A DNA stretch of 64,000 nt, taken from the NCBI RefSeq assembly GCF_024055665.1, contig NZ_JAMXMC010000003.1, positions 98,814 through 162,813 on the forward strand, in the 5' to 3' direction. The notes under the pieces were generated by a model that saw nothing but the letters and a program-made list of their open reading frames with translations, was not told the DNA's origin and searched no databases. Below are positions 1-64,000 of the stretch, in pieces. How positions within the stretch are numbered: position 1 is the stretch's first letter; every line of letters starts with the position of its first letter. The stretch comes from Ideonella oryzae (lineage in GTDB: Bacteria; Pseudomonadota; Gammaproteobacteria; Burkholderiales; Burkholderiaceae_C). A program made the position numbers and the translations under genes.

Positions 1-403
1 TGGCGCTCCAGGTGCTGCCGTCGGTGCTGTACTGGACGGTGGCACCGGCCTCGACGCCGCTCAGGGTCAGTGCGCCATTGCTGGTGATGTGATCCGAGGC
101 ACTGCTGCCTGTGTCGGTCGTCAGCGAGAGCCCCGGTGCGCTGGGCGCGGCAGTGTCCAGCGTGAAGGTGTAGGCGGTGCTGACCGCCGAGACATTGCCC
201 GCCGCATCCGTCTGGCGCACGTACACGGTGTTGCTGCCTTCGACCGGCGTGAAGCTGGCGCTCCAGGTGCTGCCGTCGGTGCTGTACTGGACGGTGGCAC
301 CGGCCTCGACGCCGCTCAGGGTCAGTGCGCCATTGCTGGTGATGTGATCCGAGGCACTGCTGCCTGTGTCGGTCGTCAACGAGAGCCCCGGCGCGCTGGG
401 TGC
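1..403 (-). repeat. Tandem 255-bp repeat units inside the adhesin gene
   Basis: Bases 1-148 and 256-403 are almost identical, giving an exact 255-base (85-codon) period. The second copy diverges after about base 400, where an older, less similar Ig-like unit begins. Low divergence suggests recent duplication or ongoing homogenisation, so copy number may vary between strains and the repeat array probably continues left of the window. Confidence 0.9.
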
Positions 404-2143
404 CGTGGTATCAAGGGTCAACGTGGTCGTGGCGCTGGCGCTGTTGCCGACGGTATCGGTGCTGGTCACCGTGACGGTGTTTCCGCCTTCAGCAAGCGGG
501 GTGTAGATGCCGCTGACTGGGGCAGCGGTGCCCGTGTCCACCGCCCAGTGCCCGCTGGCGTCTGCGGTGGTGATGTAGGTTGCCCCCCCGATGACCATCG
601 TGACGGTGGTGCCCGCGTCGGCTGTCCCGCTCAGTGCTGGGGTGCTGTCGGTGGTCAGGTTGTTGCCCGAGAAACTCGGAGTGTTTGGCAGGAGCGTATC
701 GATATAGATGCCACGCACCGCCTGGACCGTCGTGCCGCCGAGCGCGCCCGTCACGATGAGAGCTTCACTCCCCTGCCCCATGGCGGCGATGTCGGCGGCC
801 GTCAGGGTGTAAGACCAGGTGGTGCCGGTCACGGTGGCTACACGGGTGTTGCCCCCCAAACTCAGCTCGACCGCGGCGCCGGCTTCGTTCGTGCCGCTGA
901 TCGTGGTCCCTTGCTCGCTGGCCGTGATGATGTTGTCGCCGGCAACAGCACCGATGGTCAGGCTGGCCGAGGTCTGAGTCGTCGCGTTAGAAACGGCATC
1001 CACCAGCCCGCTGCTATGGGTGGGGTCGGCTGAGTTGGCGCCTTCGATCAGGCGCTGCTGCACAGCAATGCTCAGACTGGCACCGGTACCGCTGATGCTG
1101 GTGCCAGCCACCAGACTCTCGATGGTGGTCTGGGTGTTGCCGCCATTGTTCTGGTCCATCCCGGACAGCGCCGCGAGCAGCTGGCCGTAGGTGTTCGGAG
1201 TTTGCGCATGGCCGGCGCTGTCGACGGTGGTCTGGATCGCACCACCAGTCAGGTCTGTCAGCCCGAAGGCGTGAGCGATGGCCGCATTGGTATTGCTCAC
1301 CGTCGTGGCATCCAGAGACTGGCTCGCGCCAACGGCAGACGCCGCCTCGTGGTAAGCCAGCGACGTGAGCACGTTCACGTTGAGGTTGAGGGTGCTGCCC
1401 GACGCGGTGACGACACCCGTGCTGTAGAGAACGGTCGTGCCCAGGTCCTTGCCCAGACCGGTCGTCTCATCGATGTAGTCAGCATGACCGCCCAGGCTCT
1501 CGACCTTGACGATGACCACCCCGGTGTAGCCGCCAACCGACACGGTGACGGTGCCATCGGCATGGACGGAGCCGGTGCCCAGCACGGTCTTGCCATCCGC
1601 TGCATAGAGGGTGGCCTGAAGGTCGTTGCCCGCCACAGCCGGACCGCCAACCACACTGGCCACGACGGTGGACACCGCCGGAGTTGCGCTCCCCCCCGAA
1701 CCGCCCCCGCCACCGGATGTCGCCAGGGCCACGCCCCCAAGCCCGCCCGCGGCATACCACAGAGGCGACACCTCCGAGCCCCCCGCCGAGCCCGTGGTGA
1801 TCCCCTCGGCGTGCCACACGACATGACTGCCTTCGCTCTCGGGCGTTGCTGGGCTGACCAAGACCGCCTGGCCCACGCTGTCCTTGCTCCCCACATCGAC
1901 AAAAGCCGGATGCTCGCTCTGGCTGTAGTAGTGATCCAGCTCGACGACCTCCTGCCCCTTCTCCTCGATGATCAACGCATCGCCTTGCTTCTTCAGGACG
2001 AGGTCCTTGCCCGGTTGCCCGCTCTCGTCATCCACCACCGCGTAGGTGACACCGGGCTCGGTCGGGACCACCACTCGCTGGTCGAGTGCAATGTTTTGCA
2101 CACTTCCGTTGGCGGAAGTGATTCGAAGGCGCAACTTGGACAT
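1..2143 (-). CDS. Large Ig-like repeat adhesin (BapA/LapA-like), 5' part; runs off the left edge
   Basis: The reading frame opens at ATG 2143 behind AAGGAAA (7-base gap) and stays open to base 1, so at least 714 residues are seen and the C-terminus lies outside. The N-terminal ~75 residues (MSKLRLRITSANGSV...) resemble the prefix domain of Bap-type biofilm adhesins. A Gly/Ser linker follows near residues 148-153, then Thr/Ser/Gly/Ala-rich beta-sandwich repeats with motifs such as LDTTAPSAPGLSL, AGNVS and STDGSTWSA. At least the last two units are near-identical at DNA level with an 85-residue period. No classical signal peptide is visible; this fits type I secretion with a C-terminal signal, which is inference. 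Likely a cell-surface adhesin. Family confident, exact name not. Confidence 0.85.
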   Translation of the reverse strand, partial: MSKLRLRITSANGSVQNIALDQRVVVPTEPGVTYAVVDDESGQPGKDLVLKKQGDALIIEEKGQEVVELDHYYSQSEHPAFVDVGSKDSVGQAVLVSPATPESEGSHVVWHAEGITTGSAGGSEVSPLWYAAGGLGGVALATSGGGGGSGGSATPAVSTVVASVVGGPAVAGNDLQATLYAADGKTVLGTGSVHADGTVTVSVGGYTGVVIVKVESLGGHADYIDETTGLGKDLGTTVLYSTGVVTASGSTLNLNVNVLTSLAYHEAASAVGASQSLDATTVSNTNAAIAHAFGLTDLTGGAIQTTVDSAGHAQTPNTYGQLLAALSGMDQNNGGNTQTTIESLVAGTSISGTGASLSIAVQQRLIEGANSADPTHSSGLVDAVSNATTQTSASLTIGAVAGDNIITASEQGTTISGTNEAGAAVELSLGGNTRVATVTGTTWSYTLTAADIAAMGQGSEALIVTGALGGTTVQAVRGIYIDTLLPNTPSFSGNNLTTDSTPALSGTADAGTTVTMVIGGATYITTADASGHWAVDTGTAAPVSGIYTPLAEGGNTVTVTSTDTVGNSASATTTLTLDTTAPSAPGLSLTTDTGSSASDHITSNGALTLSGVEAGATVQYSTDGSTWSASFTPVEGSNTVYVRQTDAAGNVSAVSTAYTFTLDTAAPSAPGLSLTTDTGSSASDHITSNGALTLSGVEAGATVQYSTDGSTWSA

Positions 2144-2224
2144 CTGTGGTTTCCTTGAACCGGAGGGAGCTCGGGCGATCAAGCCCTGCGGGCGTGCTGG
2201 TTTACCGGCAAGCGCTCGTCCTGA

Positions 2225-2335
2225 AACAGACCCGTAGCCAAGGCATGGACATTGCTTGGCTGAGGTCTGTTCGCCATGTTAGCCATGAAGCCTGGTGATG
2301 GACAGGCTTTCATTGGACAAAAACAGCATGTCCAA
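2225..2335 (-). promoter_or_regulatory. Dyad-rich leader of the adhesin gene
   Basis: Three inverted repeats lie within 111 bases. TTGGACA-N9-TGTCCAA (2313-2335) is a perfect 7-bp dyad that looks like an operator. AAGCCTG-N8-CAGGCTT (2288-2309) is a second. The largest, 2225-2271, pairs AACAGACC with GGTCTGTT and AGCCAAG with CTTGGCT around a 12-base loop and would form a long hairpin 80-130 bases ahead of the start codon. Only three U residues follow it in the adhesin direction, so it is not a standard terminator. Regulatory role is inference. Confidence 0.5.
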
Positions 2336-2462
2336 GGCCTGTTAACAAGACTTAGGGGAGCACAGAAAGCATGACGTTGTTCTCGAGAATGCCTTGTGGA
2401 AAAGTCATCTCGATCAAAAAATCGTTCCGTTTCGCCAGCTGAGCGGAGTTGGCATCCCAAAG

Positions 2463-2508
2463 CAAAAACGCCTTGCAGTCACCGAAACTTTCGGCACTAC
2501 AAGGCGTT
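2463..2508 (-). terminator. Intrinsic terminator of the tRNA operon
   Basis: AACGCCTTG (2467-2475) pairs with CAAGGCGTT (2500-2508), and an inner CCGAAA/TTTCGG continues the stem. In the minus direction the stem is followed by a run of T residues. It sits just downstream of the last tRNA-Asp. Confidence 0.85.
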
Positions 2509-2516
2509 CGCTGTTT

Positions 2517-2593
2517 TGGCGGAGTGGACGGGACTCGAACCCGCGACCCCCGGCGTGACAGGCCGGTATTCTAACCAACTGAACTACCACTCC
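2517..2593 (-). tRNA. tRNA-Asp (GTC), copy 3
   Basis: A 77-base cloverleaf with GGAGTGG/CCACTCC acceptor stem, anticodon GTC, TTCGAGT T-loop, discriminator G and encoded CCA. It is the last gene of the tRNA operon and a third copy of the Asp gene, lacking Ala and Glu partners. Confidence 0.97.
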
Positions 2594-2690
2594 GCAGTGG
2601 TATCTCTCAAGGGATTCGACCCCCTGCATATGCCGATGAAAGGCTTGTATTCAAAGCCTCTGGACAAGAGGAACAGGAGAATAAGAGGGG

Positions 2691-2767
2691 TGGCGGAGTG
2701 GACGGGACTCGAACCCGCGACCCCCGGCGTGACAGGCCGGTATTCTAACCAACTGAACTACCACTCC
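2691..2767 (-). tRNA. tRNA-Asp (GTC), copy 2
   Basis: Identical in sequence to the other two Asp genes, 77 bases with encoded CCA. It closes the second Ala-Glu-Asp triplet. Confidence 0.97.
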
Positions 2768-2836
2768 GCAGTGGTGCCGGCTTTGGCAACATCGTTGCGA
2801 TGTCCACCCAGGTGCCGACCACCTGACCAGTGTGAC

Positions 2837-2912
2837 TGGTACGCCCTAGGGGATTCGAACCCCTGTAACCACCGTGAAAGGGTGGTGTCCTAGGCCTCTA
2901 GACGAAGGGCGC
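2837..2912 (-). tRNA. tRNA-Glu (TTC), copy 2
   Basis: A 76-base cloverleaf with anticodon TTC, TTCGAAT T-loop and encoded CCA; the first acceptor pair is G-U. Its 3' ACCA begins a small inverted repeat ACCAG-N5-CTGGT that is conserved after both Glu copies. Confidence 0.97.
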
Positions 2913-2938
2913 CTAAAACCCGTTGTTGCCATCGAAGG

Positions 2939-3014
<76 letters not shown>

Positions 3015-3082
3015 ACGGGTCGATGACGACATCGAATTTGAAACGCCTGCAGGAATCTCTTCCAGCAGGCGCTGCTGTTCGA

Positions 3083-3159
3083 TGGCGGAGTGGACGGGAC
3101 TCGAACCCGCGACCCCCGGCGTGACAGGCCGGTATTCTAACCAACTGAACTACCACTCC
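3083..3159 (-). tRNA. tRNA-Asp (GTC), copy 1
   Basis: A 77-base tRNA-Asp, identical to the other Asp copies, anticodon GTC, encoded CCA. Third gene of the first Ala-Glu-Asp triplet. Confidence 0.97.
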
Positions 3160-3227
3160 GCAGTGGTGCTGAACTTCAAGCCGCGTTACCGACGACTCCA
3201 GGCTTCTGCGAACCTGACCAGTGTGAC

Positions 3228-3303
3228 TGGTACGCCCTAGGGGATTCGAACCCCTGTAACCACCGTGAAAGGGTGGTGTCCTAGGCCTCTAGACGAAGGG
3301 CGC
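3228..3303 (-). tRNA. tRNA-Glu (TTC), copy 1
   Basis: A 76-base tRNA-Glu, identical to copy 2, anticodon TTC, encoded CCA. It lies about 200 bases downstream of gltX, the gene for the enzyme that charges it. Confidence 0.97.
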
Positions 3304-3336
3304 CAAGGTTGTTGCCATCACGACGCCACCAGATTT

Positions 3337-3412
<76 letters not shown>

Positions 3413-3493
3413 ATTCGCGCATCAATCAACTTCTGCAATCTGCATCTGTCGCTTGATTTGCTGAATCGGTTACGCCGTTCAAGCAAGACCAAA

Positions 3494-3523
3494 AGTATAT
3501 ACCGCTTTTCAAAGAGCTTGCAA
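3494..3523 (-). promoter_or_regulatory. Candidate sigma-70 promoter for the tRNA operon
   Basis: On the minus strand TTGCAA, which overlaps the last codons of gltX, is followed after 18 bases by TATACT. The boxes are strong for a GC-rich genome and sit just ahead of the first tRNA, so the tRNAs need not depend on gltX read-through. Confidence 0.5.
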
Positions 3524-4903
3524 GCGGTCGATGACAATTTTTCGATCGAACAGCGACAGCACAGCGTCGACCGAGGGCGTCTGTGCCCGGCCGCACACCA
3601 GCACGCGCACCGGAATCGCCAGTTGGGGCATCTTCAGGCCGTGTTCGGCAATGGTGTCCTTGATGGCCTGGTTGATCGCAGCCTTCTCCCAGTCCACCGT
3701 CGCCAGACGGGCAGCCAGAGCCAGCAGCGCAGGCTTCACCGCCTCGGTGACGTGCTGGGCCTGTTCCTCGGGCGAGGGCGTGACCGGCGCGAAGTACATG
3801 GCCAGCCAGTCGGCCAGATCGGCGGTGGTGGTGCAGCGGTCCTTGAACAGCGCGCAATGGGCCGGGGTCACCTGGGCATCGGACGCGGCCACGCCCTTGC
3901 GGCGGAGCTGCGCCGTGGCCAGCGTGGCCAGGCGAGCGTCGTCCGCCTGCTTCAGGTACTGGGCGTTGACCCAGGCCAGCTTGGCGGCATCCCATTGGGC
4001 CGGGCTCTTGGACAGGTGCTCGCCATCAAACCAGCTCACCAGCTGCTCGCGGCTGAACAGCTCGTCGTCGCCGTGGCTCCAGCCCAGGCGGGCCAAGTAG
4101 TTCAGCATGGCTTCGGGCAGGTAGCCCATCTCCTCGTAGGCGGTGACACTCACCGCGCCACGGCGCTTGGACAGCTTCAGACCGTCGTCGCCCAGGATGA
4201 CCGGCACATGGCCGAACTGCGGCAGCGGCGCACCCAGCGCGCGGAAGATGTTGATCTGCCAGGGCGTGTTGTTGACGTGCTCGTCGCCACGGAAGACGTG
4301 GGTGATGGCCATGTCCCAGTCGTCCACCACCACGGCGAAGTTGTAGGTCGGCACACCATCGGGCCGCAGGATGATCAGATCATCGATCTCGCGGTTGTTG
4401 ATGGTGATCGGGCCCTTGACCAGGTCGTTCCAGGTCACGTCGCCCTCCGCCGGATTGCGGAAGCGCACCACCGGCTTCACGCCGTCGGGCACGGGGGGCA
4501 GCACCTTGCCCGGCTCGGGACGCCAGCGGCCGTCGTAGCCGGTCTTCTCGCCACGGGCCTTCTGGGCCTCGCGCATCGCGTCCAGCTCTTCGGGCGTGCA
4601 GTAGCAGCGGTAGGCGGTGCCGGCCGCCAGCATCTGCTCGACCACAGCCTGGTAACGCTCCAGGCGTTGCATCTGGTAGAACGGGCCCTCGTCGTAATCC
4701 AGGCCCAGCCAGTGCATGGCCTGCAGGATCTGCTCGACCGAGGCCTGGGTCGAACGGGCCACGTCGGTGTCTTCGATGCGCAGCACGAAGTCCCCGCCGA
4801 AGTGACGGGCGAAGGCCCAGGAGAACAGGGCCGTGCGGGCCGTGCCCAGGTGCAGGAAGCCCGTCGGCGACGGGGCGATGCGGGTGCGGATCTTCTGAGT
4901 CAT
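3509..4903 (-). CDS. gltX: Glutamyl-tRNA synthetase
   Basis: Charges tRNA-Glu with glutamate in the cytoplasm. The 464-residue class I synthetase shows the HIGH-type motif in [16 protein letters not shown] near the N-terminus and the KMSKS-type motif KLSKRRG near residue 245. ATG 4903 was chosen because [15 protein letters not shown] matches the family start; a GTG at 4915 would overlap the metZ stop as GTGA and add four residues, so it stays possible. It is the last protein gene of the purF-metZ-gltX run and is followed by two tRNA-Glu genes. Confidence 0.97.
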
Positions 4904-4911
4904 GGAAAAGT

Positions 4912-6141
4912 TCACAGGGAATCGAGGCCACGCGCCAGGTCGGCGGTGATGTCGGCCACATCGTCCAGGCCCACAGCCAGGCGGATCAGGCCCTGGCCGA
5001 TGCCGGCAGCCTGGCGCTGGGCCTCGGACAGGCGCCCGTGCGAGGTGGTGGCCGGGTGGCTGATGGTGGTCTTGGTGTCACCCAGGTTGGTGGTGCGCGA
5101 GCACACCTGGGCCGCGTCCAGCACCGCGAAGGCCTGGGCACGCAACTGCTCGGGGCTGTTGCCCTTGACTTCGAAGGACACCACGGCGGCCCCCAGGCCG
5201 GACTGCTGCTTCATCGCGAGCGCGTGCTGGGGATGCGAGGCCAGGCCAGGGTAGTGCACCCGCGCCACGGCGGGATGGGCCTCCAGCCACTGGGCCACGG
5301 CCAGCGCGTTGGCGCTCTGGGCCTTCATGCGCACCACCAGGGTCTCCATGCCCTTGAGCACCACCCAGGCATTGAAGGGCGAGAGCGTCAACCCCGCCGA
5401 GCGCTGCACCGGCAGCAGCTTGGACTGGATCAGTTCCTCCGGACCGCAGACGGCGCCCGCAATCACGCGGCCCTGGCCATCCAGGTACTTGGTGCCCGAA
5501 TGAATGATGAAGTCCGCCCCCCACTTGGCGGGCTGCTGCAGGGCTGGCGAGCAGAAACAGTTGTCCACGGCCAGCCAGGCCCCCGCGCCATGCGCCACCT
5601 CGGCCAGTGCAGCAATATCGCAGACCTCGGTCAGCGGGTTGGTCGGTGACTCAGCAAACAGCAGGCGCGTGGTCGGCCGCAAGGCAGCGCGCCACTCGGC
5701 CACATCGGTCTGCGAGACAAAACTGGATTCGACGCCGAAGCGACCGAAGATGTCCCCCAGCAACTTGATGGTGGACCCGAAGACGCTTCGCGAGCAGATG
5801 ACGTGGTCACCGGCCTTCAGCAGGCCCATGGCCAGCAACGTGATGGCGCCCATGCCGCTGGCCGTGGCAATGCAACCGCTGGTGCCTTCCAGCGCGGCCA
5901 GGCGGCGCTCCATCATCATCACCGTCGGATTGGAGAAGCGGCTGTAGGTGAAGGCCTCCTCCTCATCGGCGAAGCGGCGGGCGGCCGTGGCCGCATCCGG
6001 ATAGACGAAGCTGCTGGTCAGGTACAGGGCCTCGGAGTTCTCGCCCCATTGCGAAGGCGGCAGGCCCTCGCGCAGGGCCCGCGTGGACAGGCCCACGCCT
6101 TCAGGCAACTCGACATGGGGCAGACGCTTCTTCTCGCTCAT
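4912..6141 (-). CDS. metZ: O-succinylhomoserine sulfhydrylase
   Basis: PLP enzyme of the Cys/Met metabolism family that makes homocysteine from an acylated homoserine and sulfide, giving direct sulfurylation in methionine synthesis. At 409 residues it has the expected length. The PLP lysine is K218 in [12 protein letters not shown], with D193 in AVDNCF contacting the cofactor. Its ATG overlaps the purF stop as ATGA, indicating translational coupling. Substrate preference (O-succinyl rather than O-acetyl) is taken from the conserved purF-metZ order, not proved by sequence. Confidence 0.93.
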
Positions 6142-7661
6142 TGCGCATCCTCCCCGCTCTGCAGCGCCAGACGGGTACGCGCCGGGCCATCCTCCTCCTC
6201 GGGCTGGGAGGCACGTTGCGCCTTCATCGTCGCGAAATCCTCGATCGACACATCGCCCGTCACATAGCGGCCGTCGAAGCAGGAGGCCTCGAAGCCCTTG
6301 AGCGACGGGTTGAGAGCATGCACGACACGCTTCATCGCATCGACGTCCTGGTAGATCAGCGCGTCGGCACCGATGAACTGGCGGATTTCCTCCATGGTGC
6401 GGTTGTGGGCCACCAGCTCCTCCTGCGTCGGCATGTCGATGCCATAGACGTTGGGGTAACGCACCGGCGGCGCCGCCGAGGCCATGTAGACCTTGTTGGC
6501 CCCTGCCTCGCGCGCCATCTGCACGATCTCCTTGGAGGTGGTGCCTCGCACGATGGAGTCATCCACCAACAGCACGTTGCGACCCTTGAACTCCACGCCA
6601 ATGGCGTTGAGCTTCTGGCGCACGCTCTTCTTGCGCACCGCCTGCCCCGGCATGATGAAGGTACGGCCGACATAGCGGTTCTTCACGAAGCCCTCGCGGT
6701 AGGGCTTGCCGATCTTCTGCGCCAGCTGCATGGCCGACGGACGGCTGGATTCCGGGATCGGAATCACCACGTCGATCTCGGAGGGCGGCATCGTGGAGAT
6801 CACGCGCTGAGCCAGGGTCTCGCCCATGTTCAGGCGGGCCTGGTACACCGACACACCGTCCATCACCGAATCCGGGCGGGCCAGGTAGACGAACTCGAAC
6901 ATGCAGGGGTTGAGCGTCGGGTTCTCGGCGCACTGGCGGCTGTGGATCTGGCCCTTCATGTCGATGAAGACGGCCTCGCCCGGCGCCACGTCACGCAGGA
7001 TCTTGTGGCCGGTGCCTTCCAGCGTGACGGACTCGCTGGCCACCATCACCTCCTGCCCTTCGGGGGTGTCGATGGTGCCCAGGCACAGCGGACGGATGCC
7101 GTAGGGATCGCGGAAGGCCAGCAGGCCGTAGCCGGCGATCAGCGCGATGACCGCATAGGAACCCTTGATGCGCTTGTGCACGGCCGCCACGGCCTTGAAG
7201 ACCTCCTCGGGCGTCAACGGCAGGTCACGGGCCTTCTGCTCCAGTTCGTGCGCCAGGATGTTGATCAGCACCTCGGTGTCGCTCTCGGTGTTGATGTGGC
7301 GGCGGTCGATGTCGAACAGCTCCTTCTTCAAGGCATGGGCGTTGGTCAGGTTGCCGTTGTGCACCAGCACGATGCCGAAGGGCGCGTTGACGTAGAAGGG
7401 CTGGGCCTCCTCCTCGCTGTAGGCGTTGCCAGCCGTGGGATAGCGCACCTGGCCCAGGCCGACATTGCCCGGCAGGCCCCGCATGTTGCGGGTGCGGAAG
7501 ACGTCCCGCACCATGCCACGGGCCTTGTGCATGTAGCACTTGGTGCCCTGCATGGTGACGATGCCGGCTGCATCCTGTCCGCGGTGCTGCAGCAGCAGCA
7601 GCGCGTCATAGATGAGTTGGTTGACCGGCTGGTTGGAGATCACGCCGACGATGCCGCACAT
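6138..7661 (-). CDS. purF: Amidophosphoribosyltransferase
   Basis: Catalyses the first committed step of purine synthesis, PRPP plus glutamine to phosphoribosylamine. The start MCGIVGV places the N-terminal nucleophile Cys2 of the glutaminase domain. The PRPP-binding motif [14 protein letters not shown] lies in the C-terminal phosphoribosyltransferase domain, near residue 360. Length 507 is normal. It follows cvpA by 13 bases, the classical cvpA-purF pairing. Confidence 0.98.
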
Positions 7662-7674
7662 GGGAGGAGTCCGT

Positions 7675-8208
7675 TCAAGAGGAGGAGAGATTCAGGAAGC
7701 GCGTTCCGGGCGACGTCGCCCGCGACGGTTGGGGCAGCCAGGGCTCGAGGGCCTGGTGCAGGATCAGGGTCCAGGCCACCACGCGGGAAGCCCGCCAGCC
7801 GCCCGACCCGGCCAGGGGCGTCCAACCCACGGCGGTGACCAGCAACAGCAGCAGCAACACACCACGCAGCAGGCCGAAGCCGCCGCCGAGAACACGGTCC
7901 GGCACGGTCAGCGGTGTAGCAGCAATCAGCATCTTGATCAGGCGGGCCGCCAGGCCCCAGGCCAGCAGCACCACCGCGAAGGCCAGCAGGAATCCACCGC
8001 CCAGGCGCAGGGCACTGCCCTCCTCGCCCAAATGGACCAGTTGGCCGGCCGTCTCGGCCCCATGACTGGCCACCCACCAGGCAGCGACCCAGCCGGCCAG
8101 CGACAGCACCTCGAACACCAGCCCGCGCCAGACCCCGATGACCACGGACAGCAGCAGCAGTGCCAACAGCACCGCGTCCAGCGGGGTCAGGTTGTTCGAC
8201 CAGGCCAT
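7675..8208 (-). CDS. cvpA: CvpA family inner-membrane protein
   Basis: A 177-residue protein with about four hydrophobic segments (roughly residues 8-28, 34-48, 70-92 and 105-127), typical of CvpA, first linked to colicin V production and later to envelope stress. Start [19 protein letters not shown] fits the family. It lies between the SPOR gene and purF, as in many proteobacteria. Molecular role is not established. Confidence 0.92.
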
Positions 8209-8215
8209 GGCCTGC

Positions 8216-9154
8216 TCAGAGCTTCAGCACGGCGGCCTGCAGGCCAGCCGTCTTGATCTTCGCCGCGGCCTTGTCAGCCTCGGCCTTGGTCGTGAAAGGC
8301 CCCACCCGCACCCGGATGCGCCGCCCCGAGGACGACTCGATCACCTGGGTGTAAGTGGACAGCCCCAGCAGCTCGACCTTGCCGCGCGCATCGCGCGCGC
8401 TGCTGGCCTCTGCGAATGCACCGATCTGGACCACGAAGCGCCCTTCATCGGACTTGCTGTCGGTGACCTTGGCCTCGGCCGGCTTGGCATCGGTGGATTT
8501 GGTGTCCGCGGGCTTGGCGTCGGTCGGCTTGCTGGCGGCCGAGGACTTGGCCGGCTTGGTGTCTGTCGGCTTGCTGTCCTTGGGCTTGGCGGTGTCCGCC
8601 GAGGCGGTCTTGCCGCCATCCTTGTGCGCATCAGGGGCCTTGTCGCTGCTGCGACTGTCCGGCTTCTTGTCGTGCGCTGGCTCGGCGGCCTTGGGTACAG
8701 CAACAGCCGCGGTCTTCTGCTCGATCTTGGGCTCGGCTTTCCTCACCTCGGGCTTGGGGACGGGCACCGGCGCAAGCACTGCAGCAGGAGCCGACGCAGG
8801 CACCGTGGGCTCGATCACCTCGTCGGCACCCGCATCGCTGCCCGTGGGCTCGACGGGTGGCGGTGCCACCACGGTGGAGCGGGCAGAAGAGGCTTCCGGC
8901 GCAGGCACATGCAGCGGTGCGGCCCCGTCACGCGAAGGAATCTCGATCGGAATGTCGACCGGGATGGGGCGCGGCTGCGTCTCGAACAACAGCGGAAAAC
9001 CGATGATCCCGGCCACCAGCAGCAGCGTGACGCCGATCAGGCGCCGACGGGCCTTGACCCGCACTTCGCGCACCTGCTCGGCGGGGTCGGACGCCGCGCC
9101 TCGCGGAGCGGGTTTGTCAGAGCGGCGGATCTTGAACTTGGAGAGCAATCCCAT
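8216..9154 (-). CDS. SPOR-domain cell-division protein (DedD-like)
   Basis: A 312-residue single-pass protein. Short cytoplasmic basic N-terminus, one membrane helix near residues 41-56 (IGVTLLLVAGIIGFPLLF), a long Ala/Pro/Lys/Asp linker, and a C-terminal SPOR domain (about 233-312, RFVVQIGAF...RVRVGPF) that in this family binds denuded peptidoglycan at the division septum. The linker at about 8450-8570 is a degenerate run of KPTD/AKPAD units, a low-complexity stretch likely to vary in length. Position between folC and cvpA matches DedD. Confidence 0.9.
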   Translation of the reverse strand: MGLLSKFKIRRSDKPAPRGAASDPAEQVREVRVKARRRLIGVTLLLVAGIIGFPLLFETQPRPIPVDIPIEIPSRDGAAPLHVPAPEASSARSTVVAPPPVEPTGSDAGADEVIEPTVPASAPAAVLAPVPVPKPEVRKAEPKIEQKTAAVAVPKAAEPAHDKKPDSRSSDKAPDAHKDGGKTASADTAKPKDSKPTDTKPAKSSAASKPTDAKPADTKSTDAKPAEAKVTDSKSDEGRFVVQIGAFAEASSARDARGKVELLGLSTYTQVIESSSGRRIRVRVGPFTTKAEADKAAAKIKTAGLQAAVLKL

Positions 9155-9228
9155 GCGTGGCAGCTGCGTGCGTTGGGGCCGGGCAGGCGGGTGGGAGCCG
9201 TCGGTTGCTCAAGCTCGGCAACCAGCCG

Positions 9229-10521
9229 TCACGCCTGATGAGGTGCCCCCAGGCGAGGCAATCCCTCTTTCAGCACGCCGCCCACGGTGTAGAACGAACC
9301 GAAGACCACGATTCTATCAGCCGGGTCCGCCCCCTTCAGGGCGGCGGCCAGGGCGCTGGCCGGGTCGGCGTGACACTCGGCCGGCGGCGCCTTCGGTGCC
9401 GCCGCGCGCACCACCTCGGCCAGTTGGGTCGCCGTCGCCGCACGCGGCAAAGGCAGATCGGTCACATGCCAGACGTCCACCAGGGGCGCCAGGCGGGCGA
9501 CCAACGAGGCCAGATCCTTGTCATGCATCGCCCCCAGCACGGCGATGGTGCGGGGATAAAAGCCCATCTGATCCAGGTTCAGCGCCAGCGCCCCCACCGA
9601 CTGGGCGTTGTGGGCCACGTCCAGCACCAGGGTCGGCTGGCCCGGAACGATCTGGAAGCGCCCGGGCAGCTCCACCGTGGCCAGGCCCACCCGCACCGCC
9701 TGGGCATTCACCGGCACGCGGTCGCGCAGGCTCTCCAGGGCAGCGATCGCCCCGGAGGCGTTGAGCAACTGGTTGGCGCCCCGCAGCGCCGGATAGGACA
9801 GCGCGTGGTAGCGCCGCCCGCGGCCGCTCCAGGACCACTGCTGGCGGTCGCCCTGCTGGTTGAAGTCGCGCCCCACCAGCCACAGGTCAGCTCCCAGGGC
9901 TTCGCCTGCGGCGATGACGCTGGCCGGCGGCACCGGGTCGGCGATGATGGCCGGACGGCCGGCCCGCAGGATGCCCGCCTTCTCGCGGCCGATGCTCTCA
10001 CGGTCCGACCCCAGGTACTCGACATGGTCGATGTCCACGCTGGTGATGACACTGCAATCGGCATCGAAAGCGTTCACGGCGTCGAGACGGCCGCCCAGAC
10101 CGACTTCCAGGATCACCAGATCCAGCCCGGCCGTGGCCAGGGCTCGGGCGATCGCGAGCGTGGTGAACTCGAAGTAGGTCAGCGTGGTGTCGCCACGGGC
10201 CGCCTCCACCGCCGCGAAATGCGGCGCCAGGGCCTCGGCGGTGATTTCTTCGCCGTTGATGCGGCAACGCTCCTCGAAGTGGACCAGATGGGGCTTGCTG
10301 TACAGCCCCACCCGCCAGCCCGCGGCCCGGGCGATGCTGTCGATCATCGCGCAGGTGGAGCCCTTGCCGTTGGTGCCCGCCACGGCGATCACCGGACAGT
10401 CGAAATGCAGCCCCATGCGCGCCTTGACCGCCGCCACGCGGTCCAGCGTCATGTCGATGGTCTTGGGGTGCAGGCGCTCGCAATGGGCGAGCCAGTCGTC
10501 GAGGAAAACAGGCAAGGACAC
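9229..10521 (-). CDS. folC: Dihydrofolate synthase / folylpolyglutamate synthase
   Basis: Adds glutamate to dihydropteroate and folates, an ATP-dependent Mur-ligase-like reaction. The P-loop AGTNGKGST lies near residue 50, and IVFGSFYTVGG near the C-terminus is characteristic. The best start is GTG 10521 (MSLPVFLDDW...), seven bases after AAGAG; the frame remains open further upstream, but that part is antisense-like sequence over accD. The 430-residue length is normal. Pairing with accD is conserved. Confidence 0.95.
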   Translation of the reverse strand: MSLPVFLDDWLAHCERLHPKTIDMTLDRVAAVKARMGLHFDCPVIAVAGTNGKGSTCAMIDSIARAAGWRVGLYSKPHLVHFEERCRINGEEITAEALAPHFAAVEAARGDTTLTYFEFTTLAIARALATAGLDLVILEVGLGGRLDAVNAFDADCSVITSVDIDHVEYLGSDRESIGREKAGILRAGRPAIIADPVPPASVIAAGEALGADLWLVGRDFNQQGDRQQWSWSGRGRRYHALSYPALRGANQLLNASGAIAALESLRDRVPVNAQAVRVGLATVELPGRFQIVPGQPTLVLDVAHNAQSVGALALNLDQMGFYPRTIAVLGAMHDKDLASLVARLAPLVDVWHVTDLPLPRAATATQLAEVVRAAAPKAPPAECHADPASALAAALKGADPADRIVVFGSFYTVGGVLKEGLPRLGAPHQA

Positions 10522-10595
10522 GTCAGGACTCTTCAAATGCAACGCCCCGGACCGCTGCGCGCGGGCCGGGGCGCATCGAAAGACCGAGAGGATAC

Positions 10596-11468
10596 TCAGG
10601 CGACGGCGTCGGCGCTCTGACGCTGCAGCATGGCCAGCTGGTGAGCAATGGTATGGCGCAGCTGACGGCGGTCCACGATCATGTCGATCGCACCCTTGGT
10701 CACCAGGAACTCGGCGCGCTGGAAGCCTTCGGGCAGCTTCTCGCGCACGGTGTTCTCGATCACGCGGGGGCCGGCAAAGCCGATCAGGGCCTTGGGCTCG
10801 GCAATCACCACATCGCCCACGAAGGCGAAGCTGGCCGAAACCCCCCCCATGGTCGGGTCGGTCAGCACGCTGATGTAGGGCAGCTTGGCCTTGGCCAAGT
10901 AGGTCAGGGCCGCGTTGGTCTTGGCCATCTGCATCAGGCTCAGCAGGCCTTCCTGCATGCGGGCACCGCCGCTGGCAGCAAAGCTGATGAAGGGCACCTT
11001 CTGCTCGATGGCGGCCTCCACGCCGCGGACGAAGCGCTCGCCCACCACGGAGCCCATCGAGCCGCCCAGGAAGTCGAACTCGAAGCAGGCGGTGACCACC
11101 GGCACGCTCATGACCGAGCCGCCCATCACGATCAGGGCATCGGTCTCGCCGGTGGACTCCAGCGCCGCCTTCAGCCGCTCCGGGTACTTTTTGCTGTCCT
11201 TGAACTTCAAGGCATCGACCGGCAGCACTTCCTGGCCGATCTCGTAGCGCCCTTCGGCATCCAGGAAGGCATCCAAACGCGCACGCGCACCGATGCGGTG
11301 GTGATGGCTGCACTTGGGGCAGACGTTCTGGTTGCCTTCCAGGTCGGTCTTGTAGAGCACCGACTCGCAGGAGGGGCACTTGATCCACAGGCCTTCCGGG
11401 ACCGAGCGCCGTTCGCTCGGGTCGGTGTGCTGAATCTTCGGCGGCAGCAGTTTTTCAAGCCAGCTCAT
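10596..11468 (-). CDS. accD: Acetyl-CoA carboxylase carboxyltransferase beta subunit
   Basis: Transfers the carboxyl group from carboxybiotin to acetyl-CoA in the first step of fatty-acid synthesis, as a complex with AccA. The N-terminal zinc ribbon is seen as CPSC...CPKC (about residues 31-53), followed by the carboxyltransferase core with GGARMQEG and MGGVSASFA. Length 290 is normal. Located between trpA and folC as usual. Confidence 0.98.
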
Positions 11469-11499
11469 GGATCAAGGCTCCTTTCAAAACGACGCGCGT

Positions 11500-12312
11500 T
11501 TATAGCGCATCCAGTGCATTGCGGATATCCCGCAGAAAAGCAGTCGCGATGGCCGGTACCCGTTCGCGGGATTCGTTCTCGATCAGCTGGATCAGCCGCG
11601 AGCCGATGACCACGCCATCGGACACCCGGCCCACGGCCTGGGCCGAGGCGGCGTCCCGGATACCAAAGCCCACACCCACCGGCACCTTGACGTGCTGCTG
11701 AATGCGCGGCACGGCCTCGGCCACCGCGGCGGTGTCGAGGTTGCCCGCGCCGGTCACGCCCTTGAGCGAGACGTAGTAAACGTAGCCGGTGGCGATCTTC
11801 CCCACCTGGGCCATGCGGGCCTCGGTGGAGGTGGGGGCCAGCAGGAAGATGAGATCCAGCCCGTGCGCCTTCAGCTTGGCCGCGAACTCGACGCATTCCT
11901 CGGGCGGATAGTCGACGATCAGCACCCCGTCCACACCAGCCGCCGCGGCATCCTTCACGAAGGCGTCGGCGCCGTGCTTCTGGTCGTAGCGCTCCACCGG
12001 GTTGGCGTAGCCCATCAGCACGACGGGCGTGGTGGCGTCTTTCTGGCGGAACGCGCGGACCATGTCCAGCACCTGCACCATGCCGATGCCCTTGGCCAGC
12101 GCGCGCTCGGCCGCCTTCTGGATCACCGGGCCGTCGGCCATCGGGTCCGAAAAGGGCACGCCCAGCTCGATCACGTCCGCACCGCCGGCAACCAGCGCGT
12201 GCATCAGGTCCACCGTGCCGTCGGCCAACGGGTCGCCCGCACAAATATAAGGAATCAGCGCCTTGCGGCCCGAGGCGCCGAGCTTCTCGAAGGTGGTGGC
12301 GATCCGGCTCAT
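11500..12312 (-). CDS. trpA: Tryptophan synthase alpha subunit
   Basis: Cleaves indole-3-glycerol phosphate and channels indole to TrpB. The catalytic Glu and Asp are in [14 protein letters not shown] (near residues 49-62). ATG 12312 overlaps the trpB stop as ATGA, fixing the start and implying coupled, near-equimolar synthesis. Length 270. Confidence 0.98.
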
Positions 12313-13520
12313 GCGATGCCCTCCAGGCCCGCCAGCTTCGCGACGGTGTTGATGTCCTTGTCGCCCCGACCGGAGAGGTTGACCAGCACATGCTGGTCCG
12401 GCCGCATGGTGGCGGCCAGCTTCATGGCATGCGCCACGGCGTGGCTGGACTCCAGCGCCGGGATGATGCCCTCGGTGCGGCACAGGCGGTGGAAGGCGGT
12501 CAGCGCCTCGTCGTCGGTGCAGCCGACATATTCGGCCCGGCCGATGTCGTGCAGATAGGCGTGTTCGGGACCGACGCCGGGATAGTCCAGGCCGGCCGAC
12601 ACCGAGTGCGTCTCGATGATCTGGCCGTTGTCGTCCTGCATCAGGTAGGTGCGGTTGCCGTGCAGCACCCCCGGCGTGCCGGCGGAGATGCTGGCGGCGT
12701 GCTTGCCGCTCTCCAGGCCCAGGCCCGCCGCCTCGACGCCGATCAGGCGCACGTTCTCATGCGGGATGTAGGGGTAGAAGATGCCCATGGCGTTGCTGCC
12801 GCCGCCCACGGCCGCGACCACGGCATCGGGCTGGCGGTCGCCCCCCAGCATCTCGGGCATCTGCACCAGGCACTCGTCACCGATGATGCGCTGGAAGTCG
12901 CGCACCATGGCCGGGTACGGGGCCGGGCCGGCCACCGTGCCGATGATGTAGAAGGTGTTCTCGACGTTGGCGACCCAGTCGCGCAGCGCCTCGTTGAGCG
13001 CGTCCTTCAGGGTCTTGCTGCCGCTTTCCACCGGCACCACCTTGGCGCCCAGCAGGTGCATGCGGTAGACGTTGGGGCTTTGCCGCTTGACGTCCTCGGA
13101 GCCCATGTAGACCACGCACTCCATGCCGTAGCGCGCACACACGGTGGCCGTGGCCACGCCGTGCTGGCCGGCACCGGTTTCGGCGATCACCCGGGGCTTG
13201 CCCATGCGGCGGGCCAGCAGGGCCTGGCCGATGGTGTTGTTCACCTTGTGGGCGCCGGTGTGGTTCAGGTCTTCGCGCTTGAGGTAGATCTGCGCCCCCC
13301 CCACCTCGCGCGACAGGCGCGCGGCGTGGTAGATCGGGCTGGGCCGGCCGACGAAGTGCTTGAGCTCGTAGGCGTACTCGCGCTGGAACTCCGGGTCCTG
13401 GCGGTAGTGCTCGTAGGCGGCCTGCAGCTCGTCGAGCGCATGGGTCAGCGTCTCGGAAACGAAGCGACCGCCATACGGCCCGAAGTGGCCCGACGCATCG
13501 GGCTGGTGGTACTCGAACAT
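12309..13520 (-). CDS. trpB: Tryptophan synthase beta subunit
   Basis: PLP enzyme condensing indole with serine. The PLP lysine is in HTGAHKVNN and the phosphate-binding loop is [11 protein letters not shown] 13520 (MFEYHQPD...) with an upstream AAGGA is preferred; a TTG two codons earlier would add only two residues. Length 403. It is co-transcribed with trpF and trpA. Confidence 0.98.
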
Positions 13521-13540
13521 GGTCAAAGAATCCTTGGCAA

Positions 13541-14200
13541 TCAGGTGAGTGCATCGGCGATGCGGGCATCGGCCTCGCGCACCGCCTCGCAGAACCGGCG
13601 CATCAGGCCGGCATCCTTGATGCCCTTGGCCTCTTCCACGCCGGTGCTGACGTCAACGGCCCAGGGCCGGACGTGCATCACCCCTTCGATCACGTTTGCA
13701 GGATTCAACCCACCAGACAAAACGACCGGAGAGGGAACGTTTGCGGGAATGAGTGACCAATCGAATGCCTTTCCACCGCCCCCGTAGCCGTCCACATGGG
13801 CATCCAGCAGCAATCCGCTGGCACGGGGGTAGAGAGAAGCGAAGTTTAACAAATCGAATCCGGGTGCCATCCGTGCCGCCCGCAGGTAGGGCCGCCCCAC
13901 ACGGTCGCAGTCGGCAGGCGTCTCGTCGCCATGGAACTGGAGCAAGGCCTGAGGCACTGCGGCCACGCCGCGGGCGATCTCCTCGTCCGCGGCGTTCACG
14001 AACAGCAGCACCGGCGTGACGAAGGGCGGCAGACGCCGAGCCAACTCCCCTGCCCGCTCGGCCGTCACCGCACGCGCACTGCCCGGATAGAGGACAAAAC
14101 CCAATGCATCGGCGCCGGCGGCCACGGCCGCATCGACATCGACCTCGCGGGTGAGGCCACAGATCTTGATGCGGGTCGGGGTGCCGGGGATGGGACGCAT
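13541..14200 (-). CDS. trpF: Phosphoribosylanthranilate isomerase
   Basis: Third step of the tryptophan branch, an Amadori rearrangement by a TIM barrel. The catalytic Cys is in KICGLT and the catalytic Asp in [12 protein letters not shown] 14200 gives 219 residues beginning [17 protein letters not shown]; the frame stays open upstream inside truA, but that extension has no family similarity. Confidence 0.97.
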
Positions 14201-14219
14201 GGCGGAAAGCGGTTCAATC

Positions 14220-15059
14220 TCAGGGAAGCCAGTCCATCGCGGGCGTGTGCCGCGGCAGATCCAGCTCGGCATCGTAATTCGGCCCGAGAAAGTAAAGCCC
14301 GTCTGGCGCAAAGGTCGGCGCCGCGGCATCCCGCGAGCGGGCTGCCAGCACCTCGGCCATCCAGCTGGCTGGCCGCGTCCCGGTGCCCACCGCCACCAGG
14401 CAACCCATCAGGTTGCGCACCATGTGGTGCAGAAAGGCCACCGCCTCGAACTCGAAGCGCCAGTAGGCGCCACGCCGCTCGATGGCGATCCGGTCCATCC
14501 GCTTGACGGGCGACAGCGCCTGGCATTCGGCCGAACGGAAGGAGCTGAAATCGTGCTCACCGATCAGGCAGGCCGCGGCGCTGCGCATGGCCTCGCCATC
14601 AAGCGGCCGGAAGATCCACCCCACCCCACCCCGCTCGATGGCGGGCCGAACGGGGGATTCCAGCAGCATGTAGCAGTAGCGGCGCCCGCGGGCGCTGTTG
14701 CGCGCGTGGAAGCTGGCCGGCACCTCGCGCGACCATTGGACGGCGATGTCCGGCGGCAGATAGCGGTTGGTGCCACGCACCCAGGAGAAGGGCTCGCGGT
14801 GCAGCGGGGTGTCCAGGTGGACCACCTGGTTCAGGCCATGAACCCCGGTGTCGGTGCGGCCAGCGCAGACCGTCTGCACCGGCATGGCGGCAAACTGGGA
14901 CAGGGCGGATTCCAGATGGTCCTGGACAGTCCGACCGCTGGGCTGGCTCTGCCAACCGTGGTAGGCGTCGCCCCGGTAGGCCACGCCCAGGGCGATGCGC
15001 CGCACCGCCGGGCCGGCGTGCGGTGGCACGCCAGCCACTGCGGTGTCAGCCAAGCTCAT
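14220..15059 (-). CDS. truA: tRNA pseudouridine(38-40) synthase
   Basis: Modifies uridines 38-40 in the tRNA anticodon arm. The catalytic Asp is in [10 protein letters not shown]. Length 279 fits the family plus a short N-terminal extension. The start overlaps the fimV 3' end by 14 bases, so translation is probably coupled; the fimV-truA-trpF order is common in this order of bacteria. Confidence 0.97.
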
Positions 15060-17799
15060 CCAGCATGGCCTGCGCCTTGCTGCGCAGCGGTTCGGCGGCC
15101 TTGCTCACCACCTCTTCCAGCAGGTCACGGGCGCCTTCCACATCGCCGATGCGGCGGAACTCGTCAGCCAGCTCGACCTTGCGCTGCAGCGGATCGGCCG
15201 CATCGCCCTCCAGGTCGAAGGCGATCGAGTCGGTGAAGTCGTCCGCCGCGGTGTCGGCGGGCGCTGCTGCGACCGGAGCCGCCGATTCCACCGGCGGCAG
15301 GTCCAGCGTCTCCGGCGATGCCGTGGTGACCTCGTCCGCATCGCCTGCCGGCGACACCGTCGAGGTCCCCAGATCCAGAGAGAGGTCACCGAAATCAAAG
15401 TCCATCGACTTGCTCTCGCTCACCTGCTCCACCTCGGGCTGCGGCAGGGCCTCTTCAGCCGTCAGGGGGGACGCCTCCGGCGTCGCCTCGAAGGGGGGCA
15501 GCTCGGCCAGATCGGGCAACGGCTCCATGCCGGTCACCGGCACCTCGGGCAGGTGCTGGGCTGCAGCAGCGTCTTCGGCCGCAGGCAGGTCTGGCAGACC
15601 GCTGGTGGTGGGCAGCGGACGGGTGCTTTCCAGGCCCGTCAGCTTCGATGCAGCAGCGAGATCGATGTCCAGATCCAGCGGCGGCAGTTCGGACGGCTGC
15701 GTGTCTGGGCCATGCTCCGACGACTCCAGGGCAGCCGCCATCACGGGCGCGACAGCCATCGGTGCGGCACGGGGGGCATCGTCCTCGGGGTCGCCACGCA
15801 GATCGGGCGGCGGCTCGGAGGAGGTGTCGATGTCCACCTCGGTGATCGGGCCGCCCTGCTGGTACAGCTCGTTGGCGGGATCCACCTGGCGGCCCAGTTC
15901 CTTGGCGCGCTCCCATTCGTCGCCCACGCCACCGGTCATCTCAAGCACCTGGCGAGCCTGGGTCTCGAAGCTGCGAGCGTCGGCGCGCTTGGCATAGACC
16001 TCCAGCAGCTTGCTGCGGATGGCCACGCGACCGCCATCCGCCCGCAGAGCCTCCTTCAGAATTTCCTCGGCCTGGAGATCACGCCCATAGGCCAGGTACA
16101 CGTCGGCCTCGGCCACCGGATCGACGTCACCGATGGCATCGAGCTGGCTGAGTGAGTAGCTCAGGGACGAGGAACTGCTGGCCCCATCCCGGGTGTCCAC
16201 CCGCTGCCCGCCACTCACCCCGAAGAAGGAATCCGGCTGCATGCGGCTCTCGACAAACGAGGTCTCGCTGGCGCTCCCCTGCTTGCGCCGACGCAGCAAC
16301 CGGGTCACGCCCAGACCGGCCAGCAAGGCCACGATGCTGATGCCTGCCACCGGCACGATGGGGTTGCTCATCATGGAAGAGACGAAGCTCTCTTCCTGGA
16401 CCGGCGCAGGCATGACCGGCGGCTTGGCCTTCGGCTTGGGCTTGACAGGTTCGGACGCGGGCAGCGAGGCGGCTTCAGCCACCGCAGAAGCCACGGAGGA
16501 CGCCACCGTGGCGGTGCTGGCGGCCACCGGCGGCATCGGTGCTGACGCCACCGGAGCTGGCGCGGGCGCAGGCACAGGCGCCGCCACCGATGCGGTGGCA
16601 GCCGGCACAGCGACGCCTGGCTTGGCCGGCGTCGACGCCGCCCCTCCCACGGCAGCGGCTGTGCCTTGGGAGAGCTTCTTCAGCTCCTGAACGTTGCGGG
16701 ACAGTTCGGCCACGCGGGCCTCGGCCGCCTTGCGCTCGGTCTCCTTGGACACCTTGGCCTCGGCCCCCGGCTTCACGCTGGGGCGTGACAGCTTGAGCTC
16801 GTCAGCCGGTCCGGCTGCCGGGGCCTTGCGGTCCTGCACGGCCGCCTCGACCTTGCCCGACGTCTGGCGTTCGGGCTGGCTCGACTTCACCGCAGGCGCC
16901 GACTGGGCCAGCCGCTGACGGAAAGCCGCGAAGTCAGAACTCTGCGCCTGGATGACCTGCCGCGCCTCTTCGCTGCTGATGGCGCCTGCGGCCTGGGCGT
17001 CGGGCACCGACAACCTGCTCCCCGCCTTCAGCCGGTTCATGTTGTTGCCGGCAAAGGCATCCGGGTTGCTGCGGTACAAGCCCACCAGCATCTGGTCCAG
17101 CGAAACACCAGACTGGACATGGCGGCGGGCGATGCCAGACAGCGTGTCACCGGCACGGACGTAGTACGTGTCGGAGGCCTCCGAGGCCGGCGCCGCCGGC
17201 TTGCTGGACGGCCGGGGTGCCGCAGCCACCGGCTTGGGCGCGGCGGGCTCCGCTGCAGGCGGACGGGCCGCCGCCGGGGCCGCCGCGCGTGGTGCGGGGG
17301 GGGCCGACAGGACAGGCGAGGTGGTCGGCGCGGCCGGCGCTGGCGCCGCCTTCGTGGTCGGCGGGTCGATCAGCAGCGTGTAGGAACGCTGCAGCCGCCC
17401 CCCCGACCAGGTGAAGTTCAGGATCAGGTCGACGAAAGGCTCGGAGACCGCACGGGTGCCGGCGATGCGGATCACGGCGCGGCCGTCTGAACGGCGCTGC
17501 AGCGTGGCCTCTGCCCCCGACAGCGCGGGGTTGAAGTCCACCCCGGCAGCCCGGAAGGCCTCGCCGGAAGCGATCGCGCTCTGCAGCGTGGCCGCCTCTT
17601 CCGGCGACAGGTTGGTGACCTCAATCTCGGCACGCAGGTTCTCACCCAGTGCAGACTGAACGGTCATGCGGCCCAGGCTGAACGCCGACGCCGAGGTGTG
17701 GCAAAACAGCAAGGCTGCCGCGCCAACGGCGCTGAGCAGGTAGCCACGGGCGGGTGTGGTGGGATTCTTCAAAGCGTCTCCGAAATCGCGATCCGTCAA
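15046..17799 (-). CDS. fimV: FimV/HubP-type polar landmark protein
   Basis: A 917-residue inner-membrane protein. N-terminal signal-type helix (about 19-40), a FimV N-terminal domain ([20 protein letters not shown]...), a periplasmic LysM peptidoglycan-binding domain (about 213-265, [16 protein letters not shown]), a long Ala/Pro linker, one membrane helix near residue 480 ([21 protein letters not shown]), then an acidic cytoplasmic region ending in TPR-like units ([32 protein letters not shown]). In relatives it organises the cell pole and supports type IV pili. Confidence 0.93.
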
Positions 17800-17966
17800 A
17801 AGCTGTGAGGAGACAGGACCTCAACGACTGGCTGCTCCAGACCCGGACACACCAATGTGGCCGCATCTCTGGAAATACGAAATGTATCAAGCATATAGCT
17901 TGCCAAACTCATCCAATCCCTAAGGTAGCCCCGAGTAGCCCCCACCTGACGCAATTGGTAACAGCC

Positions 17967-17998
17967 AAAAGAAAGGGCGTTGCCTTGCGACAACGCCC
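17967..17998 (-). terminator. Intrinsic terminator after asd
   Basis: GGGCGTTG (17975-17982) and CAACGCCC (17991-17998) form an 8-bp stem with an 8-base loop; on the minus strand TTTCTTTT follows. It separates the asd/leu unit from fimV. Confidence 0.85.
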
Positions 17999-18070
17999 GA
18001 TCGATGGAGGCGTCTTGCGGGATCGGCCCACCAGCCTACACGGCACGGCAAGCGCCGAATCCGATCGACA

Positions 18071-19198
18071 TCAAGCTTCCAGCAGGATGCGCAGCATGCG
18101 GCGCAGCGGTTCGGCCGCGCCCCACAGCAGTTGGTCGCCGATGGTGAAGGCGCCGACGTACTCCGGCCCCATCGCCATCTTGCGGATGCGGCCCACGGGA
18201 ATCGTCAGCGTGCCGGTGGTGGCCACCGGGGTCAGGTCCTGCATCGTGGCTTCGCGGGTGTTGGGCACCACCTTCACCCACTCGTTGTCCGCGGCGATCA
18301 TGGCCTCCAGGTCGGCCACCGGCACGTCCTTCTTGAGCTTGAAGGTCAGGGCCTGGCTGTGGCAGCGCATGGCGCCCACCCGCACGCAGAAGCCATCCAC
18401 CGGCACCGCAGCGGCGCCAAAGCCCTCGCCCTGGCCGAGGATCTTGTTGGTTTCGGCCATGCCCTTCCACTCTTCGCGGCTCATGCCGTTGCCCAGATCC
18501 TTGTCGATCCAGGGGATCAGCGAGCCACCCAGCGGCACGCCGAAGTTGGCGGTCTCGGCGGCCGACAGGCTGCGCTGCTTGGCGATGACCTTGCGGTCGA
18601 TCTCCAGGATGGCGCTCTTGGGGTCGTCCAGCAGGGCCTTGACCTCGGCGTTGAGGGTGCCGAACTGGGTCAGCAGTTCGCGCATGTGCTGGGCGCCGCC
18701 ACCGGACGCGGCTTGATAGGTCTGGGTGGACATCCACTCGACCAGACCGGCCTTGTACAGCGCGCCCACGCCCATCAGCATGCAGGACACGGTGCAGTTG
18801 CCGCCGATCCAGTTGCGACCGCCCTTGGCCAGGGAATCCTTGATCACCGGCAGGTTGACCGGATCCAGCACGATGACCGCGTCGTCCTTCATGCGCAGGG
18901 TCGAGGCGGCGTCGATCCAATGGCCGTTCCAGCCGGCGGCGCGCAGCTTGGGGAAGACCTCGGAGGTGTAGTCACCGCCCTGGCAGGTCAGCACGATGTC
19001 GCAGCGCTTGAGCGCGTCGATGTCGAAGGCGTCCTGCAGCTTGGTTTCGTTCTTGGCCTGGGCCGGGGCCTGGCCGCCGGCGTTCGAGGTCGAGAAGAAC
19101 AGGGGTTCGAAGTGGGCGAAGTCGTTTTCCGCCGCCATGCGGTCCATCAGGACCGAGCCGACCATGCCGCGCCAGCCGACCAAACCTACGAGTGCCAT
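18071..19198 (-). CDS. asd: Aspartate-semialdehyde dehydrogenase
   Basis: Reduces aspartyl phosphate to the semialdehyde, the branch point to lysine, threonine, methionine and cell-wall diaminopimelate. NADP fold start [15 protein letters not shown]; catalytic cysteine C135 in [12 protein letters not shown] 19198 follows AAGGAAA, giving 375 residues; the open frame upstream to 19354 has no family similarity. It lies downstream of leuB. Confidence 0.97.
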
Positions 19199-19295
19199 TT
19201 CCAGTTTCCTTGTGAAGCGTGTTGTCCCGGACCCCTGACTCCCCCCGGCTCGTTCGCCGGGGTCCAGGGTGTGGGGGCGAGACGAAACCGAGCTG

Positions 19296-20393
19296 TCAGC
19301 TCTTGGTAATGGTTTTGCCGGTGATCGCGGCCACGACCGCATCACCCATCTCACGCGTGCCCACCTTCTGGGTGCCCTCGCTCCAGATGTCCACGGTGCG
19401 ATAGCCCGCGGCCAGCACAGCGCGCACGGCCGACTCGATCCGGTCGGCGGCTTCAGGCTGTTGGAGTGAGAAACGGAGCATCATGGCAGCGGACAGGATT
19501 GTAGCCAAAGGGTTGGCGATGCCCTGGCCCGCGATGTCCGGCGCACTGCCGTGGCTGGGTTCGTACAGGCCACGGTTCTCGGCATTGAGCGACGCCGACG
19601 GCAGCATGCCGATGGAGCCGGTCAGCATCGCGGCCTCGTCCGAGAGGATGTCGCCGAACATGTTGCCGGTCACCACCACGTCGAACTTCTTGGGCGCGCG
19701 TACCAGTTGCATGGCCGCGTTGTCCACGTACATGTGCTCCAGCGCGACGTCCGGGTAGTCCTTGTGGACCTCGGTGACCACGTCCTTCCAGAACTGGAAT
19801 GTCTCCAGCACATTGGCCTTGTCGACGCTGGTGACCTTCTTGTTGCGCTTGCGGGCGGCCTGGAAGGCGACGTGGGCGATGCGCTCGATCTCCGGGCGCG
19901 AGTAGCGCATGGTGTCGAAGGCCTCTTCGGCGCCAGGGAAGTGCCCGTCCACCGCGGTGCGGCGGCCGCGCGGCTGGCCGAAGTAGATGTCGCCGGTCAG
20001 CTCGCGGATGATCAGGATGTCCAGGCCGGCCACCAGCTCGGGCTTGAGGCTCGACGCGTGCGTCAGCTGCTCGTAGCACAGGGCCGGGCGGAAGTTGGCA
20101 AACAAACCCAGGTGCTTGCGCAGGCCCAGGATGGCCTGCTCCGGACGCAGCGGGCGGTCCAGGGTGTCGTACTTCCAGTCGCCCACGGCGCCGAACAGGA
20201 TGGCGTCGGCCGACTTGGCCAGGGCCAGCGTGCTCTCGGGCAGCGGGTGGCCATGGGCCTCGTAGGCGGCGCCGCCGACCTTGGCCTCATCCATCTCGAA
20301 GGGCAGGTCCAGCACCTTCAGGACCTTGACGGCCTCGGCGACGATTTCGGTGCCAATGCCGTCACCCGGCAACACGGCGATCTTCATGCTCAT
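19296..20393 (-). CDS. leuB: 3-isopropylmalate dehydrogenase
   Basis: NAD-dependent oxidative decarboxylation in leucine synthesis. Family motifs are GDGIGTEIV at the N-terminus and [17 protein letters not shown] near residue 290. ATG 20393 sits four bases after AAGGAAT. The 365 residues are normal. Ends 97 bases before asd. Confidence 0.97.
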
Positions 20394-20434
20394 GGGGATT
20401 CCTTGGTTCTTGGTTCGAGGCGAAGCGAAGGCGC

Positions 20435-21085
20435 TCAGCCCGGCAGGCGGTGGTTCAGCCAGGGCATCCGGGCCAGGCGCTCGGCCTCGTAGGTCTTGAT
20501 CTTGTCGGCGTGGCGCAGGGTCAGGCCGATGTCGTCGAAGCCGTTGACCAGGCAGTACTTGCGGAAGGGCTGCACCTCGAAGGGCAGTTCGCTGCCGTCG
20601 GCCTGGACCACCACCTGGCGCGGCAGGTCGATGGTCAGCTGATAGCCCGGGAAGGCCGCCACCTCGTCGAACAGGCGGGCGATCTGCGAGGCCGGCAGCA
20701 CGATGGGCAGCACGCCGTTCTTAAAGCAATTGTTGAAGAAGATGTCGGCGAAGCTCGGCGCCAGGATGGCGCGAAAGCCGTACTGCTGCAGCGCCCAGGG
20801 GGCGTGCTCGCGGCTGGAGCCACACCCGAAATTGGCACGCGCCAGCAGCACCGAGGCGCCTTGGTAACGCGGCTGGTTCAGCACGAAGTCCGGGTTGGGC
20901 TTGCGCGTGGCCGGATCCTGCCCGGGCTCGCCGTGGTCCAGGTAGCGCCACTCGTCGAACAGGTTCGGGCCGAAGCCGGTGCGCTTGATCGACTTCAGGA
21001 ATTGCTTGGGGATGATCGCGTCGGTGTCGACGTTCTCGCGGTCCATCGGGGCCACCAAGCCCTTGTGCACGGTGAATTGGTCCAT
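20435..21085 (-). CDS. leuD: 3-isopropylmalate dehydratase small subunit
   Basis: Partner of LeuC in isomerising 2- to 3-isopropylmalate. The swivel-domain motif [16 protein letters not shown] (near residue 80) is seen. Length 216 is normal. Transcribed after leuC and the small lipoprotein gene. Confidence 0.97.
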
Positions 21086-21094
21086 GTCAGTGCC

Positions 21095-21232
21095 TCACTT
21101 CTTCTTGGCCGCAGCACCTTCGATGCTCTCGCCAGCCTTCTGGATGTCCTTGCCCATGCCCTCGATGGTGTTGCAGGCGGTCAGCAGCACCACCGACAGA
21201 CCGGCCAGCACGAACAGCAGCTTCTTGATCAC
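21095..21232 (-). CDS. Entericidin-like small lipoprotein
   Basis: A 45-residue peptide: basic start MIKK, hydrophobic stretch, lipobox LLTAC with the lipidated Cys at position 20, and a short polar tail ending AAAKKK. It resembles the entericidin A/B (EcnAB) family of envelope lipoproteins. The start is GTG 21232, five bases after GAAGGAG and just behind leuC, so it is probably translated from the leu mRNA. It sits 12 bases past the leuC stop and 9 before leuD. Function unknown here; entericidins are linked to stress-related lysis in enterobacteria. Confidence 0.85.
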   Translation of the reverse strand: MIKKLLFVLAGLSVVLLTACNTIEGMGKDIQKAGESIEGAAAKKK

Positions 21233-21243
21233 GGTGGGCTCCT

Positions 21244-22656
21244 TCAGGCGATGCGACGCACATCGACGAAATGACCGGCCATCGCGGCGGCGGCGGCCAT
21301 GGCTGGGCTCACCAGGTGGGTGCGCCCCCCCGCGCCCTGACGGCCCTCGAAATTGCGGTTGGAAGTGGACGCGCAACGCTCGCCCGGCTCCAGCCGGTCG
21401 GCGTTCATCGCCAGGCACATGCTGCAGCCCGGCTCGCGCCACTCGAAGCCGGCAGCCTTGAAGACCTGGTCCAGGCCCTCGGCCTCGGCCTGCGCCTTCA
21501 CCAGGCCGGAGCCCGGCACCACCAGCGCCAGCTTGACGTTGGCGGCGATGCGCCCGCCCACGCGCTTGACCACCGCGGCGGCCTCCCGCATGTCCTCGAT
21601 GCGGCTGTTGGTGCACGAGCCGATGAAGACCTTGTCGATGCGCACATCGGCCAGCGCCTTGTTGGGCTCCAGGCCCATGTAGGTCAGCGCGCGTTCCATC
21701 GCGTCGCGCTTGACGGCATCCTTCTCCTTGTCGGGATCGGGCACGCGGTCCTCGATGGACAGCACCATCTCGGGCGAGGTACCCCAGGTGACCTGCGGAC
21801 GGATCTGCGCGGCGTCCAGCTCCACCACCTTGTCGAAGTGGGCACCAGGGTCGGAGTGCAGCGTGCGCCAGTAGGCGATGGCCTGCTCCAGCTCCACGCC
21901 GCTGGGGCTGAAGGGGCGGCCCTGGACGTAGCGGATCGTGGTGTCGTCCACCGCCACCAGGCCGGCGCGCGCGCCCGCCTCAATGGCCATGTTGCACACC
22001 GTCATGCGGCCTTCCATGCTCAGCGCGCGGATGGCCGAGCCGGCGAACTCGATGGTGTAGCCGGTGCCACCGGCCGTGCCGATCTTGCCGATGATGGCCA
22101 GCACGATGTCCTTGGCGCCAACGCCCTTGGCCACCTGGCCGTCGACCTTGACCAGCATGTTCCTGGCCTTCTTGGCCAGCAGGGTCTGGGTGGCCAGCAC
22201 ATGCTCCACCTCGGAGGTGCCGATACCGTGGGCCAGCGCGCCGAAGGCGCCGTGGGTGGAGGTGTGGCTGTCACCGCAGACCACCGTCATGCCGGGCAGC
22301 GTGGCGCCCTGCTCCGGGCCGATCACGTGCACGATGCCTTGGCGCACATCGCCCATCTTGAACTGGGTGATGCCCACGCGGTCGCAGTTGGCATCCAGCG
22401 TGTCCACCTGCAGCTTGGAGACCGGGTCGGCAATGCCCTGGCTGCGGTCGGTGGTGGGCACGTTGTGGTCGCTCACCGCCAGGTTGGCCGACAGGCGCCA
22501 GACCTTGCGGCCGGCCAGGTCCAGGCCTTCGAAGGCCTGCGGGCTGGTCACTTCGTGCAGCAGCTGGCGGTCGATGTAGAGCACGGCAGTGCCGTCTTCC
22601 TCGGTGTGGACGACATGGTCGTCCCACAGCTTGTCGTAGAGGGTGCGAGCGGTCAT
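21244..22656 (-). CDS. leuC: 3-isopropylmalate dehydratase large subunit
   Basis: Aconitase-family [4Fe-4S] enzyme of leucine synthesis. Cluster cysteines lie in [11 protein letters not shown] and GCSMCLAMN; the substrate motif is [14 protein letters not shown]. Length 470 is normal. It heads the leuC-lipoprotein-leuD-leuB-asd unit. Confidence 0.98.
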
Positions 22657-22716
22657 GGCAAGGGCTTCTGTGGCTGGAGAAATGGCGAAAAAGCCAGAGG
22701 CGGGATTGTCGGGGAT

Positions 22717-23616
22717 TCAGGCCTCGGCGGCACGGGCCACCAGGGCGTCGATAAAACGCTGCACCACCGTGGGCAGCACGGGCTGGCTGCGCGCGGCCAG
22801 CAGATAGCGCCGGTGCGCCCAGGGCTCGTCCAGCGGACGCACCTCGATGGCGAACAGGCGGGCAAAACGTTGGGCCACGGCCGCGGGCAGCACCGCCACC
22901 CCCAGGCCGGCATCCACCAGCTGGGCAATGGCGTCGAAGCCCCGCACCTGCAGGCGCGCATTCAGGGTGCGGCCGGCCTCCAGGGCGCGCTGCAGCATGC
23001 GTTGGTGCACCGAAGCACCGCTGGGCAAGCCGACGATGTCGAAATCGAGCAGTTGGTCGAAGTTCAGCGCACCGCCCGAGGCCGCCAGCACATGGCCGTG
23101 CGGCAGGGCCACGGCCAGGTCACCGGCACGGTAGGGCCAGGTGCTCAGGCGGCCATCGGTGGCCGGGCCGACGAAGATGCCCACATCGGCGCGGCCCTCG
23201 GCCACGGCCGCCTGCACTTCCGCGCTGGTCAGGTCTTCCAGGCTGATGCGGATCTGCGGATGCTCCCGCGAAAAGGCCGCCAGGTCGCCCGGCAGGGATT
23301 CCGCGATGGCTGCCGCGTTGGCCGCCACCCGCAGGTGCCCCTTGATGCCGCGACTGAACTCGACCACCTCGCTCTCCAGCGCATGCAGGGATGCATTGAG
23401 GCTGCGGATGTGACGCACCAGCGCACGCCCGGCCTCGGTCGTCTCCACCCCGCGGGCGCGGCGTTCGAACAGCTGCACGCCCAGGCGGGTCTCCAGGTCC
23501 TTCAGGCGCTTGCTCGCGGCGGCCAGCGCCAGATGCTCGCGCTCCGCGGCCCGCGTGATGTTGCGGGTCTCGGCGATGGCGAGCACCAGATTGAGCGTGA
23601 CCAGATCGAAGCGCAT
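22717..23616 (-). CDS. LysR-family regulator upstream of leuC
   Basis: A 299-residue LysR protein with N-terminal winged HTH (RFDLVTLNLVLAIAETRNITRAAEREHLALAAASKRLKDLE) and the periplasmic-binding-like effector domain. ATG 23616 is the standard LysR start. It is co-directional with leuC (60-base gap) and diverges from the lipid-transport operon at 23845, so either could be a target. No ligand can be named from sequence. Confidence 0.9.
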   Translation of the reverse strand: MRFDLVTLNLVLAIAETRNITRAAEREHLALAAASKRLKDLETRLGVQLFERRARGVETTEAGRALVRHIRSLNASLHALESEVVEFSRGIKGHLRVAANAAAIAESLPGDLAAFSREHPQIRISLEDLTSAEVQAAVAEGRADVGIFVGPATDGRLSTWPYRAGDLAVALPHGHVLAASGGALNFDQLLDFDIVGLPSGASVHQRMLQRALEAGRTLNARLQVRGFDAIAQLVDAGLGVAVLPAAVAQRFARLFAIEVRPLDEPWAHRRYLLAARSQPVLPTVVQRFIDALVARAAEA

Positions 23617-23844
23617 GGTGGCAAGGGCTCCCTGAGGGGAGAAACGCGATATTGCACGAAGGCTCAAAAACATGCACTCGGAGATCGACCACCGAGCGTT
23701 CGTGTACAGCGAATTCTCTCGCGTCTGCGACACCGCCCGCAAGCGCCTCGCCCGCGTCAGTCCACTTGCCTTTCGGGCAGCAGGCCCTGGCAGCGACTAC
23801 AGTCGACCCTCAGGCCGCCTCTCCAGCCGCCCCGCCTCTCACGC

Positions 23845-24978
23845 ATGACCGAGACCCCGCCCGCAGCAGCCCCGTCCCCACACGCGCCCCCCGCTGACGC
23901 CACGCTCCGCTGGCAGCAGCAGGGGGATGCGGAATCCCGCTTGGTGCTGACGGGGGATGGCCGTGACGGCGGGTTGCGGTGGCCGGCCGCCCCCTCCACC
24001 GGCCCGCTGGTGGTGGATGGGCGGGGCCTGACCCATTTCGACAGCCTGCTGGCGGCCCGGCTCTGGGCCCTGGCACGCGAGTCGGGCGGCCGGCTGCGCT
24101 GGGAGGGACTGCCCGCAGGCCTGGGCGAGGTCCTGGCCCTGGCCCAGGCCGCCGAAGCCAGCCCAGGCGCGCCCCCGCCCGCCCATGGCTGGCTGGCGCG
24201 TGTCGGGCTGCGGCTGACCGAATCCCAGGGCCGGCTGCGCGTCACGCTGGGTTTCATCGGCGAACTGATCCAGGCCCTGCTGCGCAGCCTGCGCGGGCGC
24301 AGCGCCATGCGGGCCGAGGACCTGATGCTCCAGTTGCATGCCACCGGCCCGGCCAGCCTGCCCATCGTCTCGCTGGTGAGTTTCCTGGTCGGCCTGATCG
24401 TGGCCTACATGGGCGCAGCGCAGCTGCAGCGCCTGGGCGCCCAGATCTACATCGCCGACCTGGTCACCATCGGCGTGGTGCGCGAGATTGCCGCGCTGAT
24501 GACCGGCATCATCCTGGCCGGTCGGGTGGGTGCCGCCTTCGCGGCCCAGCTGGGCAGCATGCAGGCCAACGAGGAGATCGACGCCCTGGCCTCGCTGGGC
24601 CTGCCACCGATGGAGCACCTGGTGCTGCCGCGGGTGCTGGCCATGGTGCTGATGGCCCCGCTGCTCACCCTCTATGCCGCGATCGTCGGCGTCGCGGCGG
24701 GCTGGCTGGTGGCCGTGGGCATCTACCACGTGGAATCGGCCGAGTACCTGGTGCGCAGCGGCCAGGCCCTGACGCTGACCCACCTGGGGATCGGCCTGCT
24801 CAAGGGCACCGTCTATGCGCTGCTGGTGGCACTGGCCGGCTGCCGTCAGGGCCTGAACGCGGGCCGCAGCGCCCAGGCCGTGGGCGATGCCACCACTGCC
24901 GCGGTGGTGCAGTCCATCGTCTGGATGGTGCTGGCCGCCTCCGTGCTGACCATCATGTTCCAGCGCCTGGGGTGGTGA
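23845..24978 (+). CDS. STAS-MlaE fusion, ABC lipid-transport permease
   Basis: A 377-residue permease with an N-terminal STAS-like (MlaB-type) domain (about residues 20-105, containing LVVDGRGLTHFDSLLAARLW) fused to an MlaE permease core of about five membrane helices (from ~residue 130; motifs LMTGIILAGRVGAAFAAQLGSM and ANEEIDALASLGL). In E. coli the STAS protein is a separate subunit. First gene of a four-gene operon; its stop overlaps or abuts the ATPase start. Probably moves phospholipid or another lipid across the envelope; the substrate is not shown. Confidence 0.92.
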   Translation: MTETPPAAAPSPHAPPADATLRWQQQGDAESRLVLTGDGRDGGLRWPAAPSTGPLVVDGRGLTHFDSLLAARLWALARESGGRLRWEGLPAGLGEVLALAQAAEASPGAPPPAHGWLARVGLRLTESQGRLRVTLGFIGELIQALLRSLRGRSAMRAEDLMLQLHATGPASLPIVSLVSFLVGLIVAYMGAAQLQRLGAQIYIADLVTIGVVREIAALMTGIILAGRVGAAFAAQLGSMQANEEIDALASLGLPPMEHLVLPRVLAMVLMAPLLTLYAAIVGVAAGWLVAVGIYHVESAEYLVRSGQALTLTHLGIGLLKGTVYALLVALAGCRQGLNAGRSAQAVGDATTAAVVQSIVWMVLAASVLTIMFQRLGW

Positions 24979-24980
24979 AC

Positions 24981-25763
24981 ATGGGCACCGACACGCCATC
25001 CACTGCGCCTGCATCGCCCCCGCCCTTGGTCCGGGTGGAGGGACTGACCATGGCCTTTGGCGAGAAGGTCGTCCAGCACGACCTGAGCTTTGCGGTGCAG
25101 CCCGGCGAGATCCTGGTGCTGGTGGGCGGCAGCGGCTGCGGCAAGAGCACCCTGCTGCGCCACCTGATCGGCCTGCAGGCCCCGGCTGCCGGACACATCC
25201 ACTATGGCGACATCGACCTGGCCGAAGCCGACGAGGACCAGCTCGACACCGTGCGGCGCTCCTTCGGCGTGATGTTCCAGGCCGGCGCACTGTGGAGCAG
25301 CATGAGCGTGGGCGAGAACGTGATGCTGCCGCTGCGCGAGTACACCGACCTGGAAGACGACCAGATCGAGACCCTGGCACGCTTCAAGCTGGCCCTGGTG
25401 GGACTGGATGGCGCCTTCGATGCCTCGCCCGCAGCGCTTTCGGGCGGCATGAAGAAGCGTGCCGCCATCGCCCGCGCCATGGCCCTGGACGCCCCCCTGC
25501 TCTACCTGGATGAACCCTCTGCCGGGCTCGACCCCCTCACCTCTGCGCGGCTGGACGAGCTCATCCTCAGCCTGCGCGACCACCTGGGCACCACCATCGT
25601 GATGGTGACCCACGAACTCGACAGCATCTTTGCCGTGGCCGACCGCGCCCTGTTCCTGGATGCCAAGGAGAAGACGATGACCGCAATCGACGCGCCGCGC
25701 GCATTGCTGGAACACGGCCCCGAGCCGGTGCGCCAGTTCCTGCGCCGGGGGAACCGACCATGA
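24981..25763 (+). CDS. MlaF-type ABC transporter ATPase
   Basis: A 260-residue ATPase with Walker A GGSGCGKST, signature LSGGMKKR, Walker B LLYLDEPSAGLD and H-loop VTHE. ATG 24981 is preferred; a GTG at 24975 overlapping the permease stop (GTGA) is possible. Energises the adjacent permease. The ABC/MlaE/MCE/lipoprotein set identifies it as an MCE-linked importer or exporter rather than a general ABC pump. Confidence 0.93.
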   Translation: MGTDTPSTAPASPPPLVRVEGLTMAFGEKVVQHDLSFAVQPGEILVLVGGSGCGKSTLLRHLIGLQAPAAGHIHYGDIDLAEADEDQLDTVRRSFGVMFQAGALWSSMSVGENVMLPLREYTDLEDDQIETLARFKLALVGLDGAFDASPAALSGGMKKRAAIARAMALDAPLLYLDEPSAGLDPLTSARLDELILSLRDHLGTTIVMVTHELDSIFAVADRALFLDAKEKTMTAIDAPRALLEHGPEPVRQFLRRGNRP

Positions 25764-26767
25764 GCGCCGCCCACCGCAAGACCCATCCCGCCATGCTGGG
25801 CCTGTTCGTGGTGATCGGGCTGGTCGTGCTGTTCGTGGCCGTCGTCACGCTGGCCGGCGGTCGGCTGCTGGTGCACAAGCAGAAGGTCGTGATGCACTAC
25901 GCCGGCTCGGTCTACGGGCTGCAGGTCGGCGCGCCGGTCGTCTTCCGCGGCGTGCGCCTGGGCAGCGTCAGCGCCATCGGCGTGGCCTATGACGCCGACA
26001 CCCGCAACGTGACCATCCCCGTGACCGCGGAACTGGACCGCGAGCTGGTGGCCAGCATCACCGGCCACAAGGCCGACAGCGGCGGAGAAAACACCTTGCC
26101 CGGTCTGGTGCAGCGCGGCCTGCGGGCCCAGCTGGCCACCCAGAGCCTGCTGACCGGCCAGCTCTATGTGGACCTGGACTTCCGCCCCGAGAAGCCCGCC
26201 CACTACATCAGCGACAACACGCAAAGCGAGATCCCCACCATCGCCACCGCCTTTCAGGAGCTGCGCAACCAGGTGGACAACCTGGACCTGCGGCGCCTGG
26301 TGGACGACGTGTCAGCCATCGCCAGTTCCACCCGCCGCATGGTCAGCGGGCCCGAGGCCGACCATGTGCTGAAGAACCTCGAGGTCGCGACGGACAACCT
26401 GCGCCGGGTCAGCAACACGCTGGACAAGCGGCTCAACCCGCTGCTGGATTCGGCCCAGGACACCCTGGCCACCACCAAGCTGAGCATGCAACGGGTGGGA
26501 GAGGCCGCCAGCAGCGTGAAAGGGACGTCGCAGCGCGTGGGAGCCAACTTCGGGCCCGATTCGCCGCTGATGCTGAACCTCAACCGCTCGGCCGACGAGC
26601 TCTCCCGCAGCGCGGCCGCCCTGCGCGACGCCGTTGGCGACGACTCGCCGATGAACCAGAACCTCCAGCGCGCCTTGCACGACGTCTCCCAGGCCGCACG
26701 CGAGCTGCGCGAGCTGGCCAACACCCTGGACGAGCAGCCCGAATCGGTGATCAAGGGCCGCCGCTGA
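25760..26767 (+). CDS. MCE-domain (MlaD-like) substrate-binding protein
   Basis: A 335-residue membrane-anchored periplasmic protein: one N-terminal helix (about 12-33), an MCE domain (about 40-125, VVMHYAGSVYGLQVGAPVVFRGVRLGSV), then a long helical C-terminal region rich in heptads (about 170-330). MCE proteins form hexameric rings that carry lipids between membranes; the extended C-terminus suggests a longer periplasmic structure than E. coli MlaD. Starts with an ATGA overlap with the ATPase. Confidence 0.93.
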   Translation: MSAAHRKTHPAMLGLFVVIGLVVLFVAVVTLAGGRLLVHKQKVVMHYAGSVYGLQVGAPVVFRGVRLGSVSAIGVAYDADTRNVTIPVTAELDRELVASITGHKADSGGENTLPGLVQRGLRAQLATQSLLTGQLYVDLDFRPEKPAHYISDNTQSEIPTIATAFQELRNQVDNLDLRRLVDDVSAIASSTRRMVSGPEADHVLKNLEVATDNLRRVSNTLDKRLNPLLDSAQDTLATTKLSMQRVGEAASSVKGTSQRVGANFGPDSPLMLNLNRSADELSRSAAALRDAVGDDSPMNQNLQRALHDVSQAARELRELANTLDEQPESVIKGRR

Positions 26768-26788
26768 GCGGTGCCCGGAAAGCAGCCC

Positions 26789-27412
26789 ATGTCCACACCC
26801 TGCCCCCCCCAATCCAAAGCGCGGCTCGCCCTGGGTGGCGCCATCGTCTCCCTGCTGCTGGCCCTGGCGGCCTGCGGCAGTTCGCCGCCCGTGGCGCTCT
26901 ACCGCCTGCCCAGCGCCCCCCCGGGCGCAGTCCCCGCGCCGGGGGTTGCGGCCGCCGCAGACGTCTGGCTGCTGTCCAGCGTGCGGCTGCCCGAGTACCT
27001 GGACCGGGACGCCCTGCTGTGGCCCAGTGGCGCCACCGGCCTGCGCGCCCTGCCGGGCCAGCGCTGGGCCGAGCCCTTGCGTGATGCCGTGCCGCGGGTG
27101 CTGCGCGCCGACCTGGCCCGCCTCAGGGGCACCGACAAGGTCTGGGCCGCCCCCTTGCCCACAGGCCTGCGCGCACAACGGGTGCTGAGGGTCGAGGTGC
27201 TGACCTTCGAGGTGTCCGCCGATGGCCAACAGTTCGATCTGGCCGCGCGTTGGTGGCTGGCCGACGGCGACGGGCACACGCCTGCGCTGGTGCGCCAGTT
27301 CGAGCTTCGACGCCCCCTGAAGGACGCCGCCCCCGATACGCTGGTGACCGCCCACCGCGAGGCGCTGTGGGCGCTGGCCCAGGACATTGCACGGACCGCG
27401 GACCAACCCTGA
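26789..27412 (+). CDS. ABC-type transport auxiliary lipoprotein (PqiC-like)
   Basis: A 207-residue lipoprotein with a basic N-terminus, hydrophobic segment and lipobox LALAAC, followed by an ABC_trans_aux/PqiC-type domain (VALYRLPS..., VWLLSSVRLPEYLDRDALLW). ATG 26789 lies behind GGAAAG; a GTG at 26771 would add six residues. Likely the outer-membrane partner of the MCE system, completing a trans-envelope lipid route. Confidence 0.88.
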   Translation: MSTPCPPQSKARLALGGAIVSLLLALAACGSSPPVALYRLPSAPPGAVPAPGVAAAADVWLLSSVRLPEYLDRDALLWPSGATGLRALPGQRWAEPLRDAVPRVLRADLARLRGTDKVWAAPLPTGLRAQRVLRVEVLTFEVSADGQQFDLAARWWLADGDGHTPALVRQFELRRPLKDAAPDTLVTAHREALWALAQDIARTADQP

Positions 27413-27512
27413 GCCGGCGGCCCCAACCCCATCGCCGATTGAGCGACATCAAGACTCACAAGGGCACAGGTGATCGAATCCATGCTGGATTTGTCCCATC
27501 TGGAGCCACCCC

Positions 27513-28106
27513 ATGAGCCTGACCCGCCTGTGCCACCACCCCCTGGTGGCGGTTGATGACACTGCCACGCTGGCCGATGCCGCGCGGCTGATGCGCACCC
27601 AGCATGTGGGCGCCCTGGTGGTGGTGAACCGCCAGGATGGCCCGCACCCGCATGTACTGGGCATGCTGACCGACCGCGACCTGGCCGTGGAGGTGCTGGC
27701 CCGGGAACTGCCCATCGATCAGTTGCACGTCGGCGCCCTGGTGGGCGGCGAGCCGGTGGTCGTGCCTGCCCGGTCCAGCCTGGGCGAAGCCGCCCACGCG
27801 ATGCGCGAAGCCGGCGTGCGGCGACTGCTGGTGGTCAACGAGGAACATGCCCTGGTCGGTCTGATCTCTGCCGACGACCTGCTGGAAGCCATGGCCGGTG
27901 AGCTCACCGAGCTGGCTCAGGCCCTGCGCAGCGGGCTGCTGCGCGAAACACAGGAGCGGGGCGCACTGACGGCGCCGCCAACCCCGTCGGCGGCCAGCCA
28001 CCAGGGGCCTGCCGCGCCGGCGCCCCAACCCGCGGTTGCCGCCACACCCCGCCGGGTGGTGTTCAAGCCCTGGGGCACGCCGGGCATGCCAGCCGCCGAA
28101 CGCTGA
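27513..28106 (+). CDS. Tandem CBS-domain protein
   Basis: A 197-residue protein with two CBS units (about 5-65 and 68-125; LTDRDLAVEVLA and GLISADDLLEAMA) and an Ala/Pro-rich tail of about 60 residues. CBS pairs bind adenosine nucleotides. ATG 27513 follows GGAG. Lies 100 bases after the lipid-transport operon and may be its last gene. Its partner is unknown. Confidence 0.85.
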   Translation: MSLTRLCHHPLVAVDDTATLADAARLMRTQHVGALVVVNRQDGPHPHVLGMLTDRDLAVEVLARELPIDQLHVGALVGGEPVVVPARSSLGEAAHAMREAGVRRLLVVNEEHALVGLISADDLLEAMAGELTELAQALRSGLLRETQERGALTAPPTPSAASHQGPAAPAPQPAVAATPRRVVFKPWGTPGMPAAER

Positions 28107-28116
28107 GACCGCCTCT

Positions 28117-29832
28117 TCAGCCACCGTCCTTGCGCAGCCAGCCCTGCTCCCAGCAGCGGGCCAGCCACTGCGCGAACACGGCCTGCGCTGGCGCCTGGCC
28201 GCGCGCCTCCAGTTCGACCAGAGACCGGGCGATGCTCTGCCCCGGCTCGCCCAACAAAGCCAGCCAGGCGGCCTCGGCCGGGTCGACCAGGCTCATGAAG
28301 TGAGGCTGCAGTCCTTTGCGCCAGACCAGGACTGGACGCGGCTCGGCAGGCTGTTGCAACGCGGGCAGCGTCGGTGATTCATCGTCCTGCCCACCCGGCA
28401 GGGTGTGCAGCGCTTGCCAAAGGGTCGGCGCGGCAGTGTGCAACCACAGCAAGCTCAGCGTGGGGTGCTGCACCGGCCACTGCGCCAGGCAGGCCTCCGG
28501 CCCTTCTGATGCGATGTCGGCAGGGGTCCAGGCCGGCACATCGGCGGCGTCGAAGACGCGGCGCAGTGCCCATTCCAGAGCGGCCAGTTCAGCCACCTCC
28601 GGATGCCGGCGGTACCGCGCGGCCAGACGGGCCGGAAGGTCCGCCCCATACTCGCCCAGGCTCCTCACCCGGGGTGGAAGGGTCTCGGCATGCCAGCAGG
28701 CCAGCTCGGCGAACTGTGCATCGCCCAGGTAGCGGTGCAGGCAGGGGAAGCTGTCTGCCAGCGCGTCATGCAAGCGGGCCCGGTAGGCGTGGTGGTAGAC
28801 CTGCGCACCGCGCAGGCCCGGCAGCGGCCCCTCCGCCGCCAGCATCTCAGGTGCGTGCACAGGCGCTTCGGACGCGAGCACCATCTCGGCCAGCGCGGCC
28901 TGCACAGTCTCGAGCGCCTGTGGCGCGGCCAGGCCCGGCGGGGCCGGCGCCAGACCGCCGCGGTCCGCCGCAGGGTCGATCCGAATGGCCAAGGCCTCGC
29001 GGGCGACGGCCCGGGCCTGGTCCAGCTCCTGGAGCAGATCCGCCAGCGGCGGAATGTCATCGTCACGCTCGATCATCGTGGCCACCGGGCCGAAGCGACG
29101 ACAGGCCTCGGCATAGAGTGACCAGACCTCCGGCGCCACAGGCTGGTCGTGGGTGTCGATCAGAAAGTCCCCCTGGCGGGAATGCCCGGCCAGGTGGATC
29201 TGCCGCACGCGGTGGGCCGGCAGGGCCGCCAGGTAAGCGAGCGGGTCAAAGCCATGGTTGACGCTGCTGACATGGATGTTGTTCACATCCACCAGCAGCT
29301 CGCAATCGGCCTCTTCGGCCACATGGGCCAGGAAGTCCCACTCGGTGGCCTCGGACGCGCGGTAGCGGATGTAGCTGGAAACGTTCTCCAGCACCAGGTG
29401 CCGGCCCAGCACATCCTGGGCCTGGCGGATGCGGGACACCAGGTGGCACGCGCATTCCTCGGTGTACGGCAAGGGGTAGAGGTCGTGCAGCACCCGCCCA
29501 CCCTGCCCTGTCCAGCACAGGTGCTCGGACACCCACATCGGCTCAACGCGATCGGCCAGGCGTCGCACCCGCCGCAAGTAGTCCAGATCCAGCGGATCGG
29601 TGCCCCCCAGGGACAGGGCCACGCCATGCAGGGCCATGGGGTAGGCGGCGCGAAAGCGCTCCAGCAGGGCCAGGGGCTTGCCCCCTTCGACCAAAAAGTT
29701 GTCGGTGATGATCTCCAGCCAATCCACCGGCTGGGGCGCAGCCAGGACATCGGCGTAATGCGCGCTCCGCAGTCCCAGTCCAAACCTGGGCTGCAGAGCG
29801 GGCGTGCAAACGGGGGGAGCGATGTGGTGCAT
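28117..29832 (-). CDS. Fused bufferin maturase: MNIO (DUF692) plus DUF2063 protein
   Basis: A 571-residue fusion. Residues 1-285 are a DUF692 multinuclear non-heme iron oxidase with its metal-ligand pattern: H69 in ALHGVALS, E103/H104 in SEHLCW, E149 in LENVSS, D182-H187 in VDVNNIH, H193, H213/H217 in IHLAGH, D226/H228 in DTHD, and E255 in ERDDDIPP. Residues from about 305 are a HvfC/BufC-type DUF2063 domain ([27 protein letters not shown]). In known systems these are two proteins that together modify cysteines of a precursor peptide. ATG 29832 is chosen at the start of family similarity. The precursor gene lies 61 bases upstream. Fusion is visible; function is from the family. Confidence 0.92.
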
Positions 29833-29893
29833 GACGCGACTTTCCGGCCGAGGCGGCAAACCGCCGCCCCGGCCTGGGCTCAGGACATCGGGC

Positions 29894-30178
29894 TCACAGA
29901 TCGCTGATGACCCCGCCCTTGACCAGGCAGCTCTTGGCGTCCATGGCCTTGAAGCCCTGCCCCTTGCAGCTGTTCTGGCCCTTGCAAGCGTGGTCGGTGG
30001 TCTTGCAGTCGGACATGCCCTTGCAGCTGTTGACCTCGTAGCAGTGCACGGTGTCGGCTGCGCCCACGGCAGCGCCGGTGGCACCGGCAGGGGCCGTGGC
30101 CGCCGCGGCCAGGCCGGAGACCGCCAGGGCGCTGGCGCCCAGCAGGTAGGAAGACAGGGTGGCAAGCTTGCTGTTCAT
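29894..30178 (-). CDS. Bufferin-type metallophore precursor, six cysteines
   Basis: A 94-residue secreted peptide. Signal peptide to about residue 27 (AVSGLAAAA), an Ala/Gly spacer, then a cysteine-rich core with C46, C52, C58, C65, C71 and C84; three cysteines sit in CKG and one in CKT. This matches the BufA/HvfA-like family of periplasmic metal-buffering peptides whose cysteines are oxidised by MNIO enzymes. It is the first gene of a two-gene operon with the fused maturase. Metal is probably copper, by analogy only. Confidence 0.88.
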
Positions 30179-30249
30179 GGTTCAGTTCCTCGATCGATGG
30201 GTGCCGTGGGCACACGGGTGTGGAATGCCTGCCCTCGTCATCGCCTGCG

Positions 30250-30330
30250 CGATCCTCTGGGGCCGACAGGACTCTGTCGCCGACCCACGGCGTTCCTTAC
30301 ACACCCCACGCGAGAAAGCTGAAAGGCCCA
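30250..30330 (-). promoter_or_regulatory. Candidate promoter/operator region of the bufferin operon
   Basis: In the minus direction GTAAGGAAC is followed about 15-17 bases later by GCGACAGAGTCC, reminiscent of ECF-sigma promoters that drive some bufferin operons. A dyad CGACAG-GACT-CTGTCG lies at 30264-30279. No sigma or anti-sigma gene is adjacent. Weak evidence. Confidence 0.3.
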
Positions 30331-30332
30331 AG

Positions 30333-30355
30333 AAAAAAGCCGCCCGAAGGCGGCT
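30333..30355 (-). terminator. Intrinsic terminator after prpE
   Basis: AGCCGCC (30338-30344) and GGCGGCT (30349-30355) form a 7-bp stem closed by a TTCG tetraloop on the minus strand, followed by six T residues. It isolates the bufferin operon from prpE. Confidence 0.93.
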
Positions 30356-30377
30356 GGTTCCGAGGCCTCGAAGGCAC

Positions 30378-32288
30378 TCACTGGGTCGAGACCAGATCCT
30401 TGACCTGTTGCAGCGCGGCCGGATCCTCCATGGTGGTCAGGTCGCCAGGGTCGCGGCCCTCGCACACCGCCTGAATGGCGCGCCGCAGCAGCTTGCCGCT
30501 GCGGGTCTTGGGCAGCACGTTGACGAACTTGACCATGGCCGGCCGAGCCACGGCCCCCAGCTGATCGTCGACGACCTTCATGATCTCGGCCTCGTGCGCC
30601 TTGGCCTGCTCGGCCGTGGCCGCCTTGCCCGGGTCCTTCAGCACCGCGAAGGCCACGGCCACCTGGCCCTTGAGCTGGTCGGCCACGCCCACCACCGCCA
30701 CTTCGGCCACGTTCGGGTGGCTGGAGATGCTCTCCTCGATCTCGCGGGTGCCCAGGCGGTGGCCGGCCACGTTGATCACGTCGTCGGTGCGACCCAGGAT
30801 GTAGAAGTAGCCGTCCGCGTCGCGCACGCCCCAGTCGAAGGTGCTGTACATGACCCGGTTGTGGATGCTGGACCAGTAGGTCTTGACGAAGCGGGCGTCG
30901 TCGCCCCAGATGGTCTGCAGGCAGCCCGGGGGCAGCGGCCCCTCGACCGCGATCACACCCTTCTTGTTCGCCTCGGTGATCTCCTCGCCGGAGACTTCGT
31001 CGATCAGCTTGATGTCGTAGCCATAGACCGCCTTGCCCGGCGAGCCGAACTTGGTGGGCGCCTTCTCGACGCCATTGCAGATGGCCATGATGGGCCAGCC
31101 GGTTTCGGTCTGCCAATAGTTGTCGATGATGGGCTTCTTGATCGCGTCGGCCATCCAGGTGGCGGTGGGCTCGTCCAGCGGCTCGCCGGCCAGGAACAGG
31201 GCCTTCAGGCTGGAGAGGTCGTACTTGCTGAGGTAGGCCGGGTCCTGCTTCTTGAGCACGCGGGCCGCGGTGGGCGCCGAGAACATCACCGAAACCTTGT
31301 ACTTCTCGACCAGGCTCCACCAGATGCCGGCATCCGGACGGATGGGCAGGCCTTCGTACATGATGGTGGCCATGCCGTTGATCAGCGGGCCGTAGATGAT
31401 GTAGCTGTGGCCCACCACCCAGCCGATGTCGCTGGTGGAGAAATAGGTTTCACCCGGCTCGCCCAGGTAGATGTGCTTCATCGACGCGGCCAGGGCCACC
31501 GCATAGCCGGCGGTATCGCGCTGCACGCCCTTGGGCTTGCCGGTGGTGCCGCTGGTGTAGAGGATGTAGCTCGGGTGGGTGCTGTCCACCCACTCGCAGG
31601 GCACCTCGGCATTCAGGTGACGTTCACGCTCGCTGGCGTAGTCGATGTCGCGGCCCTCGACCTTGGCGAAATCGGCCAGACCGCGGTTGACCATCAGCAC
31701 CGCGGTGGGCTTGTGGCTGGACAGGTTGATGGCCTCGTCCAGCAGATGCTTGTAGGGCACCACCTTGCCGCCACGCATGCCGGCATCGGCGCTGACGATG
31801 ACCTTGGGCTGTGCATCGTCGATGCGGGTGGCCAGCGAGTGGCTGGCAAAGCCGCCGAACACAACCGAGTGGATGGCACCGATGCGCACACAGGCCAGCA
31901 TCGCAAAGCAGGCCTCGGCGATCATCGGCATGTAGATCAGCACGCGGTCGCCCTTGACCACGCCCTGGGCCTTCAGGATGGCAGCCATGCGCTGCACCTC
32001 GGCATGCAGCTCACGGAAGCTGTAGGTCTTTTCCGTGTTCGTCTCGGTGGAAACGAAGATCAGCGCGTTCTGGTCCGGACGCGTCGCCAGGTGGCGGTCG
32101 ACCGCGTTGTGACACAGATTGGTCTGCCCACCGGCGAACCACTTGGCGAACGGCGGCTGGCTGTAGTCGCACACCTGCTCGTAGGGCTTGTGCCAGTCGA
32201 TCAGCTGGGCCTGCTCCGCCCAGAAGGCGTCGCGTTGGTCGATGGAAGCGCGGTGAAACTCCTGGTAGGAGTGGTAGGTCAGGCTCAT
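30378..32288 (-). CDS. prpE: Propionyl-CoA synthetase
   Basis: Activates propionate with ATP and CoA. The 636-residue protein has the adenylation motif YTSGTTGKPKGV and the C-terminal catalytic lysine in SGKLLRR. Stretches such as FAGGQTNLCHNAVDRH, RIGAIHSVVFGGFASHS, FSAPTAARVLKK and CEGRDPGDLTT match PrpE much more closely than acetyl-CoA synthetase. Start 32288 lies behind AGAGGAGA. Neighbouring propionyl-CoA carboxylase and mutase genes agree with a propionate role; acetate may also be used. Confidence 0.92.
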   Translation of the reverse strand: MSLTYHSYQEFHRASIDQRDAFWAEQAQLIDWHKPYEQVCDYSQPPFAKWFAGGQTNLCHNAVDRHLATRPDQNALIFVSTETNTEKTYSFRELHAEVQRMAAILKAQGVVKGDRVLIYMPMIAEACFAMLACVRIGAIHSVVFGGFASHSLATRIDDAQPKVIVSADAGMRGGKVVPYKHLLDEAINLSSHKPTAVLMVNRGLADFAKVEGRDIDYASERERHLNAEVPCEWVDSTHPSYILYTSGTTGKPKGVQRDTAGYAVALAASMKHIYLGEPGETYFSTSDIGWVVGHSYIIYGPLINGMATIMYEGLPIRPDAGIWWSLVEKYKVSVMFSAPTAARVLKKQDPAYLSKYDLSSLKALFLAGEPLDEPTATWMADAIKKPIIDNYWQTETGWPIMAICNGVEKAPTKFGSPGKAVYGYDIKLIDEVSGEEITEANKKGVIAVEGPLPPGCLQTIWGDDARFVKTYWSSIHNRVMYSTFDWGVRDADGYFYILGRTDDVINVAGHRLGTREIEESISSHPNVAEVAVVGVADQLKGQVAVAFAVLKDPGKAATAEQAKAHEAEIMKVVDDQLGAVARPAMVKFVNVLPKTRSGKLLRRAIQAVCEGRDPGDLTTMEDPAALQQVKDLVSTQ

Positions 32289-32396
32289 GCTTGTCTCCTC
32301 TTGCGGGCGGCGGTGTCTGCACTTCAGACAAACCTCCGATTGAACGCATGCAGCCTGACATTGCGCTGTCAGAGGCGCCCCGCCCCTTGATGCAGA

Positions 32397-34343
32397 TCAC
32401 TGTTCCGAAGGAAGCATGGTCTCCAGTGCGCGGGCCAGCAGTTGTCCGGGCTCCACCTTGGTGGCCAGGCCCTCGCTGCGCAGCCTGTCCAGCATGCGGC
32501 GGGTGATGGTGTGAGCCCCACTGCCCCGGCGGCTCTTGAACATGAAGAACTGGCCGTTGTCGCTGCGCCAGTTGAGCAGTGCCGTCACCCAGCGGCCCTG
32601 CAGCATCAGGCGGCAGAGGTCACCCACCTTGAGTCCGTCCAGCCAGGCCTCTCGCTCGACGAGGCTGTCGTCATCCTCCTCGTCCATGGCCATGGGCACC
32701 GTGGCCAGCTCGGCATGACCGGCCCACTCATCCCCCTGCAGATCGGCCAGGCCGGGCAGGTCTGCCACCGTCGGGGCGCTGGGCACCACCACCGTCGCGG
32801 GGTTGGATTCCATGAGCGAGATCTTCTCGATGCCCGACAACAACCGGGTGAGGTCGGCCACATGCCCCTCTACCTGGTGCAGGCCAAAGCCGGCCGCCCG
32901 CATGCCATCGCTGGCGCCGTCCAGCAGGGCCTGCCGTTCGATCAACGTTGGCACGGCGCCGCGCCGAATGCGCCCCACCGCGGTGAGCAGATCGGGCACC
33001 AGGTTCATGTAGCGCAGGGCCGCAGGAGAGCCCGGCCCCTCGCGCACCAGTGCATGGGTCATCACCTGGACCCAGGGGCCCTGAAGGAACTGACGCACAT
33101 CGTCCGGCACCGGTGTCTTGCGCAACTGGTCCGCCAGTTGCGCCCTCACCGTGGGCTCCAGCTCCCGCCGCTTGGACTCGAAATCGAAGGCCGTCTCCAG
33201 TTCGGCGGGCCGGGTGGTGCCGAAGTCACCCGGCACGCTGTCAAGCTCGCTCAGCGCGCTGTCGAAGGCCTCCAGGGACAGCTCCTGCGGCCGCTCCAGC
33301 TGGGCCAACATCGGCCCCAGGCGGGCTGCCAGATCCCGCATGTCGGGGTCGTTGGGGGACTGGACAGCGCTGAGGGCCGCCAGTCGGTCCAGGAGGCGCC
33401 AGAAGGGGTGGCTGGTCTGCTGCAGGGCAGAGAGCTCCTTCGGACTCAGGCGTTCCACCTGGGCCAGCAGCCGCTGCCAGACCGAATCCATGGCCGCGCC
33501 TGCATGGGTCTGGCGTGCCAGCACGCGGGTCAGTTGCTCCAGTTTGCGCACCAGCGGCGGCGCCAGGCCGGCCTGCGCGGCCACCGCGCCCACGCCACTG
33601 CCGGCAATGCCGATCGCCCCCAGCGACTCGCCCGCAGGCGCGGAGAAGAGGCGCTCGATGCCCACGTAGGCCGAGCCCCCGATGGCCGTGGCGGGCCGCA
33701 TCGACGCCGACGCAGGCCGCACGCCCTGGTCGCGCAGCCACTGCAGATGCTGCTCGAACAGTTGCAGCGTCCGAGCGCCCAGCACGGTCGCACCGGCGCG
33801 CAGGATGGGCAGTCGCAATTCGGGCTCCGCCCCCAGATCCACCAGGGCCTGGCTGAAGGACTCGGCCACCATCGCCGGATTGAGGGGATAGGCCAGCTCC
33901 GGCTCGTGCATCGGGCGCCCCGGCAGCACCGCGCAGAGCGAGCGCAGCTCGCGCAAGGTGTTCTCGGTCAGGTGTGTGACCTGCTGGGCCAGGCGACCGG
34001 TCTCGATGCCCTCCTGCATGGAGGACTCGTCCATCAGCGACAGCATCGGTGAGGAGTCCAGCAGAAACTCGCGCATCTGCAGGTCCGGCGCCTTGGGCGG
34101 AGCCAGCTCCTCCTTGACCCGCTGGGCCAGGGCCCGGACCAGGGCGTGAGCCACCACGCCGTTGCGCGCCTTCAGCCACGACAGTGCCTGGCTCGCCTCG
34201 CCGCGCCCACCCGCATGTTCCCAGGGGTTGGACAGGCTGTTGAGCAAGCTGTCCTTGGTCCCCCGCTCCACCTCACCCGCCCAAGCGGGGAGTCCCTCCA
34301 CGATGTGGAGCCACAAGGCCTGGAAGTTACAGCTGCGGTTCAT
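32397..34343 (-). CDS. DUF1631 family protein
   Basis: A 648-residue, mostly helical protein of the DUF1631 family, recognisable by the C-terminal block WVTALLNWRSDNGQFFMFKSRRGSGAHTITRRML (given here only as a position, about residues 585-620, with the key WRS and FKSRRG motifs). No catalytic motif is visible and no signal peptide. ATG 34343 (MNRSC...) is chosen; the ribosome site is weak and an upstream start is possible. It interrupts the propionate genes, but no link in function is known. Confidence 0.8.
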   Translation of the reverse strand: MNRSCNFQALWLHIVEGLPAWAGEVERGTKDSLLNSLSNPWEHAGGRGEASQALSWLKARNGVVAHALVRALAQRVKEELAPPKAPDLQMREFLLDSSPMLSLMDESSMQEGIETGRLAQQVTHLTENTLRELRSLCAVLPGRPMHEPELAYPLNPAMVAESFSQALVDLGAEPELRLPILRAGATVLGARTLQLFEQHLQWLRDQGVRPASASMRPATAIGGSAYVGIERLFSAPAGESLGAIGIAGSGVGAVAAQAGLAPPLVRKLEQLTRVLARQTHAGAAMDSVWQRLLAQVERLSPKELSALQQTSHPFWRLLDRLAALSAVQSPNDPDMRDLAARLGPMLAQLERPQELSLEAFDSALSELDSVPGDFGTTRPAELETAFDFESKRRELEPTVRAQLADQLRKTPVPDDVRQFLQGPWVQVMTHALVREGPGSPAALRYMNLVPDLLTAVGRIRRGAVPTLIERQALLDGASDGMRAAGFGLHQVEGHVADLTRLLSGIEKISLMESNPATVVVPSAPTVADLPGLADLQGDEWAGHAELATVPMAMDEEDDDSLVEREAWLDGLKVGDLCRLMLQGRWVTALLNWRSDNGQFFMFKSRRGSGAHTITRRMLDRLRSEGLATKVEPGQLLARALETMLPSEQ

Positions 34344-34446
34344 GGCGCTTGAGCGAAATGTCGGTGATTTCTGAATCAGCGTCAGAGTGTATGACCACTG
34401 CGTAAAGGCCGGGTTCCCGAAGCGCAAGCCCGTGTGAAGCACAGAA

Positions 34447-34474
34447 ACAAGAAGGCCTGCCGGAAGGCAGGCCT
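34447..34474 (-). terminator. Intrinsic terminator after the VOC/epimerase gene
   Basis: AGGCCTGCC (34453-34461) and GGCAGGCCT (34466-34474) form a 9-bp stem with a GGAA/TTCC loop; TTCTTGTTT follows on the minus strand. Confidence 0.8.
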
Positions 34475-34495
34475 CTGTGGCGACGGCAGCGAAGC

Positions 34496-34963
34496 TCAGC
34501 CCAGTGCAGCCACCACCTCCGGCGGGGCCTGAACCAACTCGATCAGCACACCGTCACCGCCCACCGGGAACTCCTCATTGCCCTTGGGGTGGATGAAGCA
34601 GATGTCGTAGCCGGCCGCGCCCTGGCGGATCCCGCCGGGCGCAAAGCGCACGCCGTGGGCCGTCATCCACTCGACGGCCTTGGGCAGGTCATCCACCCAC
34701 AGGCCCACGTGGTTGAGCGGCGTGGCATGCACGGCCGGCTTCTTCTCCGGGTCGAGCGGCTGCATCAGGTCCACCTCGACGGCCGTCGGGCCGGAACCCA
34801 GGGCACAGATGTCCTCGTCCACGTTCTCGCGTTCGGAGACGAAGGTGCTCTTGACCGACAGGCCGAACATGTCGACCCACAGGGACTTGAGTCGGGTCTT
34901 GTCCGGCCCGCCAATGGCGATCTGCTGGATGCCCAGGATCTTGAAGGGCTTGGCGCTGCTCAT
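34496..34963 (-). CDS. VOC-family protein, candidate methylmalonyl-CoA epimerase
   Basis: A 155-residue vicinal-oxygen-chelate protein ten bases after the pccA stop. It would convert (S)- to (R)-methylmalonyl-CoA, the step needed between the carboxylase and the mutase. Ligand-type residues are seen in [17 protein letters not shown] and VLIELVQAP. The first ligand position, His in classical epimerases, reads Gln here (GIQQIAIG), so the assignment rests mainly on context. ATG 34963 begins [11 protein letters not shown]. Confidence 0.7.
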
Positions 34964-34973
34964 GCGTGGCTCC

Positions 34974-37049
34974 TCACTCGAAGGCGATGATGGCCTGGTC
35001 CACGCTGAGGCTCTCGCCCTTCTGCGCACGGACTTCCTGGACCACGCAGTCCTGCGTGGCGACCAGGATGTTCTCCATCTTCATGGCTTCGATGACGGCC
35101 AGCTTCTCGCCGGCCAGCACCTTCTGGCCCACCTTGACCGCCACATCCACCAACAGGCCCGGCATGGGCGAGAGCAGGAACTTGGACAGATCGGGCGGTG
35201 CCTTGTAGGGCATCAGCTTGTGCAGTTCGGCCGCACGCGGCAGCAGCACCAGCGCCTCGATGGCGGTGCCGTTGTGGGCGATGCGCAGGGCCAGCGGCTT
35301 CTTGGCGGAACCACGTTCGACCTGGGCGGCAAAGGGCTGGCCGTTGACCAGACCGGTCATCAGCACCTCGCCCAGCTTGGCCTGGCTCTGGATGGCGTAG
35401 GTCTTGTGACCGACCGTCACCTCCAGCGTGCCGGCGCCATCATCGAAGGCGCCCAGTTGCACCGGGTGGTAGGTGTTCTGCCCCTCGGCGCCCAACTGCA
35501 CGACCACCACCTGATCGGCGAAGGCCACCTCGTGCCCCGGCAACTGCCCAGTCATCGAAGCAGCGCGGGCGCGCGACTTGCGACGGATGAAGGCCGCCAG
35601 TGCCACCAGGAACAGCGGATCATCGTGTGGCACGTCCTCGGCCCGGAAGCCCTGGCTGTAGTGCTCGGCGATGAAGCCGGTGTTGAACTGGCCGGTGACG
35701 AACTTCGGATGGGCCAGCAACGCCGCCTGGAAGGGGATGTTGCTGTTGATGCCGCGAATCACGAAGGCATTGAGCGCGGCGCGCATCTTGTCGATGGCGT
35801 CATTGCGGTCGCTGCCGTGCACGATGAGCTTGGCGATCATCGAGTCGTAGAACATCGGAATCTCGCCGCCCTCGTAGACGCCGGTGTCCACGCGCACGCC
35901 ACCGAAGTGGCCGTTGGCGTAGGCCAGGCCCTGCAGCGTTTCGGTGCCTTGCTCCAGGTTGGCGGCCGGCGGCTGGTACTTCACCAGGCGACCGGTGGAA
36001 GGCAGGAAGTTGCGGAACGGGTCTTCCGCATTGATGCGGCACTCGATGGCCCAGCCTTCCTTCTTGATCTCGCCCTGGGTGAAGCCCAGCTTCTCGCCGG
36101 CGGCCACGCGGATCATCTGCTCAACCAGATCCAGGCCGGTGATGCACTCGGTCACCGGGTGCTCCACCTGCAGGCGGGTGTTCATCTCCAGGAAGTAGAA
36201 GTCCTGGTCCTTGCCGACCACGAACTCCACCGTGCCGGCGCTCTGGTACTTCACCGCCTTGGCCAGGGCCACGGCCTGTTCGCCCATGGCCTTGCGGGTG
36301 GCGTCGCTGATGAAGGGCGAAGGTGCCTCTTCAATGACCTTCTGGTGGCGGCGCTGGATCGAGCATTCGCGCTCGTGCAGGTAGACCACGTTGCCGTGGC
36401 TGTCGCCCAGGATCTGGATCTCGATGTGGCGCGGCTCCTGGACGTACTTCTCCATGAAGACGCGGTCATCGCCAAAGCTGTTGCGCGCCTCGTTGCGGCA
36501 GGACGAGAAGCCTTCGAAGCACTCCTTGTCGTTGTAGGCCACGCGCAGGCCCTTGCCGCCACCGCCGGCCGAGGCCTTGATCATCACCGGGTAGCCGATC
36601 TTCTGGGCGATGCCCACGGCTTCCTCGGGCGAGAGGATGGGTTGGTTGTGGCCCGGGATGGTGCTGACCTGGGCTTCGCCCGCCAGCTTCTTCGAGGCGA
36701 TCTTGTCGCCCATGGCCGCGATGCTGTAGTGCTTCGGACCGATGAAGACGATGCCCTCTTCTTCGCAACGACGGGCGAAGTCCTCGTTCTCCGACAGGAA
36801 GCCGTAGCCCGGGTGCAGTGCCTCGGCCCCAGTGGCCTTGCAGGCGGCGATGATCTTGTCGGCCACCAGATAGGACTCGCGCGAGGGCGCCGGCCCCAGC
36901 AGCACGGCCTCGTCGGCCAGTTCGACGTGGCGGGCGTCCTTGTCGGCCTCCGAATAGACGGCCACCGTCTGGATGCCCATCTTGCGGGCGGTCTTGATCA
37001 CGCGGCAAGCAATCTCGCCGCGGTTGGCAATCAGAATCTTCTTGAACAT
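34974..37049 (-). CDS. pccA: Propionyl-CoA carboxylase alpha subunit (biotin carboxylase plus carrier)
   Basis: A 691-residue biotin enzyme. N-terminal biotin carboxylase domain ([19 protein letters not shown]-grasp loop [24 protein letters not shown]), a central BT-type linker domain, and a C-terminal biotinyl domain with the modified lysine in EAMKMEN (near residue 657). Pairs with PccB to carboxylate propionyl-CoA. Could also accept other short acyl-CoAs; the neighbourhood favours propionyl-CoA. Confidence 0.94.
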
Positions 37050-37071
37050 GGTGTGAATCTCCGCGGCTGGA

Positions 37072-38604
<1,533 letters not shown>

Positions 38605-38645
38605 GATGGTTCACTCCTCGGTCTCTCGGGGGTACTTGGAATGGG

Positions 38646-39683
38646 TCAGTGGAACAGGTCGAGCAGGCGGCGCGCAGCCACGGAGGCTGCCACGCGCCCG
38701 GCCCGGACCTCGGTGGTCAGGGGTGCCAGGGCCTCGCGGACCTGGGCATGGGCCCGGAAACGGGCCTTGAGCCCGGCGTCGATGCGCTCCCACATCCAGG
38801 CTTCGTCCTGGGCATGGCGGCGGGCAGCCAGCCGGCCGCTGCGCTGCTGCAGTTCGCGGTAGTGGCTCACGGTCTGCCAGAACTCGGGCACGCCGGTGTT
38901 CTTGAGGGCACTGAGCTGCAGCACCTGGGGATGCCACAAGTCGTCCAGGTGATGGGCATGCTCGGGGTTGCCATGCTGGCCCAGGAGCCGCAGGGCGCTG
39001 GTGATCTGGGCGCGGGCGCGGGTGGCCGCGTTCACGTCGATGTCGGCCTTGTTGATGACCACCAGATCGGCCAGCTCCATCACGCCCTTCTTGATGGCCT
39101 GCAGGTCGTCGCCTGCGTTGGGCAACTGCAGCAGGCAGAACATGTCGGTCATGCCATGCACGGCCGTCTCGCTCTGGCCGACACCCACGGTCTCGACGAT
39201 CACCACGTCGTAGCCGGCCGCCTCGCAGACGATCATCGCCTCGCGGGTGCGTTCGGCCACGCCGCCCAGCGTGCCGCCGGAGGGGCTTGGACGGATGTAG
39301 GCGGCGTCCTGGATGGAGAGCTGCTCCATGCGGGTCTTGTCACCCAGGATGGAGCCGCCGGACACGCTGGACGATGGATCCACCGCCAGCACCGCCACCC
39401 GATGCCCCTGGCCGATCAGGTGCAGGCCCAGGGCCTCGATGAAAGTGCTCTTGCCCACGCCGGGCACGCCGGAGATGCCCAGTCGGAAGGACTGACCGCC
39501 ATGTGGCAGCAAGGCGTTGAGCAGGGCATCGGCTCGCAGCCGGTGGTCCGGTCGGGTCGATTCCAGCAGCGTGATGGTCTTGGCGATGGCGCGGCGGCGC
39601 AGCACCGGGTCAGGCCCCAGCACCTGCTCGCACAGCCGCTGCTCGCCGGCCTCCAGGGTGCCGTCGTTGAGAAGGCTCGTCAT
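38646..39683 (-). CDS. meaB: MeaB-type GTPase chaperone of methylmalonyl-CoA mutase
   Basis: G3E-family GTPase that protects the mutase and gates cobalamin loading. Walker A is GVPGVGKST (near residue 73), Walker B-like VETVGVGQSE, base-recognition motif NKAD. Length 345. Lies between the mutase/GNAT genes and pccB in the same direction. Confidence 0.94.
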   Translation of the reverse strand: MTSLLNDGTLEAGEQRLCEQVLGPDPVLRRRAIAKTITLLESTRPDHRLRADALLNALLPHGGQSFRLGISGVPGVGKSTFIEALGLHLIGQGHRVAVLAVDPSSSVSGGSILGDKTRMEQLSIQDAAYIRPSPSGGTLGGVAERTREAMIVCEAAGYDVVIVETVGVGQSETAVHGMTDMFCLLQLPNAGDDLQAIKKGVMELADLVVINKADIDVNAATRARAQITSALRLLGQHGNPEHAHHLDDLWHPQVLQLSALKNTGVPEFWQTVSHYRELQQRSGRLAARRHAQDEAWMWERIDAGLKARFRAHAQVREALAPLTTEVRAGRVAASVAARRLLDLFH

Positions 39684-39687
39684 CGGA

Positions 39688-40176
39688 TCAGCGGAGGTCG
39701 GTCTGCCCGTCAGAGACAGCGGGCCGCAGGTAATACAGATCCCACTCGCCCTCGGCCTGCAGCTGGAAGCCGTGCCGCTGGTAGAAGCGGTTGGCGTCGC
39801 TCAGGCGCAAGGCAGTGACGCGCACGGCCTTGCCGTGGCGATCAGCCTCCTGTAGCACCTGCTCCATCACCCAGGACCCGATGCCCAGTTTCTGCGCGTT
39901 GGGGTGGATGTAGAGGTGGTCGAGCAGCCATTCGCCGCTGTCTTCCAGCGGGACCACCACGACGAAGCCCACCAACTCGCCGTCGAGCAGGATGTTGCGG
40001 GTGAACTTGGGCTGGAAGCCACGCGAGAGGCGCTCTCGGGCGCGCTGCGGATCAAAGCGACCCACCTGTTCCAGGCTCTCGCGCATGGCGGCCAGCCGCA
40101 GCAGCAGCAGGGCTTCGAAGTCGTCGTCGCTCGCGGGCCTGAGAGAGAGTCCGGGCGGTGGCGACTTGGTGGGCAT
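39688..40176 (-). CDS. GNAT-family N-acetyltransferase
   Basis: A 162-residue acetyltransferase fold; the acetyl-CoA loop is recognised near LDHLYIHPNAQKLGIGSWVMEQV and the C-terminal strand near ANRFYQRHGFQ. ATG 40176 gives MPTKSPPPG. It ends four bases before meaB, so it is in the propionate operon. In some bacteria GNAT enzymes acylate and silence acyl-CoA synthetases; that role here is only a suggestion. Confidence 0.85.
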   Translation of the reverse strand: MPTKSPPPGLSLRPASDDDFEALLLLRLAAMRESLEQVGRFDPQRARERLSRGFQPKFTRNILLDGELVGFVVVVPLEDSGEWLLDHLYIHPNAQKLGIGSWVMEQVLQEADRHGKAVRVTALRLSDANRFYQRHGFQLQAEGEWDLYYLRPAVSDGQTDLR

Positions 40177-40207
40177 GGTGGCGGTGCGGAATGAACAGTG
40201 AAGAAAC

Positions 40208-42361
40208 TCAGGCCTGCTGGGCGCTGCGGATCTGCTCCAGCACGTCCTTGGCACTGACCGGGATCGGCGTGCCGGGGCCATAAATGCCCTTGACGCCGGA
40301 TTCATACAGGTAATCGTAGTCCTGCGCCGGAATCACGCCCCCGACGAAGACGATGATGTCGTCGGCGCCCTGCTTCTTCAGCTCGGCGATGATGGCTGGC
40401 ACCAGGGTCTTGTGGCCGGCCGCCAGCGTGGAGATGCCGACCGCGTGGACATCGTTCTCGATGGCCTGACGGGCACATTCTTCAGGCGTCTGGAACAGCG
40501 GGCCCATGTCCACATCGAAGCCCAGGTCGGCGAAGGCCGTGGCCACCACCTTGGCGCCGCGGTCGTGGCCGTCCTGGCCCAGCTTGGCGATCATCACGCG
40601 CGGACGGCGCCCGGCCTGCTCGGCGAAGGCATTGATCTCGCCCTTGAGCTTTTCCCAGCCTTCGGCCGAGTCATAGGCAGCTGCGTACACACCGGTCACC
40701 TTCTGGATGTCCGCACGGTGGCGGCCGAACACCTTCTCCAGCGCATCGCTGACCTCGCCCACGGTGGCGCGCAGGCGGATGGCCTGGATCGACAGGTCGA
40801 GCAGGTTGCCCTGCCCGCTTTGGGCACTGGCAGTCAGCGCGTCCAGGGCCGATTGGACCTTGGCGTTGTCCCGCGTCGCCTTGATCTGCTTCAAGCGGGC
40901 GATCTGGGATTCACGCACCTTGACGTTGTCCACCTCGAGGATCTCGACCGGATCCTCCTTGGCCAGCTTGTATTTGTTGACACCGACGATGACGTCCTTG
41001 CCGGAGTCGATGCGGGCCTGCTTCTCGGCTGCGCTGGCCTCGATCTTGAGCTTGGCCCAGCCACTGTCCACCGCCTTGGTCATGCCGCCCATGGCCTCGA
41101 CCTCTTCGATGATGGCCCAGGCCTTCTCGGCCATCTGCTGGGTCAGCGCCTCCATCATGTAGGAGCCGGCCCAGGGGTCCACCACGTTGGTGATGTGGGT
41201 CTCTTCCTGGATGATGAGCTGGGTGTTGCGGGCGATGCGAGACGAGAACTCGGTGGGCAGCGCGATGGCCTCGTCCAGCGAGTTGGTGTGCAGGCTCTGG
41301 GTGCCGCCGAACACTGCCGCCATGGCTTCAATGGTGGTGCGCACCACGTTGTTGTACGGGTCCTGCTCGGTCAGCGACCAGCCCGAGGTCTGGCTGTGGG
41401 TGCGCAGCATCAGGCTCTTGGGGTTCTTCGCGTTGAAGCCCTTCATGATGCGGCACCACAGCAGACGCGCCGCGCGCATCTTGGCGATCTCGAGGTAGAA
41501 GTTCATCCCGACCGCCCAGAAGAAGGACAGCCGGCCCGCAAAGTCGTCCACGTCCAGGCCCTTGGCGATGGCGGTCTTGACGTACTCCTTGCCGTCGGCC
41601 AGCGTGAAGGCCAGCTCCAGCGCTTGGTTGGCCCCCGCCTCCTGCATGTGGTAGCCCGAGATCGAGATCGAGTTGAACTTGGGCATGTTCTGACTCGTGT
41701 ACTCGATGATGTCGCCGATGATCTTCATCGACGGCTCGGGCGGGTAGATGTAGGTGTTGCGGACCATGAACTCCTTGAGGATGTCGTTCTGGATGGTCCC
41801 GGACAGCTTGTCCTGCGGCACGCCCTGCTCTTCGGCGGCGATCACGTAGCCGGCCAGCACCGGCAGCACCGCACCGTTCATGGTCATCGAGACCGAGACC
41901 TTGTCCAGCGGGATGCCGTCGAACAGGATCTTCATGTCCTCGACGGAGTCGATCGCCACGCCGGCCTTGCCCACGTCGCCGGTCACGCGCAGATGGTCGC
42001 TGTCGTAGCCGCGGTGGGTGGCCAGGTCGAAGGCCACCGAGACGCCCTGCCCGCCGGCCGCCAGGGCCTTGCGGTAGAAAGCGTTGGATTCCTCGGCGGT
42101 GGAGAAGCCGGCGTACTGGCGGATGGTCCAGGGCCGCACAGCGTACATCGTGGCCTGCGGGCCGCGGATGAAGGGCTCGAATCCCGGCAGGGTGTTGGCG
42201 TAGGGCAGGCTGGCGGTGTCCTCCGCGGTGTACAGCGGCTTGACCTCGATGCCCTCGGGCGTGCGCCAGGTGAGCTTGGCCAGATCCCCGCCGGCCGACT
42301 TGGCGGCGGCCTGGGCCCATTGTTCGAGGTTGGCGGACTTGAATTCGTTCGGGTTCGACAT
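40208..42361 (-). CDS. scpA: Methylmalonyl-CoA mutase, single-chain
   Basis: Adenosylcobalamin enzyme that isomerises (R)-methylmalonyl-CoA to succinyl-CoA. The 717-residue chain has the TIM-barrel domain ([34 protein letters not shown]) and the C-terminal B12 domain with the DxHxxG motif in [11 protein letters not shown] near residue 600. ATG 42361 follows AGGAGA by four bases; the frame is open further upstream into the regulatory region. Single large subunit like E. coli ScpA, unlike two-subunit forms. Confidence 0.96.
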
Positions 42362-42429
42362 GGAATCTCCTGGGGCCCGGCGTGCAATCGCCTGGGACAC
42401 GTCCCTGTGCATCTGCTTGTCAGATTGGC

Positions 42430-42461
42430 TTGCTGACAATGATACAGAATGCATAATTATG
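42430..42461. promoter_or_regulatory. Divergent mutase/GntR control region
   Basis: An AT-rich patch in the 143-base gap contains the perfect palindrome CATAATTATG (42452-42461), a plausible GntR operator. On the plus strand TTGCTG (42430-42435) and CATAAT (42452-42457) are spaced 16 bases and could be the gntR promoter, so the palindrome would overlap its -10 box and allow autoregulation. Confidence 0.45.
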
Positions 42462-42504
42462 AACCCATCTTGACATGGCTCACTGAACCCTGCCTGACAC
42501 TGCC

Positions 42505-43152
42505 GTGCCCGACAACGATTCGATTTTCGCCTCCCGAGCCCTGTACCTCCAGGTGGCCGAGCGCCTGCGCGAGCAGATCTTCAACCGCGAGCTTGAGCCC
42601 GGCAACTGGATCGACGAGCAGAAGCTGGCCGCGGACTATGGCATCAGCCGCACGCCCCTGCGGGAAGCCCTGAAGGTGCTGGCCGTCGAAGGTCTGGTGA
42701 CCATGAAGATGCGCCGGGGCGCCTACGTCACCGAGATGTCGGCTCAGGACGTCAGCCAGGTCTACCGGCTGCTGGCCCTGCTCGAGAGCGATGCGGCCGC
42801 CCAGGTGGCCGAAGGGGCCAGCCCAGCCGAGCTGGCCGAGTTGCGCCAGCTGCACGAGCAGCTGGAGGCCGAGGTGGGGCAGCGGGACGACTTCTTCCGC
42901 ACCAACGAGCGCTTTCACATGCGGCTGCTGGCCATGGCCCACAACCGCTGGCGCGAACAGATCGTCAACGACCTGCGCAAGGTGATGAAACTCAACCGGC
43001 ACCATTCGCTGTTCCGACAGGGGCGGATCGAGGAATCGCTGGCAGAGCATCGCGCCTTGCTGAACGCGCTGGAGCAGCGCACGCCCGAGGAGGCGGCACG
43101 GCTGATGCGGGCCCATTTCGACAACGGCCTGACCGCGGCTCAAACGGCCTGA
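42505..43152 (+). CDS. GntR-family (FadR/FCD) regulator of the propionate genes
   Basis: A 215-residue repressor-type protein: N-terminal winged HTH ([37 protein letters not shown]) and a helical FCD effector domain with metal-type residues in [17 protein letters not shown] and EHRALLNAL. It starts at GTG 42505 and diverges from the mutase gene, which makes that operon its likely target. Ligand may be a propionate-pathway intermediate; this is inference. Its 3' end overlaps the convergent LysR gene by 13 bases. Confidence 0.88.
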
Positions 43153-44021
43153 GGCCCATTGCCGGTCAGGGTCTGCGCGGTCAGCCAGGCCTCGAAACTG
43201 GCCAACGCCGGACTGGCCGGCCGGCTGGCCAGTCGGGTGAGCCAATAGCGGCCCACCGCCACCTCCACCTCGAAGGGACGCACCAGCCGCCCCTGCGCCA
43301 GATCCCGCTGGAACATCACGGCAGGCAACAAGGCCACTCCCGCCCCCTGGGCCGCGGCCTCGGCCAGTGCCAGCGAGCTGTCAAACACCATGCCCCGCAG
43401 CGGCGGAACCCGCACTCCCGCCGCGGCACACCACCGGTCCCACTCGTCGACACGGTAGGAGCGCAGCAGGGGCACATCCATCAGGTCCTGCGGCCGCCTC
43501 AGCCGCGCCGCCAACGTGGGGCCGCACAGCGGTGCCAACGGCGCCTGCAGCAGTGGCACGGCCTGGGTGCCGTGCCAGTGGCCATCGCCAAAGCGGATGG
43601 CAGCATCCAGGCCCTCTGCGGCCAGATCCACCCGGTTGTTGTGCGTCTGCAGGCGCAGGTCCACATGCGGGCAGGCCGCCTGGAACCCCGCCAGCCGCGG
43701 CAGCAGCCAGCCGACCGCGTAGGTGGCCACCACGCCCAACGTCAACGTCTCCCGGGGGCACCCGTCACGCAGCTGCTGCAGGCTTTCGGCCAGGCGCTCG
43801 AACGAGGCCGCCACGGCCGGCAGGATGGCCCGCCCTTCATCGGTCAATGCCAAGCCGCGTGGCAGGCGGTGGAACAGGCGCACCCCGTAGCGCGCCTCCA
43901 GGTTCTTGACATGCTGGCTGACGGCGGTCGGACTGAGGTGCAGTTCATCGGCGGCACGCGCGAAGTTCAGGTGCCGGGCAGACACTGCGAAAGCCCGCAG
44001 AGCGTTGAGGGGCAGATCCAT
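43140..44021 (-). CDS. LysR-family regulator (AmpR/PenR-like) of the beta-lactamase
   Basis: A 293-residue LysR protein with HTH in FARAADELHLSPTAVSQHVKNLEARYG and the motif LPRGLALTDEG. Closest in type to AmpR/GcvA regulators. It is divergent from a class A beta-lactamase gene with a 100-base gap, the classical ampR-bla or penR-penA layout, so it likely senses cell-wall fragments and activates bla. Intergenic LysR-type half-sites were not pinned down. Confidence 0.87.
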   Translation of the reverse strand: MDLPLNALRAFAVSARHLNFARAADELHLSPTAVSQHVKNLEARYGVRLFHRLPRGLALTDEGRAILPAVAASFERLAESLQQLRDGCPRETLTLGVVATYAVGWLLPRLAGFQAACPHVDLRLQTHNNRVDLAAEGLDAAIRFGDGHWHGTQAVPLLQAPLAPLCGPTLAARLRRPQDLMDVPLLRSYRVDEWDRWCAAAGVRVPPLRGMVFDSSLALAEAAAQGAGVALLPAVMFQRDLAQGRLVRPFEVEVAVGRYWLTRLASRPASPALASFEAWLTAQTLTGNGPQAV

Positions 44022-44121
44022 GGTTGACCTCTGAAAATGGATGGTCTCCCCTGCATTCTTCCCATTTGTTCCTCCGCCCTCCAGTCCCTAACCTTCGGTC
44101 ACCTTCACCACTGAGAGAACC

Positions 44122-45015
44122 ATGCAGAAACGCGACTTTCTGACCCATCTGCTCGGCCTGGGCTGCCTGGGATCTGCGCTGGCCAATCCGTTGGAGCCCC
44201 AGGAAAATCCAACCCCTTCCCCTGCCCTCCAACAGGCCCTGCGGGACATCGAAGCCCGCGCCAAAGGGCGCCTGGGCCTGGCCGTGCTGGACACCGGCAG
44301 CGGCCGCCGGTGGCTCCATCGCGCCGACGAACGCTTTCTCTTGTGCAGCACCTTCAAGCTGCTGCTGTGTGCCCAGGTGCTGGAGCGCGCAGCCCTTGGC
44401 GAAGAACGGCTGGACCGACCGCTCTCGTTCGATCGTCGCGACCTGGTCGAGTGGTCACCCGTGACCAAGAAGGCCGTGGGCCGCGGCCACCTGAGCGTGG
44501 CCCAGCTGTGCGAGGCCACCATGACCACCAGCGACAACACCGCGGCCCTGCTGCTGCTGAAGACGCAAGGCGGCCCCGCCGGCCTGACGCGCTGGTTGCG
44601 CGCCCATGGCGACACCCAAACCCGTCTGGATCGCAGCGAGCCCGATCTCAACCTCGCTGACCCGACCGGCGAGTGGGACACAACGACTCCGGCGGCCATG
44701 GCGGACACCGTGCAGCGGCTGAGCCTAGGCGCAGGCCTGCCCGCGACAGTGCAGGCCCAGTTGCTGGCCTGGATGAAAGCCAGCATCACGGGCGCCCAGC
44801 GCCTGCGCGCCGGTCTGCCAGCGGGCTGGCAGATCGGCAACAAGACCGGCACGGGAGACGGCATCAGCAACGATGTGGCCATCGTCTGGCCGCCGGGGCA
44901 AGTTGCCCCCTGGGTGGTGGTGGCGCTGCTGAGTGACTGCCGCAGCCCGCGCGAGGTGCAGGAGAGCTGCCTGGCCGAGGTGGGCCGGCTGCTGCCGCGC
45001 TGGCAGCAGACCTGA
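44122..45015 (+). CDS. bla: Class A beta-lactamase
   Basis: A 297-residue periplasmic serine beta-lactamase. All active-site motifs are present: S76-T-F-K79, S137-D-N139, E173-P-D-L-N177 and K241-T-G243. A Cys precedes the active serine (Ambler 69), but the position equivalent to 238 is Gly, so the carbapenemase-type disulfide is absent. The leader MQKRDFLTHLLGLGCLGSALA has a KR-D-F-L start that may be read by Tat or Sec. Start ATG 44122; a strong terminator follows the gene. Spectrum cannot be told from sequence. Confidence 0.93.
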   Translation: MQKRDFLTHLLGLGCLGSALANPLEPQENPTPSPALQQALRDIEARAKGRLGLAVLDTGSGRRWLHRADERFLLCSTFKLLLCAQVLERAALGEERLDRPLSFDRRDLVEWSPVTKKAVGRGHLSVAQLCEATMTTSDNTAALLLLKTQGGPAGLTRWLRAHGDTQTRLDRSEPDLNLADPTGEWDTTTPAAMADTVQRLSLGAGLPATVQAQLLAWMKASITGAQRLRAGLPAGWQIGNKTGTGDGISNDVAIVWPPGQVAPWVVVALLSDCRSPREVQESCLAEVGRLLPRWQQT

Positions 45016-45040
45016 CGATCAAGCCTGGCGAATCGGCATG

Positions 45041-45064
45041 AAAAAAGGCCCCCGAGGGGGCCTT
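45041..45064 (-). terminator. Terminator between bla and gltA
   Basis: AAGGCCCCC (45045-45053) and GGGGGCCTT (45056-45064) form a very stable stem. Six T residues follow on the minus strand, so it chiefly serves gltA, but it probably also stops bla transcripts. Confidence 0.9.
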
Positions 45065-45110
45065 CGCTTCGGAGCGGGAGGGCATGGACGCCCTGCCCGC
45101 TCCGCAGGCA

Positions 45111-46421
45111 TCAACGCTGTGCCAGCGGCTTGACGTCGCGGTTGGCGGCGCCCACGAACAGCTGACGCGGACGACCGATCTTGTACTCAGGGTCGGCGAT
45201 CATCTCGTTGAGCTGGGCGATCCAGCCCACCGTGCGGGCGAGCGCGAAGATGGCGGTGAACAGCGGTACGGGGATGCCGATGGCGCGCTGCACGATGCCC
45301 GAGTAGAAGTCCACGTTCGGGTACAGCTTGCGAGCGACGAAGTAATCGTCTTCCAGCGCAATCTTTTCCAGCGCCATGGCCAGCTTGAACAGCGGGTCGT
45401 TCTCCAGACCCAGCTCCATCAGCACTTCCTTGCAGGTTTCCTGCATGAGCTTGGCACGCGGGTCGTAGTTCTTGTAGACGCGGTGACCGAAGCCCATCAG
45501 GCGCACGCCCGAGTTCTTGTCCTTCACCTGGTTCATGAACTCGCCGACCTTGGCCACGCCGCCCATCTTCTGGATGTCCTCCAGCATGTTCAGGCAGGCT
45601 TCGTTCGCACCGCCGTGGGCCGGGCCCCACAGGCAGGCCACGCCAGCAGCGATGGCCGCAAACGGGTTGGTGCCCGACGAGCCGCACAGACGCACGGTCG
45701 AGGTGGAGGCGTTCTGCTCGTGGTCAGCGTGCAGGATGAAGATGCGGTCCAGGGCGCGCTCGATGACCGGGCTGACCTTGTACTCCTCGCACGGCGTGGC
45801 GAACATCATCCGCAGGAAGTTGCCCGAGTAGGACAGGTCGTTCTTCGGATAGATGTAGGGCTGGCCGACGGTGTACTTGTAGGCCATGGCCACCAGCGTC
45901 GGCATCTTGGCGATCAGGCGGATCGCCGCGATCTCGCGGTGCTCGGGGTTATTGATGTCGGTGCTGTCGTGGTAGAAGGCCGACAAGGCACCCACCAGGC
46001 CGGTCATCACGGCCATCGGGTGCGCGTCGCGGCGGAAGCCACGCAGGAAGAACTGCATCTGCTCGTTGACCATGGTGTGGTTGGTCACGCGCGCCTGGAA
46101 CTCGCTCTTCTGCGTCGCGTTCGGCAGTTCGCCGTTCAGCAGCAGGTAGCAGGTTTCCAGGTAGTCGCAGTTCACCGCCAGCTGCTCGATCGGGTAGCCG
46201 CGGTACAGCAGTTCGCCCTTGTCACCGTCGATGTAGGTGATGGTCGAATTGCACGAGGCCGTCGACAGGAAACCGGGGTCGTAGGTGAACTTGCCGGTCT
46301 GGCCGTACAGCTTGCGGATGTCGATCACATCGGGCCCGATCGTGCCCTTGTAGATCGGCAGTTCCATGCTGGGGCTGCCGTCGGAAAACGACAGGGTGGC
46401 TTTCACGTCGGAGGGAGTCAT
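45111..46421 (-). CDS. gltA: Citrate synthase (type II)
   Basis: Condenses acetyl-CoA and oxaloacetate. The 436-residue hexameric type has [24 protein letters not shown] (substrate His) and [18 protein letters not shown] 46421 follows AAAGGA. Last gene of the sdhCDAB-sdhE-gltA run, with its own terminator. Confidence 0.97.
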
Positions 46422-46448
46422 CGTCGGGTCCTTTCTCACTCAAAACCA

Positions 46449-46721
46449 TCAAGTGGGTTGGCGCAACTGCACCAGCACATCCCGTACCACCGGGATGTCC
46501 AGGGAGCCCTCGGGGTCCTTCCGCGCAAGCAGCAGGTCCAAGAGGTCGTTGTCCGCCAGATCCATCAGCAATTGAAGTCCTTCCACCTGCCGCGCCGTCA
46601 ATGTCTCTTCGTAGCGGCGGAAGAACCGTTCCATGAACAGGTCGTTTTCAAGCAAGCCCCGGCGGCAGCTCCATTTCAGGCGGCTGACGACGGAAGGCTC
46701 CACGCGGGTGGTGTCATCCAT
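46449..46721 (-). CDS. sdhE: Succinate dehydrogenase assembly factor (FAD flavinylation)
   Basis: A 90-residue DUF339/SdhE protein that helps attach FAD covalently to SdhA. The conserved core is WSCRRGLLENDLFMERF (RRGLLE near the N-terminus). ATG 46721 with GGAG upstream is preferred over TTG 46745. Sits between sdhB and gltA. Confidence 0.92.
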   Translation of the reverse strand: MDDTTRVEPSVVSRLKWSCRRGLLENDLFMERFFRRYEETLTARQVEGLQLLMDLADNDLLDLLLARKDPEGSLDIPVVRDVLVQLRQPT

Positions 46722-46754
46722 AGGGGCTTGCTCCACGCAGACCAAAGTGCGTGC

Positions 46755-47459
46755 TCAGACGGCGCGACGCACCATCAATTCCTTGATCTTGCCGATGGCC
46801 CTGGTCGGGTTCAGACCCTTGGGGCACACGTCAACGCAATTCATGATGGTGTGGCAACGGAACAGCCGGTACGGATCTTCCAGGTTGTCCAGTCGCTCGC
46901 TGGTGGCTTCGTCGCGGCTGTCCGCAATGAAGCGGTAGGCCTGCAGCAGGCCCGCCGGACCCACGAACTTGTCGGGGTTCCACCAGAAGCTCGGGCAGCT
47001 CGTCGAGCAGCTCGCGCACAGGATGCACTCGTACAGCCCGTTGAGCTCTTCGCGCTCTTCGGGCGTCTGCAGACGCTCCTTCTCGGGCGGCGGCGCGTCG
47101 GTGAGCAGGTAGGGCTTGATCGAGTGGTACTGCTTGAAGAACTGCGTCATGTCCACGATCAGGTCGCGGATCACGGGCAGGCCCGGCAGCGGACGCAGCA
47201 CGATGGTGTCGGGCAGCGAACGCATGTTGGTCAGGCAGGCCAGGCCGTTCTTGCCGCAGATGTTCATCGCGTCGGAACCGCAGACGCCTTCGCGGCAGGA
47301 GCGGCGGAAGGCGATCGAGGGATCGACCTCCTTGAGCTTGATCAGGGCGTCCAGCAGCATGCGCTCGTTGCCTTGCAGCTCGAGCTCAATGGTCTGCATG
47401 TAGGGCTTGGCGTCCTTGTCCGGGTCGTAACGGTAGATCTGAAAGGTGCGCTTGGTCAT
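46755..47459 (-). CDS. sdhB: Succinate dehydrogenase iron-sulfur subunit
   Basis: Carries electrons from SdhA to quinone. 2Fe-2S cysteines in CREGVCGSDAMNIC, 4Fe-4S in CILCASCSTSC, and 3Fe-4S in CHTIMNCVDVCPKG. Length 234. Follows sdhA by 20 bases. Confidence 0.98.
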   Translation of the reverse strand: MTKRTFQIYRYDPDKDAKPYMQTIELELQGNERMLLDALIKLKEVDPSIAFRRSCREGVCGSDAMNICGKNGLACLTNMRSLPDTIVLRPLPGLPVIRDLIVDMTQFFKQYHSIKPYLLTDAPPPEKERLQTPEEREELNGLYECILCASCSTSCPSFWWNPDKFVGPAGLLQAYRFIADSRDEATSERLDNLEDPYRLFRCHTIMNCVDVCPKGLNPTRAIGKIKELMVRRAV

Positions 47460-47479
47460 GTGAATTGCTCCTTGGGCGC

Positions 47480-49288
47480 TCAGAAGGTACGGACCTTGGG
47501 GGGCACGCTGTCAACGGTGAGCGGCTTCAGGTTCACCGGCTTGTAGGACAGGCCGTTCGAGGCGCTGTCCCACAGGGTGTGCTTGAGCCACTCCTTGTCG
47601 TTGCGGCCCAGCGGGAACTCCGCATCGTCCGCGCCCCGCTCGTAGTCGTTCACGGTGTGGGCACCACGGCATTCCTTGCGCGCCGCGGCCGACACCATCG
47701 TGGCCTGGGCGGCCTCGATCAGGTTGTCGACTTCCAGCGCTTCCATGCGGGCGGTGTTCCAGACCTTGGACTTGTCCTTCAGGGTGACGTTCTTCACGCG
47801 CTCGCGAATCTCGGCGATGCGCGTCACGCCTTCGTCCATCAGGGCCTGGGTGCGGAACACGCCGGCGTGCGACTGCATGCAGGCGCGCAGGTCGTTCGCG
47901 ACGGTCTGCGCGTACTCGCCCGAGGTGCTGGACTCCAGGCGCGCCAGGCGGGCCAGGGTCTTGTCGGCCGCATCGGCCGGCAGCGGCTTGTGCGCCTTGG
48001 GCTCGTTCTTGAGCGACTCGACGATGTGGTTGCCGGCGGCACGGCCGAAGACCACCAGATCCAGCAGCGAGTTGGTGCCCAGACGGTTGGCGCCGTGCAC
48101 CGACACGCAGGAGCATTCACCCACGGCATACAGGCCCGGGATGGGGCTGCGATGATCGTCGCCCTTGGGCACCGACACCTGACCGTGGATGTTGGTGGGG
48201 ATGCCACCCATCTGGTAGTGGATGGTCGGCACCACGGGAATCGGTTCCTTGGTGATGTCGACGTTGGCGAAGTTGTGGCCGATCTCGAACACCGAGGGCA
48301 GACGCTTGAGGATGGTCTCGGCACCCAGGTGGGTCATGTCCAGAACCACGTAGTCCTTGTTGGGACCGCAGCCGCGACCTTCCTTGATCTCCTGGTCCAT
48401 GCAGCGCGAGACGAAGTCACGCGGCGCCAGATCCTTCAGCGTCGGGGCATAGCGCTCCATGAAGCGCTCGCCATTGGCGTTGCGCAGGATGGCGCCCTCG
48501 CCGCGGCAGCCTTCGGTCAGCAGCACGCCCGCACCGGCCACGCCGGTCGGGTGGAACTGCCAGAACTCCATGTCCTGCAGCGGGATGCCCGCACGCGCCG
48601 CCATGCCCAGGCCGTCACCGGTGTTGATGAAGGCGTTGGTCGAGGCCTGGAAGATGCGGCCGGCACCACCGGTGGCCAGCAGCACGATCTTGGCTTCGAG
48701 GACGTGGATGTCGCCGGTTTCCAGTTCCAGCGCGGTCACGCCCACCACGTCGCCGTCGGCGTCGCGGATCAGGTCCAGCGCCATCCACTCCACGAAGAAG
48801 TTGGTGCGGGCGCGCACGTTCTGCTGGTACAGGGTGTGCAGCAGGGCGTGGCCGGTGCGGTCGGCTGCGGCACAGGCACGCTGCACCGGCTTCTCGCCGT
48901 AGTTGGCGGTGTGGCCACCGAACGGGCGTTGATAGATCGTGCCGTCCGCATTGCGGTCGAACGGCATGCCGAAGTGTTCCAGCTCGTAGACGACCTTCGG
49001 CGCTTCACGGCACATGAACTCGATGGCGTCCTGGTCACCCAGCCAGTCCGAGCCCTTGATCGTGTCGTAGAAATGGTAGTGCCAGTTGTCCTCGGACATG
49101 TTGCCCAGCGAGGCACCGATGCCGCCCTGCGCAGCCACGGTGTGGGAGCGGGTCGGGAACACCTTGGACAGAACCGCCACGTTCAGGCCAGCCTTGGCCA
49201 GTTGCAGCGAGGCGCGCATGCCGGAACCACCGGCACCGACGATGACGACGTCGAACTTGCGCTTGGAAATATTGTTGGTCTGTGCCAT
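47480..49288 (-). CDS. sdhA: Succinate dehydrogenase flavoprotein subunit
   Basis: Oxidises succinate to fumarate. Dinucleotide motif VVIVGAGGSGMRASL at the N-terminus, the covalent FAD histidine in RSHTVAAQGG, and the active-site HPTG motif (FWQFHPTGV). ATG 49288 (MAQTNNISKRKFD) gives 602 residues, the usual betaproteobacterial length; a longer frame upstream overlaps sdhD and is not used. Confidence 0.98.
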   Translation of the reverse strand: MAQTNNISKRKFDVVIVGAGGSGMRASLQLAKAGLNVAVLSKVFPTRSHTVAAQGGIGASLGNMSEDNWHYHFYDTIKGSDWLGDQDAIEFMCREAPKVVYELEHFGMPFDRNADGTIYQRPFGGHTANYGEKPVQRACAAADRTGHALLHTLYQQNVRARTNFFVEWMALDLIRDADGDVVGVTALELETGDIHVLEAKIVLLATGGAGRIFQASTNAFINTGDGLGMAARAGIPLQDMEFWQFHPTGVAGAGVLLTEGCRGEGAILRNANGERFMERYAPTLKDLAPRDFVSRCMDQEIKEGRGCGPNKDYVVLDMTHLGAETILKRLPSVFEIGHNFANVDITKEPIPVVPTIHYQMGGIPTNIHGQVSVPKGDDHRSPIPGLYAVGECSCVSVHGANRLGTNSLLDLVVFGRAAGNHIVESLKNEPKAHKPLPADAADKTLARLARLESSTSGEYAQTVANDLRACMQSHAGVFRTQALMDEGVTRIAEIRERVKNVTLKDKSKVWNTARMEALEVDNLIEAAQATMVSAAARKECRGAHTVNDYERGADDAEFPLGRNDKEWLKHTLWDSASNGLSYKPVNLKPLTVDSVPPKVRTF

Positions 49289-49293
49289 TTTGC

Positions 49294-49656
49294 TTACAGC
49301 CTCCAGAGCACTTGAACAGCCCAGCCGGCACAACCCACCAGCCAGACGATGGAGAAGACCTGCAGCGCCAGGCGCAGACCCACCGGCTTGATGTAATCCA
49401 TCCAGATGTCGCGCACACCCACCCACGCGTGGTAGGCCAGCGCCACGATGACCGTGAAGGTCAGGAACTTCATCCACTGGGCCGCGAAGATGCCGGCCCA
49501 CTTGTCGTAGCCCAGTTCACCGGGCATCAGGACCTGCACCAGCAGGACCACCGTGAACAGCGCCATCAGCACTGCCGTGACACGCTGGGCCAGCCAGTCG
49601 CGCAGACCATAGTGCGCACCGACGACGGTGCGCTTGCTTCCGTAGTTGATTGCCAT
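49294..49656 (-). CDS. sdhD: Succinate dehydrogenase membrane anchor subunit
   Basis: A 120-residue protein with three membrane helices (about 28-46, 60-80, 95-115). The heme-b and quinone region is seen around HAWVGVRDIWMDYIKP. Five bases upstream of sdhA. Confidence 0.95.
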   Translation of the reverse strand: MAINYGSKRTVVGAHYGLRDWLAQRVTAVLMALFTVVLLVQVLMPGELGYDKWAGIFAAQWMKFLTFTVIVALAYHAWVGVRDIWMDYIKPVGLRLALQVFSIVWLVGCAGWAVQVLWRL

Positions 49657-49672
49657 TTGCTGAGAACTCCGA

Positions 49673-50101
49673 TCAGTACAGGCCGAAGAGCTTGGCGCCG
49701 AGCAGCACGGTCAGGGCCAGGCTGATCACCAGAGTCGCAATGGCCGACGAGCGACCCTGTTCCTTGGTGACGCTGTGGGTGGCATCCATCCAGAGGTGGC
49801 GCACACCCGCAGTGAAGTGGTGCAGGTAACCCCAGATCAAACCCAGGCAGACCAGCTTCACGAACCAGCCCGGCACGAAGCCGATGCCGGCCACGAAGGC
49901 GCTGCGGAAGGATTCAAACGAGACTTCGGAGGTCACGCTGACGTCGAACAGCCACACCACGAAGGGCAGCAGCACGAACAGGATGGCGCCGCTGACGCGG
50001 TGCAGGATGGAAACGATGCCGGCTGGAGGGAGCCGGTAGTTGCGGATTTCCGTCACATGGATGTTGCGGAACTCCGGACGTTGCTTGAGCGTATCTGCCA
50101 T
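49673..50101 (-). CDS. sdhC: Succinate dehydrogenase cytochrome b556 subunit
   Basis: A 142-residue anchor with three membrane helices. Signature SILHRVSGAILF and the heme-ligand region LHHFTAGVRHLWMD are present. First gene of the sdh operon; its leader includes a hairpin at 50142-50157. Confidence 0.96.
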   Translation of the reverse strand: MADTLKQRPEFRNIHVTEIRNYRLPPAGIVSILHRVSGAILFVLLPFVVWLFDVSVTSEVSFESFRSAFVAGIGFVPGWFVKLVCLGLIWGYLHHFTAGVRHLWMDATHSVTKEQGRSSAIATLVISLALTVLLGAKLFGLY

Positions 50102-50141
50102 GGCGTCTGTCCTGGTTGTGTCAGTCCTGGTTGTGGTTGTC

Positions 50142-50157
50142 TCTCGTCGAAACGAGA
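50142..50157 (-). promoter_or_regulatory. Hairpin in the sdhC leader
   Basis: TCTCGT and ACGAGA form a 6-bp stem with a TTCG loop on the sdh mRNA sense strand, 41-56 bases ahead of the sdhC start. The same leader contains a direct repeat CAACCAGGACNGAC. A possible mRNA stabiliser or binding site. A second hairpin at 50241-50258 has no U-tract. Confidence 0.35.
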
Positions 50158-50276
50158 AATTCGAAGGAACGAGCGGAACGTTGAGGGGCTGTAACCTCAG
50201 CGAAACCGAATGATTTTATTGCAACGCACCAGGCTTTCAGGGGCCTTTCCGGAGGCCCGGTGAACATCACAGGTTT

Positions 50277-51050
50277 TCAATTGAGCTCGTTCCTGTAGTA
50301 ATGAGTGCTGGTGTCGTACCAGCCCCGGCGCAATTCGACGGGCTTGTCGTGATAGGTGTGCGACAGCCGCTCCACATTGAGCAGGGGCGCGCCGACGGCC
50401 ACCTGAAGGATCTCCGCGGTGCGCGCATCGGCCGCCACGGCGCGGATTTTTTCCTCGGCCCGGATCATCCGCACGCCGAATTCGGTCTCGAAGAGCCCGT
50501 ACATCGGCCCTGCGTACTGGGCCAGCCGCTCGGCCGTGAGACCCTTGAAGGGCGTGGCGGGCAGCCAGATCTCGTCCAGCACCACCGCCCGTCCCATGCG
50601 CGACAGCGTGCGATGGATCTGCAGCACGCTGTCGCCCGGTTTGAGCTCCAGCGCCCGGGCCACCTCGGCTGGCGCCCGCATGCGCCGGCAGTCCATGAAG
50701 TGCCGCGCCATGCCGCTGGCGGGCCCCTTGTCCGGCGCCAGCCGCAGGAAGCGGTACTGGATGTTCTGCTCGGTATGGGTGGCCACGAAGGTGCCCCGGC
50801 CCTGACGGCGGGTCAGCAGGTTCTCCATGGCCATCTCGTCAATGGCCTTGCGCACGGTCCCTTGACTGACCCCAAACCGGACGGCGAGCTCCTGCTCGCT
50901 GGGGATCAACTCACCGGGCTTCCACTCGCCGCTGTTGAGGCTTTTGACCAGCAAGGCCTTGATCTGGCGGTAGAGCGGACTGAACGCCGGCCCCGCGGAG
51001 GCGGCGGCAGGCGCAGCGTCCATCGAATCGGGGGCGGGCAGAGCAGGCAT
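50277..51050 (-). CDS. GntR-family (HutC/UTRA) regulator between sdh and mdh
   Basis: A 257-residue regulator: N-terminal winged HTH (SPLYRQIKALLVKSLNSGEW...VSQGTVRKAIDEMAMENLLTRRQGRGTFV, key motif TVRKAIDEM) and a C-terminal UTRA effector domain (VLDEIWLPATPFKGL, ERLSHTYHDKPVELRRGWYD). ATG 51050 chosen; 51023 is an alternative. Lies between the sdh operon and mdh, and a palindrome fills its own upstream region, so it probably controls TCA genes and itself. Confidence 0.9.
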   Translation of the reverse strand: MPALPAPDSMDAAPAAASAGPAFSPLYRQIKALLVKSLNSGEWKPGELIPSEQELAVRFGVSQGTVRKAIDEMAMENLLTRRQGRGTFVATHTEQNIQYRFLRLAPDKGPASGMARHFMDCRRMRAPAEVARALELKPGDSVLQIHRTLSRMGRAVVLDEIWLPATPFKGLTAERLAQYAGPMYGLFETEFGVRMIRAEEKIRAVAADARTAEILQVAVGAPLLNVERLSHTYHDKPVELRRGWYDTSTHYYRNELN

Positions 51051-51102
51051 GGGGCGGCATTGCAGCACACGCGGGGCCGGTCGTCCACCGCAATCGCAAG
51101 TT

Positions 51103-51116
51103 GTCTTATATAAGAC
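51103..51116. promoter_or_regulatory. Perfect palindrome, candidate GntR operator
   Basis: GTCTTATATAAGAC is a perfect 14-bp palindrome in the divergent gntR/mdh gap, with an extra half-site ATAAGA at 51117-51122. It lies 53 bases ahead of gntR and 10 bases upstream of the mdh -35 box. Confidence 0.7.
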
Positions 51117-51125
51117 ATAAGATTC

Positions 51126-51154
51126 TTGACCGAGGGTCAACACCCCCCTAGACT
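51126..51154 (+). promoter_or_regulatory. Sigma-70 promoter of mdh
   Basis: TTGACC (51126-51131) and TAGACT (51149-51154) are separated by the ideal 17 bases. The mdh start is about 140 bases downstream, leaving a long leader. Confidence 0.6.
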
Positions 51155-51300
51155 CGCGAGCTACACTCATGGCCGGTGCGCGCTTGCACAGCGTGCGCGC
51201 CGCTCACAGAGTGCCGGTGGCGACACGGCCCGTCCGCGCAGTCGGAAGCCCCTGCCACGCGACCCATTCCGCTCCCCTACCCTTCCTCGGAGATTTCCAC

Positions 51301-52287
51301 ATGAGCAAGAAACCCGTGCGCGTGGCCGTGACCGGCGCCGCAGGCCAGATCGGCTACGCCCTGCTGTTCCGCATCGCTTCTGGCGAGATGCTGGGCAAGG
51401 ACCAGCCCGTGATCCTGCAACTGCTGGAGATCCCGGACGAAAAGGCCCAGAACGCGCTCAAGGGCGTGATCATGGAACTGGAAGACTGCGCCTTCCCGCT
51501 GCTGGCCGGCATCGAAGCCCACAGCGATCCGATGACCGCCTTCAAGGACACCGACTACGCCCTGCTGGTCGGTGCCCGTCCCCGCGGCCCCGGCATGGAG
51601 CGCGCCGATCTGCTGGCCGCCAACGCCCAGATCTTCACCGCCCAGGGCAAGGCCCTGAACGCCGTGGCTTCGCGCAACGTCAAGGTGCTGGTCGTCGGCA
51701 ACCCCGCCAACACCAACGCCTACATCGCCATGAAGTCGGCTCCGGACCTGAAGCCGGGCAACTTCACCGCCATGCTGCGTCTGGACCACAACCGCGCCGC
51801 CTCGCAGATCGCCACCAAGATCGGCTGCGCCGTCGGTGACATCGAGAAGCTGGCCGTCTGGGGCAACCACTCGCCCACCATGTACGCTGACTACCGCTTC
51901 GCCACCGTGAACGGCAAGTCGGTCAAGGATGCCATCAACGACCAGGTCTGGAACAAGGACGTGTTCCTGCCGACCGTGGGCAAGCGCGGCGCCGCCATCA
52001 TCGCCGCCCGCGGCCTGTCGTCGGCCGCTTCGGCCGCCAACGCCGCCATCGACCACATGCACGACTGGGCCCTGGGCACCAAGGGCAAGTGGGTCACGAT
52101 GGGCATCCCCTCGCAAGGCTGGTACGGCATCCCCAAGGATGTGATGTTCGGCTTCCCGGTGACCTGCGAAAACGGCGAGTACAAGGTCGTTGAAGGCCTG
52201 GAGATCGACGCTTTCTCGCAAGAGTGCATCAACAAGACCCTGGCCGAGCTGGAAGGCGAAAAGGACGGCGTCAAGCACCTGCTGTGA
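51301..52287 (+). CDS. mdh: Malate dehydrogenase
   Basis: NAD-dependent oxidation of malate to oxaloacetate. The 328-residue protein shows the nucleotide motif [15 protein letters not shown], substrate arginine region [15 protein letters not shown], and catalytic His in [14 protein letters not shown] 51301 follows CGGAGA. Divergent from gntR. Confidence 0.98.
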
Positions 52288-52325
52288 TGCCCGAGCCCTT
52301 CTCCTGAAGGGCACGCTAAGCTGCG

Positions 52326-52360
52326 AAGCCGGTCGGCGCCCACGCGCCACCGGCTTTTTT
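52326..52360 (+). terminator. Intrinsic terminator after mdh
   Basis: AAGCCGGT (52326-52333) pairs with ACCGGCTT (52349-52356) and an inner GGCGC/GCGCC extends the stem; TTTTTT follows. Confidence 0.92.
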
Positions 52361-52392
52361 CATGCCCACCCGAGTTTGAGAGTTTGCCCGCC

Positions 52393-53430
52393 ATGACCGA
52401 CGCCTCGCTCCGCCATCCCCGTGACGTGCTCTTCGAGGAAGGCGATGCCGTGCCCGACCTGCCTGTCTGCGATCACTACTGCGGCGTCGAAGCCCGCATG
52501 CGCAAGAGCCTGGACCTGCAGGCCGAGCTCGGCCCGGTCTTCGACGTCACCCTGGACGGCGAAGACGGCGCCCCCGTGGGGGGGGAAGTCGAGCACGCCC
52601 ACCTGATCGCGGAGCTGGCCACCTCGGCACAGAACCGGTTTGGCCGGGTCGGCGCGCGGGTGGTGCCGGTGGACCACCCCGCCTTCGTGCCGATGCTGGA
52701 GGCGCTGCTGCCCCGCGCTGGCGAGCGCCTGGCGTACCTGATGATCCCCAAGCCGCGGCACCTGGCCGACCTCCAGCAGGCCGTGACCACCATCGACGCG
52801 CTGTCAGCCCAGGCGAATCTCACCCGCGCCCTGCCCCTGCACGCGTTGGTCGAAACCCATGGCGCCTTGCGCGACGCGTTCGCCATGGCGGCCCACCCGC
52901 GCATCGAGTCCCTGTCCTTCGGGCTGATGGACTTCGTCTCGGCCCACCGGGGCGCCATTCCGCAATCGGCCATGGGCGTCGAAGGCCAGTTCCAGCATCC
53001 CCTGGTGCTGCGCGCCAAGCTGGAGATCACCGCGGCCTGCCACGCCGCCGGCAAGGTGCCCTCGCACTGCGTGGTGACCGAATTCAAGGACAGCGACGCC
53101 CTGCAGCAAGCGGCCGAGAAGGCCTGCCGACAACTGGGCTACACGCGGATGTGGAGCATCCACCCTGACCAGATCCGGCCCATCGTCGACGCCTTCTCCC
53201 CCACGACCGCCGAGATCGACCAGGCCGCGGAAATTCTGCTGGCAGCGCAGGCCGCGGACTGGGCACCGATCCGCCACCGGCACCTGGGCCGGGACCAGTT
53301 GCACGACCGCGCCAGCTACCGCTACTTCTGGCAAGTGCTGCAACGCGCCCACCGCACATCCTTCAGCGAGGGACCCCAGTTGCCGGCCGAGGTCAGGGCG
53401 CGCTTTTTCGCCGAGACAGCCGGCGCATGA
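52393..53430 (+). CDS. HpcH/HpaI aldolase / CitE-like lyase
   Basis: A 345-residue TIM-barrel protein of the citrate-lyase beta (CitE-like) family. Metal-type acidic residues lie in VTLDGEDGAPVGG and in LPLHALVETHGALRD; the HPDQIRPIVDAF segment near residue 255 is typical. No citrate-lyase partner genes are nearby, so it probably acts on a malyl- or citramalyl-CoA type substrate; this is inference. ATG 52393 chosen over TTG 52384. Located between mdh and acnB. Confidence 0.82.
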   Translation: MTDASLRHPRDVLFEEGDAVPDLPVCDHYCGVEARMRKSLDLQAELGPVFDVTLDGEDGAPVGGEVEHAHLIAELATSAQNRFGRVGARVVPVDHPAFVPMLEALLPRAGERLAYLMIPKPRHLADLQQAVTTIDALSAQANLTRALPLHALVETHGALRDAFAMAAHPRIESLSFGLMDFVSAHRGAIPQSAMGVEGQFQHPLVLRAKLEITAACHAAGKVPSHCVVTEFKDSDALQQAAEKACRQLGYTRMWSIHPDQIRPIVDAFSPTTAEIDQAAEILLAAQAADWAPIRHRHLGRDQLHDRASYRYFWQVLQRAHRTSFSEGPQLPAEVRARFFAETAGA

Positions 53431-53513
53431 AACCAAAGGTCACGAAAAATCAGGCTTTAAGGCGCACAATCTCATCTGTTTTCTACCCACCCGTTTCCCG
53501 AGGAGTGATACGC

Positions 53514-54038
53514 ATGATCCGTGCGTTCCTGACCGTTGCATTGTCGCTGGGCCTGCTGGGCGCCCAGGCGGCTCACGCCGTCCAGCCCGCCAAGGCCAAG
53601 ACCAGCAAGAGCGCCAAGAAGGCTGCCGCGCCGGTGCCCGAACCCGAGTTGGCGCTGCCTGACGCCGACGGTCCCCAAAACGCCGCTGCGGCGCTGGTCG
53701 GCTTCGGCCACTACGACTGCGAATTCAGCCAGACGGTCAACGTGGCGATGAATCCCAAGCACGAAGGCTACGTGGACGTGACGTTCGGCAAGAACGTCTA
53801 CACGATGAAGCCGGTGCTGTCCTCCACCGGCGCCGTGCGCCTGGAAGATGTGCGCGGCAAGACCCTGATGCTGCAGATCGCCTACAAGTCCATGCTGATG
53901 GACACCCAGGTGGGCCGCCGCCTGGTGGACGAATGCGTCAGCGAGAAGCAGTTGGCCGCCAAGAAGGCCGCCGAGGGCGCGCCCCAGCAGGCCCTGCTGG
54001 TCGACCCGAACGCCAGCAAGACCGAAGCCAAGCAATAA
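53514..54038 (+). CDS. Secreted protein of unknown function
   Basis: A 174-residue protein with a clear signal peptide (cleavage after AQAAHA, about residue 22), a Lys/Ala/Pro linker, and a small beta-rich domain (about 60-150) with two cysteines, in GHYDCEFSQ and VDECVSEKQ, that may pair. It slightly recalls lysozyme-inhibitor (MliC-like) folds, but this is weak. ATG 53514 follows GAGGAG. Strong terminator downstream. Confidence 0.75.
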   Translation: MIRAFLTVALSLGLLGAQAAHAVQPAKAKTSKSAKKAAAPVPEPELALPDADGPQNAAAALVGFGHYDCEFSQTVNVAMNPKHEGYVDVTFGKNVYTMKPVLSSTGAVRLEDVRGKTLMLQIAYKSMLMDTQVGRRLVDECVSEKQLAAKKAAEGAPQQALLVDPNASKTEAKQ

Positions 54039-54057
54039 GGCCTCGCGCTGGCACGAA

Positions 54058-54082
54058 ACGGACCCTCGGGTCCGTTTTTTTT
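54058..54082 (+). terminator. Intrinsic terminator after the secreted-protein gene
   Basis: ACGGACCC (54058-54065) and GGGTCCGT (54068-54075) form a tight stem followed by a long T run. It separates the upstream genes from the toxin-antitoxin/acnB unit. Confidence 0.93.
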
Positions 54083-54134
54083 CGCCGCCACCCCACCAAA
54101 ACCGTGCCCCTTCCCGCTGTGCATGCAATCCGAA

Positions 54135-54155
54135 GTATGTAGAATTCATGCATAC
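54135..54155 (+). promoter_or_regulatory. Dyad in the vapBC promoter region
   Basis: GTATG (54135-54139) and CATAC (54151-54155) are 11 bases apart, flanking TAGAAT, which could be a -10 box. AbrB-fold antitoxins bind such dyads and repress their own operon. No good -35 box is seen. Confidence 0.45.
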
Positions 54156-54185
54156 CGAATCTTTCGGATCACCCCGGAGACGCCG

Positions 54186-54431
54186 ATGGAAGCCACAGTT
54201 GCCGAGCGTGGGCAGATCACCCTGCCCAAGGCCGTGCGCGATGCCCTGGGCCTGACCAAGGGCACCGTGCTCAAGGTGGAGCTCGATGGTGCGCGCATCG
54301 TGCTGCGCAAGGATGTCTCCGACGCCATCTCCAAGGCCCGCGGTCGCTTCAAGCTTGATGGCTTTGCCGACACCGACGACGCGATGCGCAGCATCCGTGG
54401 CCGGGCGCCCGGCGACCCCCTGGACGTCTGA
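54186..54431 (+). CDS. vapB: AbrB/VapB-type antitoxin
   Basis: An 81-residue protein with an N-terminal AbrB/MazE swapped-hairpin DNA-binding domain (VAERGQITLPKAVRDALGLTKGTVLKVEL; key motif GQITLPKAVR) and an acidic C-terminus that would cover the toxin. ATG 54186 chosen. It is six bases ahead of the toxin gene. Confidence 0.88.
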   Translation: MEATVAERGQITLPKAVRDALGLTKGTVLKVELDGARIVLRKDVSDAISKARGRFKLDGFADTDDAMRSIRGRAPGDPLDV

Positions 54432-54437
54432 TCCCCC

Positions 54438-54842
54438 ATGATCGCCATCGACTCCTCCGTGCTGATCGACCTGCTGGCCGATGGCCCCGCGGCCGATGCG
54501 GCCGAGGCCTGCTTGCGCCAGTCGCTCAGCGTCGGGCCGGTGGTGGTCTGCGACGTGGCCCTGACCGAGGTCTGCACGGCCCTGCGCAACGGCACCGAGG
54601 TGCTGGAGGTGCTGGAGGAGATGGGCGTGCGCTTCTCGGCCACCGAAGCCAAATCGGCCATCCGGGCTGGCGAGATGCAGCGGCGTTACCGCCAGCGGGG
54701 CGGCCGCCGGGAGCGCACCCTGCCCGACTTTCTCGTGGGCGCGCACGCGCTGCTGCAGTGCGACGCCCTGATCACCCGCGACGACACCTTCTTTCGCGAT
54801 TACTTCAAGGGGCTCAAGGTCATCGTGCCGCACGCGGCCTGA
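54438..54842 (+). CDS. vapC: PIN-domain (VapC-type) toxin
   Basis: A 134-residue PIN-domain RNase. Acidic active-site residues are in IAIDSSVLIDLL (D5), LTEVCTALRN (E), RTLPDFLVGAHA (D) and ITRDDTFF (D), so the metal site looks intact. Probably cuts tRNA or other RNA when freed from the antitoxin. It ends 36 bases before acnB with no terminator between. Confidence 0.9.
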   Translation: MIAIDSSVLIDLLADGPAADAAEACLRQSLSVGPVVVCDVALTEVCTALRNGTEVLEVLEEMGVRFSATEAKSAIRAGEMQRRYRQRGGRRERTLPDFLVGAHALLQCDALITRDDTFFRDYFKGLKVIVPHAA

Positions 54843-54878
54843 CGCCCCCGTTTCCGTTTCACCCCTGGAGAGCACACC

Positions 54879-57464
54879 ATGCTGCAAGCCTATCGCCAAC
54901 ATGCCGCCGAACGCGCCGCGCTCGGCATCCCGCCGCTGGCCCTCGACGCCAAGCAAGTGGCCGAGCTGATCGAGCTGATCAAGAACCCGCCGGCCGGCGA
55001 AGAGGCCTTCCTGCTGGACCTGCTGACCCACCGCGTGCCCCCGGGCGTGGACGATGCCGCCAAGGTCAAGGCCAGCTTCCTGGCCGCCGTCGCTCACGGT
55101 GAGGTGAAGGTCGCCCTGATCTCCAAGGCCAAAGCCACCGAGCTGCTGGGCACCATGGTGGGTGGCTACAACGTGCATCCGCTGATCGAACTGCTGGACG
55201 ACGCCGAAGTGGCAGACGTCGCTGCCGCCGGTCTGAAGAAGACCCTGCTGATGTTCGACTACTTCAACGACGTGGCAGCCAAGGCCAAGGCCGGCAACGC
55301 CAAGGCCCAGGAAGTGCTGAAGAGCTGGGCCGATGCCGAGTGGTTCACCAGCCGCCCCGAAGTCGAGAAGAAGATCACCATCACCGTCTTCAAGGTGCCC
55401 GGCGAGACGAACACCGACGACCTGTCGCCCGCCCCGGACGCCTGGAGCCGCCCGGACATCCCGCTGCACTACCTGGCGATGCTGAAGAACACCCGTCCCG
55501 ACGCGGCCTTCAAGCCCGAGGAAGACGGCAAGCGCGGCCCGATGCAGTTCATCGAGGACCTGAAGAAGAAGGGCCACCTGGTGGCCTATGTGGGCGACGT
55601 GGTGGGCACTGGCTCCAGCCGCAAGTCCGCCACGAACTCGGTGATCTGGGCCACCGGCCAGGACATCCCCTTCGTGCCCAACAAGCGCTTTGGTGGCGTC
55701 ACCCTGGGCGGCAAGATCGCCCCGATCTTCTTCAACACCCAGGAAGACTCCGGCTCGCTGCCGATCGAGGTCGACGTTTCCAAGCTGGAAATGGGCGATG
55801 TGGTCGATGTGCTGCCCTATGACGGCAAGATCGCGAAGAACGGCGAGACCGTCGCCGAGTTCAAGCTCAAGAGCGATGTGCTGTTCGACGAAGTGCGCGC
55901 CGGCGGCCGGATCAACCTGATCATCGGTCGCTCGCTGACCGCCAAGGCCCGCGAGGCCCTGGGCCTGCCCGCCTCCACCACCTTCCGCCTGCCCGTGGCC
56001 CCCAAGGACAGCGGCAAGGGCTTCACGTTGGCCCAGAAGATGGTCGGCCGCGCCTGCGGCCTGCCGGAAGGCCTGGGCATCCGTCCGGGCACCTACTGCG
56101 AGCCCAAGATGACCACCGTCGGCAGCCAGGACACCACCGGCCCGATGACCCGCGACGAGCTGAAGGACCTGGCCTGCCTGGGCTTCTCGGCCGACTTGGT
56201 GATGCAGTCCTTCTGCCACACCGCGGCCTATCCGAAGCCGGTGGACGCCAAGATGCACCGCGAGCTGCCGCCCTTCATCAGCAGCCGCGGCGGCGTGGCC
56301 CTGCGCCCGGGCGACGGCGTGATCCACAGCTGGCTCAACCGCCTGCTGCTGCCCGATACCGTCGGCACCGGCGGCGACAGCCACACCCGCTTCCCGATCG
56401 GCATCTCCTTCCCGGCGGGCTCCGGCCTGGTGGCCTTCGGCGCCGCCACCGGCGTGATGCCGCTGGACATGCCCGAATCGGTGCTGGTGCGCTTCAAGGG
56501 CAGCATGCAGCCGGGCGTCACTCTGCGTGACCTGGTGCATGCCATCCCGCTGTACGCCATCAAGGCCGGTCTGCTGACCGTGGCCAAGGCCGGCAAGAAA
56601 AACATCTTCTCGGGCCGCATCCTGGAAATCGAAGGTCTGCCCGACCTGAAGGTGGAACAGGCGTTCGAGCTGTCCGACGCCTCGGCCGAGCGCTCGGCCG
56701 CCGGCTGCACGATCAAGCTCAACCCCGAGCCAATCAAGGAGTACCTGCGCTCCAACATCGTGCTGATGAAGAACATGATCGCCGACGGCTACCAGGACGC
56801 GAAGACCCTGCAGCGCCGCATCGAGAAGGTGGAAGCCTGGCTGGCCAAGCCCGATCTGCTGGAAGCCGACAAGGACGCCGAGTACGCCGCCGTGATCGAG
56901 ATCGATCTGGCCGACATCAAGGAGCCCATCGTCTGCTGCCCGAACGACCCGGACGACGCCAAGACCCTGTCCGAGGTGGCCGGCACCAAGATCGACGAGG
57001 CCTTCATCGGCTCGTGCATGACCAACATCGGCCACTTCCGCGCGGCGGCCACCGTGCTGGGCGGCGCCCGTGACATCCCGGTCAAGCTGTGGGTGGCCCC
57101 GCCGACCAAGATGGACGCCTCCGAGCTGATGAAGGAAGGCCAGTACGCCGCCTTCGGCGCGGCCGGTGCCCGCACCGAGATGCCCGGCTGCTCGCTGTGC
57201 ATGGGCAACCAGGCCCAGGTGCGCGAAGGCGCCACGGTGATCTCCACCTCGACCCGCAACTTCCCCAACCGCCTGGGCAAGAACACCAACGTGTTCCTGG
57301 GCTCGGCCGAGCTGGCGGCCGTGGCCTCCAAGCTGGGCAAGCTGCCGACCAAGGAAGAGTACTTGGCCGCCACCGGTGTCATCACCGCCAAGGCCGACCA
57401 GATCTACAAGTACATGAACTTCGACCAGATCGAGGAATACGCCGAAGTCGCCAAGAGCGTCTGA
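54879..57464 (+). CDS. acnB: Aconitate hydratase B
   Basis: Interconverts citrate and isocitrate; the B type is the main TCA aconitase. The 861-residue protein has the HEAT-like N-terminal domain, swivel motif [17 protein letters not shown], and [4Fe-4S] cysteines in [10 protein letters not shown] and GCSLCMGNQ plus an earlier Cys in [12 protein letters not shown] 54879 follows TGGAGAG. It is 36 bases behind the toxin gene. Confidence 0.97.
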
Positions 57465-57492
57465 CGTCGGCGCCTCGTGCGTCGTCCCCGAG

Positions 57493-57517
57493 AAGCCCGC
57501 CCTGTGCGGGCTTTTTT
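57493..57517 (+). terminator. Intrinsic terminator after acnB
   Basis: AAGCCCGC (57493-57500) and GCGGGCTT (57506-57513) form an 8-bp stem with a 5-base loop and a T run. Confidence 0.93.
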
Positions 57518-57541
57518 CATGGGCTGGCGCGTTGGTGGGCC

Positions 57542-57838
57542 CTAGAAGCACTCACGCTCGAGCCGATCCAGGTCGTCCAGGGCCGGGGTATCGGCGTGAC
57601 GTTCGAACAGCTCCCGGATCGGATTGACCAGGCTGTGAAGCAGCAGCAGGTCGTCGCGCTGGGCGCCCTGCGTGCTGGCCCGCTGGCGATCGATGTAATC
57701 GATCAGCCGAGCGGCCTGCGCATCGCTGCCGGTCCGGCGACGGTCCAGGTGGGCCAGCACCCGGGCCACGTTGCCGTCGTAATCGATGCCCTTGAAGCTG
57801 ATGTAGCGGTCGGCGACCGCAGGGTGGGCGGTGGACAT
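57542..57838 (-). CDS. cowN: CowN, protects nitrogenase from carbon monoxide
   Basis: A 98-residue acidic cytoplasmic protein. The block DRYISFKGIDYDGNVARVLAHL at residues 10-31 (key SFKGID.DGN), RDDLLLLHSLVNPIRELFE and the C-terminal LERECF match CowN, which in Rhodospirillum rubrum and Azotobacter sustains N2 fixation when CO is present. Start 57838 has a strong GAAGGAGG site. It lies 72 bases after the CooA-like gene in the same direction, probably co-transcribed with it. The usual Cys in GIDC is Tyr here. Confidence 0.88.
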   Translation of the reverse strand: MSTAHPAVADRYISFKGIDYDGNVARVLAHLDRRRTGSDAQAARLIDYIDRQRASTQGAQRDDLLLLHSLVNPIRELFERHADTPALDDLDRLERECF

Positions 57839-57910
57839 GGGAGCAAGCCTCCTTCTTGAGGGTCAGGACAGAAGGCTGGCAGCGTAGGCGGCCGGAGCGG
57901 TCGGTGTCCG

Positions 57911-58588
57911 TCAACTGGACGACGCTTTGGCCGCGGTGTGACATTCCAGCAGGGCCAGATCGGGAATGTTCAGCCACTGCCGCCCCTCCCGCCGGACCAA
58001 GCCCTGGCGCTCCAGGGCAGAGAAGGCGGCCGACACGCTCTGCCGACTGGTTCCCAGCGCCCCGGCGAGGTCGGTCAGGGTGAAGGGCAAAGGGCAGCGC
58101 CATGCCCCCGAGGCCTGGTGCAGCCCCTGGCGCCGCACCAGCGCCAGCAGCAGACGGGCCAGCCGCGCATGGACGTCCCGGAACACCAGATCCTCCAGGC
58201 GTTCCACCGTGTGGGCCAGCAGACGTCCCAGCACCCGCATGATGGAGATCACCGCCGGCGTGCCACCGGCCTCCAGGGCCTGGGCGAAATGCCGCGTGGG
58301 CATGGCCAGCAGCTCCACCGCCCCTGCCGCGGTCAACGTGGCACCGGTGTGGGTGGAGAAGACGTCACCGGGCTCCAGGAACATCAGGGTCAGTTCACGC
58401 CGTCCGTCGCTGGTGTGCACCCGCACCCTCCCCCGACGCAGGACCAGCACCTCGTCGCGGGTCGTGCCAGGGCCGCACAAGGCCTCTCCACGGCGGCACC
58501 GTCGGGACATGAAACCAGCACGCAGCGCCATGCCTTCCGGACTCTCCAGAAAGCGCAGGAAGTCGTGGGGGCTGGCGGCCGGCTGCAT
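57911..58588 (-). CDS. CooA-like CRP/FNR heme CO sensor
   Basis: A 225-residue CRP/FNR protein. The effector domain aligns with CooA across LESPEGMALRAGF, RRGRVRVHT, ELTLMFLEPGDVFSTHTG and RLEDLVFRDVHARLA; the C-terminal HTH is LAGALGTSRQSVSAAFSAL. H80 matches CooA His77, the ferrous heme ligand, but the Cys75 position is Ser78. The N-terminus is MQP rather than MP, so N-terminal heme ligation may differ. ATG 58588 follows AGGAGA. It likely activates cowN in response to CO. Confidence 0.82.
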   Translation of the reverse strand: MQPAASPHDFLRFLESPEGMALRAGFMSRRCRRGEALCGPGTTRDEVLVLRRGRVRVHTSDGRRELTLMFLEPGDVFSTHTGATLTAAGAVELLAMPTRHFAQALEAGGTPAVISIMRVLGRLLAHTVERLEDLVFRDVHARLARLLLALVRRQGLHQASGAWRCPLPFTLTDLAGALGTSRQSVSAAFSALERQGLVRREGRQWLNIPDLALLECHTAAKASSS

Positions 58589-58665
58589 CGGGGCATCTCC
58601 TGTCGGGGTTCGCACCCGCATGCGAAGCGCGTGCCAGCACACGCGCGCCCCTCACGGCACGGGCT

Positions 58666-59070
58666 TCAACCCGCCAGTGGCTGCAGCATGCTCAGTCGAT
58701 TCCCTTCGGGATCGACGAACACGACATAGTCACCCACACCCGGAATGGCCATGGGCTCGCCCAGCACCTCCCCGCCGGCCGAGGTGACGCGGGCCATGGC
58801 CTCTCGCACGTCAGGCACACCCAGCACCACCGAGGGTTGCTGCAGCGGCGACTCCGGCACCACGGGGTACAAGCCGCCGTTGATCGATCCACGCAGGGCA
58901 TCCGGCGCGTTGCTGTCGCAGGTGGACGTCGTGGCGAGGATGTAATTCCCCATCTCGGGGCCCATGGGCTGCAACTGCCAACCGAACACCGTTTGATAGA
59001 AGGTCGAGACACGGGTCGCGTCCCGGTAGGGCAACTCGAAATGGACGACAGGACAGGCGGGAATGGGCAT
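58666..59070 (-). CDS. VOC-family (glyoxalase-like) protein
   Basis: A 134-residue single-chain VOC protein with two beta-alpha-beta-beta-beta modules: VVHFELPYRDATRVSTFYQTVFGWQ (first) and PSVVLGVPDVREAMARVTSAGGEV...DYVVFVDPEGNRLSML (second). ATG 59070 follows GGAGGA. Similar to uncharacterised YdeN/PhnB-like enzymes; substrate unknown. Co-directional with cooA-like but separated by 77 bases. Confidence 0.85.
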   Translation of the reverse strand: MPIPACPVVHFELPYRDATRVSTFYQTVFGWQLQPMGPEMGNYILATTSTCDSNAPDALRGSINGGLYPVVPESPLQQPSVVLGVPDVREAMARVTSAGGEVLGEPMAIPGVGDYVVFVDPEGNRLSMLQPLAG

Positions 59071-59240
59071 GGTGGATCCTCCTGAGTGGTGTGCCGTTGA
59101 CCGCGCCACAGACGGTCCGGTCAACGGCCCTCACAATGCCCGCCAGACGCCCATCGATGGCCAGGGCAAACCCGGAGAGCCCCCCCCGAAAGCAAGGGAC
59201 GCGGATCCCAGACCACGGCCGCTGTGCCGTGGTCCGCGCC

Positions 59241-60611
59241 TCAGAGCAGCCGTGCGAGCAGCGCGCCCTCCACCGGCCCGCCCAGCGGCACGAAGACCCG
59301 CAGCGGGTTGCCCTGCGCCACCTGGATCGCCTCGCCTTCGGCGTTCTGCATCGCTTCCAAGGCAAGAACGCGATTGCCTGCCGGGTGGATCACCTCGATG
59401 CGGTCGCCCACCGCGAAGCGATTCTTGGTTTCCACCTCGGCCCAGCCATCGGCGCGCACGCCCAGCACCTCGCCGACGAAATGGCTGCGGTGCAGCTCAC
59501 TGTGGCCGCTGATGTAGTTCTGGTAGTCCTGCGCCGGACGGCGCTCCAGCAGGCCACCGGTGTAGCCGCGGTTGGCCAGGCCCTCCAGCTCCAGCAGCAG
59601 TTCCGGGTTGAAGGGTCGACCAGCCATCGCATCGTCGATGGCGCGGCGGTACACCTGGGCCGTGCGGGCCACGTAGTACAGGCTCTTGGTGCGGCCCTCG
59701 ATCTTCAGCGAATCCACGCCGATCTGGCACAGGCGGGCGACATGCTCCACCGCCCGCAGGTCCTTGCTGTTCAGGATGTAGGTGCCGTGCTCGTCTTCCA
59801 TGATGGGCATCAGCTCGCCCGGACGGCCCTTCTCCTCAAGGAAGTAGACCCGGTCCGCGGCCGGGTGGCGGGCCCCGCTTCCGCAGGTCGAAAAGCCTGC
59901 CTCCTCCTCGGCCTGGGCCTCGGCGAAGTCAAAATCGCACTCCAGCGTGCCGACCGGCACCGCCTCGCCGCTGGGCGAATGCTCGCTGGCCGCCTGAGTG
60001 CCATATTCCCAGCGGCAGGCGTTGGTGCAGGTGCCCTGGTTGGGGTCGCGCCGATTAAAGTAGCCCGAAAGCAGGCAGCGACCGGAGTAGGCGATGCACA
60101 GCGCGCCGTGCACGAAAACCTCCAGCTCCATGTCCGGGCATTCGTTGCGGATGCCCTCCACCTCGTCCAGGCTCAGCTCGCGCGACAGGATGATGCGGCT
60201 CACGCCCATCTTCTGCCAGAACTTCACCGTGGCCCAGTTGGTGGTGTTGGCCTGCACCGAGAGGTGGATAGGCACCTCGGGCCACTTCTCGTGCACCTGC
60301 ATGATCAGGCCCGGATCGGCCATGATCAGCGCATCGGGCCTGAGCGCGATCACCGGTTCAATGTCGCGCAGGTAGGTGCGCACCTTGTCGTTGTGCGCAA
60401 TCAGGTTGCTGGTGACGAAGAATTTCTTGCCGCGCGCGTGGGCCTCGGCAATGCCCTGGGCGATCTGCTCCAGGCGGAATTCATTGTTGCGGGCGCGCAG
60501 GGAGTAGCGCGGCTGGCCGGCATAAACGGCATCGGCGCCAAAGTCATAGGCGGCGCGCATCTTGGCCAGCGAGCCGGCCGGCAGCAGGAGTTCGGGGGTG
60601 ATGTTCTTCAC
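59241..60611 (-). CDS. trhP: U32 peptidase-family tRNA hydroxylation protein (YegQ/TrhP-like)
   Basis: A 456-residue U32-family protein. TIM-barrel start ELLLPAGSLAKMRAAYDFGADAVYAG, family signature ELEVFVHGALCIAYSGRCLLSGY, and Cys residues in GTCTNACRWEY. YegQ/TrhP works in prephenate-dependent hydroxylation of U34 in tRNA; assignment to this branch is by length and C-terminal domain. A GC-rich hairpin without U-tract lies just downstream (59211-59234). Confidence 0.85.
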   Translation of the reverse strand: MKNITPELLLPAGSLAKMRAAYDFGADAVYAGQPRYSLRARNNEFRLEQIAQGIAEAHARGKKFFVTSNLIAHNDKVRTYLRDIEPVIALRPDALIMADPGLIMQVHEKWPEVPIHLSVQANTTNWATVKFWQKMGVSRIILSRELSLDEVEGIRNECPDMELEVFVHGALCIAYSGRCLLSGYFNRRDPNQGTCTNACRWEYGTQAASEHSPSGEAVPVGTLECDFDFAEAQAEEEAGFSTCGSGARHPAADRVYFLEEKGRPGELMPIMEDEHGTYILNSKDLRAVEHVARLCQIGVDSLKIEGRTKSLYYVARTAQVYRRAIDDAMAGRPFNPELLLELEGLANRGYTGGLLERRPAQDYQNYISGHSELHRSHFVGEVLGVRADGWAEVETKNRFAVGDRIEVIHPAGNRVLALEAMQNAEGEAIQVAQGNPLRVFVPLGGPVEGALLARLL

Positions 60612-60690
60612 CCCACGATTGTCCCCTGCCGGCCTTGCCCCGCCAAACCGACGGGGGTTTGAGCGGGTGAGCGGCGGGGCCTTCCGAGGC

Positions 60691-61383
60691 TCAGCCGCCC
60701 GAACGGATCACCTTCTCGTCAATCTCGCGGTAGTTGCGGCCGCCGCACTGCTTCTTCCAGGCGTCCAGGTCCATGTCGTACTCCGCAGCCGTGGTGTCCA
60801 TCGTGCGGTTGCGGGCGTTCCAGTCATCGGCACGGGCCTGGAAGGCAGTGTTCTTGGTGTCGAATGCCGCCTTGTCAGCGGCGATCTGGTCGTTGAGCGT
60901 CTTGTTCTGGGCGTTCAGATCGTCCGAGGCCTGCTGGATGGCCTTGCCCTCGCGTTCGAGCTTCTGGCGCTGGCGGTCCACGTTGTCGCCCTTGGCCGCG
61001 GCCTTGTTCATGGCGTCCATTTTGGCGTTGAACTCTTCCACCGTCTTGGACTGCTCGGCCACCTTCGCATTGAAGTCGCTAGCGACCTTCTCGATCCGGG
61101 CGGCCAGCGCGGCATGCTCGGCCGCGATGGCGTCCTTGTCGGCTTCCAATTGCTTGCGTTCCACATCCAGCTGGGTGCGCTTGGTCTTGCCGTCCTCCGC
61201 CCGGGCCTTGAGGGCGTCCTGCTGCTTCAGGCAGGCGCGCAACTCCTCGCGGCTCATGATGGGCGCCTTGGTGCTGGCGTTGCCCAGGGTGTTGATCTTG
61301 CCGTTGTCGGCGGCCAGAGCCGAGCCGGCGCACAGAGCCAGCAGCAGGCCCGGCAGCAGCGCAATGGTGGATGAACGTTGCAT
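60691..61383 (-). CDS. Secreted coiled-coil protein of unknown function
   Basis: A 230-residue protein with a signal peptide (cleavage after AGSALA, about residue 24), then an almost continuous coiled coil from about 45 to 210 rich in Lys, Asp, Glu, Ala and Gln (QQASDDLNAQNKTLNDQIAA), ending CGGRNYREIDEKVIRSGG. Two cysteines (in RACLKQ and KKQCGG) flank the coil and could form a disulfide. No family recognised. Confidence 0.75.
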   Translation of the reverse strand: MQRSSTIALLPGLLLALCAGSALAADNGKINTLGNASTKAPIMSREELRACLKQQDALKARAEDGKTKRTQLDVERKQLEADKDAIAAEHAALAARIEKVASDFNAKVAEQSKTVEEFNAKMDAMNKAAAKGDNVDRQRQKLEREGKAIQQASDDLNAQNKTLNDQIAADKAAFDTKNTAFQARADDWNARNRTMDTTAAEYDMDLDAWKKQCGGRNYREIDEKVIRSGG

Positions 61384-61502
61384 GGTTGTCCTCGAGGATC
61401 GTGGCCGGCGATGACCGGCCGCCTGGCGCCGGGTCGGCGCCGCCAAGGTGGCGATGATGCCACCACCGCCAGCCGGCCCTGAGGAGGACGGCCGGCGGGA
61501 AT

Positions 61503-62630
<1,128 letters not shown>

Positions 62631-62716
62631 TCTGGGTGGGGCACGAAAGGCCGGCAGTGTAGCCGGGCCACCGCTGCAGTGCCCTTGCCCTCGGGCAACT
62701 CCCGATCAGGCCGCGC

Positions 62717-64000
62717 TCAGCCGCGAGCCGGCGCGATCTGCTCCGCGTAGTCCACCAGCGCCTCCAGCAGCAGCTGGGCGCGCTCGTCGTCCAGCTCGGC
62801 GGCCGCCTCGGCCAGTTCGTCCACCCGCTCCAGGAAGTGGGCCACCGTGAGGCCGCCTCCTGCGCCCTCGTGCAGACGCGCCACCCGCAACTGCGCCCAA
62901 CGCTCACGCGCGCCACCGTCCAGGCTGTCCGGGAAATTGCGGGCGCGGTAGCGGAACACCAGCTCTTCCAGCCGCGGGTCGTCGAAGCTGGCGGTCTGCC
63001 AGACGGGATCGTCAGGGGCCGTCTTGCGCAAGCGATCCAGGCGGGTGCGATCCTGCGGCCCCAGGAAGCCGCCATACAGGTCCTCGTCCACATCCGCGGG
63101 CTGCGCACCGACCGGCCGGGTAAACACGTCGGGCCAGATGCCCGCCATGCTGGCGCCGCGGTGCGCGCAAACCTCGGCATGTTCGAGCGCACGGGTCATG
63201 TCCACGCCCCAGCGCTCGGCCATGGCCGGGGGCAGGGTCTTCAGGTTGCCAATGACCACCGGCGACTTGTTGACGTGAATGGTCTTGACCGGCAGCCGCG
63301 TCATGCCCTCGGGCAGGTCTTCGGTGCGGGTATAGAGGCGCTGGCGAATCTGCTCGGCATTCAGGGTGAACAGTTCGGAGGGATCCTCGGCCAGGTCCCA
63401 GACGATCAGCTCGTTGCGGTTGGTGGGGTGCGGGGCCAGCGGCCAGACCACGGCCAGGCAACCCCGCTCCGGCCCGTACATGCCGGAGATGTGCAGAAAG
63501 GGACGTCCCACGCCGATCTCGGCCCAGACGGCCTCCTTCTTGCGCAGCTTCAGGCAGAACTCCCACAGCCTCGGCTGCGCCTGGCGGATCTTGCGGGCCA
63601 GGGCGATGGTGGCGCGCACGTCGGACAGCGCATCGTGCGCCGCTTCATGCAGCAGACCGTTGGCCGCGCTCAGGTGCTCCAGCTTGAACGAGGGCCGGCC
63701 GTCCTCGTGGCGGGGCCATTCGATGCCCTCGGGCCGCAGCGCGTACATGCAGCGCACCGTGTCCAGCAGGTCCCAGCGGCCGCAGTCGTTCTTGTATTCC
63801 CGGGCGTATGGGTCCATCAGGTTGCGCCAGAACAGGTGGCGGGTCACCTCGTCGTCGAAGCGAATGGAGTTGTAGCCCACCCCCACCGTGCCTGGCCGGG
63901 CCAATTCGGCCTCGATGGTGGCGGCAAAGCGGTGCTCGGGCAGCCCCTGGGCCAGGCACTGCTGGGGCAGGATGCCCGTGAGCAGGCAGGACTCCGGGTC
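62717..64000 (-). CDS. sbcB: Exodeoxyribonuclease I, C-terminal 427 residues; start lies beyond the window
   Basis: The frame is open to the last base of the window without a start, so the N-terminus with the first DEDD acidic residues is missing. Visible are GYNSIRFDDEVTRHLFWRN, RWDLLDTVRCMYALRPEGI, the exonuclease motif HDALSDVRATIALA and the SH3-like/C-terminal regions. Degrades single-stranded DNA 3' to 5' in recombination and mismatch repair. Confidence 0.94.
   Translation of the reverse strand, partial: DPESCLLTGILPQQCLAQGLPEHRFAATIEAELARPGTVGVGYNSIRFDDEVTRHLFWRNLMDPYAREYKNDCGRWDLLDTVRCMYALRPEGIEWPRHEDGRPSFKLEHLSAANGLLHEAAHDALSDVRATIALARKIRQAQPRLWEFCLKLRKKEAVWAEIGVGRPFLHISGMYGPERGCLAVVWPLAPHPTNRNELIVWDLAEDPSELFTLNAEQIRQRLYTRTEDLPEGMTRLPVKTIHVNKSPVVIGNLKTLPPAMAERWGVDMTRALEHAEVCAHRGASMAGIWPDVFTRPVGAQPADVDEDLYGGFLGPQDRTRLDRLRKTAPDDPVWQTASFDDPRLEELVFRYRARNFPDSLDGGARERWAQLRVARLHEGAGGGLTVAHFLERVDELAEAAAELDDERAQLLLEALVDYAEQIAPARG

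Follow-up and report, generated by a model that had tools for sequence, protein, structure and literature searches.

The closest described relatives of the regulator analyzed here, CooA of R. rubrum (PDB: 1ft9) and CooA-1 of C. hydrogenoformans (PDB: 2fmy, 2hkx), share with it a common fold, the heme histidine, the helix-turn-helix and a palindromic DNA box. In R. rubrum, CooA controls the coo operons, which encode a CO dehydrogenase (CODH) and a hydrogenase, whereas the neighboring gene at our locus is cowN, and no CODH scores above cut-off. The combination of cooA and cowN is itself a published arrangement. According to the available text of PMC4257681, cooA adjoins cowN in Rubrivivax gelatinosus CBS just as it does here, and its authors propose that cooA may regulate cowN; the CooA protein of this strain is 36% identical to that of R. 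rubrum, and CooA and CowN are also present in two related strains that lack anaerobic CODH genes. For Gluconacetobacter diazotrophicus, the available text of PMC8047169 describes an algH-cooA-cowN cluster in which a CooA box precedes cowN by 60 bp; cooA is likely RpoN-dependent, and cowN is induced by diazotrophy and more strongly by CO. In Rhodobacter capsulatus, cowN is under two-input control by NifA and CooA (Hoffmann 2014, as related by citing papers), the same type of control as proposed below. The pairing is hence not unusual, and the locus presented here adds another example. It differs from that of R. gelatinosus CBS in its species, and the available text of PMC4257681 does not treat the promoters and the box described in the following, nor the missing cysteine or the N-terminus; it differs from the G. 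diazotrophicus cluster (PMC8047169, available text) in that no algH appears next to cooA in the list of open reading frames.

The window, by which we mean the whole stretch of 64,000 nucleotides that was analyzed, corresponds to positions 98814-162813 of contig C23 in a genome of 4.70 Mb and 31 contigs. On its minus strand, cooA is followed by cowN after a gap of 72 bp (Table 1), which agrees with the initial annotation, where a cowN gene had been placed just downstream of a CRP/FNR-type regulator. A long plus-strand gene (54879-57464), presumably acnB as judged by its sequence, converges on cowN from the opposite side; at 54123-54842 on the plus strand, a MazE-like antitoxin gene is followed by a PIN-domain gene, i.e. 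a VapBC-type pair. The identification of the small protein as CowN-type is borne out by two curated models, whose cut-offs are both exceeded (NCBIfam: NF033689, 89.7 bits, cut-off 48; Pfam: PF20543, 93.4 bits, cut-off 27). The role of the family, protection of nitrogenase from CO, probably carries over to the window protein.

Table 1. Coordinates of the cooA-cowN locus, given as positions of the window.
Feature	Position	Strand	Basis
cowN, N2-fixation-sustaining protein, 98 aa	57542..57838	-	NF033689 and PF20543
Likely cowN ribosome-binding site AAGGAGG	57848..57854	-	read from sequence
Predicted cowN -10 hexamer TACGCT, 22 nt past the CooA box	57881..57886	-	
Predicted CooA box CGTCGTCCAGTTGACG, core GTCG-N6-TGAC, overlapping the cooA stop codon	57909..57924	-	
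cooA, predicted CO-sensing CRP/FNR-type activator, 225 aa, N-terminus MQP	57911..58588	-	
His80 codon (R. rubrum His77, heme ligand)	58349..58351	-	invariant in 31 of 31 CooA rows
Ser78 codon (R. rubrum Cys75)	58355..58357	-	alignment of 31 rows
Likely cooA ribosome-binding site AGGAG	58597..58601	-	read from sequence
Sigma54-type (-24/-12) promoter of cooA-cowN TGGCACGCGCTTCGCA	58621..58636	-	score 20/21.5

Named genomes were scanned for cowN relatives, and of the 240 obtained, the 80 ranking highest by likeness to the window CowN were kept. A cooA match is present in 31 of these best 80 loci and is of full length in 30, a share that is not a census, given the ranking by CowN likeness. All 30 full-length cooA genes lie upstream of cowN on the same strand, and the gap between cooA and the cowN match measures 16-152 bp in 29 of them and 586 bp in the remaining one (L076). 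The partial cooA match, situated at the edge of its locus (L035), was kept out of the cooA-linked counts and placed among the 50 others. For 31 of these 50 loci without full-length cooA, an upstream ORF is annotated, with LytTR in six cases and PAS_4 in three, which is consistent with RcoM-type CO regulators. Among named genomes, the closest one found belongs to Ideonella sp. B508-1, whose CowN and CooA are both 97% identical to those of the window. The distribution of cowN in the family is patchy: it occurs in 7 of 399 sampled genomes, the host included and one of the seven copies being partial and containing stops, and none was seen in the five other genomes of the host genus among the matches listed for this sample. 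In the order, 6 out of 300 sampled genomes possess the gene. The partial copy (L017, genome G414) matches profile positions 55-94 only, with two stops reported inside; G414 shares its genus label with G506, which has an intact copy.

The regulator consists of a cNMP-type domain and a Crp helix-turn-helix, as predicted by the profile scan. Its best PDB match by phmmer is R. rubrum CooA (1ft9; 97.8 bits, E = 6.2e-27), followed by C. hydrogenoformans CooA-1 (2fmy; 85.5 bits), and the first protein other than CooA scores 60.7 bits. By profile and by fold, the closest solved relative is C. hydrogenoformans CooA, in the latter case among the 50 fold-comparison matches listed, in which 1ft9 is absent. 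The initial annotation had aligned the regulator with CooA, and phmmer, profile scores and fold all agree with it; the protein is accordingly named cooA here and is predicted to bind heme and to respond to CO.

In the alignment, residues F77-S78-T79-H80 of the window protein correspond to F-C-M-H of R. rubrum CooA, in which Cys75 is the ferric ligand and His77 the heme histidine. The heme histidine is kept as H80 in window numbering, and Ser78 occupies the position of Cys75, both as initially annotated. His77 and Pro2 of R. rubrum CooA are named in the available text of PMC12937710. Thr79 and His80 are invariant in all 31 aligned CooA rows; the position of Cys75 holds Ser in 16 rows, Thr in 14 and Ala in one, and Cys in none of the 31. 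Likewise, L113, whose fetched locus contains no cowN, has Val at this position. It had further been suggested that a Carboxydothermus-type CooA lacks the cysteine as well. This turned out to be wrong: the C. hydrogenoformans protein has it (aligned gdiFCtHT), and both 1ft9 and 2fmy thus keep a Cys where the window has Ser78. A comparison of CooA homologues by Youn in 2004 reportedly found that the cysteine is not universal, and we therefore do not claim its loss as new.

The N-terminus is altered, too. The start MQP instead of MP, already seen in the initial annotation, is backed by an AGGAG motif 8 nt upstream of the start codon. Pro2, the distal ligand in R. rubrum CooA, is absent from the window protein and from 29 of the 30 cowN-linked loci, and only one of the 30 starts with MP. 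Neither Cys75 nor Pro2 is treated here as a defining mark of the CooA family. With start codons of the relatives chosen by hand (the nearest ATG, else GTG), residue 2 is His in ten loci, Ser in five, Asn in four, Asp, Thr and Gly in two each, and Gln, Lys, Arg, Val and Pro in one each. Residue 2 decides on the removal of Met by methionine aminopeptidase, and by this rule Met1 is predicted to be kept in 19 of the 30 loci and in the window. The missing cysteine and the altered N-terminus are common to the whole cowN-linked set and not peculiar to the window.

Because the cysteine is absent, it is a fair inference that ferric ligation differs from the R. rubrum model, and for the same reason His80 probably serves as the protein ligand whether the heme is ferric or ferrous, with no Cys-His swap as in R. 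rubrum. For the distal ligand, the alpha-amine of a retained Met1 would be the most likely candidate, albeit by a weaker inference. In four of the 31 rows (Derxia gummosa, two Azohydromonas and one Aquabacterium), a kept Met1 lies 21 residues before a nearly invariant Phe, and so does Pro2 of the mature R. rubrum CooA; a replacement of Pro2 by the Met1 amine is proposed because of this identical spacing in four selected rows. The number of residues before that Phe ranges from 13 to 40 over the 31 rows and is 25 in the window. Given such a variable N-terminal arm, the fit of Met1 in the four rows is a selected case. As a tentative and rather doubtful generalization, the cowN-linked CooAs could have their own ligand set and no Cys-His redox switch, with the amine of the unprocessed Met or a neighboring His as distal ligand (starts M[HNQK]P or MHAH), and would mostly be translated from leaderless sigma54 transcripts beginning no more than about two bases from the start codon.

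Two other ligand models have to be weighed here. Quite conceivably, even if we stop short of calling it probable, the window protein behaves like that of C. hydrogenoformans, with His and the N-terminal amine as ligands in both redox states and the missing cysteine of no effect on CO sensing. The Cys of C. hydrogenoformans CooA is not known to be a heme ligand, and the profile and fold comparisons (50 matches listed) put this protein closest, but phmmer with the window protein alone puts R. rubrum CooA first, and starts of the M[HNQK]P or MHAH type have no characterized equal in the available text of the literature found. We regard it as unlikely that the distal ligand is a side chain, i.e. 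a His close to the start of the protein (His8 in the window, His2 in ten of the 30 loci) or Met117 of the C-helix, since Azohydromonas, Aquabacterium and L034 lack a His among their first residues and 6 of the 31 rows have Ile, Val or Leu at position 117; in favor of it are the ten loci with His2 and a Met at position 117 in 25 of the 31 rows. Met117 may be an alternative ligand of the iron; its counterpart in R. rubrum CooA is Ile113, a residue of the heme pocket helix on the distal side.

Independent of the heme site, the regions flanking cooA suggest how the two genes are controlled. All 30 cooA-linked loci carry a 16-base CooA-type palindrome that reaches at least 14 of 16 points in the 180 nt preceding the cowN match; a box of at least 14 points alone is thus found in 30 of 30 loci with cooA versus 8 of the 50 without a full-length copy, and the box followed by a hexamer at 20-23 nt in 24 of 30 versus 1 of 50. 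The hexamer, of the form TA...T, stands 21 or 22 nt after the box in 25 rows out of 31, namely the window and 24 loci, against a maximum of three in 500 resamplings. Resampled controls ignore relatedness; the contrast between loci with and without cooA is the better one. When the hexamer is set at -12 to -7, the box is centered at -41.5 or -42.5. A class-II CRP site is centered about there. In the window, the predicted transcription start of cowN would accordingly fall near 57874. The box at the end of cooA is predicted to be a CooA-type site at its target gene, and its place is conserved: in 14 of the 30 loci the box starts within cooA, stop codon included, and in 8 of the 30 that stop codon forms the first half of the -10 hexamer. 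The assumption in the initial annotation that cowN responds to CO gains in plausibility from this predicted box with its spaced -10 and from the expression data of a relative (PMC8047169). L099 has a full-score CooA box and a spaced -10 upstream of cowN, and no cooA was found in that locus. A sigma54 promoter directly before cowN was rejected: the best intergenic scores do not exceed 18, a value reached in a 2.7-kb stretch of L035, and no locus lies above the resampled sequences at p 0.05.

The promoter of cooA appears to be of a different kind. Upstream of the window gene, all but one of the scored positions match the sigma54 consensus. Sites of at least 18 points within 100 nt of the cooA start are present in 18 of 30 loci, where 1.4 would be expected and 300 resamplings gave at most six. 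In 18 of the 30 loci, 12-14 nt separate the GC of the -12 element from the cooA start codon, a count that includes L045 and L068, which were shifted to their second in-frame ATG after the spacing had been seen, and that would otherwise be 16 of 30. Because sigma54 transcription starts about 12 nt after this GC, the cooA mRNA of these relatives would be nearly leaderless, and the spacing suggests a leaderless cooA mRNA in 18 of the 30 loci. The candidates are L026, L027 (with a GTG start), L030, L033, L040, L041, L045, L054, L058, L066, L068, L070, L080, L083, L085, L093, L094 and L104. None of the 18 loci with 12-14 nt spacing has a Shine-Dalgarno-like motif, defined as GGAG, AGGA, GAGG or GGGG, in the 20 nt preceding cooA; in front of a candidate cowN start, such a motif occurs in 16 of these 18, by a lenient test that accepts any of several candidate starts, and 6 of the other 12 loci have one before cooA. 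The window and Ideonella sp. B508-1 are exceptions, with a spacing of 33 nt and an AGGAG motif. No description of the -10 spacing, of its overlap with the cooA stop codon or of a leaderless cooA mRNA was found in the available text of the CooA and cowN literature.

A NifA site (TGT-N10-ACA with at most one mismatch) was not found upstream of the sigma54 element of the window, in about 400 nt before the cooA start, unlike in G. diazotrophicus, where a NifA site is reported 59 bp upstream of cowN (PMC8047169, available text). The only near match in the window stands downstream of the sigma54 element, in the cooA leader. In L054, L070 and L104, a TGTCG-N6-CGACA-like palindrome is situated about 58-66 nt before the sigma54 element upstream of cooA, with near-matches in L066, L068, L080, L083, L093 and L094; as a perfect CooA box also fits the NifA site TGT-N10-ACA, one element could serve either protein.

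With both promoters in view, one may ask whether cowN is expressed mainly by sigma54 read-through from cooA, the intergenic box being a relic. This seems rather improbable to us. The window box, with 14 of 16 points and deviations in both outer bases, is indeed one of the lowest-scoring in the set, and the two genes lie close together on one strand, but the window and Ideonella sp. B508-1 both retain the box core and the 22-nt spacing to the -10.

The phylogenetic tree places the regulator in the CooA clade with a support of 100/98 against 14 other CRP/FNR proteins, three paralogues from its own genome among them, and so upholds CooA over Crp/Dnr, the assignment that the initial annotation had staked on phylogeny. 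It is highly improbable that we are dealing with a Crp/Dnr-type regulator that resembles CooA and senses another signal (NO, redox state or a cyclic nucleotide): the protein also scores on general CRP/FNR models, all below their NCBIfam curated cut-offs, and lacks Cys75 and Pro2, two hallmarks of R. rubrum CooA, but this identity is opposed by the tree and also by a gap of about 140 bits in profile score between 2fmy and the first full-length protein other than CooA, by the invariant T79-H80 and by the CooA-type box at the neighboring cowN. The cowN-linked CooAs do not form a clade of their own: interspersed with them are L113 and the CooAs of R. rubrum and C. hydrogenoformans, on long branches and with middling support within CooA. 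In a sample of the phylum, 29 of 398 genomes have a CooA match at E <= 1e-22, of which only G000 (280.3 bits) and G699 (170.8 bits) have scores that set them apart as CooA; the match in G705 (116.5 bits) groups with other CRP/FNR rows in the tree, which includes a minority of the remaining matches. At E <= 1e-30, the class of G699 has one match in 48 genomes and the class of G882 one in 385 (G705). The wider surveys contributed one useful extra row, L113.

The gene content of the host agrees with the earlier statement that it fixes nitrogen: nifH (453 bits, NCBIfam cut-off 394), nifN (593, cut-off 327), nifA (669, cut-off 529), nifD, nifK and nifE all score above cut-off, and nifD, nifK, nifE and nifN are the only four Oxidored_nitro genes found in the genome. 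The cox and coo genes also brought up in the initial annotation gave a negative result. For the aerobic CODH gene coxL, the best score in the genome is 129 bits against a cut-off of 991, and for the anaerobic cooS there is no match at E <= 0.001; a role in CO oxidation is thus not indicated. CooA boxes in the nif region were rejected as well, since three GTCG-N6-YGAC matches in 59 kb are, by our own estimate, about what base composition predicts.

We consider it likely that cooA and cowN form a two-gene CO-defense unit of nitrogen fixation, in which sigma54 directs the synthesis of CooA and CO-bound CooA activates cowN. Under nitrogen limitation, RNA polymerase with sigma54 and an enhancer-binding activator – most likely NifA – would transcribe cooA, and read-through into cowN would provide a basal level of CowN. 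CO would then bind to the ferrous heme of CooA opposite His80 and free the N-terminal arm, enabling the protein to bind DNA. Seated on the box at the cooA stop codon, centered at about -42, CO-CooA would switch on a class-II, sigma70-type cowN promoter, and CowN would keep nitrogenase working in the presence of CO. Both nitrogen limitation and CO would be needed, because CooA would not be made otherwise. The proposed mechanism fits the behavior of G. diazotrophicus cowN, which is induced by diazotrophy, more so with CO added, and not by CO together with ammonium (PMC8047169, available text).

The model of this unit is concrete and testable: a sensor produced exclusively under nitrogen shortage, and a target promoter that lies inside the end of the sensor gene. 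If the sigma54 start of the relatives does coincide with the start codon, their cooA genes would lend themselves to studies of how a regulated gene is translated without a leader. Of the main descriptors of CooA heme chemistry, Cys75 is missing from all cowN-linked CooAs examined and Pro2 from all but one, hence the ligand switch of the textbook model may not apply to them, and the absent cysteine and altered N-terminus of this set merit spectroscopy. Should these proteins indeed have a ligand set of their own, the heme would, without a thiolate, stay ferrous at higher potentials, and micro-aerobic nitrogen fixers would be able to sense CO under conditions in which R. rubrum CooA is oxidized and blind.
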